Source: Gammaproteobacteria bacterium (GTDB taxonomy: Bacteria; Pseudomonadota; Gammaproteobacteria; HK1). From it: 64,000 nt of DNA. A program made the position numbers and the translations under genes. The DNA lies in NCBI GenBank assembly GCA_021773635.1, contig JAJFJV010000011.1, positions 1 through 64,000 of the forward strand, in the 5' to 3' direction. The notes beneath the pieces were generated by a model. That model was not told the origin of the DNA. It saw only the letters and a program-made list of their open reading frames with translations, and did no database searches. Position 1 is the first letter of the stretch. Each line of letters begins with the position of its first letter. Shown here piece by piece: positions 1 to 64,000 of this stretch.

Positions 1-2
1 AG

Positions 3-677
3 GATGGTTCGAAACACAAGGTCTTCAGCCGCATCCATATGCTGCGCTGGACGGTGCCCGTCAACGATACTTCCAGCAAGATGATTGGTTGGCGGATGGT
101 GGGGCCGGGTATCGATCCACGCGGCCTTGGCGAACAACTCAGGCACCTCATCGGTTACGAGACCATCGATTTCCTCGATGGTCAGGTTTCCCGTCGCCGG
201 CCAGAGCTACAGCGCTATTGGGACAGCAAGGACGAGAAGACCCCATTCCTCCAACCACAGCCGGATCATCGAGCACGCGAATGCTACAAGGAAGCTCAGT
301 GGGCGCCGGGTGACTACGAGGCAGTTGTTAGCCAGCGTCCCATCGCCATACACAGCCTGGAGAATCCGATGAAGGCGGATGGTGGCGTCTTTCTGTTCCG
401 CAAGTTGCTACGAGATGCTATCAATGGTGACAATCCACAGGCCAGTCCCGGGGCATGGAAGGAATGGCTGGAGCAAAACCCCACGCCTAATCTCTACTGT
501 CAGGGCAACATCCTTGATATTAAGGAGGGGAAGGACTTGGCGGCGGAGGTGGAGCGACGTCGCGATGTCGCCCGCAAGGTCATTGCCATCACTGGCGAGA
601 GCAATAGCCTGGGTAAAGCCGAGCGGATCAAGTTCATTGAGGAGAAATACGCGGAGCTTGAGAAGGCCAATAGCTGA
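3..677 (+). CDS. Rieske non-heme iron oxygenase, C-terminal part (5' end outside window)
   Basis: The reading frame is open to the left edge, so the gene starts upstream and only the C-terminal catalytic part is present. The segment reading HMLRWTVPVNDTSSKMIGWR and, later, GDYEAVVSQRPIAIHSLE followed by GGVFLFRKLLRDAI resembles the C-terminal half of phthalate-dioxygenase/VanA-type ring-hydroxylating oxygenases. The Rieske [2Fe-2S] domain and the iron facial triad would lie upstream and cannot be seen. These enzymes hydroxylate or demethylate aromatic or related substrates using electrons from a reductase; the substrate cannot be told from this fragment. It ends just before a terminator shared with the convergent tRNA gene. 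Confidence 0.75.
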   Translation, partial: DGSKHKVFSRIHMLRWTVPVNDTSSKMIGWRMVGPGIDPRGLGEQLRHLIGYETIDFLDGQVSRRRPELQRYWDSKDEKTPFLQPQPDHRARECYKEAQWAPGDYEAVVSQRPIAIHSLENPMKADGGVFLFRKLLRDAINGDNPQASPGAWKEWLEQNPTPNLYCQGNILDIKEGKDLAAEVERRRDVARKVIAITGESNSLGKAERIKFIEEKYAELEKANS

Positions 678-730
678 TTAGGCAAGGAAGCTGCCTGAAT
701 CGTAAGCGTCTCCAAGCCTATTAAAGATAA

Positions 731-755
731 AAGGCCCCGACGAGCGGGGCCTTTT
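731..755. terminator. Bidirectional Rho-independent terminator
   Basis: An 8-bp perfect stem (AAGGCCCC / GGGGCCTT) with a 7-base loop is followed by TTTT on the plus strand and flanked by an A-rich run that gives a T-run on the minus strand. It sits between the convergent oxygenase gene and the tRNA-Ser gene and can serve both. Confidence 0.85.
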
Positions 756-762
756 GCTTTAT

Positions 763-853
763 TGGCGGAGTGGGAGGGATTCGAACCCTCGATGGGCGAT
801 AAACCCATACACACTTTCCAGGCGTGCTCCTTCAACCACTCGGACACCTCTCC
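763..853 (-). tRNA. tRNA-Ser (anticodon GGA)
   Basis: On the minus strand the sequence starts GGAGAGGTGTCCGAGTGG, has the anticodon-loop sequence CTGGAAA (anticodon GGA), a long variable arm typical of class II tRNAs, the T-loop GGTTCGAATCC and an encoded CCA end. The length of 91 bases fits tRNA-Ser. It reads the UCC and UCU codons. The acceptor stem has one A/A mismatch (pair 5/68), the other six pairs being intact. Confidence 0.95.
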
Positions 854-911
854 GGAAGGGGGCGAATCCTACCACAAGCTCCCGTTGAGGAGAATCGGGA
901 TCAGGACTAAT

Positions 912-1544
912 TTAGCGGAGGGCTCCAGCGGATTTCAATCGGCCGTAAATGGCCTCGGCAAGTTGCTGATATCCGGCACCATTGGGATGAATAAGATCCG
1001 ATTTATAGCGATTGTCCCCAAGGAGTTCGGGCAGGCTTTCTGCCTCCAGCGGGACATTCATCTCCGTCGCGAGTTTTGAATATAAGGCTGCCGTATTTAG
1101 AAACAACCCAGGGCGTGGAACGCCGACTAAAAGCACCGAAATAGTGCGTTCATTGGCTAGCAAAACCATCTTGCGCAGGTTGCCTTCGGTCTCTTCCGAG
1201 TTCAGTTTGCGCAGAAGATCATTGCCTCCGTGGCAAAGGATCAGAAGTTTCGGCTGGTGTTTTTCGAGTAACCCGGGCAGGCGTTTCAGCCCTTCGGCAC
1301 TGGTTTCCCCGGGGTGCCCGGCATTGATCACCCGCCTTCCGCTAAGTACCGCAAGCCGACTGGGATAACTCTGCTCGGGAGGGGCACCGGTACCAAAGGT
1401 CAGGCTGTCGCCAAAGGCAAGGATGAGAGAATCATCGGCCAGTGACGGCAGGGCCGGTGTTTGATCACCACAGGCACCCAGCAGAAGGAGAAGGCCCGCG
1501 CACAGAAGCACACGGACCGTATGAATCAGACGGAGGGACTTCAT
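912..1544 (-). CDS. SGNH/GDSL-family esterase, predicted lipoprotein
   Basis: About 210 residues. The preferred start is the ATG giving MKSLRLIHTV, because it places a signal peptide with the lipobox LLLGAC at the N terminus; the frame extends eight codons further upstream. Mature-protein motifs are those of TesA-like SGNH hydrolases: block I GDSLTFG with the nucleophile Ser, the block II glycine region, block III GGND, and block V DLIHPNGAGY holding the catalytic Asp-His pair. The family hydrolyses acyl esters or thioesters (lysophospholipase or arylesterase activity). It is probably anchored on the periplasmic face of a membrane. It lies 41 bases after mdh on the same strand and may be read with gltA and mdh. 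The exact substrate is unknown. Confidence 0.85.
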   Translation of the reverse strand: MKSLRLIHTVRVLLCAGLLLLLGACGDQTPALPSLADDSLILAFGDSLTFGTGAPPEQSYPSRLAVLSGRRVINAGHPGETSAEGLKRLPGLLEKHQPKLLILCHGGNDLLRKLNSEETEGNLRKMVLLANERTISVLLVGVPRPGLFLNTAALYSKLATEMNVPLEAESLPELLGDNRYKSDLIHPNGAGYQQLAEAIYGRLKSAGALR

Positions 1545-1585
1545 AGCAACCCGCGGCACCGTATCCACGGCCGCCGAAATCAGGA

Positions 1586-2566
1586 TCAGAGCAGGTGTCG
1601 AATGGCGTCCCGCTCTTCCTCCAACTCACGCCGGGTCAGCTCCAGGCGCTCACGGCTGAAACCACTGATTTCCAGCCCCTGAACGATCTCCCAGGCGCCA
1701 TTTCGAGTGGTCACCGGGAAAGAATAGATGAGTCCCTCGGGGATGCCATAGCTGCCATCGGAGGCCACCGCCATGCTGGTCCAATCACCCTCAGGGGTGC
1801 TGGAAGCCCATGTCTTCATATGCGAGAGCGCAGCAAAGCCGGCGGAAGCAGCACTGGAGGCCCCACGGGCTTCAATAACTGCCGCGCCACGGGTCTGAAT
1901 CTGTGGAATAAAACTCTCCGCAAACCACGATTGCTCCACCCGATCCAGGGCCGGCTTGCCATCCACCAGGGCATGACTGAGATCGGGATACTGGGTACTG
2001 GAATGGTTGCCCCAGATCGCCATGCGGCGGATCGCTGAAACTTCACTGCCGGTCTGGCCGGCGAGCATGGCACAGGCGCGGTGGTGGTCCAGGCGGGTCA
2101 TGGCTGTGAACTGGGTGGGGCTCAGGGACGGCGCGTTTGCCATGGCGATGAGGGCGTTGGTATTGGCCGGATTACCCACCACCAGCACACGCACATTGCG
2201 CTTGGCATGGGCATCCAGGGCGCGCCCCTGAGGACCGAATATTTTGCCATTTTCCGTCAGCAAGTCCTTGCGCTCCATGCCCTTGCCACGAGGACGGGCA
2301 CCCACGAGCAATGCGTATTCCACATCTTTGAACGCAACATTGGGATCGTCGGTGACGATAATGTCCTGAAGCAGCGGATAGGCACAGTCCTGGAGTTCCA
2401 TCACCACCCCTTTCAGGGCGGGCAGAGCGGGTGTGATCTCGGCCAGATGCAGGATAACTGGCTGGTCAGGGCCCAGCATCTCCCCCGAGGCAATACGAAA
2501 CAGCAGAGAATAGGTGATCTGCCCGGCAGCACCAGTTACGGCAATGCGCACAGCTGCTTTAGTCAT
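1586..2566 (-). CDS. mdh: Malate dehydrogenase (NAD-dependent)
   Basis: 326 residues, the usual length of type-2 bacterial malate dehydrogenases. It interconverts malate and oxaloacetate in the TCA cycle. Visible motifs are the Rossmann loop TGAAGQI (residues 11-17), an acidic residue after the second strand (LAEITP), the mobile loop [14 protein letters not shown] carrying substrate-binding arginines, and the catalytic His188 in WGNHSS. The motif normally written LDHNRA reads LDHHRA here, so Asn is replaced by His162; the neighbouring Asp160 and Arg163 are kept. A GGAGA ribosome-binding site precedes the ATG. It follows gltA by 24 bases, so co-transcription of the two TCA genes is likely. Confidence 0.95.
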
Positions 2567-2590
2567 GATAAGTCTCCAGGTTTCAATCTC

Positions 2591-3892
2591 TTAGCTACGA
2601 TCCGTCATGGATACGTAGTCTCGCTTTTCCGCTCCTTGATAGATCTGGCGAGGCCGGCCAATGCGCTGATTATCATCGGCCATCATCTCCATCCACTGAC
2701 TGATCCATCCAGCACTACGCCCCATGGCAAACATAACGGTAAACATGCTAAGCGGAATATTCAGCGCGCTAAGGATAATGCCTGAATAGAAATCCACATT
2801 GGGATAGAGCTTGCGGGAAATGAAATACTCATCTTCGAGGGCAATTTCCTCAAGCTTGAGGGCAATCTCAAAAATCGGCTGCTCGCTGGCATCGAGTTTT
2901 TCCAGCAGTTCGTAACAGGCCTTGCGGATGATCTTGGCGCGCGGATCAAAATTCTTGTACACGCGATGCCCGAAACCCATGAGCCGGAAGGAATCGTTTT
3001 TGTCCTTGGCGCGGGCAATGTATTTCGGTATCTCCCTGGCATCGCCAATAGCATGGAGCATCTTGATAACAGCCTCATTGGCACCCCCGTGAGCCGGGCC
3101 CCAGAGGGTAGCTACCCCACCGGCGATACAGGCATAGGGGTTGGCGCCGGAGCTGCCCGCCAAACGCACCGTAGAGGTGCTGGCATTCTGCTCGTGATCG
3201 GCATGCAGAATCAGCATTAATTCGAGCGCTTTTACGGCCACTGGGTCCGGCACATATTCCTGGGCAGGAACACTGAACATCATATTCAGAAAATTTTCTA
3301 CGAAACTCAGTTTGTTATTGGGATAGACATAGGGCTGGCCCACCTGATGTTTGTAGATAAAGGCCGCCAGGGAAGGCATCTTGGCAATAACCCGCAAAGC
3401 CGAGCGGTCGCGGTGCTCAGGATTTTTAACATCCAGAGTGGCGTGATAGAAGGTCGACATAGCCCCGGTCAGGCCAACCAGCATACCCATGGGATGGGCA
3501 CCGCGCCGATACCCGCGTAGAAAATGACGGCCGTCTTCGTGAACCATGGTGTGCTTGCGGACCCGTGCCTCAAAGTCCTGCCACTGGCCTGGTGTCGGCA
3601 GTTCCCCGTAGAGCAGCAGGTAACACACTTCCAGATAGCTGCTCTTGGCGGCCAATTGTTCTATCGGATAACCCCGGTAGAGCAGCACCCCCTCATCGCC
3701 ATCAATATAGGTGATCCGGCTTTCACAGGAAGAGGTGGCGGTAAAACCCGGATCGTGGGTGAAATATCCGAGCTTCTTCTGCAACCCCTGGATGTCGATA
3801 ACTGGTATGCCGTGGACGCCATGTAAAACGGGACATTCCATGGTTTTGCCGGTGGCGTTATCGGTAATAGTCACCGTGTCCTTCTTTGGCAT
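2591..3892 (-). CDS. gltA: Citrate synthase
   Basis: 433 residues from the ATG giving [12 protein letters not shown], which has GAGGA eight bases upstream; an in-frame ATG 57 bases further out lacks conserved sequence. It condenses oxaloacetate with acetyl-CoA to citrate. This is the long type of Gram-negative citrate synthase, with an N-terminal beta domain containing [20 protein letters not shown]. Catalytic residues are recognisable: His in [10 protein letters not shown], His in [14 protein letters not shown], and Asp in NVDFYSG. It is followed by mdh on the same strand and faces sucA across a 345-base intergenic region. Type II hexameric citrate synthases are often NADH-inhibited, but this is not testable from the sequence alone. 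Confidence 0.97.
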
Positions 3893-4237
3893 TCGGGATT
3901 CCTCAAAATTATTTGTCAGCTTGCCTCGAATCTGGCAAGCAGTAATCACAACAATTCGTTAGCCAGGCAGCTGTCGGACACCAACGTCATTCCGACCGCA
4001 AACCGGGCGAAAAGTAAATGATGAATAGGGTGTACAGGGATATTGCCATATCCGCGGCAATTTCTTATCTTCATTAGCCAGCAGCGGCGCATTATACACC
4101 GCCTCAACTTTCATCTTCTAAATTTAGCGTTTTATCTGCCAACACAAATACTTAGCAGTGTAATTAGCCCCCCGCCAGCGTGGGCGGGACCGACTAGGAG
4201 GATAGGCCAGGTCTCAGGACCATAGCGCTCACCACCC
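3893..4237. promoter_or_regulatory. Divergent intergenic region between gltA and sucA
   Basis: This 345-base stretch must hold the promoters of both TCA operons. A 7-bp inverted repeat (GCTTGCC at 3919-3925, GGCAAGC at 3934-3940) lies just upstream of gltA and could be an operator or a leader hairpin. The middle is AT-rich (4090-4160). A strong AGGAGGAT sequence at 4195-4202 lies about 35 bases before the sucA start, too far to be its ribosome-binding site, and no reading frame starts close to it. I see no clear sigma-70 hexamer pair. Confidence 0.5.
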
Positions 4238-7027
4238 ATGGATTCGCTACTTTTTACCGGTAATGCAGAGTTTCTGGAAGATCTCTATCAAAGTTATCTG
4301 GAGAATCCTCAGAGTATTCCAGCCAACTGGCGGCAGTATTTTGATGGCTTGGGGGAGACCAGCCCGACGGCACCTTCTACCACCTCAACCATTCCAGTCA
4401 GCCGTCCCCCGGGGCAGACCGAAGCCGTGCTGGCCCAGAAGCAAATTGCGGTGACTCAACTGATTGCGGCCTATCGCTTTCGTGGGCATCGTCTGGCCGA
4501 CATCGATCCCCTGAAAATTTATGAGCGTGCCCCGGCCCGGGACCTGGATCCGGCATACCACGGGCTTACTGAAGCGGATCTGGACCACACCTACTACACC
4601 GGCATGGTGGAGGGCATCCCCAAGGGAACCCTGCGGGATATTCTTGCTAATCTGCGGGAAACCTACTGCGGCTCCATCGGTGCCGAATACATGTACATTA
4701 GTTCCAGCCGGCAAAAGGTCTGGATCCAGGACCGCCTCGAATCCTGCCAGGCACGCCCCGAATTTTCCGCCCAGAAGAAAAAGGACATCCTGCGCCAGCT
4801 CACCGCCGGGGTGAAGCTGGAGGAATACCTGCATCGTAAATATGTTGGCCAGAAGCGCTTTTCGCTGGAAGGGGGCGAAAGCCTGATCCCCATGCTGGAT
4901 GAGCTTATCCAGATCTCGGGCGAACAAGAGGTACGGGAAGTGATTATCGGCATGGCCCACCGTGGCCGGCTGAACGTCCTGGTCAATATCTTTGGTAAGA
5001 GTCCCGAACTGTTATTTGGAGAATTTGAGGGCAAGGTCAAGGCCAACCAGAACGGTTCTGGCGACGTCAAATATCACATGGGCTTTTCCTCCAATGTAGA
5101 AACCCCTGGAGGCGCCACCCATATCGTACTGTCCTTTAACCCTTCGCACCTGGAGATCATCAACCCGGTGATCGAAGGTTCGGTGCGTGCACGCCAGGAG
5201 CGACGCAAGGACCTGCGTCGCAACCAGGTGTTGCCCATCCAGATCCATGGTGACGCTGCCTTTGCCGGCCAGGGCGTAGTCACAGAGACCCTTAACCTCG
5301 CCGAGACCCGTGGATACAGTACCGGCGGCACCATCCACATCGTCATCAATAACCAGATCGGCTTTACCTCAAGCGACCCCCTGGATTCCCGCTCCACCCT
5401 CTATTGCACCGACATCGCCAAGCTGGTGCAGGCCCCCATCTTCCACGTCAACGGCAATGACCCCGAGGCCGTGCTGTTCGTCACCCGGCTGGCCGCGGAT
5501 TACCGCATGCGCTTCAATCGAGATGTAGTCATCGACCTGGTGTGCTTCCGCCGACACGGTCACAACGAGGCCGACGAGCCGCTGGTGACCCAACCGCTGA
5601 TGTATCAGCGGATTCGTGAGATAACCACCGTCCGTAAACTCTACGCGGACCATCTTGAGGCAGCCGGTGTGCTGGCGGATGGTGAAGCGGACCGCTACTG
5701 CGAGGAATATATCGCCGCTCTCGATGCCGAGCAGGTGGTCTCCCGCCCGCTAATGGCCAATCCCGATCCCAAACTATTGGTCAACTGGACCCCCTATCTG
5801 GGTGCCCACTGGACCGATGCGGGTGACACCACGATTTCCGCCAAACGTTTTGCGGAACTGGGTCAGAAGCTCACGGAATACCCGGAGGAATTCGAGCTCC
5901 ATCGCGTGGTCAACCGGCTAATCCGTAATCGCCGTGACATGGCTCAAGGCAAACGTCCCATGGATTGGGGTTTTGCCGAAAATCTGGCCTATGCCGCGCT
6001 GCTGGAGGATGGTTATCCCATCCGCCTATCGGGACAAGATAGTGGACGCGGCACTTTCTCTCATCGCCACGTAGTGCTCTACGATCAGAAAACCGGTCGT
6101 ACCCACGAGCCTCTGCAGCATTTGTTTCCCCGGCAGCCCGAATTTCAGGTCATTAACTCCCTGCTGTCAGAAGAAGCGGTGCTTGGCTTTGAATTCGGCT
6201 ACAGCTCATCAGAGCCCGAGAGCCTGGTGATCTGGGAGGCCCAGTTCGGCGATTTTGCCAATAATGCCCAAGTGGTTATCGACCAGTTCCTCAGCTCTTC
6301 CGAGGCAAAATGGGGGCGTTTTTGTGGGCTGACCATGCTGTTACCCCACGGCTTCGAGGGCCAGGGTCCGGAACATTCCTCGGCCCGCCTGGAACGCTAT
6401 CTCCAGCTCTGTGCCGAAGACAATATCCAGGTCTGTATGCCCAGTGCCCCGGCCCAGATCTTCCACCTGCTACGCCGCCAGATGATCCGCCCATTACGCC
6501 ATCCGCTGATCGTCATGTCACCCAAAAGCCTGCTCCGTCATCGCCTCGCCACGTCTACTGCAGAGGAATTGACCAGCGGTGGTTTTCAGCTGGTCATCGA
6601 CGAGGTTGATCCGCTCAAACCGGCGGGGATCACCCGGCTGGTGCTGTGTGCCGGCAAGGTCTATTACGACCTGCTGGAGGCACGCCGGGAACACGAACTT
6701 GATCACATCGCCATTGCCCGTATCGAACAGCTTTACCCCTTCCCCAAGGACGAGATCAATGCCCTGCTCGCCCGCTACCCCAAGGCCAAGGAGATCATCT
6801 GGGCTCAGGAGGAGCCACGTAACCAGGGCGCCTGGTTCCACATGCTCTCCAGCCGCCATCTCGCGGGCTGCATGGACCGCAAGCACACCCTGAGTTATGT
6901 GGGACGCGCCTACTCCGCATCCCCGGCGGCGGGCTCGCTGAGCGTCCACCTGGCGCAACAACAGGCCCTGGTGGATGAGGCACTCGGCCTAGCCACCGTT
7001 ACCTCTATAACCAAGAAAAGGGCCTAA
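4238..7027 (+). CDS. sucA: 2-oxoglutarate dehydrogenase E1 component
   Basis: 929 residues, close to the Escherichia coli enzyme (933). It decarboxylates 2-oxoglutarate with thiamine diphosphate and passes the succinyl group to the lipoyl arm of SucB. The N terminus FTGNAEFLEDLYQSYLENP is the conserved E1o arm that docks the E2 core. Further motifs are GMAHRGRLNVL and HGDAAFAGQGVV (cofactor site), NNQIGFT, RRHGHNEADEP, and HGFEGQGPEHSSAR in the C-terminal transketolase-like half. The ATG is the only possible start, since a stop codon lies 12 bases upstream in frame; no good Shine-Dalgarno sequence is close to it. It heads the sucA–sucB–lpd operon. Confidence 0.97.
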   Translation: MDSLLFTGNAEFLEDLYQSYLENPQSIPANWRQYFDGLGETSPTAPSTTSTIPVSRPPGQTEAVLAQKQIAVTQLIAAYRFRGHRLADIDPLKIYERAPARDLDPAYHGLTEADLDHTYYTGMVEGIPKGTLRDILANLRETYCGSIGAEYMYISSSRQKVWIQDRLESCQARPEFSAQKKKDILRQLTAGVKLEEYLHRKYVGQKRFSLEGGESLIPMLDELIQISGEQEVREVIIGMAHRGRLNVLVNIFGKSPELLFGEFEGKVKANQNGSGDVKYHMGFSSNVETPGGATHIVLSFNPSHLEIINPVIEGSVRARQERRKDLRRNQVLPIQIHGDAAFAGQGVVTETLNLAETRGYSTGGTIHIVINNQIGFTSSDPLDSRSTLYCTDIAKLVQAPIFHVNGNDPEAVLFVTRLAADYRMRFNRDVVIDLVCFRRHGHNEADEPLVTQPLMYQRIREITTVRKLYADHLEAAGVLADGEADRYCEEYIAALDAEQVVSRPLMANPDPKLLVNWTPYLGAHWTDAGDTTISAKRFAELGQKLTEYPEEFELHRVVNRLIRNRRDMAQGKRPMDWGFAENLAYAALLEDGYPIRLSGQDSGRGTFSHRHVVLYDQKTGRTHEPLQHLFPRQPEFQVINSLLSEEAVLGFEFGYSSSEPESLVIWEAQFGDFANNAQVVIDQFLSSSEAKWGRFCGLTMLLPHGFEGQGPEHSSARLERYLQLCAEDNIQVCMPSAPAQIFHLLRRQMIRPLRHPLIVMSPKSLLRHRLATSTAEELTSGGFQLVIDEVDPLKPAGITRLVLCAGKVYYDLLEARREHELDHIAIARIEQLYPFPKDEINALLARYPKAKEIIWAQEEPRNQGAWFHMLSSRHLAGCMDRKHTLSYVGRAYSASPAAGSLSVHLAQQQALVDEALGLATVTSITKKRA

Positions 7028-7108
7028 ACCAATCCCCTGTAGCTGACATTAACGGATGCGTTATTTCGCATCTCCGTGTACTCCGATACCAAAAAGGAAA
7101 AGCACCCC

Positions 7109-8335
<1,227 letters not shown>

Positions 8336-8362
8336 GCCTGCTCGGTACATAGGGACAAAATC

Positions 8363-9778
8363 ATGAAAACTTTCGATGTCGTGGTAATCGGTGCGGGACC
8401 GGGCGGCTACGTGGCAGCTATCCGTTGCGCGCAGCTTGGGCTCAAAACCGCCTGTGTAGACAAGTGGCAGGATGATACTGGCAAGGCGGTACTCGGCGGC
8501 ACCTGCCTCAACGTGGGCTGTATTCCCTCCAAGGCGCTGCTGGAAAGCTCGCACCATTATCACAATCTGAAACACAACTTTGCCGCCCACGGCATCAGTG
8601 TCACCGGGGCAAAGCTGGACCTCGCTACCATGCAGAAGCGGCGTGAGACCATCATCGGCAATCTCGGCCAGGGCATCGCCGGACTGCTGCGCAAGAACAA
8701 GGTGACAAGTCTCTGCGGCCACGCCCGCCTGTTGCCACAAAATCAGGTGGAAATCAGCCTCGCCGACGGCACCAAAGAGACCTTGCAGGCCAAAAACATC
8801 ATCATCGCCACCGGCTCCACCCCGGTGGAAATTCCTTCAGCACCCCTGAACGGTGACACCATCGTGGATTCCAGTGGCGCACTCACCTTCACCCGTGTAC
8901 CCAAACGCCTCGGCATTGTCGGTGCCGGCGTCATTGGCCTGGAACTCGGCAGCGTCTGGAGCCGACTTGGCTCCGAAGTGGTGTTACTGGAAGCGCTGGA
9001 TACCTTCCTGCCCGCCGCCGATCAACAAGTAGCCGCAGGATTGCGCAAAAGCCTCACCGCCCAGGGCCTCGACATCCGCCTCGGCGCACGCGTTAGTGGC
9101 ACCCGTAAAAAGGGCAAAAAGGTGACGGTGACCTACAGCGATGCCAAGGGTGAACAGAAACTCGACTTTGATCGCCTGGTGGTTGCAGTCGGCCGACGAC
9201 CGGTCACCGATCAATTGGGCGCTGACGAAATCGTCCTGGAGCGAGACCAGACTGGTCGTATTCCGGTCAACGCCCAGGGGCAAAGCAATCTACCGGGGAT
9301 CTACGCCATTGGCGATGCAACCGCCGGTCCCATGCTCGCCCACAAGGCCTCCGAGGAAGGCGTGGCCGTGGCCGAAGCCATTGCCGGCCAGGCCAGCAAA
9401 ATCGACCACGACTGCATCCCCGGCGTGATCTATACCCATCCGGAACTCGCCTGGGTAGGTGAAACCGAAGAATCCCTGAAAGCCGCCGGAACCAAGTACC
9501 GCAAGGGTAGCTTCCCCTACCTCGCCAGTGGTCGCGCCCAGGGCGCGGGAGAAACCGAAGGCATGGTAAAAATTCTGGCAGACAGCCAGACCGACCGCAT
9601 TCTTGGCGTCCATATCTTCGGTGCCCAGGCCTCGGAACTCATCGCCGAGGCAGTCACTGCAATGGAATTCTCCGCCAGCGCAGAAGACCTCGCCCGCACC
9701 ATCCACGCCCACCCCACCCTCGCCGAAACCCTGCATGAAGCAGCGTTGGCGGTGGATGGGCGGGCTATTCATTTCTAG
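8363..9778 (+). CDS. lpdA: Dihydrolipoyl dehydrogenase (E3)
   Basis: 471 residues. A flavoprotein that reoxidises dihydrolipoyl groups with NAD+. The sequence shows the FAD-binding GAGPGGYVAAIRCAQLG, the redox-active disulfide GGTCLNVGCIPSK, the NAD-binding GAGVIGLELGSVW, the second FAD contact YAIGDATAGPMLAHKA, and the dimer-interface catalytic pair HAHPTLAETLHEAAL. It is the third gene of the sucA–sucB–lpd operon, 27 bases after sucB, and presumably serves the 2-oxoglutarate complex, with possible sharing with other 2-oxoacid dehydrogenases or the glycine cleavage system. Confidence 0.97.
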   Translation: MKTFDVVVIGAGPGGYVAAIRCAQLGLKTACVDKWQDDTGKAVLGGTCLNVGCIPSKALLESSHHYHNLKHNFAAHGISVTGAKLDLATMQKRRETIIGNLGQGIAGLLRKNKVTSLCGHARLLPQNQVEISLADGTKETLQAKNIIIATGSTPVEIPSAPLNGDTIVDSSGALTFTRVPKRLGIVGAGVIGLELGSVWSRLGSEVVLLEALDTFLPAADQQVAAGLRKSLTAQGLDIRLGARVSGTRKKGKKVTVTYSDAKGEQKLDFDRLVVAVGRRPVTDQLGADEIVLERDQTGRIPVNAQGQSNLPGIYAIGDATAGPMLAHKASEEGVAVAEAIAGQASKIDHDCIPGVIYTHPELAWVGETEESLKAAGTKYRKGSFPYLASGRAQGAGETEGMVKILADSQTDRILGVHIFGAQASELIAEAVTAMEFSASAEDLARTIHAHPTLAETLHEAALAVDGRAIHF

Positions 9779-9900
9779 GGAGTTCGGCAGAAACTTGGCC
9801 CCAAGTGGACGAGGAATTGAGTATTGTGTGTTCCCCTGATTCGAGGATGCGACTAGGACCGGACACGACCAAGAGTCGCTGCGCGACTGGGTTAACGTGT

Positions 9901-9933
9901 AGCCCCCGCTGGAGGGATCTGGCTGGGGTTTTT
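9901..9933 (+). terminator. Probable terminator after lpdA
   Basis: AGCCCC pairs with GGGGTT (one G-U pair) around a long loop containing further partial pairing, and the descending arm runs into TTTTTG. The position, 120 bases after the lpdA stop codon and before an unrelated small gene, fits transcription termination of the suc operon. Confidence 0.45.
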
Positions 9934-9971
9934 GTTTATATACTTGCCCTATTACCTTTGGAGGTAGCGAC

Positions 9972-10292
9972 GTGAAAAAGGGCGTTAAGGAATATAAAGA
10001 ACTACTAGCTTGTTTTGTCGGGGCGTTTCTTTTGACGTTGCTTTTACGTCCTTCATCGGTTGCCGAGGTTATTCTCATTTGGTTATGTGCGGGTGGTGCT
10101 TACTGTATATGGAGGCTACATAATTTCGTGGTATTGCTTGGCTTCAAGCTGAGATATTTAGAGAGGAAAGCCGGGCTTCCGGTACTTTGGGATGAGTACG
10201 GCGAGACTACCAGCTATTACGATCATCTCACGGAATTCAAAGAAAAGACCATGAACTCTGAATACTATGACGATGATGAAGACAACTCTTGA
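9972..10292 (+). CDS. Small membrane protein of unknown function
   Basis: 106 residues. The GTG start has a strong GGAGG eight bases upstream, which is the main reason to accept this frame as a gene. Two hydrophobic segments (about residues 11-26 and 31-47, the second continuing into a Trp/Cys-rich stretch) suggest one or two membrane passes; the C-terminal half is charged, with a Tyr/Asp/Glu-rich tail (SEYYDDDEDNS). I do not recognise a family. It is more AT-rich than its neighbours and lies in a small accessory patch between the suc operon and acnA together with a toxin-antitoxin pair, so horizontal origin is possible. Confidence 0.6.
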   Translation: MKKGVKEYKELLACFVGAFLLTLLLRPSSVAEVILIWLCAGGAYCIWRLHNFVVLLGFKLRYLERKAGLPVLWDEYGETTSYYDHLTEFKEKTMNSEYYDDDEDNS

Positions 10293-10660
10293 TCAGACAT
10301 TCGTGCCAGGCATTGCAAGTCTTTTCACAGCAGCATCAGGGTCAGGTCGCACGCCGTCATCAGCGATCAATCTAAGGGTTCAAGTCCCGTCCGAAACATC
10401 CGGTGTCAGGTCTAGATTCGAAGCCTGCCTCACTGGGGGATAGCCTCGGGTTTTGGCCCCCATGGCCCGGCTGGCAGGCCTTGGAGCGTAAACGAGCAGA
10501 AAAGGGGATCCCTCAGGGACACACTTTCCCGGAAACTCCAATGCCAACTGCTTCATAAGCTTCGTAAAGGCTGGCATTCCGTTTATCTGAGAGTGTTATG
10601 ATCACGCGCGAGGCCAAATGCGGGATCACGGCTAAACCAGGCAACTACAGAGATTCGACT
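10293..10660. other. Intergenic region without a convincing gene; tRNA T-arm-like motif
   Basis: This 368-base stretch upstream of the antitoxin gene has no frame with coding character. It contains a tRNA T-arm-like sequence, GGGTTCAAGTCCCGT at 10376-10390, without other tRNA arms, and a hairpin pairing GGGGG (10435-10439) with CCCCC (10457-10461). These may be the scar of an integrated element. The promoter of the toxin-antitoxin operon should lie towards its right end, but no clear hexamers or operator palindrome stand out. Confidence 0.4.
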
Positions 10661-10846
10661 ATGCAAAGTGCGAAAGATGCTGCCCGACAGGTCATCAACC
10701 ACTTGCCGGACCAAGCGACCTGGGATGACATCATGTACGAGCTGTATGTAAAGCAGAAAATCGAAGCCGGGATCAAAGCGGCCGATGAAGGACGCTCTGT
10801 TTCTCATCAGGAGGCTAAAGAGCGACTGCTCGGCAATGCGAGTTGA
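10661..10846 (+). CDS. Antitoxin of a type II toxin-antitoxin pair
   Basis: 61 residues from the ATG giving MQSAKDAARQVINHLPDQATWDDIMYELYVKQKIEAG; a longer frame starts 63 bases upstream but adds unconserved sequence. The pattern TWDDIMYELYVKQKIEAGIKAADEGRSVSHQEAKERL is that of a common small antitoxin partner of RelE/ParE toxins. It probably neutralises the toxin by direct binding and represses its own promoter; no separate DNA-binding fold is obvious. Its last 11 bases overlap the start of the toxin gene, so translation is coupled. The family assignment rests on pattern and on the neighbour. Confidence 0.75.
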   Translation: MQSAKDAARQVINHLPDQATWDDIMYELYVKQKIEAGIKAADEGRSVSHQEAKERLLGNAS

Positions 10847-11144
10847 ATGGACCAATCCGGCGCTGGATGATATGGAGGTCATCCATGATTACATTGCTAA
10901 AGACTCGCCCTATTACGCAAGACGCTTTATCGAGCGCATCTTTGATGCCGCCGAGGCGTTGCAGGATCATCCTCGCATGGGTCGCCAGGTTCCGGAGGCC
11001 GACCGCAACGATGTCCGGGAACTGATCTTCCGGGGATATCGGATCATCTACCGGACGAAAACTGATTCCGTGCAGGTGATCACGGTTCTCCACGGCAGCC
11101 GTAATCTGGCGGCTAAGGATGCCAAGCCCTGGGATATTGGCTGA
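10836..11144 (+). CDS. RelE/ParE-family toxin
   Basis: 102 residues from the ATG giving MRVEWTNPALDDMEVIHDYIA. This N terminus and the blocks YARRFIERIFDAAEALQDHPRMGR, VRELIFRGYRIIYR and VQVITVLHGSRNL are the standard ParE/RelE-superfamily pattern. RelE-type members cleave ribosome-bound mRNA, ParE-type members poison DNA gyrase; the sequence resembles ParE-like proteins more (conserved ELIFRGYRIIYR, no clear RelE catalytic Lys/Arg cluster), but the activity is not certain. It overlaps the upstream antitoxin gene, as usual for a type II pair. Confidence 0.85.
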   Translation: MRVEWTNPALDDMEVIHDYIAKDSPYYARRFIERIFDAAEALQDHPRMGRQVPEADRNDVRELIFRGYRIIYRTKTDSVQVITVLHGSRNLAAKDAKPWDIG

Positions 11145-11176
11145 ATCCGAAGACACAATCACCCCAGCCAATCCGT

Positions 11177-11182
11177 TATAAT
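11177..11182 (+). promoter_or_regulatory. Possible -10 element for acnA
   Basis: A perfect TATAAT lies 68 bases upstream of the acnA start codon, in the gap between the toxin gene and acnA. A matching -35 hexamer at normal spacing is poor, so an activator or upstream elements may be needed. Confidence 0.4.
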
Positions 11183-11249
11183 TTCACCCTTTAACTCGCC
11201 CGTGATTCCCGGGCGTACGCCCATCTTTGCCTAACTGGGGAACCCCTCC

Positions 11250-13913
11250 ATGTCTAACAGTTTCAACGCACGTTCCACCCTGAAATCCGGGGATCAGAAC
11301 TACGAAATCTTCCGCCTCGACAGCCTTGCTGATCGCTTTGACTTGGGACGCCTCCCCTATTCCCTGAAAATTCTGCTGGAAAATCTGTTGCGTCATGAGG
11401 ATGGCGTGGCGGTGAGTGCCGATGATGTGGAGGCGCTGGCGGGCTGGGATGCGCAGGCAGAGCCTTCCCGGGAGATCGCTTTTACCCCGGCGCGGGTCAT
11501 CTTGCAGGACTTTACCGGTGTGCCCGCGGTGGTGGATCTGGCGGCCATGCGCGACGCTATGGGTGAACTGGGCGGCGACCCAGCACTCATTAATCCGCTG
11601 GCGCCGGCTGAGCTGGTTATCGACCATTCGGTACAAGTAGACAACTTCGGTAGCGCTGACGCCGCTGAGAAGAATGCCGAGATCGAGTTTGAACGCAACC
11701 AGGAACGCTACGGCTTTCTGCGCTGGGGTCAAGGCGCCTTTTCCAATTTCCGCGTGGTGCCGCCGGATACCGGCATCGTCCACCAGGTCAATCTGGAATA
11801 TCTCGCTCGCGTGGTGTTTGGGAAAGCAGATGGTGGCGATAATCCCCAAGCCTACCCGGATACCGTGGTGGGCACCGATTCCCACACCACCATGATCAAT
11901 GGCATCGGGGTGCTCGGCTGGGGCGTTGGCGGCATCGAGGCAGAGGCCGCCATGCTCGGCCAGCCGGTCACCATGCTCATTCCCCAGGTAGTGGGTTTCC
12001 GCCTCAAGGGCAGCCTGCCCAAGGGCACCACGGCCACCGATCTGGTGCTCATCATCGTCGAGATGCTGCGCGCAAAGGGAGTGGTTGGAAAATTCGTCGA
12101 GTTCTTTGGTGAAGGCCTTGACCAATTGAGCTTGGCCGACCGCGCCACCATCGCCAATATGGCTCCGGAATATGGTGCCACCTGTGGCATCTTCCCGGTG
12201 GACGAGGAAAGCCTGCGCTACCTGCGTCTTAGCGGTCGCACGGGCGAACAGGTCGCTCTGGTGGAAGACTATGCCCGCGCCCAGGGTCTGTTCCGCGAAG
12301 CAGGCGACAGCGAAGCGGAATATACCGATGTACTGGAGCTGGATCTCGCTGACGTGGTGCCGAGCATCTCGGGTCCGCGCCGCCCGCAGGATCGTATCAG
12401 CCTGAAAGATGGTTCAAGCAAGGTGCAACAGAGCATTAAAGAGTTGCGCGGTGGTGCAGTATCAAAAAGCGTGGCCGTCAAACTAAATGGTGCAGATCAT
12501 GAGTTGAAGGATGGTGCCATCGTGGTAGCCGCCATCACCTCCTGCACCAATACCTCCAATCCAGCAGTCATGCTCGCCGCCGGCCTGGTGGCCCGTAAGG
12601 CCCGCCGTTTGGGCCTGCAGGTGAAACCGTGGGTGAAAACCAGTCTCGCTCCGGGCTCGCTGGTAGTGACTGAATATCTGAAGAAAGCGGGCGTGCTGGA
12701 AGATCTGGCAGCGCTGGGCTTCAACGTGGTGGGCTACGGTTGCACGACTTGTATTGGCAACTCCGGCCCGCTACCCGAGGCCGTGGGCAAGGGCATACAT
12801 GAGGGCGAACTGGTGGTCTCGTCGGTGCTTTCCGGCAACCGCAACTTCGAGGGCCGGATTCATGCTGACATCAAGATGAATTTCCTTGCCTCACCGCCAC
12901 TGGTGGTGGCCTATGCGCTCACCGGCACCATGTGCCATGACTTGGCACAGGCTGCCATTGGCACCGCTGACGACGGCAGTGAAGTATTCCTGAAGGATTT
13001 GTGGCCAGACCAGCGCGAGGTCGCCGAAGCGATGGCCAAAATCGATTCGGATATGTTCCGCAACACCTACGACAGCATCTTTGATGGCGATCAGCGCTGG
13101 GCCGGCATCCAGGTGGCCAGCAGTGGTCGCTTCCAGTGGGATGACAGCTCGACCTACATCAAGAACCCCCCTTACTTTCAGGGTATGGCCAGCAAGGCCG
13201 GGGAAATCAGCCAGATCGGCAGCTGCCGCGTGCTGGCCCTGCTTGGCGACAGCATTACCACTGACCACATTTCACCCGCCGGCGCTATCAAGGCCGAAAG
13301 CCCCGCCGGCCAGTATCTGGTTGCCCAGGGGGTGGACCCGGTCAACTTCAATTCCTACGGCTCCCGCCGCGGCAATCACGAGGTGATGATGCGTGGCACC
13401 TTTGCCAATATTCGCCTGCGCAACCTGCTGGCGCCGGGCACTGAAGGCTGCTGGACCCTCCATCAACCCTCGGGTGAGCAGATGAGCATCTACGATGCCG
13501 CCATGCGTTATCAGCAGGAAGAAACCCCGCTGCTGATACTTGCTGGCAAGGAATACGGCAGTGGATCCTCACGGGACTGGGCGGCCAAGGGCACCCGCCT
13601 GCTGGGCGTTAAAACGGTTATCGCGGAGAGCTACGAGCGTATCCATCGCTCCAACCTGGTGGGTATGGGCGTGCTGCCGCTGCAATTTGCGGATGGTGAA
13701 AATGCCCAGTCCCTCGGCCTCACCGGTACGGAAAGCTATGATCTGGAAGGCTTTGGCGATGGCGCCACTGAGGTCACCGTCTGCGCATCCGCTGAGGATG
13801 GCACCCAAAAGCGCTTCACCGCCCGGGTACGCATCGATACCCCCAAGGAATGGGAGTACTACCAGCACGGCGGTATCCTCCACTATGTACTGAGGCAGCT
13901 AGCCGCCGCGTAG
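11250..13913 (+). CDS. acnA: Aconitate hydratase A
   Basis: 887 residues, matching the AcnA/IRP-type monomeric aconitases. It isomerises citrate to isocitrate using a [4Fe-4S] cluster. The three cluster cysteines are in [10 protein letters not shown] and [14 protein letters not shown]. Other landmarks are [28 protein letters not shown], the linker region, and the swivel-domain motif [16 protein letters not shown]. It stands alone, downstream of a toxin-antitoxin pair and apart from the other TCA genes. The ribosome-binding site is weak (GGGGAACCCC region). The TAG stop is formed by the first bases of an inverted-repeat element that begins here. Confidence 0.97.
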
Positions 13914-14025
13914 GGCGGGCCATGTCCGCCATCTTTGCAATGTAACGATGTTTCGGTGCACATGGTTTTGTACAAGGATGTACTTATGCCGCGATGGCAT
14001 GGATGCCAATGAGCGGTACGCCCTA
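13911..14025. repeat. TA-flanked inverted-repeat element after acnA
   Basis: The ends TAGGGCGGGCC (left) and, read on the opposite strand, TAGGGCGTACC (right) match at 9 of 11 positions, and both are bordered by TA. The left end supplies the TAG stop codon of acnA. Inside, GGCGG and CCGCC at the left end form a short hairpin. The 115-base size and terminal repeats suggest a small non-autonomous mobile element or an intergenic palindromic repeat family. No coding capacity is seen. Confidence 0.45.
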
Positions 14026-14078
14026 CATTAAAGCAAGCAGGCTATGCTTGTAGCAAAGGAAACCACAGGGGTGGTTGC

Positions 14079-15491
14079 ATGGCGCGATGGCTATTACTGC
14101 TAACGGCACTATTGGGTGCTGCCCTGCTCAGGGCGGCACCCGACGAGACTGTCGGAGAGACGGGCAAAGCTCACCTGCTTGAAGTCAAAGGTGCCATTGG
14201 GCCGGCCACCGCTGACTATCTTAAGCGTGGCATCAAGGACGCGGCCACGGCCAATGCAAAATTGGTCATTCTCCGTATCGATACCCCTGGCGGCCTCGAT
14301 TCTTCCATGCGCGACATTATTCGCGACATCCTCGCCTCACCAGTTCCCGTAGCCGCCTGGGTAGCCCCTAACGGTGCCCGTGCCGCCAGCGCCGGAACGT
14401 ACATCATGTACGCGGCCCACGTGGCGGCCATGGCCCCCGCCACCAATCTCGGTTCCGCCACCCCGGTGAGTATCGGCGGCATCCCCTCCCCCCCGACATT
14501 ACCCAAGCCAACAGAAAAACCGGATGCCGCCAAGGATGCTGGCCAGAATGAAAAGGAAGAGCCCGCCAAGCCCGAGGGCGCGATGGAACGCAAGGTGATT
14601 AACGACGCCGTGGCCTATATCCGCGGGCTCGCCCGGTTGCGTGGACGCAACATCGAGTGGGCCGAGCAGGCGGTGCGCAAGGCCGCCAATCTGTCGGCTG
14701 TAGAGGCCCTGGAACAGGGGGTTATCGACTTTATCGCGGCAGACCTGCCGGAACTACTGGGGAAAGCCGATGGCCGTGAGGTCAGTATCGGCACCGGCAA
14801 ACTGAAACTTGCCACCAAAAGCCTCGCCATCATAGAGATTGAGGCCGATTGGCGCACCGAATTCCTGGCTGTCATCACCAATCCCAACGTCGCCTACATC
14901 CTCATGCTGCTGGGGGTCTATGGCCTGTTCTTCGAACTCGCCAACCCCGGTGTAGTGCTGCCCGGGGTCATCGGCGGGATTTGCCTGCTGCTTGCGCTCT
15001 ATGCCTTCCAGGTGCTGCCGGTCAACTACGCCGGGCTGGCATTGATTTTGTTAGGCATCATCTTCATGGTGAGCGAAATGTTCCTGCCCAGTTTCGGGGC
15101 CCTGGGCATTGGTGGCGTCATCGCCTTCGTGGCCGGCTCCATCATCCTCATGGATACCACGGTGCCAGGCTTCGGCATCTCCCTGCCCCTCATATTCAGT
15201 GTTGCCCTGACTACCGCGGCCTTTTTTATGGTGGTCGTCGGAATGGCCCTTAAAGCGCGTACGCGGCCCGTGGTCAGTGGCGCTGAAGAGATGGTGGGCT
15301 CCGCCGGGGAAAGCAATGGTGCCTTTGAAATCCATGGCTCCGTACATGTCCGGGGGGAAATATGGCAGGCCCAAACGAAGGTCGCGCTCGTCGATGGCCA
15401 ACCCGTCCGGGTGATCGCCATGGATGGACTTGTCCTGCATGTGGAGCCGCTGGGCCAAATAGATAACACTCATCCCCCTGAGGAGACTTAA
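14079..15491 (+). CDS. nfeD: NfeD-family membrane serine protease
   Basis: 470 residues, the long NfeD form. After a signal peptide (MARWLLLLTALLGAALLRA) comes a ClpP-class protease domain with DTPGG near residues 68-72 and the nucleophile Ser104 in ARAASAGTYIMYA; Lys172 in MERKVINDAVAYI is a plausible general base, as in the archaeal 1510-N protease. Four to five hydrophobic segments follow (about 265-385), then a C-terminal OB-like NfeD soluble domain. Proteins of this type cleave or control stomatin homologues and membrane quality. The slipin gene starts on the next base after its stop codon, the usual operon pairing, which strongly supports the assignment. Confidence 0.93.
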   Translation: MARWLLLLTALLGAALLRAAPDETVGETGKAHLLEVKGAIGPATADYLKRGIKDAATANAKLVILRIDTPGGLDSSMRDIIRDILASPVPVAAWVAPNGARAASAGTYIMYAAHVAAMAPATNLGSATPVSIGGIPSPPTLPKPTEKPDAAKDAGQNEKEEPAKPEGAMERKVINDAVAYIRGLARLRGRNIEWAEQAVRKAANLSAVEALEQGVIDFIAADLPELLGKADGREVSIGTGKLKLATKSLAIIEIEADWRTEFLAVITNPNVAYILMLLGVYGLFFELANPGVVLPGVIGGICLLLALYAFQVLPVNYAGLALILLGIIFMVSEMFLPSFGALGIGGVIAFVAGSIILMDTTVPGFGISLPLIFSVALTTAAFFMVVVGMALKARTRPVVSGAEEMVGSAGESNGAFEIHGSVHVRGEIWQAQTKVALVDGQPVRVIAMDGLVLHVEPLGQIDNTHPPEET

Positions 15492-16256
15492 ATGAACGCT
15501 ATTTATCTAGTAATTGCTGCCATTGTCCTGGCCCTGCTCATGGCGATGCTCAGGGTTCTGAGAGAATATGAACGTGGAGTAATTTTCACCTTGGGTCGCT
15601 TCTGGAAGGTCAAGGGCCCGGGACTTATCATCGTGGTACCGATAATCCAGCAGATGGAGCGCGTGGATCTCCGCACCATCGTCCACGATGTGCCCACGCA
15701 GGACGTAATCAGCAAAGACAATGTCTCGGTCAAGGTAAATGCGGTGCTCTACTTCCGTGTTATGGATCCGCAAAAGGCAATTATCAACGTCGAACACTTC
15801 TACGCCGCCACCAGCCAACTGGCCCAGACCACCCTGCGCTCCGTACTCGGCCAGCATGATCTCGATGAAATGCTTGCAGAGCGCGAAAGCCTCAACAGCG
15901 ACATCCAGCATATCCTCGACGCCCAAACCGATGGCTGGGGCATCAAGGTGAGCAACGTGGAAATCAAGCACGTGGATCTGGATGAGAGCATGATCCGCGC
16001 CATCGCCAAGCAGGCGGAGGCGGAGCGAGAGCGGCGCGCCAAGGTGATCCATGCGGAAGGCGAAATGCAGGCGGCTGAAAAGCTGGTGCTGGCGGCCGAG
16101 GCGCTCTCGCAACAGCCGCAGGCCATCCAGCTACGTTATCTGCAGACCCTCACCCAAATCTCGGGAGAGCAATCCTCCACCATCGTCTTTCCCTTACCGA
16201 TGGATCTGATCACACCATTGCTCAAGACGATGGAAAAAAAAGTAAAGGGCCCCTAG
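15492..16256 (+). CDS. Slipin (stomatin/prohibitin-like SPFH protein)
   Basis: 254 residues. An N-terminal membrane anchor (residues about 3-20) is followed by the SPFH/Band-7 domain: [37 protein letters not shown], then the conserved [21 protein letters not shown] and [14 protein letters not shown], and a coiled-coil Glu/Arg/Ala-rich segment ([24 protein letters not shown]). Slipins oligomerise at the membrane and are substrates or partners of the NfeD protease encoded immediately upstream. The TAG stop codon is formed at the junction with an inverted-repeat element, so the original C terminus may have differed slightly. Confidence 0.93.
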
Positions 16257-16418
16257 GAGTCTGTCGGACTTAGGCGTCCGTAGCGAGGGGAAGCCCTATT
16301 GAGACAGATTTTTCGGTCATTTGAGGATAATAGTCACTCTATTAGACGAAAAGGACCGGAAAATAGGGCCAATAGGGCTTTTCCGCAGTAGGGCAGTCCT
16401 AAGTCCGACAGACTCCTA
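16254..16418. mobile_element. MITE-like element with 21-base terminal inverted repeats and TA flanks
   Basis: Perfect inverted repeats occupy 16254-16274 and 16398-16418 (left end begins TAGGAGTCTGTCGG). An inner pair, GCCCTATTG (16293-16301) and CAATAGGGC (16370-16378), extends the potential fold. If the bordering TA is a target duplication, the element itself is 16256-16416, 161 bases. TA duplication is characteristic of IS630/Tc1-mariner-type elements; no transposase is encoded. Its two ends form the TAG stop codons of the convergent slipin and xni genes, and the fold could act as a terminator for both. A partial copy of the right end follows glyA at 33949. Confidence 0.8.
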
Positions 16419-17201
16419 CTCCGGGGGCTGCGGCGGGCAAAACCGTAACTCACGGAGATTGATGCCCAAATCAAGCTGCTCGCGCGGGCGCACGAGTTTC
16501 AGGGACATTTCAGCCATCTCCTGGCCGTCGGCCAACAGCTTTCCGGCTCTTCCCGAAATCTCGCTGGCCGCTGCAAAAATGGCGTCGAGATCGCCGTACC
16601 GCTCAATCAATTGCAGCGCTGATTTTTGCCCGATCCCCTTGATTCCCGGGATGTGGGCCGCGGGGTCGCCGGCGAGCGCATAATAGGTGTCCAGCTGTTG
16701 CGGCCAAAACCCCAAATGCTCATCTACATAGGCCGCATCCAGCGCACAGCGCGCAAAATGGTCGCGGATCTCGATACCCGGTCGTAATAATTGGCAGAGA
16801 TGACGGTTGGTGCTGAGGATCAGCGTTTGTTTACCGCTGGCCGCCACCTTGGCCGCCACGGTTGCCAGGATATCCATGGCCTCTTCACCGGGGAATTCCA
16901 GGGTGGCCACACCCTCGGCCTGGAACAGCCTCTCCACTTCCGGCAGCCCGGCCTGTAACGCCCCGGGCATCGGCGAGCGGCCGCTCTTGTAAGCGGCATG
17001 GATAGCACGCCGCCAGGGATGCTCCTCTCCTTCCATGACACAAGCCGCATGGCTCGGCTCGGCCTCGGACAAGGCTCGACGCAGGGAACCCCGGATGGAA
17101 TCGAGGAAGCCCTGAAAATGCCTATGCTCATCCGCATCGGCCGGCACCGCCGCATAGATTCGGCGGATAAAATTAAGGCCATCGATCAATAACAGACGCA
17201 T
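16416..17201 (-). CDS. xni: 5'-3' exonuclease / flap endonuclease (Xni-like)
   Basis: About 261 residues. The ATG giving MRLLLIDGLNFIRRIYAA is preferred because this is the conserved N terminus of the family; a GTG one codon earlier and an ATG 21 bases earlier are alternatives. The protein has the PIN-like domain with acidic residues in LLLIDGLNF and LEFPGEEAMDILAT, the LILSTNRHLCQLL region where polymerase-associated 5' nucleases have DKD, and the helix-3-turn-helix motif GIKGIGQKSALQLIERYGDL that holds DNA and a potassium ion. As in other Xni/ExoIX proteins, part of the second metal site is missing (STNRH). It acts on 5' flaps in repair or Okazaki-fragment processing. The stop codon lies in the MITE-like element. 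Confidence 0.85.
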   Translation of the reverse strand: MRLLLIDGLNFIRRIYAAVPADADEHRHFQGFLDSIRGSLRRALSEAEPSHAACVMEGEEHPWRRAIHAAYKSGRSPMPGALQAGLPEVERLFQAEGVATLEFPGEEAMDILATVAAKVAASGKQTLILSTNRHLCQLLRPGIEIRDHFARCALDAAYVDEHLGFWPQQLDTYYALAGDPAAHIPGIKGIGQKSALQLIERYGDLDAIFAAASEISGRAGKLLADGQEMAEMSLKLVRPREQLDLGINLRELRFCPPQPPE

Positions 17202-17271
17202 CACTGCCAGGATTTCCTCCATTTGCTAAGATCACCGGTCGCCAAACAGCATCCCCGGTTCCGCAACCTTT

Positions 17272-18243
17272 ATGCCCAGTTCCCGCTTTAGCATCGCCCC
17301 GATGATGGGCTACAGCAATCGTCACGCGCGCTACCTGCTGCGCCAGATTACCCGCCATGCCCTGATCTACACCGAGATGCTTAACGCCCACGCGGTGTGT
17401 CACGGCGATACCGCGCACCTGTTGGCTCACCACCCGACCGAAAACCCGGTTGCGATACAACTCGGAGGCCGCGACTCGAACATTATGGCGGAAGCTGCGC
17501 GACACGTGGAGGGCGCCGGCTATGATGAGGTGAATATCAACGTCGGTTGCCCCAGCGACCGGGTACAAGCCGGCTGCTTTGGCGCGGCGCTCATGGCCGA
17601 ACCCGCCGTAGTGGCCGACTGCGTGGCCGCCATGCGCAAGGCGGTGAGTTTGCCGATTACGGTCAAGACCCGTATCGGCATCGAGGGCAGTTATTCATAT
17701 CCGGCCCTGGTAGATTTCGTTGAAACCGTCGCTGCTGCCGGCTGCCGGAGATTTATCATTCATGCCCGCACAGTATGGCTCAAGGGACTGAATCCAAAAG
17801 AGAATCGCAGTGTGCCACCACTCCGGTACGACATCGTCCAACGCCTGAAAGAAGACTTTCCACAACTGGAAATCATCCTCAACGGTGGTATTACCCAGTT
17901 GTCCGAGGCCAGTGAAGCGCTCGCCTGGGCAGATGGCATCATGCTTGGGCGTGCCGCTTACCAAAATCCCTATCTGCTCGCCACCGTAGACCAGGAATTC
18001 TTTGACTCCGAAGTGCCGGCACCGAGCCGTGCAGAAATTCTTAAGCGCTTTTTGCCCTATGCGGAACGCGAATTGGCCCAAGGCACATCGCTGCGCCACC
18101 TCATCCACCCGCTTCTACCACTGACCCATGGCATTCCAGGCGCCAAGGCCTGGCGCCGTTACCTCAGCGAGTCTGCCACCAGGCCCGGCGCTGACAGCAG
18201 CGTATTGCGGGAGTCGGAGAAATTGTTACAGGCCACCAACTGA
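17272..18243 (+). CDS. dusA: tRNA-dihydrouridine(20/20a) synthase
   Basis: 323 residues, slightly shorter than E. coli DusA (330). An FMN enzyme that reduces uridine 20/20a in the tRNA D-loop with NADPH. The N terminus reads FSIAPMMGYSNRHARYLLR; most DusA proteins have Asp where Gly stands after APMM. The catalytic Cys lies in NINVGCPSDRVQAGCFGAALM, and HARTVWLKGLNPKENRSVPPLRYD is diagnostic of the DusA subgroup. The C-terminal helical tRNA-binding domain is present (ILKRFLPYAERELAQGTSLRHLIHPLLPL). It is divergent from xni with 70 bases between the starts. Confidence 0.94.
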   Translation: MPSSRFSIAPMMGYSNRHARYLLRQITRHALIYTEMLNAHAVCHGDTAHLLAHHPTENPVAIQLGGRDSNIMAEAARHVEGAGYDEVNINVGCPSDRVQAGCFGAALMAEPAVVADCVAAMRKAVSLPITVKTRIGIEGSYSYPALVDFVETVAAAGCRRFIIHARTVWLKGLNPKENRSVPPLRYDIVQRLKEDFPQLEIILNGGITQLSEASEALAWADGIMLGRAAYQNPYLLATVDQEFFDSEVPAPSRAEILKRFLPYAERELAQGTSLRHLIHPLLPLTHGIPGAKAWRRYLSESATRPGADSSVLRESEKLLQATN

Positions 18244-18360
18244 AACCGGCAGCGCTGGCCCCGGAAATGAAGATGAGCGAGACGACATACGCCCCGGGGC
18301 GAGGGCGCACCCGAGCGGGGACAGCGGCGCACGGGCTGCCGAAGCACTTTGCAGCACATA

Positions 18361-18426
18361 CTCCACCCCTGGAGCTCGCCACCGCCCGCTCCCGGCGGGC
18401 CTGCGGCATACACTCCATCCCTGGAG
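18361..18426 (-). promoter_or_regulatory. Tandem hexaloop hairpins directly after the ANTAR regulator gene
   Basis: On the minus strand, the first hairpin (18426-18413) has stem CTCC/GGAG and loop AGGGAT and starts on the base after the TAG stop codon. The second (18374-18361) has the same stem and loop AGGGGT. Between them lies a GC-rich hairpin (CCCGC/GCGGG). Both loops have A at position 1 and G at position 4, the known signature of RNA hairpins bound by ANTAR domains. They might instead be copies of a dispersed intergenic repeat. Confidence 0.4.
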
Positions 18427-19059
18427 CTAATTCCTTGCTTTCTTCCTGGGGGGTGCGCCATCTCTGACGGAATGAAGGGTGTTCAGGGAATCCACCGCAC
18501 TGACCAACTGCGCAGCCAGAATCTCAATTTTAGCGCAGGTGTTGCGGGCCCGACCGCGTAATGCCTCGAAGGCCTCATCGTGCTGCAGTTTCAGTCTTTC
18601 CATCAGGATGCCGATGGCGACGCTAGTATCCCGACTCTGGGTCATGGCGGTATGCAGGTTCTCCACCGACGACTCCAGCGCCTTAACCTCCCGAGACCGC
18701 ACCAGGGCCGTTTCCAGCGTGGGCAGAATCTGCTCCACGCCCAGAGGCTTTACCAGATAGCCAAGCACCCCTTCGTAACCCACCGCCTCCTTGACGAGTT
18801 CGGCATCACTATAGGCAGAAAGAAACACTGTGGGCACGCCATGTTCTTTCCACAGGTGTTTTGCCACCTCAAAACCCGAAAGCCCGGGCATACGGACGTC
18901 CAGCAGCGCGAGTTCGAAATCATTGTCCGCGGCAAGACGCAGCGCTTCCTTGCCAGATGCCGTCTGCAACACATCGAAACCCCGTTCCCGCAGTCCCTCG
19001 CTCAGGGTAGCCAAAACCAGCCGATCATCGTCCACTAGCAATAAGCGTTGTTCAGCCAC
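18427..19059 (-). CDS. Response regulator with ANTAR RNA-binding output domain
   Basis: 210 residues. The receiver domain (1-120) is complete: acidic pocket D10-D11-D12, phosphoacceptor Asp54 in LALLDVRMPG, and Lys104 in GYLVKPLG. The C-terminal part (about 125-185) is an ANTAR domain with coiled-coil lead-in and the motif SVAIGILMERLKLQHDEAFEALRGRARN. ANTAR regulators such as NasT, AmiR and EutV bind paired RNA hairpins and prevent transcription termination. The HisKA_2 kinase gene lies 70 bases upstream on the same strand, so the two form a phosphorelay operon resembling EutW–EutV. The regulated pathway is not evident; paired hairpins follow its own stop codon. Confidence 0.93.
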   Translation of the reverse strand: MAEQRLLLVDDDRLVLATLSEGLRERGFDVLQTASGKEALRLAADNDFELALLDVRMPGLSGFEVAKHLWKEHGVPTVFLSAYSDAELVKEAVGYEGVLGYLVKPLGVEQILPTLETALVRSREVKALESSVENLHTAMTQSRDTSVAIGILMERLKLQHDEAFEALRGRARNTCAKIEILAAQLVSAVDSLNTLHSVRDGAPPRKKARN

Positions 19060-19129
19060 AATTCACCTCTCTGTTCTTTTTAATTATAGGAAAATCCCAG
19101 CCATCCTGGCGTTCTGTGCATCACGCCAG

Positions 19130-21403
19130 CTACGACGCTGGCAAGTCGGCAAAGACCTCCTGTTGTACCAGTTGTACCACCGGCGGGTACAGCAGCAAGC
19201 GAGCCGTGACTCGCCCCGCCGAGCTATCGAACTCAAGGTGCGCTCCCGTGCCCGGCATCAGGCTGCGCACCAGATCAAGCCCCGTTCCGCAGCCCGCACC
19301 GGCGGAAAAATCGAATCCTTCGGGCAGTACACCGTGATTGTCTATCCGCAGCATCGCCGAGCCGACACCCGGACCGATCTCTGCGGTGACGTTGACCTTG
19401 CTATCGCCAGCACCGTGTTTCAAGGCATTGAACAGCAGCTCATTGACAATCAGCGCAAGGCCAGCCGCTTCTTTTTCCAGAACACGTAAATACGGTGGAC
19501 AGACGCATCGGTAATGCAGCCGGGCCGGCCTCAGCCAGCCCTCCAGATTCTCGATAAGGCCCTCCACCATCACGCAAACCCGTGGCCGCTGCTCCTTCGC
19601 TTCCGCGAGCACCCCATAGGCCGCTGCAAGGGCACGAATCTGTCCCGTTGCACCCAGCATAGGCTCGCGGATAGTCGGATTGTGCTTCGCATGCCGGCTC
19701 AGCAGTCCCAATAATCCCTGGAGGTTGTTTTTCATACGGTGGTGGAGTTCTTTGATCAAGGCTTGCCGCTGTGCCTCAAAACGGGCCTCCCGTTTCTGCT
19801 GCTCCAGCTTGAGAGCGGTAATATCCTCGGCCACGCCAGCGCTGCAACCGAACCGGCCCGCACGGTCCGGCACCGCAAAGGTGCGCGAGCGAATCCAGCG
19901 AACCTTGCCATCGGGGCGCCTGACGCGGTATTCAAAGGTACCCACCCTGTCACGTTCCCAGTCGCGAAAGGCCGGCCGCAGACGCTCACGGTCCTCCGGC
20001 ACGATCATCTCCATCCACAAGCCCGGATCGTGGTAAAAATCTGCGGCTGGCCGTCCCCAGACTCTTTCTACGGAAGGGCTGACGTACTCGTGGGGTTTTC
20101 CGGGCACGGAGACCCAGAGCACGTCCCGGATATTTTCGGCGACAATGCGAAAGAGGTCCTCGCTCCGACCCAGAGCCTTTTTGGCATCTTCCCGCAGGCT
20201 CAAATCGTGGACCGCGATGATAAAAAGCCGCTGTTTTCCTTCCCGGTAACTCCGCAAGCTGACGTCCACCGAAAACCGGCGCCCACCAGCGCACAGGGCG
20301 CTCATCTCGCCCTGCCAGCCGCTGCCTCGCCGTTTTTTTAAAAATCCCGCATCAATCGCGCGATCACCATTGGAGAGCAACAGACCAACAGGGCGACCAA
20401 CGAGTTCCTGCTGGCAGTATCCGAAAATATTTCCTGCGGCCGAATTAAAGGTCAGCAGCAGTCCATTCTCATCAGTGGAAATAATGGCATCCTGAACACC
20501 ATTCAGAATCGTCCGAAGCCGCGCCTCGCTATTTCGCAGCAAGCGCTCCGCACAACGCATCCATCCCAGCATCAACAATACGGTTATGGTGAGAACAATG
20601 ATGAGCAACGCGACGGTACGCAGCACAATAGCGGTCACTCCACTATTGAGGATTCTGGCGGGCACAGCGGCCCGTACCCGCCACCCCGTACCGGATATCG
20701 AAGTTTCCTGAACGAGTGACCCTGCCGCATAGCGCGTATCCCCCAGCCATGTTCCATCGCCAAGGAGCGTTACCGGACGCACTCCCGCGGGTTCCAACAA
20801 GGACACCAAAAGCTGTACCTCGAGTTGTGGCAACTCGCGTGAATAAAGACTCCGAACCAAGCCATCGTGTCTGATGCGAGCGAGCAGCACTTGATGTTCT
20901 CCGGACAAATCCCGCCAGGGCACGAACAGGCTGAAATGCCGTGAAGAGTGAAAGTCCGGCCCGGATCGTCCATTCTCCAGGAAGTCCATCAGTTGCACTG
21001 ACTCGGTGGCCAGCAAGGCCATGTTGCCGCCCAAAAGGCGGCCTTGCCCATCAAATAGTGCAAAGCCCTCGATCTCCGGAAGATGTGCGGTAAGTCTTCG
21101 CATCAAATCCTTACTGTCCTCTTCGCTATTTATCGCGGGAATGAGAAGTTCCCGAGTATCGATGGCGGGGTGCCTGAGCAGACTCTCGACACGATCGAGG
21201 TAATGTTCCACTTCATGTTGAAGTTGTGCGGCGGTCACTCCGATTAGTTCGTGTTTCTCCCAGCGCAACAGCCGATATTCATAGTGGCCATAGAAGGTGG
21301 TTAGCAGCCCGGCGAGCACGAGGATCGCCAGAATGAAGAAACGCCCTTCCCGGAGAAACGCTGGCGGGGAATCACTCTTCAGCTTTCTGTTATCGGCAAC
21401 CAT
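19130..21403 (-). CDS. Membrane sensor histidine kinase, PAS-PAS-HisKA_2 type
   Basis: 757 residues from the ATG giving MVADNRKLKSD, with GGAG six bases upstream. A transmembrane helix (about 21-40), a 215-residue periplasmic sensing region of no clear family, a second helix (about 258-281), two PAS/PAC domains (about 290-410 and 415-535), then a HisKA_2 dimerisation domain with KELHHRMKNNLQ (His554 or His555 is the phosphorylation site) and a HATPase domain with NELLFNALKHGAG and GCGTGLDLVRSL. The kinase family HisKA_2 often pairs with ANTAR regulators, and one is encoded next in the operon. The second PAS contains YVSPSVERVWGR, a sensor of unknown ligand. The stimulus is unknown. Confidence 0.92.
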   Translation of the reverse strand: MVADNRKLKSDSPPAFLREGRFFILAILVLAGLLTTFYGHYEYRLLRWEKHELIGVTAAQLQHEVEHYLDRVESLLRHPAIDTRELLIPAINSEEDSKDLMRRLTAHLPEIEGFALFDGQGRLLGGNMALLATESVQLMDFLENGRSGPDFHSSRHFSLFVPWRDLSGEHQVLLARIRHDGLVRSLYSRELPQLEVQLLVSLLEPAGVRPVTLLGDGTWLGDTRYAAGSLVQETSISGTGWRVRAAVPARILNSGVTAIVLRTVALLIIVLTITVLLMLGWMRCAERLLRNSEARLRTILNGVQDAIISTDENGLLLTFNSAAGNIFGYCQQELVGRPVGLLLSNGDRAIDAGFLKKRRGSGWQGEMSALCAGGRRFSVDVSLRSYREGKQRLFIIAVHDLSLREDAKKALGRSEDLFRIVAENIRDVLWVSVPGKPHEYVSPSVERVWGRPAADFYHDPGLWMEMIVPEDRERLRPAFRDWERDRVGTFEYRVRRPDGKVRWIRSRTFAVPDRAGRFGCSAGVAEDITALKLEQQKREARFEAQRQALIKELHHRMKNNLQGLLGLLSRHAKHNPTIREPMLGATGQIRALAAAYGVLAEAKEQRPRVCVMVEGLIENLEGWLRPARLHYRCVCPPYLRVLEKEAAGLALIVNELLFNALKHGAGDSKVNVTAEIGPGVGSAMLRIDNHGVLPEGFDFSAGAGCGTGLDLVRSLMPGTGAHLEFDSSAGRVTARLLLYPPVVQLVQQEVFADLPAS

Positions 21404-22043
21404 ATCCGCTCCAGGAAAAGTGATTCCGCGTGTCCCTGTGCAGATACCCGCATCCGGGCGCAATATCGATAAGCGGCCATTGAGGCCGGTTACGCAAGGC
21501 CTGTGCCCTAGCGCCCGTGCCTTGGCGGGATGTCAAATCCTCGCAGCCAGATGTAGCTAACAGACTGATCTATATTCACAAAATAACGCCATCCAGAGGC
21601 GCTGGTTCTTGAAAGGCGAGGCAGTAACGGGGCCATTTCCGGATCAACCGCCGGACACTCCGCGGGGGTTGGGCGGAATTTAAACGATGCATTGGCCTGC
21701 GCGACCAGGGTGTGGTGAAGCAGGCTCATTATTCAGCAGATATAACTCTCGTCTTGGTGCGCATACCGCACGAAGAACGGCAGTACTTTAACAGAAGCAC
21801 TCAGCGAAGGCATTGCCAGGATCTAAACTATTTAGACGAAATTTCAGAAAAAAATACTATTAATTACAAAAAGATGCGTTGTTTACTTAAACCACTTATT
21901 AAGATATCATTCTTTCACAGTCGACGGGGTGCTGACAAAGCCGAGGCGAACATCTCACCTTCAATAATAATGCTCAGTCACCCGAAGCTACGGCGGGTTA
22001 TCGGAACGGATGCCGGACCTTGGATATTTGAGGAGGGTTATTC
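21404..22043. other. 640-base intergenic region, no convincing gene
   Basis: It separates the kinase operon from the divergent HD-GYP gene. Two short open frames exist here (minus strand 21508-21729 and plus strand 21712-22056) but neither shows conserved features or a good start. The stretch 21820-21920 is AT-rich and holds a palindrome, TCTAAA-CTA-TTTAGA, at 21822-21836 that could be an operator. A strong GAGGAGGG ribosome-binding site near the right end belongs to the HD-GYP gene. Confidence 0.5.
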
Positions 22044-23096
22044 ATGGCAACCGTAGTGATCGTCGATCAATCCCCGGCGCGGATCAGCACCCTTCGCAGG
22101 GTGCTGACAACCACTCCCGGAAATATTCGTATCCACTCTTTTGCCAGCCCGTTGCGGGCAATTACCTGGGCAAAGGATCATTCCGCCGACCTCATAATTG
22201 CCAATTACGGCAGTCCCTTTCTTAATGGCGTGGAAACCATTCGGCAGTTACGCCGGCTTCCCCAGTATCTGGATACCGGGATGCTGCTGCTGACCACGCA
22301 AGCTGAGCGCCACGCCCATTACCGGGCGCTGGAAGCCGGCGTCAGCGATTTTCTTGCCAACCCCATTGACGAGGTGGAATGCCGTACCCGTTGTGCAAAT
22401 CTTCTGCGTCTGCAGCGCCTTGAGGGCTCTCTGGGGGAGCGACTGGGCATGAAGATGGCAGACTCTGCCAGACAACTGCGCATCCAGGAGAAAGAAATTC
22501 TGTTGCGTCTCGCACGGGCCGGCGAGTATCGCGACGAGGGCACCGGTAATCACGTACTGCGCATCGCCCACTACGCCCGGGATCTGGCCGAAACCCTGGG
22601 GCTCGACGCATACGATTGTGAGCTCATCGAGCAGGCGGCACCGATGCACGATATTGGCAAGGTGGGCATCCCGGACCCAATCCTGTTGAAGTCAGGGCAA
22701 CTGAATGAGGCGGAACGAAAGATCATGCAAAGCCATACCCGCATTGGCTACGAGATCTTGCGGGAAAGCCCCTCAGAGTGCCTGCAGATGGGTGCCGCTA
22801 TTGCCTTGCATCATCACGAGAACTACAACGGCAAGGGCTATCCGGAACGACTCAGCGGCGAGGAAATCCCCCTGGCCGCCCGTATCGTGGCAGTGGCCGA
22901 TGTCTATGATGCCTTAACCTCAGTGCGCCCCTACAAGGCCGCGTGGCCACATCAGAGTGCCATGGACTATCTGGTGTCACAGCGGGGCAAACAGTTTGAC
23001 CCGGACTGTGTGGATGCCTTCTCTTCCCGCCCGAAGCAGCACGCGTCGCGGTCACTGGACGCCACGACTCCTACGGCACAGGTGGTGTTGCAGTAG
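22044..23096 (+). CDS. HD-GYP domain protein with degenerate receiver domain
   Basis: 350 residues with a strong GAGGAGGG ribosome-binding site. The first 125 residues have the receiver fold pattern, but key positions are lost: one of the acidic pair is Gln9 (VIVDQSP), the phosphoacceptor position is Asn54 (IIANYGSP), and the Lys position is Asn106 (FLANPID). The HD-GYP domain (about 150-320) keeps NHVLRIAHYA, the metal pair His202-Asp203 in MHDIGKVGIPD, and HHHENYNGKGYP with DVYDALTSVRPYK. HD-GYP enzymes hydrolyse cyclic di-GMP. The degenerate receiver suggests regulation by protein contact rather than phosphorylation. It stands alone, convergent with ispG. Confidence 0.9.
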   Translation: MATVVIVDQSPARISTLRRVLTTTPGNIRIHSFASPLRAITWAKDHSADLIIANYGSPFLNGVETIRQLRRLPQYLDTGMLLLTTQAERHAHYRALEAGVSDFLANPIDEVECRTRCANLLRLQRLEGSLGERLGMKMADSARQLRIQEKEILLRLARAGEYRDEGTGNHVLRIAHYARDLAETLGLDAYDCELIEQAAPMHDIGKVGIPDPILLKSGQLNEAERKIMQSHTRIGYEILRESPSECLQMGAAIALHHHENYNGKGYPERLSGEEIPLAARIVAVADVYDALTSVRPYKAAWPHQSAMDYLVSQRGKQFDPDCVDAFSSRPKQHASRSLDATTPTAQVVLQ

Positions 23097-23131
23097 TCTG
23101 CCCCGGGCCTAATCCCGGGCTCAAAACATAC

Positions 23132-23152
23132 GCCTCCGCATAGCCCGGAGGC
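23132..23152. terminator. Intergenic hairpin between convergent genes
   Basis: GCCTCCG and CGGAGGC form a perfect 7-bp stem with a 7-base loop, preceded by a second small palindrome (CCCGGG repeats, 23102-23118). There is no T-run, so it may slow transcription or stabilise the 3' ends of the HD-GYP and ispG transcripts rather than act as a classic terminator. Confidence 0.4.
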
Positions 23153-23161
23153 CTGCGCAAC

Positions 23162-24406
23162 TTAATCAGGCTTGCCGTAGCGCCGCTCCACATATTGCTC
23201 CAGACGCTCCTTGAAGGCCTCGACGATACCCTCACCACGCAGGGTGATGGTCTTTTTTCCATCCTCAAACACCGGCGCCGCCGGCTGCTCACCGCTACCG
23301 GGCAGACTGATCCCGATATCTGCCTGCTTGCTCTCACCCGGACCGTTGACGATGCAACCCATCACCGCCACCGAAAGATTTTCCACCCCGGGATAGCAGC
23401 GCCGCCAGAGCGGCATTTTATGGCGCAAGAATTTCTGTACCTCATCCGCCAGTTCCTGAAATACCGTGCTGGTGGTACGTCCGCAGCCCGGACAGGCCGT
23501 CACCTGCGGGGTAAACGCACGGAGTTCCAGGGCCTGGAGGATCTGCTGGGCAACGATGACTTCCTCGGTACGATCGCCATCAGGCTTCGGCGTGAGGGAT
23601 ACCCGAATGGTGTCACCGATTCCCTCATTGAGCAGGATTCCCATGGCAGCGGTGGAGGCCACCACCCCCTTGTGCCCCATGCCTGCCTCGGTCAGGCCCA
23701 GATGCAGCGGGTAGCGGCAGCGACGAGCCAGTTCCCGATACACCGCGATCAGATCCTGCACACCACTCACCTTGCAAGACAGGATGATGTCCTGAGCCTG
23801 CATACCGAGTTCTTCTGCACGGCTCGCACTTTCCAGCGCCGAAACCACCAGCGCCTCGCGCATCACAGTATCCGCTGAACGAGGGTGCTCGTTCTCCGCA
23901 TTCTCATCCATCAGGCGCGCCATGAGTGCCTGATCCAGACTGCCCCAATTGACACCAATACGGACCGGCTTGTGATAGCGCAAGGCCACCTCGATCATGG
24001 TGGAAAAACGGGTATCGCGTTTGCCACCAAAGCCTACGTTGCCGGGATTAATACGGTACTTGGCCAGGGCCTCGGCACACTCCGGATAATCACTGAGCAA
24101 CTGGTGACCGTTGTAGTGAAAATCCCCTACCAGCGGTACCGGGCAATCAAGTCCGTCCAGACGCTCGCGGATTACCGCCACCGCAGCGGCGGCCTCCACC
24201 GTATTCACGGTAATACGAACCAGCTCGGAACCGGCATCCGCCAGTGCCTTCACCTGCTGCACCGTGGCGTCAACGTCAACGGTATCGGTGTTGGTCATGG
24301 ACTGGACCACGATGGGTGCCCCGCCACCAATAGCTACCGGGCCGACCTTCGCTTGCGCGCAATCACGTCGCCCGGGCACTGCCGGTGTTATCTGTCTGTC
24401 TTCCAC
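23162..24406 (-). CDS. ispG: 4-hydroxy-3-methylbut-2-enyl diphosphate synthase, flavodoxin type
   Basis: 414 residues. Penultimate enzyme of the MEP isoprenoid pathway, converting 2-C-methyl-D-erythritol cyclodiphosphate to HMBPP with a [4Fe-4S] cluster. The TIM-barrel begins [33 protein letters not shown] and [13 protein letters not shown] are present. The cluster-binding part contains ACPGCGRTT (two Cys) and [16 protein letters not shown] (third Cys), and the Glu ligand of the family lies in NGPGE. It is followed on the minus strand by no further gene; FAH-family and glycosyltransferase genes lie upstream, 20 bases away, possibly in the same transcript. Confidence 0.96.
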
Positions 24407-24426
24407 GGAGTTCTTTACCTCACAAA

Positions 24427-25104
24427 TTAATCAGCGGCCGGCGCCGCCATGCGGGCCGGGAAACGCAAGGTCTCTCCGAGACCCAGTAACAATGCCTCCC
24501 CGCCCCGTAACAATCCTACCCCCGCAGGTGTTCCGGTGAGCACCACGTCACCCGGCTCCAGGGTAAAAAATTTTGAAATATAGGCGAGCAAGGCGGGGGG
24601 CTTCACGATCATATCCCGGGTACTGCCATCCTGCCGTAATTTTTTATCCACCCACAGGCGCAAGGCGCAATCCGCCACATCCGGCAGGTCCGCTGGGCGC
24701 ACAAAGGCAGACAGGGGGCAGGAACCATCAAAGGCCTTGGCCAGCTCCCAGGGATGGCCGGCATCCTTTAGACGCGCCTGCACGTCCCGCAAAGTGAGGT
24801 CCAGCGCCACACCGTAGCCCGCAATGGCCGGCCCGACCTCTGCCTCTTCCACACGCTCAAGGCGGGCCCCTACCAGCACCGCCAGCTCGACCTCATGATG
24901 TAATTCAGCACCGTGCGTCGGCAACTGCAGTGGCTTTTCCAGATCCACCAGGGCAGTTGCCGGCTTCATGAATAATACCGGCTCGGCAGGCACGGCATTG
25001 CCCAGTTCCCGGGCATGGGCGGCATAATTTCGCCCCACACAAACCACCTTGCCAACGGGCAGGCTGGTGACTTCTCCGTCAACAAAAAGATGCCGGTATG
25101 CCAT
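24427..25104 (-). CDS. Fumarylacetoacetate hydrolase family protein
   Basis: 225 residues, the length of the single-domain YcgM/FAHD1-like members. These are metal-dependent acylpyruvases or oxaloacetate decarboxylases. The signature residues are visible: [18 protein letters not shown], the metal-binding [13 protein letters not shown] with two Glu, [14 protein letters not shown], the substrate loop [13 protein letters not shown], and [13 protein letters not shown]. In this context it might remove excess oxaloacetate or acylpyruvates; the actual substrate cannot be read from the sequence. It starts three bases after the stop codon of the upstream glycosyltransferase gene. Confidence 0.9.
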
Positions 25105-25107
25105 GAG

Positions 25108-26406
25108 TTACTCCGAATCCAGTTCCCGGTACGCACGGAGCAATTCCAGGCCATTCTCGGGCGCCTGTATACCGCGCCATTGCAGTAACTGGTGGGCTGC
25201 GTGAATAACATCCACTTTGGGATAAGCGGACGCCGTAGCAAAGTTGGCAAATTTTAGCACCCGAAAGGGGTTAAACCAGTTATAGAAGCGCTGGCGGAGT
25301 GTGCGGGGGCTGACCGCGTTGCGGCGAATTTCCAGCATCTTGTCGTCAAAACCGGCGCCACGAAGAAAATCGACCAATACCGGTGCCAAGCCGGCCCACC
25401 GGGGCAACGGCTGAAACCCCAGCTCACAGGCCCGCTCCACACGGCCAAACAAGGGAGCCAGATCACGAAACAACCGGGGGGAAAAGGCAGGGTATCCGGC
25501 GTGGCCGCTTAGCTCGATCTGCCCTATCGCCTGCCCGGTTCCAAAGGGTACACGGGTAGAGCGGCGGGCAGATGGGGAAATCACGGTATCTCGCACCTCA
25601 CTGAATCGGCCCAGGGCCATAAGCTTTTGCAGGAAATAGAAATCCTCGCCAGCCCTCCGGCGGTTCATGCCGCCTTGCTTCACATAGGCATTGGCACGCA
25701 CCGCCATAGCCGAGCCCACGGTCTGAAATGCATGGGGATAGCCACTGAAGCGCAGGGCATGGACGTAGTAGCGGAGAAACAACTCGTAGCTCATGATACC
25801 GGCACAATCCCCATCCAGTGGGTGTTCAAAGTAGATGGAACCGGCCGGCGATTTGGGATTGCAGGCAAAGTGGGATTCCACCGCCTGAAGATAATCGGGT
25901 GCAACCCGACAATCCGCATCGAGCGACAAAATCAGCCCCTCGGGGCGACCCAAATCGGCAAAGCGACGCGACGCTTCGTCCATACCCGCTTTGCGGGCAC
26001 AACCCACACCCGCGAGTTCTGGGGGAAGTTCGGAAAAGTAGAGCGCGTGCAGGCGCAGGCGGGGGTCACCCAGGGATCTGTCGACGTCCTGTACCGTCTG
26101 CAATGAACGACGATTTTGCTGCAAAACCCGGGTTCCCGCATCCTCGGGGGCATTGATAACCACCAGTACCTCCACCGCGGCCCGCGGCGATCGACAGGCC
26201 TGCAGTGAATCCAAGGTGAGCCGGAGATCCGGTTCGTTGTAGCAGGGAATGACCACTACAATGCCCAGCTCCGCGTGGGGAGGCCCATCCAGTTGCCGCG
26301 GTACCAGTTGATGTTTACGCAGATAGGCCTTAGCTTTGCGTTCCCAGCCATCCGGTCGCAAGGTCGGAGCCTCGTTGGAATTACTGATTGAAAGAATCCG
26401 GGACAT
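25108..26406 (-). CDS. Family 2 glycosyltransferase
   Basis: About 432 residues from the ATG giving MSRILSISNSNEAP. A GT-A fold is indicated by GIVVVIPCYNEPDLRLTLDSLQACRSPRAAVEVLVVIN near the N terminus and the DxD-type sugar-nucleotide site in LILSLDADCRVAPDYLQAVE. FQTVGSAMAVRANAYVKQGGMNRRRAGEDFYFLQKL corresponds to the acceptor-side ED motif. No transmembrane helices are obvious, so it is probably cytosolic or peripheral. It lies divergent to miaE with 26 bases between the starts, and leads into the FAH-family gene. The sugar and acceptor are unknown; no polysaccharide genes flank it. Confidence 0.85.
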   Translation of the reverse strand: MSRILSISNSNEAPTLRPDGWERKAKAYLRKHQLVPRQLDGPPHAELGIVVVIPCYNEPDLRLTLDSLQACRSPRAAVEVLVVINAPEDAGTRVLQQNRRSLQTVQDVDRSLGDPRLRLHALYFSELPPELAGVGCARKAGMDEASRRFADLGRPEGLILSLDADCRVAPDYLQAVESHFACNPKSPAGSIYFEHPLDGDCAGIMSYELFLRYYVHALRFSGYPHAFQTVGSAMAVRANAYVKQGGMNRRRAGEDFYFLQKLMALGRFSEVRDTVISPSARRSTRVPFGTGQAIGQIELSGHAGYPAFSPRLFRDLAPLFGRVERACELGFQPLPRWAGLAPVLVDFLRGAGFDDKMLEIRRNAVSPRTLRQRFYNWFNPFRVLKFANFATASAYPKVDVIHAAHQLLQWRGIQAPENGLELLRAYRELDSE

Positions 26407-26432
26407 GACCACCACTACCAAAGGAACCCTCT

Positions 26433-27017
26433 GTGTCTGATTTAAGCGCTCCCCTTACTGTCGCCACGGATCCAGGCTGGGCTAAAGTCGCGGTAAAGGA
26501 TTTTGATGCCTTCCTGCAGGACCACGCCAATTGTGAGCGTAAGGCCTCGGCACTGGCCATGAGCCTGGTGGTCAAGTATGCCGATCGGGAGAAAATCCTG
26601 TCACCACTTATTGCCCTGGCCCAGGAAGAGTTGAGCCACTTCCGCCAGGTTTTCGATCTCATGCAGACCCGGGGGCTGGGACTCGTGAAGGATAGCCCGG
26701 ACCCCTACATCAACCAACTGTTACCAGCCCTGCGCCACGGTCGCGACGAGCGTTTTCTCGATCGGCTGCTACTCGCCACCCTCATCGAAAGCCGTGGTGC
26801 GGAGCGTTTTCGCCTGGTTGCGGAAGCCCTGGAAGAGCCTGCCCTCAAGAGCTTCTATGAACACTTATGGAAGAGCGAGGATGGACACGGACTGCTATTT
26901 GTGGAGCTGGCAAAAAACTATTTTTCCGCAGATGCAATCCACGCCCGGCTGGCAGAGCTGGCGGAACACGAGGGCATGGTTATTTCCGGTCTGGCGTGGC
27001 GTTCGGCGCTGCACTGA
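26433..27017 (+). CDS. miaE: tRNA 2-methylthio-N6-isopentenyladenosine hydroxylase
   Basis: 194 residues. Start is a GTG with AAGGAA nine bases upstream. A ferritin-like diiron monooxygenase that hydroxylates ms2i6A37 in tRNA. The iron ligands can be read as Glu in NCERKAS, Glu and His in QEELSHF, Glu in LIESRGAERF, and Glu and His in SEDGHGLLF. Its presence implies MiaA and MiaB elsewhere in the genome. It is divergent from the glycosyltransferase gene and convergent with the sigma-54 regulator gene, so it is probably a single-gene transcript. Confidence 0.92.
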   Translation: MSDLSAPLTVATDPGWAKVAVKDFDAFLQDHANCERKASALAMSLVVKYADREKILSPLIALAQEELSHFRQVFDLMQTRGLGLVKDSPDPYINQLLPALRHGRDERFLDRLLLATLIESRGAERFRLVAEALEEPALKSFYEHLWKSEDGHGLLFVELAKNYFSADAIHARLAELAEHEGMVISGLAWRSALH

Positions 27018-27181
27018 TAAACCCGAGCGTTCGAGCTGCGACCGGCCAGGTGCAATGCCACCTTCAACACCAAGGGTATCCGGGAGAAAAACCGGTCTCG
27101 CCGACCCCGTCGGCTCATTACCGATCGCAGCCCTGTGATTAAGTGTAGTCGACGGAGTCCCACCCACAAGCCAGCCCCGCG

Positions 27182-28723
27182 CTACAAGCCATAACGTCGC
27201 AGCTTCTTGTAGAGTCCCTGGCGAGTAATTCCAAGGAGCGCTGCGGCCCGCGCCTTGTTGCCGCCCGTATCCCCCAACGCCCGGCCAATAAGAACCCGCT
27301 CGAGTGCCTCGACACGAGCCGGGATAGCCAGCTCACCACCGGCAAACTCACCCCCCTCTTGTGCGTGTGCGCTCGCCGGCACACTCGTCAGCAGCTCCGG
27401 GGAGCAGTTTTGTGGCTGTAACAACTGCCCAGTGGGAGTGAGGGCCACAAGCCGCTCTATCTCATGCTGCAACTGCCGTACATTGCCGGGCCAGGGGCAG
27501 GCCTCGAACAGTGTTAATAGCTCGTTGGAAAAACCATTCAACTTCTTTCCAAAGCGTTCACAAACCTCGCTCAGAAAAGTCTGGCATAGCGGAGCAATAT
27601 CCTCGTGCCGCTCGCGCAGCGGAGGAAGCCGAAGCAATACGGTAAACAGGCGGTAATACAAATCCTCACGAAAACGCCCCTCCTCTACCGCCTGCCGAAG
27701 CTCCCGATTGCTGGCACAGATAATACGCAGGTCGTATCTCTCTATCCGATTGCTCCCCAGCGGCGAACCCTCGCCCTCTTGCAGTACCCGCAGGAATTTT
27801 GGCTGCATGCTGAGGGGAAGATCGGCAATTTCATCCAGAAACAAGGTGCCTCCACTGGCCTCCAGAAGACGCCCCCGGCGACTGGCGGCTGCCCCGGTAA
27901 AGGCCCCTTTCTCATAGCCAAAAAACTCACTTTCCATGAGGTTTTCAGGAATCGCTGCACAGTTAACCGCCACGAAAGGCCGTTCCCGCCGCTCACTACC
28001 ATCGTGAATGAAGCGGGCCAACAGCTCTTTTCCGGTGCCATTCTCACCTTGAATCACCACATTTACCGGGGTCTCACTCACCAGACGGGCCTCCTCCATC
28101 ACCCGCGCCATCGCCGTACTGTGGGTGACCAATGGGGCGTCGGCCATTTCTGCCGTACGAGTGCGGCTGAGCTCCTGTTCCAGCTTGCGCGAGAGGTCCA
28201 GAATCTCACCATTGATGAGGATATTGTCCAAAGCCCGCGAGAGGAAACTGGCTATTTCCTCCAGTAATCTTGCGTCCTCTTCATCGAAACCCGCATCCCT
28301 TTCCTTGTTTAATACCTGAATGGCACCGCTAATCTGCGCACCGGTGGCACCTCGAATTGGAACACAAAGCACGCTGCGGCTAACAAAGCCTGTTTGCTCG
28401 TCGGTCACCTGGTGAAATCCCGTCGACTTCGAGAGGTTGTTTTCGGTCACGCGATCGCCCGTTGAAATGGCACGACCCACAATGCTGCCCTCCAGAGGCG
28501 CCGCGATCTCACTCTCTCCAATACCCGTCCCGACCTTGGAAAGAACTCCGGTGCCTTCGCTATCAAGAATAAATACAGCGCAGCGCTCGGCTGCCATCAG
28601 CGGCGGTACGATACGTACGAAGAATTCCAGGAAGTGCTCATGTTTATCCACGCCCCAGGTTCGGTTAACCCGGTCAAGCCTGGCCTGCAGCTCGCCGAGA
28701 GACCGGCTAATGGACTCAATCAT
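27182..28723 (-). CDS. GAF-domain sigma-54-dependent transcriptional activator
   Basis: 513 residues. An N-terminal GAF sensor domain (about 35-170) is followed by an AAA+ domain with Walker A GENGTGKE (227-234), the sigma-54-contacting loop GAFTGA (273-278) and Walker B GTLFLDEI (292-299), then a Fis-type helix-turn-helix at the extreme C terminus (NKARAAALLGITRQGLYKKL). The layout is that of NifA/NorR-like activators rather than NtrC-type, because there is no receiver domain. The ligand of the GAF domain is unknown; no NorR-type signature or cysteine cluster is evident. It is divergent from nadA. A sigma-54-like promoter occurs 3 kb away before the PEP-CTERM gene. Confidence 0.93.
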   Translation of the reverse strand: MIESISRSLGELQARLDRVNRTWGVDKHEHFLEFFVRIVPPLMAAERCAVFILDSEGTGVLSKVGTGIGESEIAAPLEGSIVGRAISTGDRVTENNLSKSTGFHQVTDEQTGFVSRSVLCVPIRGATGAQISGAIQVLNKERDAGFDEEDARLLEEIASFLSRALDNILINGEILDLSRKLEQELSRTRTAEMADAPLVTHSTAMARVMEEARLVSETPVNVVIQGENGTGKELLARFIHDGSERRERPFVAVNCAAIPENLMESEFFGYEKGAFTGAAASRRGRLLEASGGTLFLDEIADLPLSMQPKFLRVLQEGEGSPLGSNRIERYDLRIICASNRELRQAVEEGRFREDLYYRLFTVLLRLPPLRERHEDIAPLCQTFLSEVCERFGKKLNGFSNELLTLFEACPWPGNVRQLQHEIERLVALTPTGQLLQPQNCSPELLTSVPASAHAQEGGEFAGGELAIPARVEALERVLIGRALGDTGGNKARAAALLGITRQGLYKKLRRYGL

Positions 28724-28898
28724 CGAAGCGCCTCCAAAGGTGACATGTAAACGCGGTTAACGATAACACGAATTCCAGAGCTCTCTCGTATCCGATAAAT
28801 TGAATCGTCAAGGGATTTGCACTATCGTCCAGTCCCGTTTCTCATACAGTCCATATCGACCACTCCTCATGCTTGTTTGCGAGTGAGAAAATAGCCCT

Positions 28899-29963
28899 AT
28901 GCACGCACCCAGGCCCACACCCGTCGAAATTCCCGACGGCTCAGTCATCACCGCGAAAGTCCCACCCCTTGGCCCCTCTGATCGCGATGCCCTCTTTGCC
29001 CGCGCCAAAAAACTCCTGGCCGAGAAAGATGCCGTGCTGGTGGCCCATTTTTATACCGATGCCGATCTCCAGTTGCTGGCGGATGAAAGCGGAGGCTATG
29101 TCTCGGATTCGCTGGAGATGGCCCGTTTTGGGCGGGAGCACCCAGCCTCCACCGTGATCGTGGCCGGAGTTCGCTTCATGGGTGAAACGGCGAAGATCCT
29201 CAGCCCGGAAAAACGGGTTTTCATGCCGGACCTGGACGCCACCTGCTCTCTGGACGAGGGCTGCCCTGCCGAGGACTTTATCTCCTTCTGTGATGCCCAT
29301 CCGGATCGCACCGTGGTGGTCTATGCCAATACCAGCGCCGCGGTAAAGGCGCGGGCAGACTGGGTGGTTACCTCCGGCATCGCACTGGATATCGTTGAGC
29401 ACCTGACTGCTCAGGGCGAGTCCATCCTGTGGGCACCCGATCGTTATCTTGGTGGTTACATCGAGGAAATGACCGGTGCGGATATGCTGCTGTGGCAAGG
29501 CTCCTGTGTCGTCCATGAGGGCTTCAAGGCCAGCGAGCTGGAGGAATTGCGTGCCGAGCACCCCGATGCCGCGGTACTGGTTCATCCGGAATCCCCCGCC
29601 GACGTGGTGGCTCAGGCGGATGTCGTCGGTTCAACCAGTGCCCTTATAAAGGCGGTGAAGGATCTGGACTCGGAGAAATTTATTGTGGCCACTGACCGCG
29701 GCATCTTCCATAAAATGCGCGAGGCCGCGCCAGGAAAAATGCTCATGACAGCGCCGAACGCAGGTTTTGGGGCCACTTGTGAAAGCTGCGCCCATTGCCC
29801 CTGGATGGCGATGAACGGTTTACAAAATCTGGTGCGGGTCCTGGAAACGGAGGAGAACGAGATTTTTATCGAGGAGCCAACCCGTAAGCGCGCGGTTCTT
29901 TCCCTGAACCGCATGCTCGATTTTGCACGTCAGCGCGACCGTAAGGTACGCGGAAACGCCTGA
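28899..29963 (+). CDS. nadA: Quinolinate synthase
   Basis: 354 residues. Condenses iminoaspartate with dihydroxyacetone phosphate to quinolinate in NAD biosynthesis, using an oxygen-sensitive [4Fe-4S] cluster. Visible features are [28 protein letters not shown], the cluster Cys in [35 protein letters not shown], and the C-terminal cysteines in [16 protein letters not shown]. It appears as a single gene, divergent from the sigma-54 regulator with 175 bases between, and convergent with the MlaC-like gene, with only four bases between the two stop codons. Confidence 0.96.
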
Positions 29964-29967
29964 AACC

Positions 29968-30639
29968 CTACTTGGTATTAACAGCGACCACGTTGACGGG
30001 CGGTATGGTAGACGCCCCCGAAGCGCGGTCACGCAGCAACTCCATTAACCCTTCCATGCCACTGCGCTGAATGACCGCAGAGAATTCCTGACGCTGATTG
30101 AGCGCCATACTCACACCCTCGACCACAACGTCAACAATCTTGGGTTTACCGTCAAATAAACGGATTCGCCAGCTGGCCTGCAAGGCCGGCCCCTGCGGCT
30201 GCTCGAGACGCGTCTTTACCAGCATGTCCTGTTTACCGCGACTGGCAGCGCCATCCACATGAAATAGCTCCGGGCTGAAACCCGCCAGGCGCGCACCATA
30301 AGTACGTATAAGAAATTGTGAAAAAAGCTCGGTGTAACGGGCCCGTTCCCCGGGCTTAATTCGGCGCCAGTATTTCCCAAGAGAAATACGTGCAATAAAT
30401 TCCAGCGCAAAGCCTTCCCGCAATAAGGCATGTACAGCGGTCTCCCGCTGTTCAACACTGCCGCCTTTGCTTTGCAAGGTCGCACCCGCCTTTTGGGCGA
30501 GGTCAATAATAAATTGCTGTGCATCCGCCTCGCTGGGTGCCTCCATGGCCGAGGCGCTGGAAAACATTCCACCCCCTGCTATCAGAAAAAGGGCCAACAG
30601 GAATCTGGTCAAAGATCTTTGGTATCGATGAAATATCAC
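29968..30639 (-). CDS. MlaC-like periplasmic phospholipid-binding protein
   Basis: About 223 residues. I place the start at a GTG that has GGGAG eight bases upstream and gives VIFHRYQRSLTRFLLALFLIAGGGMFSSASA, a signal peptide; the frame is open for another 93 codons without conserved sequence. The mature part matches the ABC-toluene-tolerance/MlaC family: FIARISLGKYWRRIKPGERARYTELFSQFLIRTYGARL, WRIRLFDGKPKIVDVVVEGVSMALNQRQEFSAVIQRSGMEGLMELLRDR. MlaC carries phospholipids between the outer membrane and the MlaFEDB transporter. No mlaFEDB genes are adjacent, so this is a solitary copy. Confidence 0.85.
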   Translation of the reverse strand: MIFHRYQRSLTRFLLALFLIAGGGMFSSASAMEAPSEADAQQFIIDLAQKAGATLQSKGGSVEQRETAVHALLREGFALEFIARISLGKYWRRIKPGERARYTELFSQFLIRTYGARLAGFSPELFHVDGAASRGKQDMLVKTRLEQPQGPALQASWRIRLFDGKPKIVDVVVEGVSMALNQRQEFSAVIQRSGMEGLMELLRDRASGASTIPPVNVVAVNTK

Positions 30640-30697
30640 GCACAACACTCCCAAAAGGACGCAAACAGACAAGTAGACCGGCTCATGAGTGAGGAGT

Positions 30698-30952
30698 TCA
30701 GGCGGCCTTCTTGGCAGGCCCAACAATTTCCGCAACCCGTTCTTCGGCGACATTGACCCGGTAACAGAATACCGCGCGCCGCCGCCCCTGACCCTTGCTA
30801 TCACGCAATTCGCAGGCTGCAAGGTCACGGGCTTCCTCGGTTTCATAGGGACCGAGATACTCGCCCTTTGCCGAACCGGCCATTGCGACCTTGAGGATAA
30901 AGTACAGATACTTCTCACTCAGAGGACGATTGCCTTGTTTAGAAACAGTCAT
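30698..30952 (-). CDS. Small conserved-looking protein of unknown function
   Basis: 84 residues from the ATG giving MTVSKQGNRPLSEKYLYFILKVAMAG, which has GAGGAG nine bases upstream; the frame extends eleven codons further. No transmembrane segments or known motifs are visible. The alternating pattern (YLYFILKVAMAGSAKGEYLGPYETEEARDLAACEL) suggests a small alpha/beta protein of about one domain. It ends 58 bases upstream of the MlaC-like start on the same strand and may be co-transcribed with it. I do not recognise a family. Confidence 0.55.
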   Translation of the reverse strand: MTVSKQGNRPLSEKYLYFILKVAMAGSAKGEYLGPYETEEARDLAACELRDSKGQGRRRAVFCYRVNVAEERVAEIVGPAKKAA

Positions 30953-31709
30953 GTTGCCAAGCTCCTCATTTGTTTCACATTTCATGCTCAGCTCACCGCC
31001 TAAGCATATTCCAAACTCCCGATCAAAAACTGTGACCAGTCCATTATTCGGCCAAATCCATAGCGTCTGCTAATTGCATCGGCAAACCGTCACCAGTCTT
31101 TAGTCAGTGGAACAGGTTGCGGCACGGAAGTCGGAATAACATTCCCAGCCATTGAATCAGCGCCCCATCGGGGCGAAGCGGCCATTAGAATCCTAAGTAT
31201 ATGGATGCCGATAGCCGTCACTGCACCCTTGCATAACGAACCAGAGAATGAAGCATAGCAAACTGTAATTTCTGATATTGACATGTGGAGTTGGCTTATC
31301 TTCGTCAGCTACACCACCAACATCTGGGTGCATTTTCTCGCGAATACCGGGCTTTTTTCTTGGCAAACAATAGCTTTCCATCTCCGGATCAGACGGACAA
31401 GGCCTCTGATTATTTCACGGCAAGGTAAAGGTATTTGTCAGGATTTTTTACGTACTTCCACCCCCCTCCACATGCCAGTAACTCATTGACTTAAAGGGAT
31501 ATTCTGGAAAACCCAACAATCAGGGCCATTCCTGCCCCGAGGCATTCGATAGAAAAGCGTCGGAAATTTTTACACCCCCCCAAAAAGCCCCTCCCATCCC
31601 CGCATCACTCTATCTTCAAGGCCCTGTTTTACCTGAATTATTTTTAGTTGGCTTAAATCTTGCTACGTTCCCGATGAAGAAAAAAATATCCAATCTGGAG
31701 GGATTCAGC
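30953..31709. other. 757-base region without a supported gene; leader of the PEP-CTERM gene
   Basis: No frame here has good coding signs: two short frames (31090-31284 minus, 31283-31489 plus) lack ribosome-binding sites and conserved sequence. A small hairpin, CGCCCC-ATC-GGGGCG, lies at 31161-31175. The right end carries a sigma-54-type promoter at 31648-31664. A nominal ATG at 31674 falls at or before the expected transcription start and is not likely to be used. Confidence 0.5.
31648..31664 (+). promoter_or_regulatory. Sigma-54-type (-24/-12) promoter
   Basis: TTGGC (GG at 31650-31651) and TTGCT (GC at 31662-31663) are separated by exactly the 10-base interval between GG and GC that sigma-54 promoters require. 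Transcription would begin near 31675, leaving about 35 bases of leader, including the GGAGGG ribosome-binding site, before the ATG at 31710 of the PEP-CTERM gene. Sigma-54 control through PrsK/PrsR is known for PEP-CTERM/exosortase gene sets in other Proteobacteria. Confidence 0.6.
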
Positions 31710-32453
31710 ATGTCTTTTTTAGCGTCACGTGTGTCACAAGTTTCTGTCTTTTATCGGACCCTCGGTTGCCTCGTGCTGTGCCTGGCAGCCAGTTCAGCAT
31801 CCGCCACCAAAATCTTCGATTTCAACGCCAGTAATCTGGGTGTCATTGATAGCAGCACCAGCGACATCGCCTACGACTCGGTAGGCATGACTGTCGGCAC
31901 CATCGGCGTCACCATTACCGCATTCAAATTGGAAAATAACGGTAGTGGCAGCATTACTGATCAGGTGCAAATACAGGGCGGGGGTACCGGAGTGTATGTC
32001 AGTAGCGGCAACAACCTCGGGGTATCAAGCATGCACCCGAGCCTGTCGGGGGACAGCCACAGCCTGGATGGGGGCGACAGTGGGCTTACGACATCCTCAG
32101 ATCCTGATGAAGGTCTACTGTTCTCTTTCACCCGAGCGATCGATCTCACCTACATTAATTTCGATAGCTTCTCTGGAAGCGATGACTTCAACTTGACCGT
32201 TGACGGGGTATCGGTACTGGTAGATTACAATTCGGGGGATTCCTCGCCACTGGTCACCAACGTGGCGGGGCAGTCGGATGAATTCTTCTTTAATGGCGTC
32301 CACGGCACCGAGTTTCTGTTCTGGGCGGATGGTGACAGCGACAGCTTTCGGATAGACCGGATGTGGGTGGTACCCGAACCGGCAACACTGGCGCTCTTCA
32401 GCTTCGGCCTGGCGGGTATAGGGGCGATGCGACGCCGCAAACTGTTGACCTGA
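31710..32453 (+). CDS. PEP-CTERM sorting-domain exported protein
   Basis: 247 residues from the ATG with GGAGGG eight bases upstream; the longer frame from 31674 begins at the expected transcription start. An N-terminal signal peptide (cleavage probably after SSASA) precedes a Gly/Ser/Asp-rich, beta-type secreted domain without cysteines (about 35-220) and a C-terminal PEP-CTERM tail: VPEPATLALFSFG, a hydrophobic helix, then MRRRK. Exosortase recognises this tail and transfers the protein to the envelope or exopolysaccharide. The exosortase itself is not in the window. The protein is likely part of biofilm or extracellular matrix; its precise role is unknown. A strong terminator follows. Confidence 0.92.
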   Translation: MSFLASRVSQVSVFYRTLGCLVLCLAASSASATKIFDFNASNLGVIDSSTSDIAYDSVGMTVGTIGVTITAFKLENNGSGSITDQVQIQGGGTGVYVSSGNNLGVSSMHPSLSGDSHSLDGGDSGLTTSSDPDEGLLFSFTRAIDLTYINFDSFSGSDDFNLTVDGVSVLVDYNSGDSSPLVTNVAGQSDEFFFNGVHGTEFLFWADGDSDSFRIDRMWVVPEPATLALFSFGLAGIGAMRRRKLLT

Positions 32454-32480
32454 ACCAGGCTTCGACAAGGGGAAACGCTA

Positions 32481-32511
32481 AAAAAGGCGGCTCAAATGAG
32501 CCGCCTTTTTT
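32481..32511 (+). terminator. Rho-independent terminator after the PEP-CTERM gene
   Basis: A perfect 9-bp stem (GGCGGCTCA / TGAGCCGCC) with a two-base nominal loop is preceded by five A and followed by six T. It lies 27 bases after the stop codon and isolates the gene as a single transcript. Confidence 0.92.
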
Positions 32512-32691
32512 GTTAGCTCTCAGTCATCCAGGAGAACCGCAAGATACTTCCCCGCCCTTTCAACATAACTCCGGGCCAACTGCCAATCCCCTCCAAAATC
32601 TGCTAGCCTTCGCTCCTTTTCATAGCTCATTCCGGACCCCTTTTCCGAGCCCGGCAATCTGCGCTCACTTCACCATAAATCAGGGTTTCCA

Positions 32692-33951
32692 ATGTATTCC
32701 AAAGACATGCAAATCGCGGGTTATGACGACGAACTGGCTGCCTCCCTGCGTGCCGAGGAAGTTCGCCAGGAAGAGCACATCGAGCTCATCGCCTCGGAAA
32801 ATTACAGCAGCCCACGGGTGATGGAGGCTCAGGGTTCGGTACTCACCAACAAATATGCCGAGGGCTATCCGGGCAAACGCTATTACGGTGGCTGTGAGTT
32901 CGTGGATGTGGGTGAGACACTGGCCATCGAACGGGTCAAGCAACTCTTCGGGGCGGATTACGCCAATGTCCAGCCGCACTCGGGTTCGCAGGCAAACGCC
33001 GCGGCCTATCTGGCGCTAATTCAGCCGGGAGATACCATCCTTGGTATGAGTCTGGCCCACGGTGGCCATCTGACCCATGGCGCGAAAGTCAATTTCTCCG
33101 GCAAGGTCTTCAATGCGGTGCAATACGGGGTGGATGGCGAGACCGGGCTCATTGATTACGAACAGATGGAGACGTTGGCCCGGGAACATAAACCACGAAT
33201 GATCATAGCCGGGTTTTCCGCCTACTCCCGCGTCGTGGACTGGCAGCGTTTCCGGGTTATTGCCGATGAAGTGGGTGCCTATCTGGTGGTGGACATGGCC
33301 CATGTGGCGGGACTCATCGCTGCGGGGGTCTACCCCAATCCGGTACCCATCGCCGATGTCACCACCTCCACCACCCATAAGACCCTGCGTGGCCCTCGTG
33401 GCGGCATCATCCTTGCCCGGGGCAATGAAGAGATAGAGAAAAAGCTCAATTCCCTGGTATTTCCGGGCATGCAGGGTGGACCGCTGATGCACGTCATCGC
33501 TGCCAAGGCGGTGGCCTTCAAAGAGGCCATGGAACCCGGGTTCGTCGACTACCAGAAGCAGACAGTAGCCAATGCCCGCGCCATGGCTAGCATCATCATG
33601 GCACGCGGCTACAAGATCGTCTCCGGTGGCACCGACAACCACCTGCTACTGATTGACTTGATCGGCCGGGAATTTACCGGCAAGGATGCAGATGCCGCCC
33701 TGGGTGCCGCCAATATCACGGTGAACAAGAATGCGGTTCCCAATGATCCACGCTCACCGTTTATCACCAGTGGACTGCGCATCGGCACCCCGGCCATTAC
33801 CACCCGGGGTTTCAAAGAGGCCGAAAGCGAGCAGTTGGCGGGTTGGATATGCGACATCCTCGACGATATTGATAACCCCGCTATCAATGCGCGGGTAAAA
33901 GGGGATGTGCTGGAGCTATGCAAGGCCTTTCCCGTCTACCAGGGAAACTAG
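32692..33951 (+). CDS. glyA: Serine hydroxymethyltransferase
   Basis: 419 residues (E. coli 417). PLP enzyme that converts serine and tetrahydrofolate to glycine and methylene-tetrahydrofolate. Landmarks are [23 protein letters not shown], the strongly conserved [19 protein letters not shown], and the PLP lysine in [19 protein letters not shown] six bases upstream is a modest ribosome-binding site. The TAG stop codon is formed by the beginning of a partial copy of the MITE-like element that also borders slipin and xni. The gene leads into nrdR and the riboflavin genes, an arrangement common in Gammaproteobacteria. Confidence 0.97.
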
Positions 33952-33974
33952 GAGTCTGTCGGGTTCAGGACTGC
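33949..33974. repeat. Partial copy of the MITE-like element end
   Basis: These 26 bases match the right end of the element at 16254-16418 (read on the opposite strand) at 23 positions: 14 identical bases TAGGAGTCTGTCGG, three differences in the next four, then AGGACTGC identical. No second end is found nearby, so it is a solo end or remnant. It supplies the TAG stop of glyA and occupies most of the gap before nrdR. Confidence 0.7.
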
Positions 33975-33992
33975 TCGGCCACCCGTCTTCCC

Positions 33993-34466
33993 ATGCGCTG
34001 CCCCTACTGCAATTCCTCGGATACACGAGTCATCGATTCGCGCCTCGCAGGCGCCGGCGACCAGGTTCGAAGACGGCGGGAATGCACCCATTGTGAAGAA
34101 CGCTTTACCACCTACGAGGTGGCGGAGCTGTCCCTGCCCTGGGTGGTGAAGCGTGATGGCAGCCGGGTTCCATTTAACGAGGACCGGCTACGCTCCGGCA
34201 TGATGCGCGCACTGGAAAAGCGTCCGGTTCCCAGCGATCAGGTGGAGGGCGCTGTGAGCCGCATCAAGCGGGCACTCATCGCCAGCGGTGACCGCGAGGT
34301 GCCCTCCCGGGAGATTGGCGAGCAGGTCATGGAGGAGTTACGCGCTCTGGATCAGGTGGCCTATGTTCGCTTCGCCTCGGTCTATCGCAGCTTTCAGGAC
34401 GTCAATGCCTTCCGTGAGGAAATAGAACGCCTGGAAAGCGACGCCGACCCACGTAACAAGAAATGA
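33993..34466 (+). CDS. nrdR: Transcriptional repressor NrdR
   Basis: 157 residues from the ATG giving [17 protein letters not shown]; the frame is open upstream but this N terminus is invariant in the family. A zinc ribbon is formed by CPYC and CTHC (residues 3-34), followed by the ATP-cone domain ([29 protein letters not shown]). It senses nucleotide status (dATP/ATP) and represses ribonucleotide reductase genes at NrdR boxes. No Shine-Dalgarno sequence is visible before the ATG; the preceding 26 bases after glyA are a repeat remnant, and coupling to glyA translation may be needed. ribD overlaps its end by four bases. Confidence 0.96.
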
Positions 34467-35578
34467 GCCATCTCCCCACTGCCGACGATCATCGGCATAT
34501 GGCGCACGCTATCCAGTTGGCGCGCCGGCCACGCTTTAACCCCAGCCCCAATCCCCGAACTGGCTGTGTCATCGTTCGTGATGGCCGCGTAGTCGGCGAA
34601 GGCTGGCACCGGCAGGCGGGCGGGGATCACGCCGAGGTAATGGCACTGAAGGCTGCGGGAGAACAAGCCCGGGGCGCAACCGCCTACATTACCCTGGAAC
34701 CCTGTTGTCATCAGGGCCGCACTCCGCCCTGCACCCATGCCCTGCTGCAGGCGGGCATCAGTCAAGTGGTTGCTGCGAGCCTGGACCCCAATCCACTGGT
34801 GGCCGGGCAGGGTTTTAGCAGATTGAAAACAGCCGGTGTCACGGTACTTACGGGAATACTTGAGGCGGAAGCGGAGAAGCTGAATCCCGGATTCCTGTCG
34901 CGCATGCGCCGGCAGCGCCCCTTCGTACGCTGCAAACTCGGCATGAGTCTGGACGGACGCACCGCCATGGCTTCCGGTGAGAGTCAATGGATCACCAGTG
35001 CCGCTGCCCGGGAGGATGTACAACGATTACGCGCCGGCAGCGATGCGATTCTCACTGGAGTGGGTACCATAGCGAGCGACGATCCCCGCTATACGCTCAG
35101 ACTGCCCGACACCGACGAAGCGACAAGCCGGCCCCCTCTTCTGCTCGTCGTCGATCCCACACTACGCAGCCCTGGCGAGGCCCGCATATTCCGCCGACAG
35201 GGAACGGTATTGCTGGTCCATAGCCCCGATGCACCGGCAACACGCCGGGAGATCCTGCAGCAGCACGCTGAACTACTGGAACTACCGTTAGCGAAAAATG
35301 GAATTGACCTCAAACGGCTCATGTCGTGGCTCGGCGAACAGGAAATCAATGAATTATTGCTGGAGGCAGGAGCGTCACTTGGTGGTAGCATGCTCGCCGC
35401 GGGACTGGTGGATGAGCTGGTGCTCTATGTCGCCCCCAAGCTCATGGGAGACGGCGCCCGCGGCCTGTTCCAGCTCCCCGGGCTGACACAGCTCGATCAG
35501 GCACTGGAGCTGGATATCCAGGATGTACGATCCATCGGCAAGGATCTACGCATCACCGCCCGGCCGATTCTTTCATAG
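34463..35578 (+). CDS. ribD: Bifunctional riboflavin deaminase/reductase
   Basis: 371 residues. The N-terminal deaminase domain (about 1-145) has the zinc site HAE in [14 protein letters not shown] and [11 protein letters not shown], acting on the pyrimidine product of GTP cyclohydrolase II. The C-terminal domain (about 150-370) is the NADPH-dependent reductase, with [32 protein letters not shown] and [13 protein letters not shown]. It overlaps nrdR by four bases (ATGA) and precedes ribE by nine. The pathway here is completed by ribE, ribBX and ribH in the same run. Confidence 0.96.
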
Positions 35579-35587
35579 GCAACAGAT

Positions 35588-36184
35588 ATGTTTACCGGAA
35601 TCATCAAAACCCTGGGCCATATACGCGCCCTCGAACCCTGCGGCGCGGAAACCGGCATGACCATTGAGCGCGGCTCCCTCAGCGCGGATGAATGCCTGCT
35701 TGGTGCCAGCATCGCGGTCAATGGAGTCTGCCTGACGGTAGCCAAATGCCTGGGCGACAGTTTTCGTGTACACGCCTCGGAAGAAACCCTGCAATGCACC
35801 GCACTGGGCGAGCTTAAAGTGGATGATGCGGTCAACCTGGAACCGGCACTCACCCTCAGCGAGCCTCTCGGTGGGCACCTGGTCAGTGGGCATGTTGATG
35901 GTGTCGGCCACATCCGGAAGCGCCGAGAACAGGGCGAGTCTCTGTTTCTCGCCATTGAGGCACCGCCAGAACTCGCTCGCTATATTGCCGCCAAGGGCTC
36001 CATCTGCGTGGATGGCATCAGTCTCACCGTGAACAAGGTAAGCGGTTCCCGCTTCGAATTGACCCTCATCCCTCATACCCAGGCAGTCACTACTATTGGT
36101 ACGCGCCAGATTGGCGACCGGGTGAATCTGGAAGTGGATATAATTGCACGTTATCTGGAGCGCCTGTTGGCAGAGAAAGCATGA
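35588..36184 (+). CDS. ribE: Riboflavin synthase (alpha chain)
   Basis: 198 residues. Two tandem lumazine-binding barrels of about 95 residues each, starting with MFTGIIKTLGHI and, in the second half, LVSGHVDGVGHI. Catalytic features are the conserved N terminus MFTGII, GVCLTV with the family Cys, and SICVDGISLTVNKV in the second barrel. It dismutates two lumazines to riboflavin. Its last four bases overlap ribBX (ATGA). The gene is also called ribC or ribE in different species. Confidence 0.96.
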   Translation: MFTGIIKTLGHIRALEPCGAETGMTIERGSLSADECLLGASIAVNGVCLTVAKCLGDSFRVHASEETLQCTALGELKVDDAVNLEPALTLSEPLGGHLVSGHVDGVGHIRKRREQGESLFLAIEAPPELARYIAAKGSICVDGISLTVNKVSGSRFELTLIPHTQAVTTIGTRQIGDRVNLEVDIIARYLERLLAEKA

Positions 36185-37314
36185 CCTTTAATCCCACACC
36201 CGAAATTATCGAGGACATTCGTCAGGGACGGATGGTCATACTCGTGGACGACGAGGGGCGCGAAAATGAGGGCGATCTCATCATCGCCGCCTCGCTCATC
36301 CGCCCGGAGGACATCAACTTCATGGCCCGTTATGGCCGTGGCCTCATCTGTCTGACCCTCAATGCAGAACGCTGCCAACAGCTGCACTTGCCACTCATGG
36401 TAGGCGACAATCGAGAGGCCAATGGTACCCAATTTACAGTTTCCATCGATGCCGCCCAGGGCGTCACTACCGGTATTTCTGCGGCCGATCGCGCGGCCAC
36501 GATTCAGGCGACGATGGCCGCCGACGCAAAACCCCAGGATTTGGCACAACCCGGGCATATCTTTCCGCTAATCGCCGAGCCTGGCGGCGTACTCACCCGG
36601 GCCGGACACACCGAGGCCGGGGTCGATTTGACTCGCCTTGCCGGACTCGAGGCCGGGGCGGTCATCGTCGAGATCCTGAACGAGGATGGCAGCATGGCCC
36701 GGCGTCCCGATTTGGAGCGATTCGCCGCCGAGCATGATCTCAAGATCGGCACCATTGCCGATCTCATCGAATACCGCCTGCGCAACGAGAAAACCGTACG
36801 CCGGGTAGGCGAATTTGCCCTCCCCACCGCCCATGGCGACTTTCGGGGAGTGGCCTATGAGGACACTGTGGACGGTCATATACACCTCGCCATGGTCAAG
36901 GGCGAAATCGATCCCGCTGAACCAACGCTTATTCGGGTCCATGTCCAGGACTCCCTGAGCGACCTGTCGGGCAGTTACCGGGCAGACTGTGGCTGGCCGC
37001 TCGACTGCGCCATCAAACGGGTGGCCGATGAAGGTAAAGGGGTAGTGGTCATCATCCGCCGGGATGAATCCAGCGAGGAGTTAATCCATCGTATTGATCA
37101 ATTTGAGAGCCACGACCAGGACGCCCAAAACCCGCCATCCCATAGCTACGACAATGTACGCACCTTTGGTGTCGGCTCACAGATTCTGCTCGACCTCGGA
37201 GCACGCAGAATGCGTATTCTTAGTACCCCAAAAAATCTCGCCGGGATTTCCGGCTTTGGGCTGGAAGTCGTTGAATACGTCAGCCAGAATTCGCAACAGG
37301 AGCCAGACAGCTAA
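36181..37314 (+). CDS. ribBX: 3,4-dihydroxy-2-butanone 4-phosphate synthase with inactive-looking GTP cyclohydrolase II domain (RibBX type)
   Basis: 377 residues. The N-terminal domain (1-200) is an intact RibB: DDEGRENEGDLI, the acidic loop, TGISAADRAATI and the catalytic HIFPLIAEPGGVLTRAGHTEA. The C-terminal domain aligns with GTP cyclohydrolase II, but the zinc ligands are not preserved: the CLTGD…RCDCG segment reads QDSLSDLSGSYRADCGWPLD, keeping one Cys of three, and the arginine/GTP-contact region RNIG is lost (RRDESSEELIHRI). This is the known RibBX form, in which RibA elsewhere supplies GTP cyclohydrolase II activity. It overlaps ribE by four bases and abuts ribH. Confidence 0.9.
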   Translation: MTFNPTPEIIEDIRQGRMVILVDDEGRENEGDLIIAASLIRPEDINFMARYGRGLICLTLNAERCQQLHLPLMVGDNREANGTQFTVSIDAAQGVTTGISAADRAATIQATMAADAKPQDLAQPGHIFPLIAEPGGVLTRAGHTEAGVDLTRLAGLEAGAVIVEILNEDGSMARRPDLERFAAEHDLKIGTIADLIEYRLRNEKTVRRVGEFALPTAHGDFRGVAYEDTVDGHIHLAMVKGEIDPAEPTLIRVHVQDSLSDLSGSYRADCGWPLDCAIKRVADEGKGVVVIIRRDESSEELIHRIDQFESHDQDAQNPPSHSYDNVRTFGVGSQILLDLGARRMRILSTPKNLAGISGFGLEVVEYVSQNSQQEPDS

Positions 37315-37806
37315 ATGGCCATTTTCGACCTCGACACCCAGGAATATAAGGTTAATGGTGCCCGTGTAGGTATCGTTTCCGCACGCTTTAACCACGAAAT
37401 TGTGGAAAAACTGGTCGCCGCCGCCATGGAAACCCTCGGCGACAACGGCATTGAGGAAAAGGCCATCCAGATCATTCGTGTACCCGGGGCCTTTGAACTG
37501 CCCCTGGCCACCCAGACGCTGGCCCGTAAGGGTGAATTTGAGGCAGTACTCGCCTTTGGCGCCATCATTCGCGGTGGCACTCCCCACTTTGAATACGTCG
37601 CCGGCGAATGCACCCGCGGCCTTGGGCAAGTGGCACTCGATGAGCAGCTCCCGGTACTGTTTGGCGTGCTGACCACCGACGATCAGGCACAAGCCCTGGC
37701 CCGCTGTGGTGGCAGTGACGGCAACAAGGGGCACGAGGTCGCGGTCGCGGCCCTGGAGATGATCACCCTGATGCGCCAGCTTGGTGAAGAGCGCCGAAAT
37801 GGCTAA
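37315..37806 (+). CDS. ribH: 6,7-dimethyl-8-ribityllumazine synthase
   Basis: 163 residues. It condenses the aminouracil from RibD with dihydroxybutanone phosphate from the RibB domain. Family motifs are VGIVSARFN, RVPGAFELPLA, the catalytic His in IIRGGTPHFEYVA, and LFGVLTTDDQAQALARCGG. It begins on the base after the ribBX stop codon and its last eight bases overlap nusB, so translation along the rib–nusB run is coupled. It normally assembles into pentamers or 60-mer shells. Confidence 0.97.
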   Translation: MAIFDLDTQEYKVNGARVGIVSARFNHEIVEKLVAAAMETLGDNGIEEKAIQIIRVPGAFELPLATQTLARKGEFEAVLAFGAIIRGGTPHFEYVAGECTRGLGQVALDEQLPVLFGVLTTDDQAQALARCGGSDGNKGHEVAVAALEMITLMRQLGEERRNG

Positions 37807-38245
37807 TTCTCCCCGTGTAACCGCTGGCGGCCGGCGGCGTGCCCGACGCGCGGCCATGCAGGCCCTGTACCAGTGGCAGAGCACGGCCCAAGGTACCCTG
37901 ACCATTGAGTCACAGTTCCTGGAAGATGATGGCCTGAAAAAAGCCGATATCCCCTATTTTCAGGACATTTTCACCAATCTTCCGGAAAAACTCGGAGAGC
38001 TGGACCCCTTGCTGGAGGCCTGTCTCGACCGCTCGGTCGCACAACTCAATCCGGTGGAACGGGCCATCTTGCGCGTTGCCAGCTATGAATTGCGTTTTCG
38101 TCGGGATGTGCCCTGGCGCGTCGTTATCAACGAGGCGGTCGAGCTGGCCAAGGATTTTGGTGCCGCCGGCGCGCATAAATACGTCAACGGCGTGCTCGAT
38201 AAACTGCACCACGATCTGGAACAAAACACCGATAAAAGTGACTAG
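37799..38245 (+). CDS. nusB: Transcription antitermination factor NusB
   Basis: 148 residues from the ATG that overlaps the end of ribH; an upstream in-frame ATG would give six extra unconserved residues. The all-helical NusB pattern is clear: RRRARRAAMQALYQWQ (RNA-binding basic N terminus), LLEACLDRSVAQLNPVERAILRVASYELRFRRDVPWRVVINEAVELAKDFG and HKYVNGVLDKL. NusB with NusE binds boxA in rRNA leaders. The ribH–nusB–thiL order is widespread in Gammaproteobacteria. Confidence 0.96.
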   Translation: MANSPRVTAGGRRRARRAAMQALYQWQSTAQGTLTIESQFLEDDGLKKADIPYFQDIFTNLPEKLGELDPLLEACLDRSVAQLNPVERAILRVASYELRFRRDVPWRVVINEAVELAKDFGAAGAHKYVNGVLDKLHHDLEQNTDKSD

Positions 38246-38249
38246 GCAC

Positions 38250-39146
38250 GTGGCAACTGAAACGGCCTCCGGTTACCACCAATTGTCCCCCGAGCTACAG
38301 TGGGCAGTATCCATGGATGCGCTGGTATCGGGAGTCCACTTTCCCCCTGCCATGACACCCGCCACCCTCGGTTATCGCAGCCTTGCGGTAAATCTCAGTG
38401 ATATGGCCGCCATGGGCGCCAGGCCCCGGTGGCTAAACCTTGCCCTGACCTTGCCGAATCCCCACGATGATACCTGGTTGAATGACTTTTACCGGGGGCT
38501 CTCAGAGCTTGCCGACGCGCACGACACCATGCTCGATGCCACCCGGATACAACCCGGCCCACTCAGTGTGAGCATCGAGATCTGGGGCGAGGTACCCATC
38601 GGTGCCGCCTTGTGCCGTCGGGGGGCGCAGCCAGGTGATGGCATCTACGTCACTGGCACTCTGGGGGATGCGGGCCTGGCCATCCAGGTGATGGAGCGCG
38701 ATCTGGAGCTCAATGCGGAGGATCTCGCCTGGGTGGAGCGTCGCTACAGCCATCCAACGCCGCGCGTTGCCGCCGGATTACAGCTACGGAATACCGCCTC
38801 TGCCGCCATCGATCTCTCTGACGGGCTGGTGGGAGATCTCGGCCACATCTTGGAAGCAAGTGCCGTGGGTGCCACGCTGGAGCTGGATGCCCTGCCCCTC
38901 TCTCCAGCCTGTCGCAACAGCCTCCCCCGGGAACAGGCATGGAAGCTCGCCCTTGGCGCCGGGGATGATTATGAGCTTTGCTTTACTGCCCCGCCGGAGC
39001 AACGAACGCACATCGGGGAAGTGATGGACACCATCAATTGTCCGGTTCATCACATCGGCAGGGTTGAGGCCAGATCAGGACTGCGTTGCCACAATGAAAG
39101 TGGCACACCCTTCACTTCTGGCCGGGCCTACCAACACTTCAGCTGA
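38250..39146 (+). CDS. ThiL-like protein A: thiamine-monophosphate kinase missing GDD and GGDTT motifs
   Basis: 298 residues from a GTG start four bases after nusB (another GTG lies 12 bases earlier). In its normal chromosomal place, but altered. It retains the SMDALVSGVHF segment (Asp23), NLSDMAAMGA (Asp51), and the whole C-terminal domain with PGDGIYVTGTLGDAGLA, SAAIDLSDGLVGDLGHI and GAGDDYELCF. The N-terminal strand with GIGDDAA is absent, about 22 residues short, and the position of GGDTTRG reads ATRIQPG without gaps. ThiL phosphorylates thiamine monophosphate; alone this protein lacks parts of the ATP/metal site. A second gene at 40279 has exactly the missing motifs. It overlaps pgpA by one base. 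Confidence 0.9.
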   Translation: MATETASGYHQLSPELQWAVSMDALVSGVHFPPAMTPATLGYRSLAVNLSDMAAMGARPRWLNLALTLPNPHDDTWLNDFYRGLSELADAHDTMLDATRIQPGPLSVSIEIWGEVPIGAALCRRGAQPGDGIYVTGTLGDAGLAIQVMERDLELNAEDLAWVERRYSHPTPRVAAGLQLRNTASAAIDLSDGLVGDLGHILEASAVGATLELDALPLSPACRNSLPREQAWKLALGAGDDYELCFTAPPEQRTHIGEVMDTINCPVHHIGRVEARSGLRCHNESGTPFTSGRAYQHFS

Positions 39147-39646
39147 TGAAGCAGCCCACTTTTCAATTGCTCCGTGAGCACCCGGCATATCTGATCGCCT
39201 GTGGTTTTGGCAGCGGCCTGGCGCCCCGTGCGCCCGGCACCGCAGGCACCCTGGTGGGAGTACTCATCTACCTCGCGCTGCGCCCCCTCCCCCTCTACCC
39301 CTATCTTGCTATTACCGCGTTAAGCATCATTGTGGGGGTCTGGCTTTGCGGCGTCACCGCTCGGCGCCTGGAAACCCACGATCATCCGGCCATAGTCTGG
39401 GACGAGATCGCAGGCTATCTCGTCACCATGTGTGCCGCGCCCGCCGGCTGGATCTGGCCAGTCATCGGTTTTGTCGCCTTTCGCGTCTTCGATATCCTTA
39501 AACCCTGGCCAATCTCACTGCTTGACCGGCGGGTCCCCGGGGGGCTCGGCATCATGCTGGACGATGTGCTGGCGGGTGCTCTGGCCTGGCTGGTGGTCCA
39601 GGGTGCGGCGCAGTGGCTGCAGAACGGTGCTCATTTGCCGCTATAA
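39146..39646 (+). CDS. pgpA: Phosphatidylglycerophosphatase A
   Basis: 166 residues. An inner-membrane phosphatase that makes phosphatidylglycerol. Features are FGSGLAPRAPGTAGTL near the N terminus, three to four hydrophobic segments, and the acidic active-site motifs HPAIVWDEIAGYL, FRVFDILKPWPI and GIMLDDVLAG. The start codon overlaps the stop codon of the preceding ThiL-like gene (TGATGA), as in the usual thiL–pgpA pairing. Confidence 0.95.
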   Translation: MKQPTFQLLREHPAYLIACGFGSGLAPRAPGTAGTLVGVLIYLALRPLPLYPYLAITALSIIVGVWLCGVTARRLETHDHPAIVWDEIAGYLVTMCAAPAGWIWPVIGFVAFRVFDILKPWPISLLDRRVPGGLGIMLDDVLAGALAWLVVQGAAQWLQNGAHLPL

Positions 39647-39681
39647 TCGGCACATACCAACGGGAAGCCCGCATTGTCACC

Positions 39682-40266
39682 ATGCCATCTCGCCTGCTAC
39701 TGCTATTAGTGCTCCTGTCACCGCTCACCGCGGCCTGGGGCGATATCTACAAATACACCGATGCCAATGGCATCGTGCACCTCTCTGATCGCCCGCTGGG
39801 TCCCGGCTACCGGGCCATTGTGCGTACCTGGAAAGGCTGGGTTCCCAAGGGCATCCACTGGAGCCGCGCCAACCGCAAACGCTATACCCCGCTGATCGAC
39901 CGTGCCGCCAGGCGCTACCGTATGGATAAGGCCCTGGTGCACGCCGTAGTTACGGCGGAATCGGCCTACGATGCCAAGGCTGTCTCCCGTGCGGGGGCGG
40001 TCGGGCTCATGCAACTCATGCCGGGAACTGCGAGTCGTTATGGGGTCAGTAATCGCAGAGACCCTGCGGCGAATCTTGACGGCGGGGTGCACTACCTGCG
40101 CGATCTGATCACACGCTTTCGCAACGTACGCCTTGCCCTGGCGGCCTATAACGCAGGCGAAAATGCAGTCGCCCGTTACGGTAATCAGATTCCCCCCTAC
40201 CCCGAAACTCAGAATTATGTGCGCAAGGTGCTGGATTATTATCGTAGCTACCGGCGCGCCTCGTAG
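39682..40266 (+). CDS. Lytic transglycosylase with DUF4124 domain
   Basis: 194 residues from the ATG giving MPSRLLLLLVLLSPLTAAWG, a signal peptide. The mature N terminus DIYKYTDANGIVHLSDRP is the DUF4124 domain often found at the start of periplasmic proteins. The rest is a Slt-type lysozyme-like domain with the catalytic Glu in VTAESAYDAKAVSRAGAVGLMQLMPGTA and the AAYNAGENAV motif. It cleaves peptidoglycan glycan strands, forming anhydromuramyl ends. It sits between the two ThiL-like genes on the same strand, 12 bases before the second. Confidence 0.92.
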   Translation: MPSRLLLLLVLLSPLTAAWGDIYKYTDANGIVHLSDRPLGPGYRAIVRTWKGWVPKGIHWSRANRKRYTPLIDRAARRYRMDKALVHAVVTAESAYDAKAVSRAGAVGLMQLMPGTASRYGVSNRRDPAANLDGGVHYLRDLITRFRNVRLALAAYNAGENAVARYGNQIPPYPETQNYVRKVLDYYRSYRRAS

Positions 40267-40278
40267 ACGTAGCACTCC

Positions 40279-40728
40279 ATGCCACTCGAAGAATTTTCTC
40301 TCATCGACCGCTTTTTCAAGCGGCCCGCCGACAATCATGATGGTGTTGTGGTGGGTATTGGAGATGATGCGGCGGTACTCCAGCCCCCTCCGGGTCAGGC
40401 AATGATCAGTGCAATCGCCTGCCAAAACAGCCCCGATCCCCGACTACAGGCAGTAGATGCCGCAGACTTCGCCACACAGCTCGTCACCGAGGGGAAAAAA
40501 CAGCTTGTAGCCCGGAATGCCCGACCGGCCTGGGCCACCCTCGCCCTGTGCCTGCCAGCCGCCGATGAAGCCTGGCTGGATGCCTTCAGCACCCGGCTAC
40601 TGCAAACCTGTGAGGAATGTGGGTTGCGTCTGGTGGGAGGTGATACCACCAGCGGCCCCCTGAATGCCGTGCTTGCCGTTCACGGCCTGGTCCCGGCGCG
40701 AAATAGCATCCCTGGCCGGGGCACTTGA
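40279..40728 (+). CDS. ThiL-like protein B: short, keeps GDD and GGDTT motifs only
   Basis: 149 residues. The N terminus EEFSLIDRFFKRP…GIGDDAAVL (GDD at 28-30) and later LALCLPAADEAWLDAF and LVGGDTTSGPL (GGDTT at 120-124) align with the first half of ThiL without gaps. The STD segment reads AIA (45-47) and the NLSD segment reads GKKQ (72-75), so those metal-binding Asp residues are lost. The protein stops about where the C-terminal ATP-grasping domain would begin. It is therefore the complement of the ThiL-like protein at 38250. The last bases overlap a TTG start for mutH. It could be a subunit of a two-part enzyme or a decaying paralogue. Confidence 0.85.
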   Translation: MPLEEFSLIDRFFKRPADNHDGVVVGIGDDAAVLQPPPGQAMISAIACQNSPDPRLQAVDAADFATQLVTEGKKQLVARNARPAWATLALCLPAADEAWLDAFSTRLLQTCEECGLRLVGGDTTSGPLNAVLAVHGLVPARNSIPGRGT

Positions 40729-41423
40729 GCAAGATCGAAAGCCCCCCCTTTCCGGCCCCGCCCCCCAGGGACGAACATGAACTGATGGCCCGCACCCAGG
40801 CCATCGCTGGCCTCAGCCTAGGAGAGCTGGCGCAACGCTATCAGCAAATCATACCCGGAGAAAACCGCCGCGCGAAAGGTTGGGCTGGACAATTTTTAGA
40901 GGGCGTCCTCGGGGCCACCGCCTCATCCCTGCCGGAACCGGATTTTCAGGCCATCGGGGTTGAGCTCAAGACCCTGCCCATCAGTCTGGAGGGCCAGCCA
41001 CTGGAAAGCACCTATGTCTGCCCGGTTGCACTCTCCGGGGAGGACGGAGTGTGTTGGGAAGGCTCCTATCTGCGACGAAAAATGGCCCGGGTGCTGTGGC
41101 TCCCCATTGCTGGCCCGCGAGGTGCGCCGGTAACCGAACGCCGTATTGCCACGCCGCTGCTTTGGTCGCCAAATGAAAGCGAGGAGGCCACACTAAAACA
41201 GGATTGGGAGGAGCTGATGGAACTCGTAACCCTTGGCCAAATCGACCAGATCACGGCCCATCACGGTGTCCACCTGCAGATCCGTCCCAAGGGGGCAAAT
41301 GCCCGCAGCCTGCGCCGCGGTACTGGTACGGAGGGACAACCCACTTGGCTACTACCCCGGGGATTTTATCTGCGCACATCCTTCACCCGACAGATTCTGG
41401 AACGGGCTTATATCCTGCCCTGA
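40725..41423 (+). CDS. mutH: DNA mismatch repair endonuclease MutH
   Basis: 232 residues from a TTG start overlapping the preceding stop codon; the N terminus PPRDEHELMARTQAIAGLSLGELAQ aligns with E. coli MutH, supporting this start over a later ATG. It nicks the unmethylated strand at hemimethylated GATC sites when activated by MutS and MutL. The active-site set is visible in EPDFQAIGVELKTLPI (Asp, Glu, Lys), with the conserved RVLWLPI, LLWSPNESEEATLKQDWEEL and LQIRPKGANAR. MutH is restricted to Gammaproteobacteria with Dam methylation, a useful taxonomic marker. Confidence 0.95.
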   Translation: MSKIESPPFPAPPPRDEHELMARTQAIAGLSLGELAQRYQQIIPGENRRAKGWAGQFLEGVLGATASSLPEPDFQAIGVELKTLPISLEGQPLESTYVCPVALSGEDGVCWEGSYLRRKMARVLWLPIAGPRGAPVTERRIATPLLWSPNESEEATLKQDWEELMELVTLGQIDQITAHHGVHLQIRPKGANARSLRRGTGTEGQPTWLLPRGFYLRTSFTRQILERAYILP

Positions 41424-41424
41424 C

Positions 41425-41613
41425 TCAAGCCAGAGCGATTAGTAACACCACAAACAAAACCACCAGGCCCAACGGAAATATCAAACCGCGCCAATCTTCA
41501 AAACTGCCCTTGGGGCTATGCTTGAGTGCCGCCTTGGTGCCCGGGCCAAACCATAGCAATACCACGAGCACCAGTACGCCCAACAACAGTATTTCCCAAA
41601 TACCCATTATCAT
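41425..41613 (-). CDS. Small two-helix membrane protein with TatA-like N terminus
   Basis: 62 residues. Among three close ATG codons, the one giving MIMGIWEILLLG is favoured because AAGG lies six bases upstream. The N-terminal part resembles TatA/B in layout: MGIWEILLLGVLVLVVLLWFGPGTKAALKHSPKG, a hydrophobic helix, a FGP hinge and a short amphipathic stretch. Unlike TatA, the amphipathic helix is short and a second hydrophobic helix (LIFPLGLVVLFVVLLIALA) ends the protein. Function unknown. It is convergent with mutH, one base between the stop codons, and lies downstream of a PuuD-like gene. Confidence 0.7.
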   Translation of the reverse strand: MIMGIWEILLLGVLVLVVLLWFGPGTKAALKHSPKGSFEDWRGLIFPLGLVVLFVVLLIALA

Positions 41614-41690
41614 CATCTGCCTTAATGACGGCCGGGCTCCCGGCACCGGGAACGGGATATACCCGAGCCCTCCCACTTGGAAAAACCAAA

Positions 41691-41719
41691 AAAAAGCCGG
41701 CACGTGTGGCCGGCTTTTT
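41691..41719. terminator. Terminator after the PuuD-like gene
   Basis: GCCGGC and GCCGGC form a 6-bp stem around ACGTGTG, flanked by a run of A on the left and five T on the right, so it can terminate minus-strand transcripts (T-run formed by the A's) and plus-strand ones. It separates the PuuD-like gene from the small TatA-like gene. Confidence 0.85.
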
Positions 41720-41737
41720 CGCCCAAACAGGATTCAA

Positions 41738-42385
41738 CTAGATAAATTCAAGCACCCCGATGAAAACGGCGGTCAGTACCAGACTGCTGACGATTACACC
41801 GCGAACCGTAGTCATCGGACCCTGCTTGCCCATGATGCCATTCAGCTCAAGTACCACCGCAATGACCAGCGCCACCCACATGGCGCCGGAACCGGCCGGG
41901 TGACCGTATCCACTCATTGAGCCGACAAAGTGGGGGCCTGCCAGCATGCAGAAGGCCATAGGACCTGAAAACAGGGTGTTGGTACGAGAGGCCAGCAGCG
42001 CCTTGCCACCCGCCGCCGGGCCATCACCCTCCGCCATTCCCAGAACAATCTGCTGATTGGGCCAGATGATCAACCAGACATTCAGAAACATCAGGGTACC
42101 GAGCGTAGCGCCGGTCACGATGTAGGGATTCAGGGCACCTCCACTGTGCAGGCCCCACAACAGGATGAGCCCGGTCAGGAAGGTAAACATCGCCCCCCAA
42201 CGAAACCACCACAAAGCGGCAGGTGCCAATTTTTCCTTGGCGTCCGCCAATCCCTCGGGGGTCGCCGCCTTGAAATAGCCGCCCTGAATAAAGTTGAAGT
42301 AATACAACAAGCCAATCCAGGTAATTCCGAACAACAAGTGACCCCAACGCGCCATCATGTTAAAAATGTCAATTATTTCCATCAT
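41738..42385 (-). CDS. Urate hydroxylase PuuD-like membrane domain protein
   Basis: 215 residues, starting at one of two adjacent ATG codons after GGAGG. Seven or so hydrophobic segments with conserved ARWGHLLFGITWIGLLYYFNFIQ, ALWWFRWGAMFTFLTGLILL, and WLIIWPNQQIVLG match the membrane part of PuuD (DUF989). Full PuuD proteins carry a C-terminal cytochrome c domain, which is missing here: there is no CxxCH and the protein ends after the last helix. Several His and Trp residues in the membrane suggest haem binding. No purine catabolism genes flank it, so the name does not prove urate as substrate. Confidence 0.8.
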   Translation of the reverse strand: MMEIIDIFNMMARWGHLLFGITWIGLLYYFNFIQGGYFKAATPEGLADAKEKLAPAALWWFRWGAMFTFLTGLILLWGLHSGGALNPYIVTGATLGTLMFLNVWLIIWPNQQIVLGMAEGDGPAAGGKALLASRTNTLFSGPMAFCMLAGPHFVGSMSGYGHPAGSGAMWVALVIAVVLELNGIMGKQGPMTTVRGVIVSSLVLTAVFIGVLEFI

Positions 42386-42506
42386 TTACCTCCCCTTAAG
42401 AACTGCGCCACACGGTATCGCCATCGCCGGGGATAAGCAAACCCCGGCGGTAGAAGCTGATTACCCGGTGTGGATCTGGAAATTATTGAGTCTTCTTTTT
42501 TGCTCC

Positions 42507-44183
42507 CTATTCGTCGGTAACACATCCCTCTGAGGCGGTGCGCACAGTCTTTATGTACTTATAAAGCGTACCGCGGTCAGCCTTGTAGGGGGGCATCTGC
42601 CAGGCTGATTTTCGCCGGGCAAGCTCCTCATCACTAACATCTACGCTGAGCTCACAATCGTGTGAGTCGATAGTGATTTGATCGCCGTCCTGAAGCAGGC
42701 CGACAGGGCCACCCTCCTGGGCCTCGGGCACGACATGTCCAATGATGAAGCCGTGGGATCCACCAGAAAAGCGGCCATCGGTGATGAGTGCCACGTCCTT
42801 GCCAAGACCCGCCCCCATAATAGCCGAGGTAGGAGTCAGCATTTCGGGCATACCCGGACCACCCTTGGGGCCCTCGTAACGAATGACAATGACGTCCCCC
42901 TTCCGGATTTTTTCCTCTTCCAGAGCGGCAAGCATCGCCTCCTCGGAATCAAAGACCCGGGCCGGACCCACAAAGCGGGTGCCTTCCTTGCCGGTAATCT
43001 TGGCCACCGAACCGCCGGGGGCCAGATTGCCTTGCAGAATGCGTATGTGGCCAATCTCCTGGATGGGGTCCTCGATAGTCCGGATAACCTCCTGACCACT
43101 ACTAAGTGGCGCTACCTCGGCCAGATTCTCCGCCAGACTCTTGCCGGTAACGGTCATGCACTCGCCATTCAGCAAACCCTTCTCCAGCAGATATTTCATC
43201 ACCGCCGGTATGCCGCCTACGTTATGCAGATCCTCCATGACATAGCGGCCACTGGGCTTCAGATCAGCAATGAAAGGAATGCGGTCGCTGACAGACTGGA
43301 AGTCTTCAAGGCCCAGTTCAACGTCCACGGCCCGGGCCATGGCGATAAGGTGTAGCACTGCATTAGTGGAACCCCCCAGAGCCATCAGTACAACCAATGC
43401 ATTCTCAAAGGCGGCACGGGTCATGATGTCGCGTGGCTTGAGATCAATTTCCAGCAGATGGCGAATTGCGGCCCCGGCCCGGAAACACTCGTCCAGTTTT
43501 TTAGGGTCGACGGCCGGAGTCGACGAACTGTAGGGCAGCGACATGCCCAGCGCCTCCACCGCCGATGCCATGGTGTTGGCGGTATACATACCGCCACAAG
43601 CTCCCGGCCCGGGGCACGAACACTGAACGATCTGCTGGCGTTCCTCCTCATCAATGGTACCGGCGAGATACTCACCGTAACTCTGGAAAGCAGAAACCAC
43701 ATCCAGCGGCCGGTCACCCAGGTAGCCCGGTTTGATGGTACCGCCATAGACCATAATAGAGGGACGATTGAAGCGCCCCATGGCAATCACGCAACCGGGC
43801 ATGTTCTTGTCACATCCGGGCAGGGAAATATTGGCGTCGTACCACTGCGCACAGGTTACGGTCTCGATGGAATCGGCAATCAGGTCCCGCGACTGGAGCG
43901 AATAGCTCATGCCTTCAGTACCCATGGAAATGCCGTCACTAACCCCGATGGTATTAAAACGCATCCCCACCAGCCCGGCCGCGACCACCCCCTCCTTGAC
44001 CTTGGCGGCAAGATCGAGGAGATGCATATTGCAGCTATTCCCCTCATACCAAACACTGGAGATTCCGACCTGGGCTTTATCCATATCCTCGGTGGTCATA
44101 CCCGTGGCATAGAGCATGGCCTGGGACGCGCCCTGAGCCTTGGGCTGGGTAATACGGGCGCTGATACGATTTAGTTTTGTCAT
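42507..44183 (-). CDS. ilvD: Dihydroxy-acid dehydratase
   Basis: 558 residues. Third enzyme of branched-chain amino acid synthesis, removing water from dihydroxy acids using an Fe-S cluster. The cluster cysteines and surrounding signatures are [20 protein letters not shown] and [36 protein letters not shown] and the C-terminal [23 protein letters not shown] are also present. The length matches the shorter IlvD subgroup rather than the E. coli enzyme (616). It stands alone on the minus strand; YjbQ lies 55 bases upstream. Confidence 0.96.
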
Positions 44184-44238
44184 GTTCAGATACCTGGTGA
44201 ATCAGTGTTTTGATATTGGAATGGGACGAGAATATTGG

Positions 44239-44646
44239 TCAGGAAGAGGCGAGCACCGTGCAGACGATCTTTCGCGCCGCACGCGGGCCATCAAATTCGC
44301 ATAAAAATATATTTTGCCATGTTGAGAGGCCGGGCTTTCCCTCCACCACGGGCACGCTCTCGGACGGCCCCACCAACCCCGCTTTAAGATGGGCATCGCC
44401 ATTACCGTCCTGGTGGTCGTGCAGCCAGACTCCACGGGGGATCATTTGCTGTAACAACTGCACCACATCGGTCTGCACGCTCTCGTCCCAGTTCTCCTGG
44501 ATCATTATCGCCGCGGTCGCACCCTGGACGTATACAGACACGAGGCCATCGACGACCCCGCTATTCTGCACCACCGTACGTACTTCGTCGGTGATATCCA
44601 CCAGTTCCTCGCGATGCTGCGTGCTAACGGTGATGATCTCAGCCAT
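44239..44646 (-). CDS. yjbQ: YjbQ/UPF0047 family protein
   Basis: 135 residues, the standard size. Members show weak thiamine-phosphate synthase activity, although the main cellular role is unsettled. Family features are ATAAIMIQEN, the metal-binding block HDHQDGNGDAHLKAGLVGPS, and LSTWQNIFLCEFDGPRAARKIVCTVL. It precedes ilvD by 55 bases on the same strand. The link to thiamine is of interest because the window also contains two unusual ThiL-like genes, but they are 4 kb away and no operon connects them. Confidence 0.92.
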   Translation of the reverse strand: MAEIITVSTQHREELVDITDEVRTVVQNSGVVDGLVSVYVQGATAAIMIQENWDESVQTDVVQLLQQMIPRGVWLHDHQDGNGDAHLKAGLVGPSESVPVVEGKPGLSTWQNIFLCEFDGPRAARKIVCTVLASS

Positions 44647-44840
44647 ATGATTGACCTGCTGTCATTTCACGTCTTTGGGTGGATTCATCGCGCCTTCAAT
44701 ACGCGGAGTGGCAAGGGTCGCCAGCCCCCTTTTATATGCAGCGCCGGGATGATACCAGACTCCCGGGCAGCTGGAGTTAGACGACAACTGTCACCGCGCT
44801 CCGGTATGCGCTTATTGGCGAGAAACAGTGAAGCTCCTTG

Positions 44841-44846
44841 TATAAT
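44841..44846 (+). promoter_or_regulatory. -10 element upstream of argA
   Basis: A perfect TATAAT lies 36 bases before the argA GTG start. TTGGCG at 44815-44820 could be the -35 hexamer, though the 20-base spacing is longer than the ideal 17. Confidence 0.5.
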
Positions 44847-44881
44847 GTCCATTCTGTTATTACTGAAAAGCGATTTGCACC

Positions 44882-46201
44882 GTGACTGATTCCCCCACAC
44901 CATTGGAATGGTTCCGCAACTCCGTCCCCTATATAAAGGCACATCAGGGGCGGGTTTTTGTGATCCAGTTTGGTGGCAAAGTCGTGGCAGACCGTGGATT
45001 CAAACATCTGATTCACGATATAGCGCTACTCGATGCCCTGGGCGTGAAGCTGGTGCTGGTGCATGGTGCCGAGCCTCAGATTACGGCACGCCTGCCCGGC
45101 AAATCTGCCAAGCCCTCACCGCCCGACAAACCGCCCATTACCAACCGTGAAAGTCTTGAGTTGGTAAAGGAGGCCACCGGGCGTGTCCGCCTCGATATCG
45201 AAGCACTGCTCTCCACCGGGGTCACCAACTCCCCCATGGCAGGTGCACGCATTCGGGTAAGTGGTGGAAATTTCGTCACCGCACGCCCGTTAGGCGTACA
45301 TGGAGGCACCGACTTTCAATACACAGGAGAGGTGCGTCGTATTGACGCGAAGGCCCTGCAAAAGCAGCTGGACGCACACACTATCGTACTTGTTTCCCCC
45401 CTGGGCTATTCCCCCACCGGTGAGATCTTTCGCCTGTCAGCGGCGGAAGTCGCCGCCGCTATTGCGGTGGAATTGAGCGCGGCAAAACTTATCTTCGTGG
45501 GCGACCCCGGCCCAATTGGTGATGATGGCGTGCTGGTGCGTGAAATGACCACTGCTGAAGGCAAGCGCTGGCTTGGAAAACATGCCGGGCAAACAAAAGA
45601 ATACGGGCGCCTTATCGAGACCCTGTCACGCGCCGTAGATGCCTGTCAAAAGGGTGTGACGCGCAGCCACCTGCTCGACTGGACGGAAAATGGCGCCCTG
45701 CCCCGGGAACTCTTTACCCGCGACGGCGCAGGCACCATGTTAAGTGCCAGCCCCTATGACACGAGCCGTGCAGCCACCATAGAAGATGTGGCCGGGATAC
45801 TCGAACTTATCCGTCCCCTGGAAGAGGAAGGCATCCTCGTACGCCGGCCCCGCGACAAAGTGGAAACGGATATAGAGCACTTTCTCATCATGGAAAGGGA
45901 TGGCTCAATCATTGGTTGTGCGGCCCTGCATCCCTTTCCGGATGCCGCAGCAGTGGAACTCGCCTGTCTCTCGGTACACCCGGAATACCGCAATGAGGCC
46001 CGTGGCGAGCAGCTACTGAAAACTGCGGAAGACGAAGCCCGGGCGGCCGGAGCAAAGCAGATTTATGTGCTGACTACCCGTGCAATTCAGTGGTTCGAGG
46101 AACGGGGCTTTCGCCCGGTACAGCTGGACGATCTGCCGGTGGAGCGTCAGGCCCTGTACAACTACAAACGCAATTCCCACATCCTTGCCAAGAATCTTTA
46201 G
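44882..46201 (+). CDS. argA: N-acetylglutamate synthase
   Basis: 439 residues from a GTG start. Classical ArgA layout: an amino-acid-kinase domain (about 1-290; [51 protein letters not shown]) that binds the feedback inhibitor arginine, followed by a GNAT acetyltransferase domain (about 295-439; [33 protein letters not shown]). It catalyses the first step of arginine synthesis. The TAG stop codon overlaps the TAA stop of the convergent pyrF (four shared bases), so no terminator lies between them. A TATAAT box precedes the gene. Confidence 0.96.
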
Positions 46202-46899
46202 CTGACACCTGCCATCTCGGCCTCAATAGCCGCGAGTGCCTGTAACGGCTGCTCCGCCGCAGTCACGGGCCGACCCACCACCAGATAACTGGCGCCCGCC
46301 TGTATCGCATCGGCCGGCGACATCACCCGTTTTTGATCCGCCACCGCCGCACCTGATGGGCGAATACCCGGGGTGACCGTCAGAAACTCTGCTGGCAAGG
46401 TGGCGCGTAGCGGCGTGAGTTCCCGCGCCGAACACACCACCCCATCCATGCCCGAATCATGCGCAAGCCGGGCCAGGCGCAACACCATTTGCTCGGGCAC
46501 CAACGGGATGCCCACCTCATCAAGATCATCAGCATCCAAGCTGGTAAGCACGGTCACGGCTATCAACAAAGGCGGGTTATGAAGCTGATCCAAGGCATTG
46601 CGCGCCGCGACCATCATCTTGCGACCACCAAGTGCATGGACATTCATCATCCAGACCCCAAGATCGGCCGCAGCGCGGCACGCCGCCGCGACTGTATTGG
46701 GAATATCGTGAAACTTGAGATCCAGAAAGACCTCAAAACCGCGATCTCCGAGGGCCTGAACAACGGCGGGCCCACCACGTGTGAACAACTCCTTGCCCAC
46801 CTTCACCCGACAACGGCTTGGGTCCAGGCGATCAGCCATGGCGATCGCCCCATCAACCGAGGGAAAATCCAGGGCGACGATTAAATTTCGCTCATTCAT
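46198..46899 (-). CDS. pyrF: Orotidine 5'-phosphate decarboxylase
   Basis: 233 residues. Last step of UMP synthesis. The catalytic block [30 protein letters not shown] includes the Lys and Asp of the active site; LTPGIRP (read as VTPGIRPSG) and [14 protein letters not shown] bind phosphate. AAGGGG lies eight bases before the ATG, and the gene start overlaps the end of lapB by eight bases. The lapA–lapB–pyrF order is common in Gammaproteobacteria. Confidence 0.97.
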
Positions 46900-48058
46900 C
46901 CTGCACCCCTTGAATAGGCTTGATGGTGTTCCAGTTTTTGCAGCCGGGACATTTCCAGTGCAGTGATTTGGCTGAATAGCCGCAGTGGTCGCAGCGATAA
47001 ATGGCGCGTTCCTCTATGAGTTGTGTGGTCAATTCCTTGAAAATTCCGAGATACGACGGAGCTGGGCGGTCTTCCAGCTCCTTTTCCAAATCAAGCAGTC
47101 GGTCGAAGCCACGCACCGTAGGCCGCTTCTGCAGGTGTTCCGTGATAAATCGAATGGCCTCCTCAATCCCACTCTCGTGCTGAATCAGCTCCACCAAATT
47201 CAAGGTCACGGTAATGCCACCGTGCTGCTCCAACAGGGCAGAAAAATACGGGATAAGTGCGGCAGAAATACCCGTCGCTCGATGACAGACCCGCAGACGC
47301 TCCACCACTTCCGGCAAATAATCGGGATCCTTTTTTACCAGCTGTTTGAATACGGTAGCAGCGCGAGCAAAATCTGCCTCCATGACGTAAATATCACCTT
47401 CCAGCAGAAGGGCACGTATACAATCGGGATCGGCCCGTAGCGCCTTTTGAATTTCGCTCATGGCCTGATCCAGAGCGTCAGCCCGCTTTGCCTGTTCGGC
47501 CTTTTCACAACGGTAATGAGCGATAATGGGCGCCAGCTGCAAACCCGTTTCTGCGGTAAGCCGGCGACTGGCCGAGATAGCCTTGTCCCAGTCTTTCTCC
47601 TGCTCGTAGATATCCACCAGCTGGCGCAAGGCCTGGACTTTGTAGTGGCCACCCTCCACCAGTTCACGAAATAATCCTTCCGCACGATCCAGCAACCCGG
47701 CACTGAGGTGGTCTTGGGCCAGCTCCAGCAAGGCCTCAAAACGTTGTGTGTCACCTGCTCCCACGCGTGCGAGCAGGTTCTGATGGATACGTATGGCCCT
47801 GTCGACCTCACCGCGACGACGGTACAGATTCCCTAGCGCGAGATGAGTTTCCGCCGTGTTCTGGTCTACCTCCAATACCTTGATAAAGACATCAATAGCC
47901 TTGTCCGGCTGTTCGTTTAGCAGGTAGTTAATACCCTTGAAGTAGTCGGCAGAAAGGCTGCCTTTGGCGCCCGGGCGACTGCGCCGGCCAGCGCTTCGAT
48001 CCGCCACCCACCAACCCGAGAATGCCGCCACCGGCAGCAACAGCCACAAGAACTCCAT
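46892..48058 (-). CDS. lapB: Lipopolysaccharide assembly protein LapB
   Basis: 388 residues. An N-terminal membrane anchor ([13 protein letters not shown]), about nine TPR units (for example [44 protein letters not shown]) and a C-terminal rubredoxin-like zinc domain with [23 protein letters not shown]. LapB (YciM) recruits FtsH to degrade LpxC and so balances LPS with phospholipid. It is four bases after lapA and overlaps pyrF, forming an operon that probably begins at or upstream of rpsA/ihfB. Confidence 0.96.
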
Positions 48059-48062
48059 GCGG

Positions 48063-48353
48063 TCAGACCGATTCGCCCGGATGGGCGAGACGTATGGATT
48101 CCAGTTCCCGCTCGGTAGAGGCCAACTGTCGCTTCAGTCCACGCAGCTTAACCTTGATACGCCAGAAACTGGCCAGACTAACCAGCAGGCCCAGACAAAC
48201 CCCCAGGAAGGTGGAGAGTACAAGCAGCAGCGAGAGTGCGATCTCGGCACTCCCCAGGTAGTAGCGAAAATGCACCGGATGAGCATTCTCCACCGCAAAA
48301 CTAAGACCCAGAATAAAGATAAGAAGGAGAATAAGATAATACAGGTAGCGCAT
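48063..48353 (-). CDS. lapA: Lipopolysaccharide assembly protein LapA
   Basis: 96 residues. Two transmembrane helices (about 3-19 and 41-63) with the family pattern FAVENAHPVHFRYYLGSAEIALSLLLV, then a cytoplasmic coiled-coil tail (RIKVKLRGLKRQLASTERELESI). LapA (YciS) partners LapB in LPS assembly control. It precedes lapB by four bases. Confidence 0.92.
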   Translation of the reverse strand: MRYLYYLILLLIFILGLSFAVENAHPVHFRYYLGSAEIALSLLLVLSTFLGVCLGLLVSLASFWRIKVKLRGLKRQLASTERELESIRLAHPGESV

Positions 48354-48454
48354 CGCCTGGCCCTCGTTGAGCGATAGTGGGAAAGAGTGGAAAGCAATTT
48401 CGTACCCGTGCTTTCACCATCCGCCTCGTTTGGAAAGTATGCCAAAAAGCAGGC

Positions 48455-48497
48455 CAAAAAAAACGGCATGTCCTGATAGCCAGACATACCGTTTTTT
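48455..48497 (-). terminator. Terminator after ihfB
   Basis: ACGGCATGTC pairs with GACATACCGT (one bulged or mismatched pair) around CTGATAGCCA; a run of eight A on the left gives a T-run for minus-strand transcripts, and six T follow on the right. It lies between ihfB and lapA and would separate the rpsA–ihfB transcript from lapAB, at least in part. Confidence 0.8.
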
Positions 48498-48534
48498 CCT
48501 GCCCCATCATCGGGCTCCCATCAATTGAAACGAC

Positions 48535-48849
48535 TCAGACTGCGCCCGCCTTGGTGGTGACACTGGAACCACCCGAATCAACGCGCTTGCGCAGCTCTTT
48601 CCCTGGTTTGAAGTGTGGAACATATTTCGCGGGCAGGGACACAGGTTCACCCGTCTTGGGATTGCGACCTACCCGGCCAGGGCGAAAATGTAGCGAAAAA
48701 CTCCCAAAGCCACGGATCTCGATACGCTCACCGCTGGCCAACCGCCCGGCCATCAACTCCAGGATCGTCTTTACCGCCAGCTCGATATCCCGGTAGGCCA
48801 ACTGCATCTGCTTATGCGCCACCCGCTCAATTAACTCTGATTTGGTCAT
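48535..48849 (-). CDS. ihfB: Integration host factor beta subunit
   Basis: 104 residues. A DNABII protein: [37 protein letters not shown] forms the helical body, and [28 protein letters not shown] forms the beta-ribbon arms with the DNA-intercalating Pro. The residues around [13 protein letters not shown] are typical of the beta subunit rather than HU. IHF bends DNA at specific sites and assists sigma-54 promoters among others. It follows rpsA by 42 bases, the classic rpsA–ihfB pair. Confidence 0.96.
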
Positions 48850-48891
48850 AGCATGCTCAACATGTCGTCTGAATCGCGTCTACGATTTGCC

Positions 48892-50580
48892 TTAGCCCTT
48901 GTCGCCCATCTGCTCCTTCAACAGGTCTCCCAAGGTCGCGGCGCCCACTTCTCCCGCATCACTGTACTGTTCCACGGCCGCGCTCTCTTCATCACTCTCA
49001 CGGGCACGAATGGACAAACCGATGCTGCGTTTTTTGCGGTCCATGGCAACGATCTTCACCTCAACGGAATCGCCTTCAGAGAGTGCGCTACGCGCGTCTT
49101 CCGTCCGCTCCTGGCTGATATCTGCCACCCTCAGGTAACCACTGATACCCTCGGCCAATACGATCACCGCACCCCTGGCATCCACTTCGCCAACGGTACC
49201 CGTCACAATACTTCCACGCGGATGCTCGGTAGCATAGTCAGAGAAGGGATCTCCATCCAACTGCCTGATTCCGAGGGAAATACGCTCCCGATCAGCATCT
49301 ACAGAAAGCACCACGGCTTCAATTTCATCACCCTTCTTGAAGTTGCGGATCGCCTCTTCACCATTGTCGTCCCAAGAGATATCCGAGAGATGAACGAGGC
49401 CGTCAATACCGCCATCAAGACCGATAAAAATACCAAAATCGGTAATCGACTTGATGTTTCCCTTGACCTTGTCGTTACGCTGATGCAAGGCCGAGAATTC
49501 TTCCCAGGGATTGGAAGCACATTGCTTGATACCCAGGGAGATGCGACGTCGTTCCTCATTGAGATCGAGGACCATAACGTGTACATCTTCCCCAACCTGT
49601 ACCACCTTGCTGGGATGAATGTTGCGGTTGGTCCAATCCATCTCGGAGACATGCACCAGGCCTTCGACACCATCCTCCAGTTCCACGAAGCAACCGTAAT
49701 CAGCAATATTTGCCACCTTGCCAAGCAGCTTGCTGCCCACCGGGTAGCGGTCGGCAATCCCGACCCACGGGTCTGCACCCAGTTGCTTCAATCCCAGTGA
49801 AACACGGTTACGTTCACGGTCAAACTTGAGGATCTTGACATCGATCTCATCCCCCACCTGCACCACGTCAGTGGGATGTTTGACCCGCTTCCAGGCCATG
49901 TCGGTGATGTGTAGCAGACCATCAATGCCACCCAGGTCCACAAAGGCACCGTAATCGGTAAGGTTCTTCACCACACCCTTGAGTTCGGCACCATCCTTCA
50001 GATTCTTGAGTAATTCCTCGCGCTCTTCCGAGAACTGCAGCTCTACCACCGCACGCCTCGAAACCACTACATTGTTGCGCTGCTGGTCGAGCTTGATGAC
50101 CTTGAATTCCAGTGGCTTGCCTTCCAGATAGGCGGTATCACGTACTGGCCGCACATCCACCAGGGAACCCGGCAAAAAGGCCCGGATATCATCGATATCC
50201 ACGGTGAAGCCACCTTTCACCTTACCGGTCAATATGCCGGTAACCACTTCAGACTTCTCGAAAGCATCGTCAAGCCTTTTCCAGGCCTGGGCACGCTTGG
50301 CTTTTTCCCGGGACAGGCGAGTCTCTCCAAAGCCGTCCTCCACCGCCTCCAGGGCAACTTCAATCTGATCGCCCACATTGAGGTCCATCTCACCGCGTTC
50401 GTTACGGAACTGGGCAATAGGAATATTGGATTCCGATTTCAGACCCGCATTAACAGTCACGAAATCAGATCGGATATCGACGACCACGCCGGAAAGAATG
50501 GCGCCGGGACGCATCTTGTCTTCAACCTGGCTCTGCTCAAATAGCTCTGCGAAACTTTCGCTCATTGGTTCTTTACTCAT
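48892..50580 (-). CDS. rpsA: 30S ribosomal protein S1
   Basis: 562 residues with six S1 (OB-fold) repeats, e.g. [29 protein letters not shown] and [30 protein letters not shown]; the first two bind the ribosome and the rest bind mRNA. A second in-frame ATG five codons in gives [11 protein letters not shown], the more typical N terminus, and may be the real start. S1 helps unfold and dock mRNA leaders, which matters in a genome with weak Shine-Dalgarno sequences. Neighbours cmk upstream and ihfB downstream are in the usual order. Confidence 0.97.
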
Positions 50581-50725
50581 TTCTCAATAAAGCCACCCCT
50601 TGCCCGATGGATTACCTGGGCTCTATAGCCCGGACCAGAATCCGGCAATTGGGGTAACTGTCAGGCTGCACCGCAAGGTACAGTCACTCTCGCCTTCCAC
50701 TGTCGACGGCGGAAGGCCGTTTGGA

Positions 50726-51409
50726 TCACAGACCGCGTTGTTGCACTACCGCCATCACCCGTGCCAGCACGCCGTCAATATCGATGGATGTAGTATCGAT
50801 ATCTATGGCATCTGCAGCCGGTACGAGGGGGGCGACAGCACGGTTTCGGTCACGCTCATCGCGCTCGACTATCTCCCTGGACAAGCGGGCAAGGCTAGCA
50901 CTAATTCCTTTATGCCTCAACTGTTTATAGCGTCTTCGCGCCCTCTCCTCGGGGCTGGCGCTAAGAAATATTTTTAGCGCCGCATGGGGAAAAACCACGG
51001 TCCCCATATCACGACCATCTGCGACCAGTCCCGGCAATGAAACGAAACCATGCTGCAAGTCCAGCAGGGCGCTGCGCACCTCGGGGTAGCGGGCGATCTG
51101 CGATGCACGATTACCACAGTTCTCGTTGCGCATCTCATCCCCTACAACCTGGCCGTCTAATAGCGGATAAACCGGACAAGCTTCATCACCAGTACGGAAG
51201 CAAACATCCAGCTCCGCCGCCATCTGAGTGAGGGCTGCCACGTCATCCAGGGCTATATGCTGTTGCTCTGCAGCGAGCGCCAGCAAGCGATAAAGGGCAC
51301 CGCTATCAAGCAAATGCCAGCCCAGCCGGGTCGCAAGATGCCAGGCAATCGTACCTTTCCCCACTCCACTGGGGCCATCGAGCGTGATAACCGGCACATT
51401 ATCGTTCAC
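50726..51409 (-). CDS. cmk: Cytidylate kinase
   Basis: 227 residues. Phosphorylates CMP and dCMP. Motifs are the P-loop DGPSGVGKGTIAWHLA, the CMP-specific insert region, LVADGRDMGTVVFPHAALKIFLSASPEERARRR and the C-terminal IDTTSIDIDGVLARV. Its ATG overlaps the end of aroA by four bases. A 145-base gap before rpsA presumably contains the rpsA promoter. Confidence 0.96.
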   Translation of the reverse strand: MNDNVPVITLDGPSGVGKGTIAWHLATRLGWHLLDSGALYRLLALAAEQQHIALDDVAALTQMAAELDVCFRTGDEACPVYPLLDGQVVGDEMRNENCGNRASQIARYPEVRSALLDLQHGFVSLPGLVADGRDMGTVVFPHAALKIFLSASPEERARRRYKQLRHKGISASLARLSREIVERDERDRNRAVAPLVPAADAIDIDTTSIDIDGVLARVMAVVQQRGL

Positions 51410-52770
51410 GCTCCCGCACCTGCTTCAGTATGTATTTGCAGGCCTGCTGCACCAGCCAGTTTCACAAATCCTGGAAAGGAGGTGGCCACATTGCCGCAAT
51501 CATCAATCGTGATCGGCCCTTTAGCCACCAGGGCTGCCATGGAAAAGGCCATGGCGATGCGGTGGTCACCGTGGCTATGCACCCGGCCTCCAGAAAAAGT
51601 ACCCCCCTGAATAACCATGCCGTCCGCCGTGGGCTGTGCTGAGATACCGAGTTCTGCCAATCCCGCGGCCATCACCGCAATACGATCGCTTTCCTTGACC
51701 CGAAGTTCTTCCGCACCTTCCAGTATGGTCTCGCCCTCGGCACAGGCGGCGGCAATGAAGATGATTGGAAATTCATCGATAGCCAGGGAGACCTGCTCCC
51801 GGGGGATACGTATCCCCCGCAAGGCGCTCGCCTTGACATGGAGATCGGCCACCGGCTCGCGGCCAAATTCCCGGGAATTGCGAAATTCCACCTCGGCCCC
51901 CATCAATCGAAGTATATGGATTACCCCGAGACGAGTGGGATTGACCCCGACCTTTTCAATAAGCAGCTGGGAACCCGGAGAGATGGCGGCCCCCACCAGA
52001 AAGAAGGCGGCCGAAGAAATATCGGCGGGCACCTGCAGGGCATTACCCTTAAGCTGGCCACCGCCGTTCAGACAAATACCCCGGTCAGTGACCTCCACCG
52101 GATAGCCAAAAGCTTGCAACATGCGCTCGGTATGATCCCGGGTGACCACCGGTTCCTGCACACAGGTTTCGCCTGCCGCGTAGAGCCCCGCGAGCAACAG
52201 GCACGACTTTACTTGCGCACTGGCCACCCTGAGACGGTGCTGGCGACCCTGTAGTGTTCGACCACCCTGAATTTCGAGCGGTGGTGTCCCCGCCTCAGTG
52301 GAATGAATGAGCGCCCCCATTTTTGCCAATGGCTCAGTCACTCGCCCCATGGGACGGCGTGACAGGGAGGCGTCACCCCTAAGCACGGTGTCGAAAGACT
52401 GACCGCTCAACAACCCTGTTAGCAGGCGCATGGAGGTGCCCGAATTTCCCAGATAAAGGGCCGCGTCGGGCACCTGCAGACCGTGTAGGCCTACTCCCTG
52501 AATGATGAGTTCATGGGCTGCAGGCCGAGAGATCTCGACCCCCATGGCACGAAAAGCCGCCAGAGTAGCCAGGGTATCTTCACCCTCCAGAAAGCCTTCG
52601 ACCCGGGTTTCACCCTCCGCCAGGGCACCAAACATCAAGGCACGATGGGAAATGGATTTATCGCCCGGAGGCCGTATCCGACCACGCAAACAGCCACCGG
52701 GATCGAGCTGAAAAACCAGTTCGCTTCGGTCAGCCCCCGCTTCAACCACCGTTGCTCTCACCATTGGCAT
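51406..52770 (-). CDS. aroA: 3-phosphoshikimate 1-carboxyvinyltransferase (EPSP synthase)
   Basis: About 454 residues from the ATG giving MPMVRATVVEAG; the frame is open 38 codons further but that sequence is the antisense-looking overlap with tyrA. Sixth step of the shikimate pathway. Active-site motifs are PPGDKSISHRALMFGALAEG, LYLGNSGTSMRLLTGLL, RDHTERML and RVKESDRIAVMA, and SHGDHRIAMAF. PGDKSISHRA with Gly/Ala spacing looks class I-like, normally sensitive to glyphosate. It overlaps tyrA by 29 bases and cmk by four. Confidence 0.96.
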   Translation of the reverse strand: MPMVRATVVEAGADRSELVFQLDPGGCLRGRIRPPGDKSISHRALMFGALAEGETRVEGFLEGEDTLATLAAFRAMGVEISRPAAHELIIQGVGLHGLQVPDAALYLGNSGTSMRLLTGLLSGQSFDTVLRGDASLSRRPMGRVTEPLAKMGALIHSTEAGTPPLEIQGGRTLQGRQHRLRVASAQVKSCLLLAGLYAAGETCVQEPVVTRDHTERMLQAFGYPVEVTDRGICLNGGGQLKGNALQVPADISSAAFFLVGAAISPGSQLLIEKVGVNPTRLGVIHILRLMGAEVEFRNSREFGREPVADLHVKASALRGIRIPREQVSLAIDEFPIIFIAAACAEGETILEGAEELRVKESDRIAVMAAGLAELGISAQPTADGMVIQGGTFSGGRVHSHGDHRIAMAFSMAALVAKGPITIDDCGNVATSFPGFVKLAGAAGLQIHTEAGAGA

Positions 52771-53620
52771 ACTGATCCCGCAAGGCCTTGGCACGCTGGA
52801 AGACCAGGCGCAGGTGATCGCCGTTTCCGGCTCGAATATTCTCCTCCAGCGTTTCCAGTTCCTCCCGGTACCGGGCCAGCACACGGGCTATCTCATCACC
52901 ATTTGTCAGGCAGATATCCCGCCAAACATCGGGATCACTGGAGGCGATACGACTGAAATCCCTAAAGCCCCCCGCTGCATTACGGAAGATATCCGTGTGT
53001 TCGCGCATATTTCCGAGTACATCCACCAGCGCGTAGGCCAGCACGTGCGGAAGATGGCTGGTGGCGGCCAATACGGCGTCGTGATAACCCGCCTCCATTT
53101 CCACCACCTCCGCACCAGTGGCTTGCCACATGGCCCGCACCCGCTCCAGAGCGGTGGCATCAGTATGCTCCGCAGGGGTCAGAATCACCCGGCGATCCCG
53201 ATACAGGGTGGCAACGGCCGCCTCGATACCACTCTTTTCAGCGCCAGCAATGGGATGTCCGGGGACCAGGTAATCCGGAATTGCTCCCAGGGCGGCCTTC
53301 GCCGCATCGAGCACGTGGCGCTTGACGCTGCCCACGTCGGTCACCACCGCATCTGTGGCCAGATGCCCATCCATGGCACTGAAGCAATGTTCCAGCGCCC
53401 CTACGGGCACCGCCAGCACCACCATGTCGGCCCCCGCTACAGCCCGACCGATATCCGTGTCATAGCCATCTATAACCCCAAGGCTGACAGCTTTTTCCAG
53501 CTTTTCCACCCGCCGCCCCACGCCAATGATCTCGGCACAGGCACCGGCCTGGCGCAGGGCCCGGGCGAGAGAGCCTCCCATGAGCCCGACACCCACTATG
53601 CACAAGCGCCGGATCAACAT
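52742..53620 (-). CDS. tyrA: Prephenate (or arogenate) dehydrogenase
   Basis: 292 residues. Oxidative decarboxylation in tyrosine synthesis. Rossmann motif IVGVGLMGGSLARAL at the N terminus, the conserved TDVGSVKRHVLDAA, the substrate-binding HPIAGAEKSGIEAA, and SHLPHVLAYAL. It is a monofunctional TyrA without chorismate mutase or an ACT domain, so feedback must act elsewhere or through other residues. It overlaps hisC at the start by seven bases and aroA at the end. Confidence 0.95.
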   Translation of the reverse strand: MLIRRLCIVGVGLMGGSLARALRQAGACAEIIGVGRRVEKLEKAVSLGVIDGYDTDIGRAVAGADMVVLAVPVGALEHCFSAMDGHLATDAVVTDVGSVKRHVLDAAKAALGAIPDYLVPGHPIAGAEKSGIEAAVATLYRDRRVILTPAEHTDATALERVRAMWQATGAEVVEMEAGYHDAVLAATSHLPHVLAYALVDVLGNMREHTDIFRNAAGGFRDFSRIASSDPDVWRDICLTNGDEIARVLARYREELETLEENIRAGNGDHLRLVFQRAKALRDQYANGESNGG

Positions 53621-54726
53621 GAGCCATCCCGCAGCACATCCTCCAGTGCTTCCAGAAAACGGTCGTTCTCCGCCTTCAAACCAATACTGACGCGCAGATG
53701 CTGTGGCATACCATAGGCCTCTACAGGACGAACGATCACGCCTTTTCGCAATAAGGCCTGATAAACATTGCGTCCGGGACGCCCCACGTCTATGGCGAGA
53801 AAATTACCCACGGAAGGAATGCAGGGAAGTTCCAGCGTCTGAATTCCCGCTTCAAGCTGGGCCATGCCTTCAGCATTAGCCGCCACGCTACGTGCGAGAT
53901 GTCCGGTATCCGAGAGTGCCGCCGTTGCGGCGGCCAGGGCAACGCTGTTTACATTGAACGGCTGGCGTACCCGATTCAGCAGATCCGCTACCTCCGGACT
54001 GGAAATACCATAGCCCACACGCAGCCCCGCAAGGCCGTGGGCTTTGGAAAAGGTGCGGGTAACAATCAAATTGGGATAGCGGGACAGATAGCTCACACCA
54101 TCCGGATAAGTGGCCTCGGCCACATACTCAAAATAGGCCTCATCCAGCACCACCAGGGTGGTCGCGGGTACTGCGTCAAGAAATGCCTCAAGGGTCTCGC
54201 GGTCAACCCAGGTGCCCGTAGGGTTATTCGGGTTGGCAATAAAAATTACCCGGGTGCGTGCACTGATGCGGGCCGCCATGGCCTCCAGATCATGGCCCCA
54301 GTCACGCGCGGGGCTCACTACTGCTTGGGCCCCGATGGCCTGGGTAACCAGCGGATAGACGGCGAAGGCGTGTTCGGAGAAAAGCGCCTCATGCTGCGGA
54401 CTCAGAAAGGCCCGGGCCACCAGTTCCAGCACATCGTTGGAACCATTGCCGAGGGTCAGGCAATCGGTGCCTACACCCAGGTTTCGGGACAAGGCCTGTT
54501 TAAGGTTAAATCCGCCGCCATCGGGGTATCTTGCCAATTCATTGAGAGCGCCACCCACAGCCTTGAGAGCGCACGGTCCGCAACCGAGGGGGGATTCGTT
54601 GGAGGCCAGCTTGACCACCTCATCCAAACCAAGTTCGCGCTGCAGCTCCTCAATGGGCTTACCGGGCTCATAGGGCGATAACGCCTGCACCCCGGGTAGC
54701 GCCAGGGAAAGAAACTCCGCTCCCAT
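53614..54726 (-). CDS. hisC: Histidinol-phosphate / aromatic aminotransferase
   Basis: 370 residues (a GTG one codon upstream is an alternative start). A fold-type I PLP aminotransferase: ISPYEPGKPIEELQRELG-type N terminus, LGNGSNDVLELVARAF, FIANPNNPTGTWV, LVVLDEAYFEYV, and the PLP Lys in VTRTFSKAHGLAGLRVGYG. Placement between pheA and tyrA suggests that it also, or mainly, transaminates phenylpyruvate and hydroxyphenylpyruvate; HisC paralogues in such clusters are known to do so. It abuts pheA. Confidence 0.9.
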   Translation of the reverse strand: MGAEFLSLALPGVQALSPYEPGKPIEELQRELGLDEVVKLASNESPLGCGPCALKAVGGALNELARYPDGGGFNLKQALSRNLGVGTDCLTLGNGSNDVLELVARAFLSPQHEALFSEHAFAVYPLVTQAIGAQAVVSPARDWGHDLEAMAARISARTRVIFIANPNNPTGTWVDRETLEAFLDAVPATTLVVLDEAYFEYVAEATYPDGVSYLSRYPNLIVTRTFSKAHGLAGLRVGYGISSPEVADLLNRVRQPFNVNSVALAAATAALSDTGHLARSVAANAEGMAQLEAGIQTLELPCIPSVGNFLAIDVGRPGRNVYQALLRKGVIVRPVEAYGMPQHLRVSIGLKAENDRFLEALEDVLRDGSC

Positions 54727-54729
54727 CAC

Positions 54730-55821
54730 TTAACAGACGGCCTTTGGATACGCGCCCAGTACACGCACCATGCCGGCCGTGTCCTCAAGTTCATCCAGGG
54801 CGGCCCGCACCTCCGGGTCCTCTGTGTGGCCATCCACATCAACGAAAAATACGTACTCCCACCGACCACGGCGTGCCGGACGCGATTCGATTCGCGTCAT
54901 GCTGATATTTCTTTCGGCAAAAGGTTTGAGCAAACGAAACAGTGCGCCTGGCTGGTTCTTGGCGGAGATGAGCAAGGAAGTCTTGTCCACACCACTGGCG
55001 GGCACTGAACGCTTCCCGATCACCAGAAAACGGGTGGTGTTATCGGGCTCGTCTTCCACGTTTTTGGCAATCACCCGCAGCCCGTAGGCCGAGGCAGCGG
55101 TCTCGCCGGCGATGGCCGCGGTGTTTGGCTCCATAGCGGCACGCCGAGCCGCCTCGCCGTTACTGCTGAGCGCGACCTTCTCGATTCGGGGAAGATGCTC
55201 ATCGAGCCAGCGCCGGCACTGCGCAAAGGATTGTTGATGGGAATATACCCGGCGCAGACCATCCAGCTCGCTGCCCTTTCCCAGCAGATGGTGATGTATG
55301 GGAAGGTTCACCTCGCCACAGATCTGCAGTTGCGAGTGGACAAACATATCCAGCGTGTGGCTTACCATGCCTTCAGTGGAATTCTCCACCGGCACCACAC
55401 CATACTCACAGCCACCGGCTTCCACTTCACGAAACACCGCATCGATGCTATCCAGGGGAGTCACCTGCACCGCTTGCCCGAAGTGCTTGAGAGCAGCCAC
55501 TTCGGTGTAGGTACCACGGGGGCCCAGAAAGGCCACCGCCATGGCATTCTCCAGGGCACGACAGGCGGACATGAGTTCCTGAAACAGACGTCCTATCTCG
55601 GCATCGGCCAGAGGCCCCGGATTTTCACTGAGCAGGGTCCGTAATACCTGCGCCTCCCGCTCGGGCCGATAATAATCTTCGTCCCCCTCACCATCTTCCT
55701 TGATCGTTGCCACATCCTGGGCGAGGCGCGCACGCTGACTGATGCGCTCCAGCACCTCACGATCGAGGCGATCGATTTGCTCGCGCACCGCCGCCAGACG
55801 TTCTTCGTGTTTGCTGGCCAT
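54730..55821 (-). CDS. pheA: Bifunctional chorismate mutase / prephenate dehydratase (P-protein)
   Basis: 363 residues from the ATG giving MASKHEERLAAVREQIDRLD; the frame extends 22 codons upstream into serA. Domains are an AroQ chorismate mutase (1-90), prephenate dehydratase (about 93-270; AVAFLGPRGTYTEVAALKHFG, ENSTEGMVSHTLDMF, NTTRFLVIG), and an ACT regulatory domain with ESRPARRGRWEYVFFVD, where phenylalanine binds for feedback inhibition. It begins seven bases after the serA stop codon. Confidence 0.96.
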   Translation of the reverse strand: MASKHEERLAAVREQIDRLDREVLERISQRARLAQDVATIKEDGEGDEDYYRPEREAQVLRTLLSENPGPLADAEIGRLFQELMSACRALENAMAVAFLGPRGTYTEVAALKHFGQAVQVTPLDSIDAVFREVEAGGCEYGVVPVENSTEGMVSHTLDMFVHSQLQICGEVNLPIHHHLLGKGSELDGLRRVYSHQQSFAQCRRWLDEHLPRIEKVALSSNGEAARRAAMEPNTAAIAGETAASAYGLRVIAKNVEDEPDNTTRFLVIGKRSVPASGVDKTSLLISAKNQPGALFRLLKPFAERNISMTRIESRPARRGRWEYVFFVDVDGHTEDPEVRAALDELEDTAGMVRVLGAYPKAVC

Positions 55822-55828
55822 AACGGAA

Positions 55829-56992
55829 CTAAAGGGTGCGCACCGTGAGCACGCCTTCAATCGCCGATAAGGTCTCCACCACCGCATCGGGGATGGATTG
55901 TTCCACGTCGATAACGGTATAGGCTAAACCGTCTTTGGACTTATTGAGCATATCGATAATATTCAGTCCAACCTCCGCCAGCGTGGTGGAAATTTGCCCC
56001 AGCATATTGGGCACATTGGCATTGACGATGACGATGCGATAGCCCGAGTTACGCGGCATCACTGCCTCGGGAAAATTCACCGAGTTGCGGATATTTCCAT
56101 CCTCCAGGAAGGCCCGCACCTGGTCCGCCACCATAATGGCGCAATTATCTTCCGCCTCGCGGGTAGAGGCACCAAGATGTGGCAGGCAAATCACCCTGTC
56201 GCGCCCCTGCAAAAGCTCGGTTGGAAAATCGGTAACGTAGGTGTGCAACCGACCTTCATCCAGGGCCTCGACTACCGCCTCGTCATCAACAATACCCTGA
56301 CGGGCAAAATTCAGCAGGGTCGCACCCTCTCGCATCATGCGGATGCGATCGACATTGATCAGCTTGCGGTTCTCCTCCACCAACGGGACGTGCACGCTGA
56401 CGAAATCAGAACGCGCCAGGAGATCGCCAATGCTGGCCGCCTGCTGGATCTCCGAGGACAATTTCCAGGCCCGCTCCACGGTAATCTTGGTGTCGTAGCC
56501 GATGACATTCATACCGAGACCGATAGCCACATTCGCAACCCGCGAACCAATGGCACCCAGGCCGATGATGCCGAGCGTGCGACCCGGCAATTCAAAGCCC
56601 ACAAACTGCTTTTTATGGGCCTCCACCTGACGACTTAATTCCTTGTCATCTCCCGTCAAACCGCGGTTGAAGTCCCAGGCACGGCAAATATTCCTTGCCG
56701 CCAGAAAAAGTCCGGAAATAACCAGTTCCAGCACTGCATTGGCATTGGCCCCCGGGGTATTGAAAACCGGGATACCGCGGGCACTCAGCTTATCTATTGG
56801 AATATTGTTCACCCCGGCACCCGCACGCCCTACCGCCAGCAAGCTTTCCGGAACGGGATAGTCGTGCATTGATGCGGAGCGCAGGAGTATGGCGTCTGGA
56901 TGCTGGATTTCCGAGGCAATTTCGTAGTTTTCCCGCGGCAGGCGATCGAGCCCGGCCACAGAGATATTATTCAGGCTAAGTATCTTGTACAT
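55829..56992 (-). CDS. serA: D-3-phosphoglycerate dehydrogenase
   Basis: 387 residues. First step of serine synthesis. The substrate-binding half opens with MYKILSLNNIS; the NAD motif GLGAIGSRVANVAIGLGMNVIGYD and the catalytic His in CLPHLGASTREAEDNCA are visible. A short C-terminal ACT domain (IVIVNANVPNMLGQISTTLAEVGLNIIDML) is present, so serine regulation is possible. The GAGVNNIPIDKLSARGIPVFNTPGANANAV segment is typical of this SerA subgroup. It lies 23 bases after serC, so both serine genes are co-transcribed. Confidence 0.96.
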   Translation of the reverse strand: MYKILSLNNISVAGLDRLPRENYEIASEIQHPDAILLRSASMHDYPVPESLLAVGRAGAGVNNIPIDKLSARGIPVFNTPGANANAVLELVISGLFLAARNICRAWDFNRGLTGDDKELSRQVEAHKKQFVGFELPGRTLGIIGLGAIGSRVANVAIGLGMNVIGYDTKITVERAWKLSSEIQQAASIGDLLARSDFVSVHVPLVEENRKLINVDRIRMMREGATLLNFARQGIVDDEAVVEALDEGRLHTYVTDFPTELLQGRDRVICLPHLGASTREAEDNCAIMVADQVRAFLEDGNIRNSVNFPEAVMPRNSGYRIVIVNANVPNMLGQISTTLAEVGLNIIDMLNKSKDGLAYTVIDVEQSIPDAVVETLSAIEGVLTVRTL

Positions 56993-57015
56993 CGTCTGTT
57001 CCCGTTTGCTCGTGG

Positions 57016-58095
57016 TTACGCGCGTCGTTCAAATTCGGCCATAAATTCAATCAGGCTGTCCACACCTGCCTCCGGCATCGCATTGTAAATACTTGCACGC
57101 ATGCCACCGACGGCGCGATGCCCCTTGAGGGCCAACAGTCCAGCAGCCTTTGATTGCTCTAAAAACGAGGCGTTGAGGCCATCGTCAGCGAGTAAAAAGG
57201 GTACGTTCATCCACGAACGACACTCATGCGCCACCGGATTGCGGTAGAAGTCCGAGGCGTCGATAGCCCCATAGAGCTTCATCGCCTTGCGCTGGTTGTA
57301 GTCAGCCATGGCTTCCAAGCCACCGCCTGCCTCGATCCACTCAAAGACCAGGCTCGCCACGTACCACGCAAAGGTACATGGCGTGTTTTGCATGGAGTCG
57401 CTCTTGGCCTGCACCGCATAATCCAGCAGACCCGGCGTACAAGACATCGCCTCCCCGACTAATTCTTCACGCACGATCACTACAGTTAACCCGGCGATAC
57501 CAATATTCTTCTGTGCCCCGGCATAAATCAGCCCAAAGCGACCGATATCCAGGGGGCGGGACAGGATGGTCGAAGACATATCCGCCACCAACGGGACCGG
57601 GCCGCTATCCGGAATCCAGTGGAATTCCACCCCGGCAATGGTCTCGTTGGGGGTGTAATGGAGATAGGCGGCCTCGGGATTCAGTTGCCAGTCCGCCTGC
57701 GCGGGAATGGCAAAGTCGGTCGCACCCTCATTGCTGGCGGCAACTTTGGGCGCACAATAGCGCCCGGCCTCATTCAGCGCCTTATGTGACCAGGTGCCTG
57801 TGTCCACGTAGTCCGCCGTTTCCCGACCACGCAACAAATTCAAGGGTACCGCCGAGAATTGCAGACTAGCGCCACCCTGGAGGAACAACACGCGATAGCC
57901 CTTTGGAATGGCCAGTAAGCTGCTCAGCCGCTCTTCCGCCGCTGCCGCCAGCGCCATGAACTCGGCGCCACGGTGACTGACCTCCATCACCGAGGAACCT
58001 AGCCCTTGCCACTCCGGGAGATCCTCGCGGATACGTGCGAGCACGGGCTCCGGCAGTGTCGCCGGCCCGGCACTAAAGTTATACAGGCGTGGCAT
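57016..58095 (-). CDS. serC: Phosphoserine aminotransferase
   Basis: 359 residues from the ATG giving [19 protein letters not shown], with AGGAGG eight bases upstream. Second step of serine synthesis, also used for vitamin B6. The PLP lysine lies in [50 protein letters not shown] and the C-terminal [16 protein letters not shown] are family marks. Its start and ribosome-binding site lie within the last codons of gyrA (17-base overlap). Confidence 0.97.
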
Positions 58096-60661
58096 CAGTT
58101 CCCTCCTCTTCCGCCTCATCAGATTGCTCATCCTCAGTTATTCGCTCAAGGCCAATAAGTGATTCCTTCTTGGACAAATTAATGAGCTTGACGCCTTGGG
58201 TATTCCGCCCCAGCACGCTGATACCATCCACCGCAGTGCGTACCAGGACGCCACCGTCGGAGATCAGCACCACGTCATCCGCCTCTTCCACCAGCAGGGC
58301 CCCCACCATGGCACCATTGCGTTCGCTACTCTGAATCGCGATCAAGCCCTTACCGCCACGCCCCTGCGCACGAAATTCCGTTACCGGTGTGCACTTGCCA
58401 TAGCCATGCTCGGTAGCCGTCAATACCCGGCTCACCTCCAGGCGCTCTGCTTCCACCAGCAACAAGGCGATAAGGCGCTGCTTTCCGGACAGGCGCATCC
58501 CGCGCACGCCGCGGGAAGTACGCCCCATGGGCCGCACCTCGGTTTCATTAAAACGGATGATCTTGCCGCCATCGCTACACAGCATGATCTCCTGGGTACC
58601 ATCGGTGATGGCAACGCCCACCAATTGGTCATCATCCCGGAGTTCGATGGCGATGATGCCGTTACTGCGTGGGCGCGAGAAATTCTCCAGCGCACATTTC
58701 TTCACCACACCACCGGCCGTCGCCATGAACACATAACCCGGCCTGGAAAAGTCCTGCAGCGGCAGGATGGCACTGATACGTTCGCCATCCTCCAACTTCA
58801 GCAAATTAACTATCGGTGTGCCCAGGGTGCTACGCCCAGACTGGGGCAGCTCATAGACCTTGAGCCAATAGACCTTGCCGCGACTGGAAAAACACAGAAT
58901 GGTGTCGTGGGTATTGGCCACCAGCAGATAATCCACCAGATCCGCTTCCTTCACCCGGGCCGCGGTCTTACCCCGCCCACCGCGCCGCTGGGCACGATAT
59001 TCATCCACCGGCTGGGCCTTAACATAACCGGCACGAGACAAGGTCACTACCACATCCTCCGGCACCACCAGATCCGCACGGTCAAGCCCGATGTGCTGCT
59101 CCACGATCTCGCTGCGCCGGGAATCCCCGTATTGATCTCGAAGCGCCACCAGCTCTTCCCGAATTACTGCCATCAGGCGCTCCGGATCATTAAGAATCCT
59201 CAACAACTCACCGATGGTCTCCAGCAGACCCTTGAATTCCTCCAGCAGCTTGTCCTGCTCCAGCCCGGTGAGGCGATGCAGGCGCAGATCCAGAATCGCC
59301 TGGGCCTGAATCGGCGACAGGTGATAACCGTCTTCACGCAGACCGTAGTCCGCCATCGTGTCCGTGCGACTATCGGCCCCGGCCCGTGCCACCATCTCGG
59401 CCACCAGTTCAGCCGGCCAGGCACGGGCCAGCAAACCCGCCTTGGCCGCAGCCGGATTGGGGGAGGCCTTGATCAGTGCTATTACCTCATCAATGGAAGA
59501 AAGCGCCACCGCCAGACCTTCCAGGATATGGGCGCGCTCACGCGCCTTGCGCAGTTCGAAAAGGGTGCGCCGGGTGACCACCTCGCGGCGGTGACGCACA
59601 AAGGCCTCGATAATCTGTTTGAGGTTTAGCAGCTGTGGCCGGCCGTCGATAAGCGCCACCATATTGATGCCAAATACGGTCTGCAGCTGGGTCTGCTGGT
59701 AGAGCACATTGAGCAACACTTCGGGAACCTCCCCGCGGCGTACCTCAATGACCATGCGCATGCCGTCCTTGTCGGACTCATCACGCAGCTCGGCAATCCC
59801 TGAAATCTTCTTGTCCCGTACCAGCTCGGCGATCTTTTCCACCAGCCGCGCCTTGTTCACCTGAAAAGGCAGCTCGGTAACGATGATGCGGTCCCGGCTA
59901 CCGCCCTCCCCCAGCTCAATATGGCTACGTGCACGCACATGGATGCGGCCGCGACCGGTCCGGTAGGCCTCGTGGACTCCCTTGACACCATTGATGATGG
60001 CCGCCGTAGGGAAATCCGGCCCCGGAATGTGGCTCATGAGACCTTCTACACCAATCCCGGAATCATCCACATAGGCGATGCAGGCGTCGGTAACCTCGGC
60101 AAGGTTGTGCGGCGGGATATTGGTGGCCATACCCACTGCGATACCTGCGGAACCGTTGATCAGCAGGTTAGGCAGGCGGGTGGGTAATACAGTCGGCTCG
60201 TGATCCTGTTCGTCATAATTGGGGACGAAATCCACGGTCTCCTTATCGAGATCTGCCATGATTTCGTGGGCCAGGCGAGACATGCGCACTTCCGTGTATC
60301 GCATTGCCGCCGGCGCATCGCCGTCCACGGAACCAAAGTTACCCTGCCCGTCCACCAGTGGCATGCGCAGGGAAAATGGCTGGGCCATACGCACAATGGC
60401 GTCATAGACCGCGGTATCGCCGTGGGGGTGATACTTACCGATGACATCACCCACCACACGGGCGGATTTCTTGTAGGGGCGATTCCAAGAATTGCCCAGC
60501 TCGCTCATGGCGTAAAGCACCCGCCGATGCACCGGTTTCAGGCCATCACGAACGTCCGGCAGGGCGCGTCCCACGATCACACTCATGGCGTAATCGAGGT
60601 AGGACTGCTTCATCTCCTCCTCAATGTCTACCTGGAGGATTTCCTTCGCAAATTCAGCCAT
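58079..60661 (-). CDS. gyrA: DNA gyrase subunit A
   Basis: 860 residues (E. coli 875). Type IIA topoisomerase subunit that cuts and rejoins DNA. The catalytic Tyr122 is in [10 protein letters not shown]. The quinolone region reads [13 protein letters not shown]: Thr83 in place of the enteric Ser83, a natural variant in several genera, with Asp87 intact. The GyrA box QRRGGRGK is present near residue 560, and the C-terminal pinwheel blades follow. A short acidic tail ([13 protein letters not shown]) ends the protein. It appears to head the serC–serA–pheA–hisC–tyrA–aroA run. Confidence 0.97.
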
Positions 60662-60828
60662 TCAGAACTACCCGGTAAGTCCCGTGCACGCAGGGAGAAA
60701 AGGAGCCATCTAAAAGGCGGGGATTTTAGCACAAGCCGCAGGGAAACTGGCCGTGTTATCGCTATCGAACACGGTTAAACAGATGGCATGCTTGCACGCC
60801 ATCATCAAGCTATCAGGCGGAGGACAAT

Positions 60829-61665
60829 TCAGGCAGTTTCGCCGGCCTCATCAAGGCGAGCGAGCTTGAGTTCCTGATACTTATTGCGCAGCTCCTCGAA
60901 GCTGAGGTGATTCTCGGCGCGGGCCGCCGGAGTCAGGAAGGACTCCAGTTTGGTTTGCAGGCGGATAGTATTGTGCTCACTGGCAATCGCACTCACGCCT
61001 TCAACCACCAGTTTTTGCATCAACAGCTCCTTCTCGGTCTTGACGTTGATGCTCTCGGCTGCCGGAATAAACATGAAATTGGCCAGCACAATACCGTACA
61101 GGGTCGAAGTCAGCGCTATTGGAATGGTCTTGATCACCACACCCACCTCGCCGATGCCCGCGAGCATGCCAATCAGGCCAATAACACTGCCCGCAACCCC
61201 AAACGACGGGGCCAGTCGTGCCATATGGCGAAACAGGCGCTCCTGCTGGCGACGCCGCTGCTGAAAAAAGTACATCTCGGTAAACAGCACATCGCGAAAC
61301 TCCGCCTCGCGATAACCGTCTACCAGCATGCCGAGGGCACTTTTCAAAAACATTACCGTGGTCTCTTCCTCCGCATTTTCCAGTGACAACACCCCTTCGT
61401 GACGGGAGCGGATAGAGAGGTCCATGAGCCCGTTGACGATCTCCTTGGCCGTGGGGGGGTCCACCAGGTAACTGTTGCGCGCCACCTTGAAGGCTGCCTT
61501 GATGTCACTCTGGGGATAGCTGAGGAAGGTCGCCCCGAGGGTGCCAGAGATCACTACTGTGATACCGATGATATTGAGCATTAACCCAGCCCCGTCTCCA
61601 GCGAGAAAGGTGGTCAGGAAAATACCCACACACAGCGTCACCGCAAGCCAGTTATATCCGTTCAT
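60829..61665 (-). CDS. MotA/PomA-like stator protein
   Basis: 278 residues from the ATG giving MNGYNWLAVTLCVG, with GAGAGGA upstream. Four transmembrane helices in the MotA arrangement: two near the N terminus (about 5-45), then a cytoplasmic domain with charged residues (FFQQRRRQQERLFRHMARLAPSFGVAG), and two more (GSVIGLIGMLAGIG; TIPIALTSTLYGIVLANFMFIPAA). Such proteins form ion channels with MotB partners and drive flagellar rotation or other machines. The partner gene lies upstream and overlaps by 14 bases. No flagellar or chemotaxis genes are near, so the machine driven is unknown. Confidence 0.88.
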   Translation of the reverse strand: MNGYNWLAVTLCVGIFLTTFLAGDGAGLMLNIIGITVVISGTLGATFLSYPQSDIKAAFKVARNSYLVDPPTAKEIVNGLMDLSIRSRHEGVLSLENAEEETTVMFLKSALGMLVDGYREAEFRDVLFTEMYFFQQRRRQQERLFRHMARLAPSFGVAGSVIGLIGMLAGIGEVGVVIKTIPIALTSTLYGIVLANFMFIPAAESINVKTEKELLMQKLVVEGVSAIASEHNTIRLQTKLESFLTPAARAENHLSFEELRNKYQELKLARLDEAGETA

Positions 61666-62518
61666 TGGTATCCTCTCCCGGCACCGGGACTTCATCGCGA
61701 GTGATGATGATCTCCACGCGGCGGTTCAGAGCCTTGTTTGCCAGCGTGGTATTGGGTACCGCGGGTCGGTGATCGGCGTGACCAATGACGGTAAAGCGGG
61801 CCGCATCGATTCCTCCCCGGGCAATAAGATAACGCGCCACCGTGGTGGCACGAACGGCAGAGAGTTCCCAGTTACTGGGAAAACGCTCGGTATCGATAGG
61901 AAAGTCGTCGGTGTGACCCACCACCTGAACGATGAAGCGGTTACGCCGGATAACCGCCGCCAGTCCCTGCAAGAAACTGGCTGCAGTAGGTTTCAGATCG
62001 GCCTTCCCGAGCTCAAAAAACATCGGCCCACGCACACTGACCCGAATCGCCTGATTTTTGGTAAGGGCCACGTCTACCGTGTCCAGATTGGCATTGACCA
62101 CGGCTTCCCGACTCTCCCGCAATATCTGCTCGGCTGAGGGTGGTGCCTTGGTATCCGCTCCCGGATTCCGCTCGGCGGAAGGTGCTAACGGGTATCCGGC
62201 CTGTTCGGCCTCGGTACCCAAACGGGGCTGCTGCTCGGTCTCGCGGGTGGCGAAAAGCTCTGCCAGGCTCCCTTCCTGCATCTGTACCGCCAGCAGGATA
62301 GCAAAGAGCACAAACATCACCATCATGAAGTCAGCCCAGGGCACCGCCCAGCCCGTATCGGGCTCCTCATCGTGTCTGCGACGCTCAAAGTTAAAGGCAT
62401 GCTCCCCGCTGATGGCAGGGCCAAAATTCTTTTCTGCTTCAGGTGACGAGTGTGCCAGCCTGTCCGCCTGCACGGAGGGTGGTGCTACTGTCTCATTTTC
62501 CTGTAACTCTTCTGCCAT
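61652..62518 (-). CDS. MotB-like OmpA-domain stator protein
   Basis: 288 residues. A cytoplasmic N-terminal extension of about 60 charged residues precedes a single transmembrane helix with the essential Asp in PWADFMMVMFVLFAILLAVQ. A periplasmic linker with an amphipathic plug-like stretch leads to an OmpA/MotB peptidoglycan-binding domain (FIVQVVGHTDDFPI, NWELSAVRATTVARYLIARGGIDAARFTVIGHADHRPAVPN, NRRVEIIITRDE). It pairs with the MotA-like protein encoded immediately downstream. The order motB then motA is the reverse of most flagellar motAB operons. Confidence 0.88.
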   Translation of the reverse strand: MAEELQENETVAPPSVQADRLAHSSPEAEKNFGPAISGEHAFNFERRRHDEEPDTGWAVPWADFMMVMFVLFAILLAVQMQEGSLAELFATRETEQQPRLGTEAEQAGYPLAPSAERNPGADTKAPPSAEQILRESREAVVNANLDTVDVALTKNQAIRVSVRGPMFFELGKADLKPTAASFLQGLAAVIRRNRFIVQVVGHTDDFPIDTERFPSNWELSAVRATTVARYLIARGGIDAARFTVIGHADHRPAVPNTTLANKALNRRVEIIITRDEVPVPGEDTNERI

Positions 62519-62578
62519 AGTGCTAGCCCCGAACTCTCGGAGAATTAGCGGCCGGCAATGCGAAAACTGTAAGGTAAT

Positions 62579-63622
62579 CTAGCCTTTCGCCATCAGGGCT
62601 ATGAGTTTTTCCCGGTTTGGCTGCTTTACCACCCCCCTTTCCGTAACCAACACATCCACCAGAGCAGCGGGGGTAACGTCAAAGACGGGATTCCAGGCGG
62701 TGCCCCCTTGCGGTGCAATGGAAATGCCCTGGAAGTTAAGGACCTCTTCAGAGCTGCGCTCCTCAATAGGAATATCCAATCCGGAAGCGATGCTCATATC
62801 CAGCGTTGACGTCGGTGCGACCACCATAAAACCCACGCCGTGGTGGCGGGCGTTTACCGCAAGACCATAGGTTCCAATCTTGTTGGCGACGTCCCCGTTT
62901 GCCGCAATCCGGTCAGACCCCACCACTACCCAGCGAATCATGCCGCGTTGCATCAGGTAGGCCGCGGCACCATCGGCAATGAGTTGGGCAGGTATGCCAT
63001 CTTTCTCCAGCTCCCAGGCGGTGAGCCGGGCGCCCTGGAGCCAGGGCCGGGTTTCGTCCGCATAGACCTGCCGTAATTTACCTGCGGCAAAGGCGCTGCG
63101 AATAACCCCCAAGGCGGTGCCATATCCACCGGTCGCGAGGGCGCCGGCATTGCAATGGGTCAGAATACCGCTGGGCTCGCTGATCAGCGCCGCGCCCAGC
63201 TCACCCATACGATGATTGGCGGCGATATCCTCATCATGGATAGCAATTGCCTCCGACTCAAAGCGAGGCACCGGGTCCTCGCCGTCAGGCACCATCAGGG
63301 CGGCCATCCGCTTAAGCGCCCAAAACAAATTGACCGCCGTGGGCCGGGAAGTGGTCAGAATATCCAGATCCGCGGCGATGGCCTCACGCCAGCTTTCCGG
63401 GTTCTCCTGATAACGGCTTCGTACCGCCAGCGCCACACCATAGGCCGCCGCGATACCAATAGCCGGCGCCCCACGCACCACCATATCGCGAATGGCATCC
63501 GCCACTTCGCTGGCGCTACGGCAACACAACTCGACCCTGTGAGCAGGGAGACGACGTTGGTCCAGCAATAACAACCCCTTCCTGGACCATCGTATCGGCT
63601 GGATAGAATCATATTTTTCCAT
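62579..63622 (-). CDS. mtnA: S-methyl-5-thioribose-1-phosphate isomerase
   Basis: 347 residues. Aldose-ketose isomerase of methionine salvage. Signatures are [45 protein letters not shown] (catalytic Cys), [22 protein letters not shown] (catalytic Asp) and the C-terminal NPVFDVTPA. It is divergent from an MTA/SAH deaminase-type gene, which suggests that methylthioadenosine is handled through deamination or phosphorolysis in this organism. Confidence 0.96.
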
Positions 63623-63761
63623 CTGTCTTTCCTTGCCCTGCGTAATTGACCCTTAATAGCCTCATATTATCGGTTCGTAGCACGCCAAACAGCACAGTTT
63701 GGTGGCAACCATCCCACCTTCCCCTTTATCATGCGCGGGCTCAAAGCCTGAAGCCATTGCC

Positions 63762-64000
63762 ATGCAAATAATTGATACGCTGATACACGCCCGCTGGATT
63801 GCCCCGGTAGAGCCCGCAAACAAGGTCTACACGGACCACGCCGTAGCCATCCACGAAGGTCGCATTGTTGAGATTCTGCCTTCTGCCGAGGCAAATCGGC
63901 GATACAGCTCCGAACTCAGCCACCAGCTCGACACCCACCTCCTCATCCCCGGTCTGGTCAACGCCCACACCCACGCGGCCATGAGCCTGTTTCGCGGACT
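63762..64000 (+). CDS. mtaD: MtaD-type 5-methylthioadenosine/S-adenosylhomocysteine deaminase, N-terminal part (3' end outside window)
   Basis: The frame begins at an ATG giving MQIIDTLIHARWIAPVEPANKVYTDHAVAIHEGRIVEILP and runs open to the right edge, so only about 79 residues are visible. The composite-domain start of the amidohydrolase superfamily and the metal-binding NAHTHAAMSLFRG (His-x-His) are clear. This N terminus matches TRZ/ATZ-family MtaD deaminases, which convert methylthioadenosine or S-adenosylhomocysteine to inosine derivatives. The divergent mtnA neighbour supports a methionine-salvage role; other substrates of the family cannot be excluded. Confidence 0.82.
   Translation, partial: MQIIDTLIHARWIAPVEPANKVYTDHAVAIHEGRIVEILPSAEANRRYSSELSHQLDTHLLIPGLVNAHTHAAMSLFRG

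Follow-up and report, generated by a model that had tools for sequence, protein, structure and literature searches.

Two complementary ThiL-like genes as a putative heterodimeric thiamine-monophosphate kinase in gammaproteobacteria

Two genes located in the window (the whole 64,000-nucleotide stretch of DNA that we analysed), here called A and B, very probably are paralogues derived from a duplicated thiL gene and together encode an obligate heterodimeric thiamine-monophosphate (TMP) kinase. A previous sequence-only reading of the window had proposed a heterodimeric ThiL formed by duplication and reciprocal loss, and had suggested searching for the same pair in relatives, for a complete ThiL in the rest of the genome and for purifying selection on both reading frames. 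The proposal is supported by the same partition of residues in 25 genomes, by the signs of selection on both genes, by the lack of a complete ThiL in these genomes and by the trans architecture of the known ThiL site.

Two incomplete thiL genes in the window

The features are listed below, with residues numbered after ThiL of P. aeruginosa (PaThiL); the numbering was verified one by one against the PDB-derived PaThiL sequence.

37799..38245, + strand: nusB, directly upstream of A, the usual thiL position (TIGR01951, 134 bits)
38250..39146, + strand: gene A, putative TMP/metal subunit of ThiL (298 aa; GTG start at 38250 assumed)
38316..38318, + strand: SMD aspartate of A (PaThiL D47), metal ligand in trans, role according to PMC13254938; present in 25/25 A, 0/25 B
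38400..38402, + strand: NLSD aspartate of A (PaThiL D75), metal ligand in trans, role according to PMC13254938; present in 25/25 A, 0/25 B
38538..38558, + strand: ATRIQPG of A in place of the ATP-binding GGDTTRG, as aligned with PaThiL and full-length ThiLs
38811..38846, + strand: IDLSDG...D..H region of A (PaThiL D211, S213, D214, D219, H222), metal/TMP side; present in 25/25 A
39146..39646, + strand: pgpA, overlapping the stop codon of A (PF04608, 142 bits)
39679..40266, + strand: lytic transglycosylase gene (slt) between pgpA and B (PF01464 SLT)
40279..40728, + strand: gene B, putative ATP subunit, ThiL N-terminal domain only (149 aa)
40360..40368, + strand: GDD loop of B (PaThiL G28-D29-D30), ATP ribose/metal; present in 25/25 B
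40636..40650, + strand: GGDTT of B (PaThiL G120-T124), adenine/ribose/Mg; present in 24/24 complete B, with T replaced by S in one genus
40725..41423, + strand: mutH, overlapping the stop codon of B (NF003458, 303 bits); adjoins B across the family by synteny

Gene A matches the thiL profile TIGR01379 with 274 bits (cut-off 184 bits) over positions 35-320, and contains both the AIRS and the AIRS_C domains of Pfam. It lacks ThiL positions 1-33, GDD included, as well as GGDTT; since the nusB stop (38245) lies a few bases before A, the first 33 ThiL positions are physically missing from it. The order ribH-nusB-A-pgpA, found in the window and in relatives, is that of the proteobacterial thiL neighbourhood nusB-thiL-pgpA. 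Gene B matches TIGR01379 with 76 bits over positions 1-141, which is under the curated thiL cut-off, and AIRS is its only Pfam domain; it carries the motifs GIGDDAA and GGDTTSG, and has Ala at the STD Asp and Gln at the NLSD Asp. Neither PurM, nor HypE, nor SelD is the best match of these proteins, as both score highest with thiL models and the HypE and PurM of this genome are separate genes. Thus, alignment, profile positions, domain content and gene order bear out the sequence-only reading, which had placed A in the nusB–thiL–pgpA slot, without GDD and with ATRIQPG for GGDTTRG, retaining the STD-type Asp, NLSD and a full C-terminal domain (AIRS_C, SDG region present), and had described B as keeping GIGDDAA and GGDTT and as lacking the STD and NLSD acidic residues and the C-terminal domain.

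Distribution of the gene pair

The same pair occurs in relatives. We sampled 17 genomes from 8 genera of the window's family (a search by order gave the same 17 genomes), and A and B are both present in all of them, with open frames save for one B which is cut by a contig end. A contig scan with B gave matches in two congeners, the MAGs OFTM67 and OFTM50. The gene order ribH-nusB-A-pgpA-(slt)-B-mutH is conserved in the family wherever contigs allow; in G006 and G015 A and B lie apart, yet B still adjoins mutH. The single-contig genomes G004, G013 and G015 carry the pair.

Most of the 276 gammaproteobacterial genomes in our class-wide sample have one full-length ThiL. Genomes with weak-scoring ThiL matches were inspected, and among them the reciprocal pair was found in 8 more genomes belonging to four other gammaproteobacterial families:

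f2: G017 and G159, reciprocal A/B pair
f62: G077, reciprocal A/B pair
f42: G057, G183 and G272, reciprocal A/B pair
f119: G134 and G234, reciprocal A/B pair

The total set therefore comprises 25 genomes of 5 families, 24 of them with a complete B gene, and such recurrence speaks against chance as the source of the pair in the window. No pair was found outside the class among 130 genomes of the phylum, a search which is less sensitive for distant genomes. The profile search detected no complete ThiL elsewhere in the window's genome (46 contigs, 99.6% complete), the other two matches there being HypE (370 bits) and PurM, and none in any of the 25 split genomes.

Two further candidates were not retained. 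In G070 (L133, C1:170303-171230) two adjacent overlapping ORFs tile one intact ThiL, and we rejected it as a further split; this thiL is otherwise ordinary and its break resembles a frameshift or a sequencing error. A short match in G222 was set aside, being cut by a contig end.

Division of the trans active site between A and B

PaThiL has two active sites at the dimer interface, each composite across protomers: AMP-PNP is bound by one protomer via helix 1, G28-D29-D30, G121, D122 and T123, and the opposite protomer gives D47', D75' and D211' to the metals and H54', Y189' and D214' to TMP, with D219' and H222' close (PMC13254938). ThiL of A. baumannii (AbThiL) has the same trans site architecture (PMC6416309). 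We scored 6 ATP-side and 8 TMP-side residues, accepting Ser for Thr at position 123; S45 and Y189 were left out of the count because they are variable among ordinary ThiLs.

All 8 TMP-side residues are present in A in 25/25 genomes, together with 0-3 of the 6 ATP-side ones, and all 6 ATP-side residues are present in B in 24/24 complete genes, together with 0-3 of the 8 TMP-side ones. The reference ordinary ThiLs have both sets (11 of the 12 at 7-8/8, and a diverged one at 6). No residue is missing from both copies, and the union of A and B is complete in every genome with a complete B. A complete active site (GDD, STD, NLSD, GGDTT, SDG) in a single chain occurs in 0/25 genomes, being divided between A and B in each. 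Helix 1 (F4, I7, F11) and the adenine-pocket residues W85/L88, which lie beyond the set considered by the sequence-only reading, also go with B. The losses in A and B match the two sides of the published trans site exactly, and the claim that each lost residue set is present in the partner gene holds in every genome with a complete B and for the site sides of both PaThiL and AbThiL. Because the ATP and TMP motifs alternate along the N-domain (GDD for ATP, then STD and NLSD for TMP, then GGDTT for ATP), a simple gene break or truncation alone cannot yield this pattern. In a few A proteins single ATP-side letters persist; part of these are alignment coincidences, and others, such as D122 in 5/17, possibly are not.

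We propose that thiL duplicated and that each copy could then have dropped the half of the composite site which its partner supplies. B would be the ATP subunit, reduced to the N-terminal domain, and A would be the TMP/metal subunit, with no N-terminal arm, a dead ATP loop and a complete C-terminal domain. The N-terminal arm and the GDD loop of B would reach across onto A. As the losses follow the division of the trans site, only one of the two composite sites of an A:B dimer would be complete and working, and the other would be dead, having lost both its sides. The A:B assembly, catalysis at a single site and the route by duplication are what we infer from this pattern. AlphaFold2 models made from three sequences had pLDDT values of 37 (A) and 50 (B), too low for use.

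It could be argued that A alone is the TMP kinase, its homodimer having a modified ATP site, and that B is a fragment of regulatory or unrelated function. A does exceed the cut-off of the NCBI thiL model, and so databases would name it ThiL. However, helix 1, the GDD loop and GGDTT, that is, the entire published ATP contact set, are absent from A in 25/25 genomes, and it is exactly this set that B retains while co-occurring with A in every genome, which makes such an explanation very improbable.

Need for the kinase, selection and origin of the pair

The window's genome has both thiE and thiC. Of the 17 family genomes, 13 have thiE above the cut-off and 14 have thiC; thiE is also above the cut-off in all of the 8 others. 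G005, G010 and G016 gave no thiC match, G005 also no thiE match, and the A/B pair is still present in them. These three probably salvage thiamine or a precursor, and ThiL would be needed even if thiamine or TMP were salvaged. Thiamine pyrophosphokinase, which bypasses ThiL, was not found in any of the 25 split genomes.

It might also be that the A:B heterodimer is real and has shifted from TMP to another substrate of the PurM superfamily, as residues alone cannot tell function and thiC is missing from three genomes. On the other hand, the TMP-side contacts H54, D211, S213, D214, D219 and H222 are present in 25/25 A proteins, A still occupies the ancestral nusB-pgpA position, and in most genomes thiE would leave TMP without another kinase. 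We thus consider a change of substrate very unlikely.

Both A and B are under purifying selection and neither looks like a pseudogene: among three congeners, dN/dS (Nei-Gojobori) was 0.12-0.16 for A, 0.10-0.17 for B, close to the 0.02-0.13 of neighbouring genes, values which are rough because synonymous sites are near saturation. This bears on decaying duplication, which the sequence-only reading had taken for the main alternative and in which A and B would be what is left of thiL copies that had become redundant, TPP being made by another kinase or taken up. Catalytic residues are indeed missing from both proteins, and B is short and falls under the curated thiL cut-offs. Nevertheless, frames are open and the partition is identical in 25 genomes of 5 families, dN/dS stays at 0.10-0.17, no residue is gone from both copies, and the bypass enzyme is absent throughout.

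The genus sampled in family f50, where thiamine pyrophosphokinase is present, offers a contrast. Its only ThiL-like protein, encoded between nusB and pgpA, has an open frame and has lost active-site residues (loci L130, L131 and L135, in G065, G275 and G187, respectively). Retained are 2/6 ATP-side and 1/8 TMP-side residues in G065, 2/6 and 2/8 in G275, and 6/6 and 5/8 in G187, whose losses are on the TMP side only. This protein may be decaying or in a new role; its losses have the appearance of free decay, from which the split genomes look different. Taken with the partition shared by 25 genomes, this contrast contradicts decaying duplication as an account of A and B, and we regard it as highly unlikely.

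An assembly or frameshift artefact dividing one thiL can practically be dismissed: although the assemblies are mostly multi-contig and probably MAGs (as are the two named congeners), and in G070 a thiL is indeed broken into adjacent ORFs in this way, A and B overlap across ThiL positions 34-142 (~110 positions) with different sequences and are therefore two copies rather than two pieces of one broken gene, and assemblies made independently of each other show the pair again, the single-contig G004, G013 and G015 among them.

Both proteins of the favoured A:B heterodimer are homologous to ThiL (TIGR01379; PaThiL 8YKS, AbThiL 5CC8/5DD7, AaThiL 3C9R-U). Taken together, A and B possess all the described metal, ATP and TMP contacts that do not vary among ordinary ThiLs, and A shares their nusB-thiL-pgpA location. 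However, the known ThiLs form homodimers whose two composite sites are identical, whereas here the two sides are on separate genes, B has no C-terminal domain, and the arrangement predicts one site per dimer. In heterodimeric ABC exporters one ATP site is of the consensus type and the other is degenerate, both being composite and at the dimer interface. These exporters resemble the A/B pair in that duplication allows one of two interface sites to die; they differ in that their fold is unrelated, neither subunit lacks a domain, and nucleotide is usually still bound at the degenerate site. In PurL one half works and the other is non-catalytic, but it is a single fused chain with another reaction, whereas A and B are separate copies, one of them without a whole domain. 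This FGAM synthase of the PurM superfamily is thought to stem from gene duplication and fusion (PMC5919458). We found no heterodimeric, split or duplicated ThiL described in the open-access papers that we searched. The fold, the reaction and the composite site of ThiL are already known, and the new element would be the two-gene, single-site variant.

If true, the A/B pair would be a natural example of duplication with complementary degeneration that is unusually clean and resolved to single residues, and in which the trans-built sites of a homodimer gave way to an obligate heterodimer, each copy being free to lose the half supplied by its partner. Half-of-sites catalysis would be predicted, and a ratchet-like gain of complexity would become directly testable, with a natural control in genomes where thiamine pyrophosphokinase bypasses ThiL and the latter decays on both sides. 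The pair is also an annotation trap, as A would be named a normal thiL and B would be overlooked.

Graded intermediates are available. B of G006 has a full C-domain, but LPNG for SDG, R at D75 and K at D47, and A of the same genome has LLGGTFNRG for GGDTTRG, in which a trace of the ATP loop can still be recognised. The B series runs from this full-length protein with one side dead, through the degenerate C-domains of G008, G009 and G234, to the window's B, which is a bare N-domain. It thus seems that point losses came before domain loss, as duplication with complementary degeneration would predict. In a protein tree a branch with an SH-aLRT of 89 sets the B rows apart, and the A rows are intermixed with ordinary ThiLs, a single A clade not being rejected (p-AU 0.094); convergent loss and long branches may distort both results. 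That the change from a homodimer to a single-site obligate heterodimer of an ATP and a TMP/metal subunit took place more than once, independently in several lineages of the Gammaproteobacteria, is a tentative idea, and we hold it to be rather doubtful.

Two B genes have unusual surroundings. In G134 (L152, about 4360-5583, minus strand) B is fused in frame to mutH in one open frame of ~410 codons. In G013 (L079, contig C1, about 3793000-3797400) there are two B copies ~4 kb apart, a local duplication in which the N-domains are nearly identical and just a partial mutH match lies between the copies.
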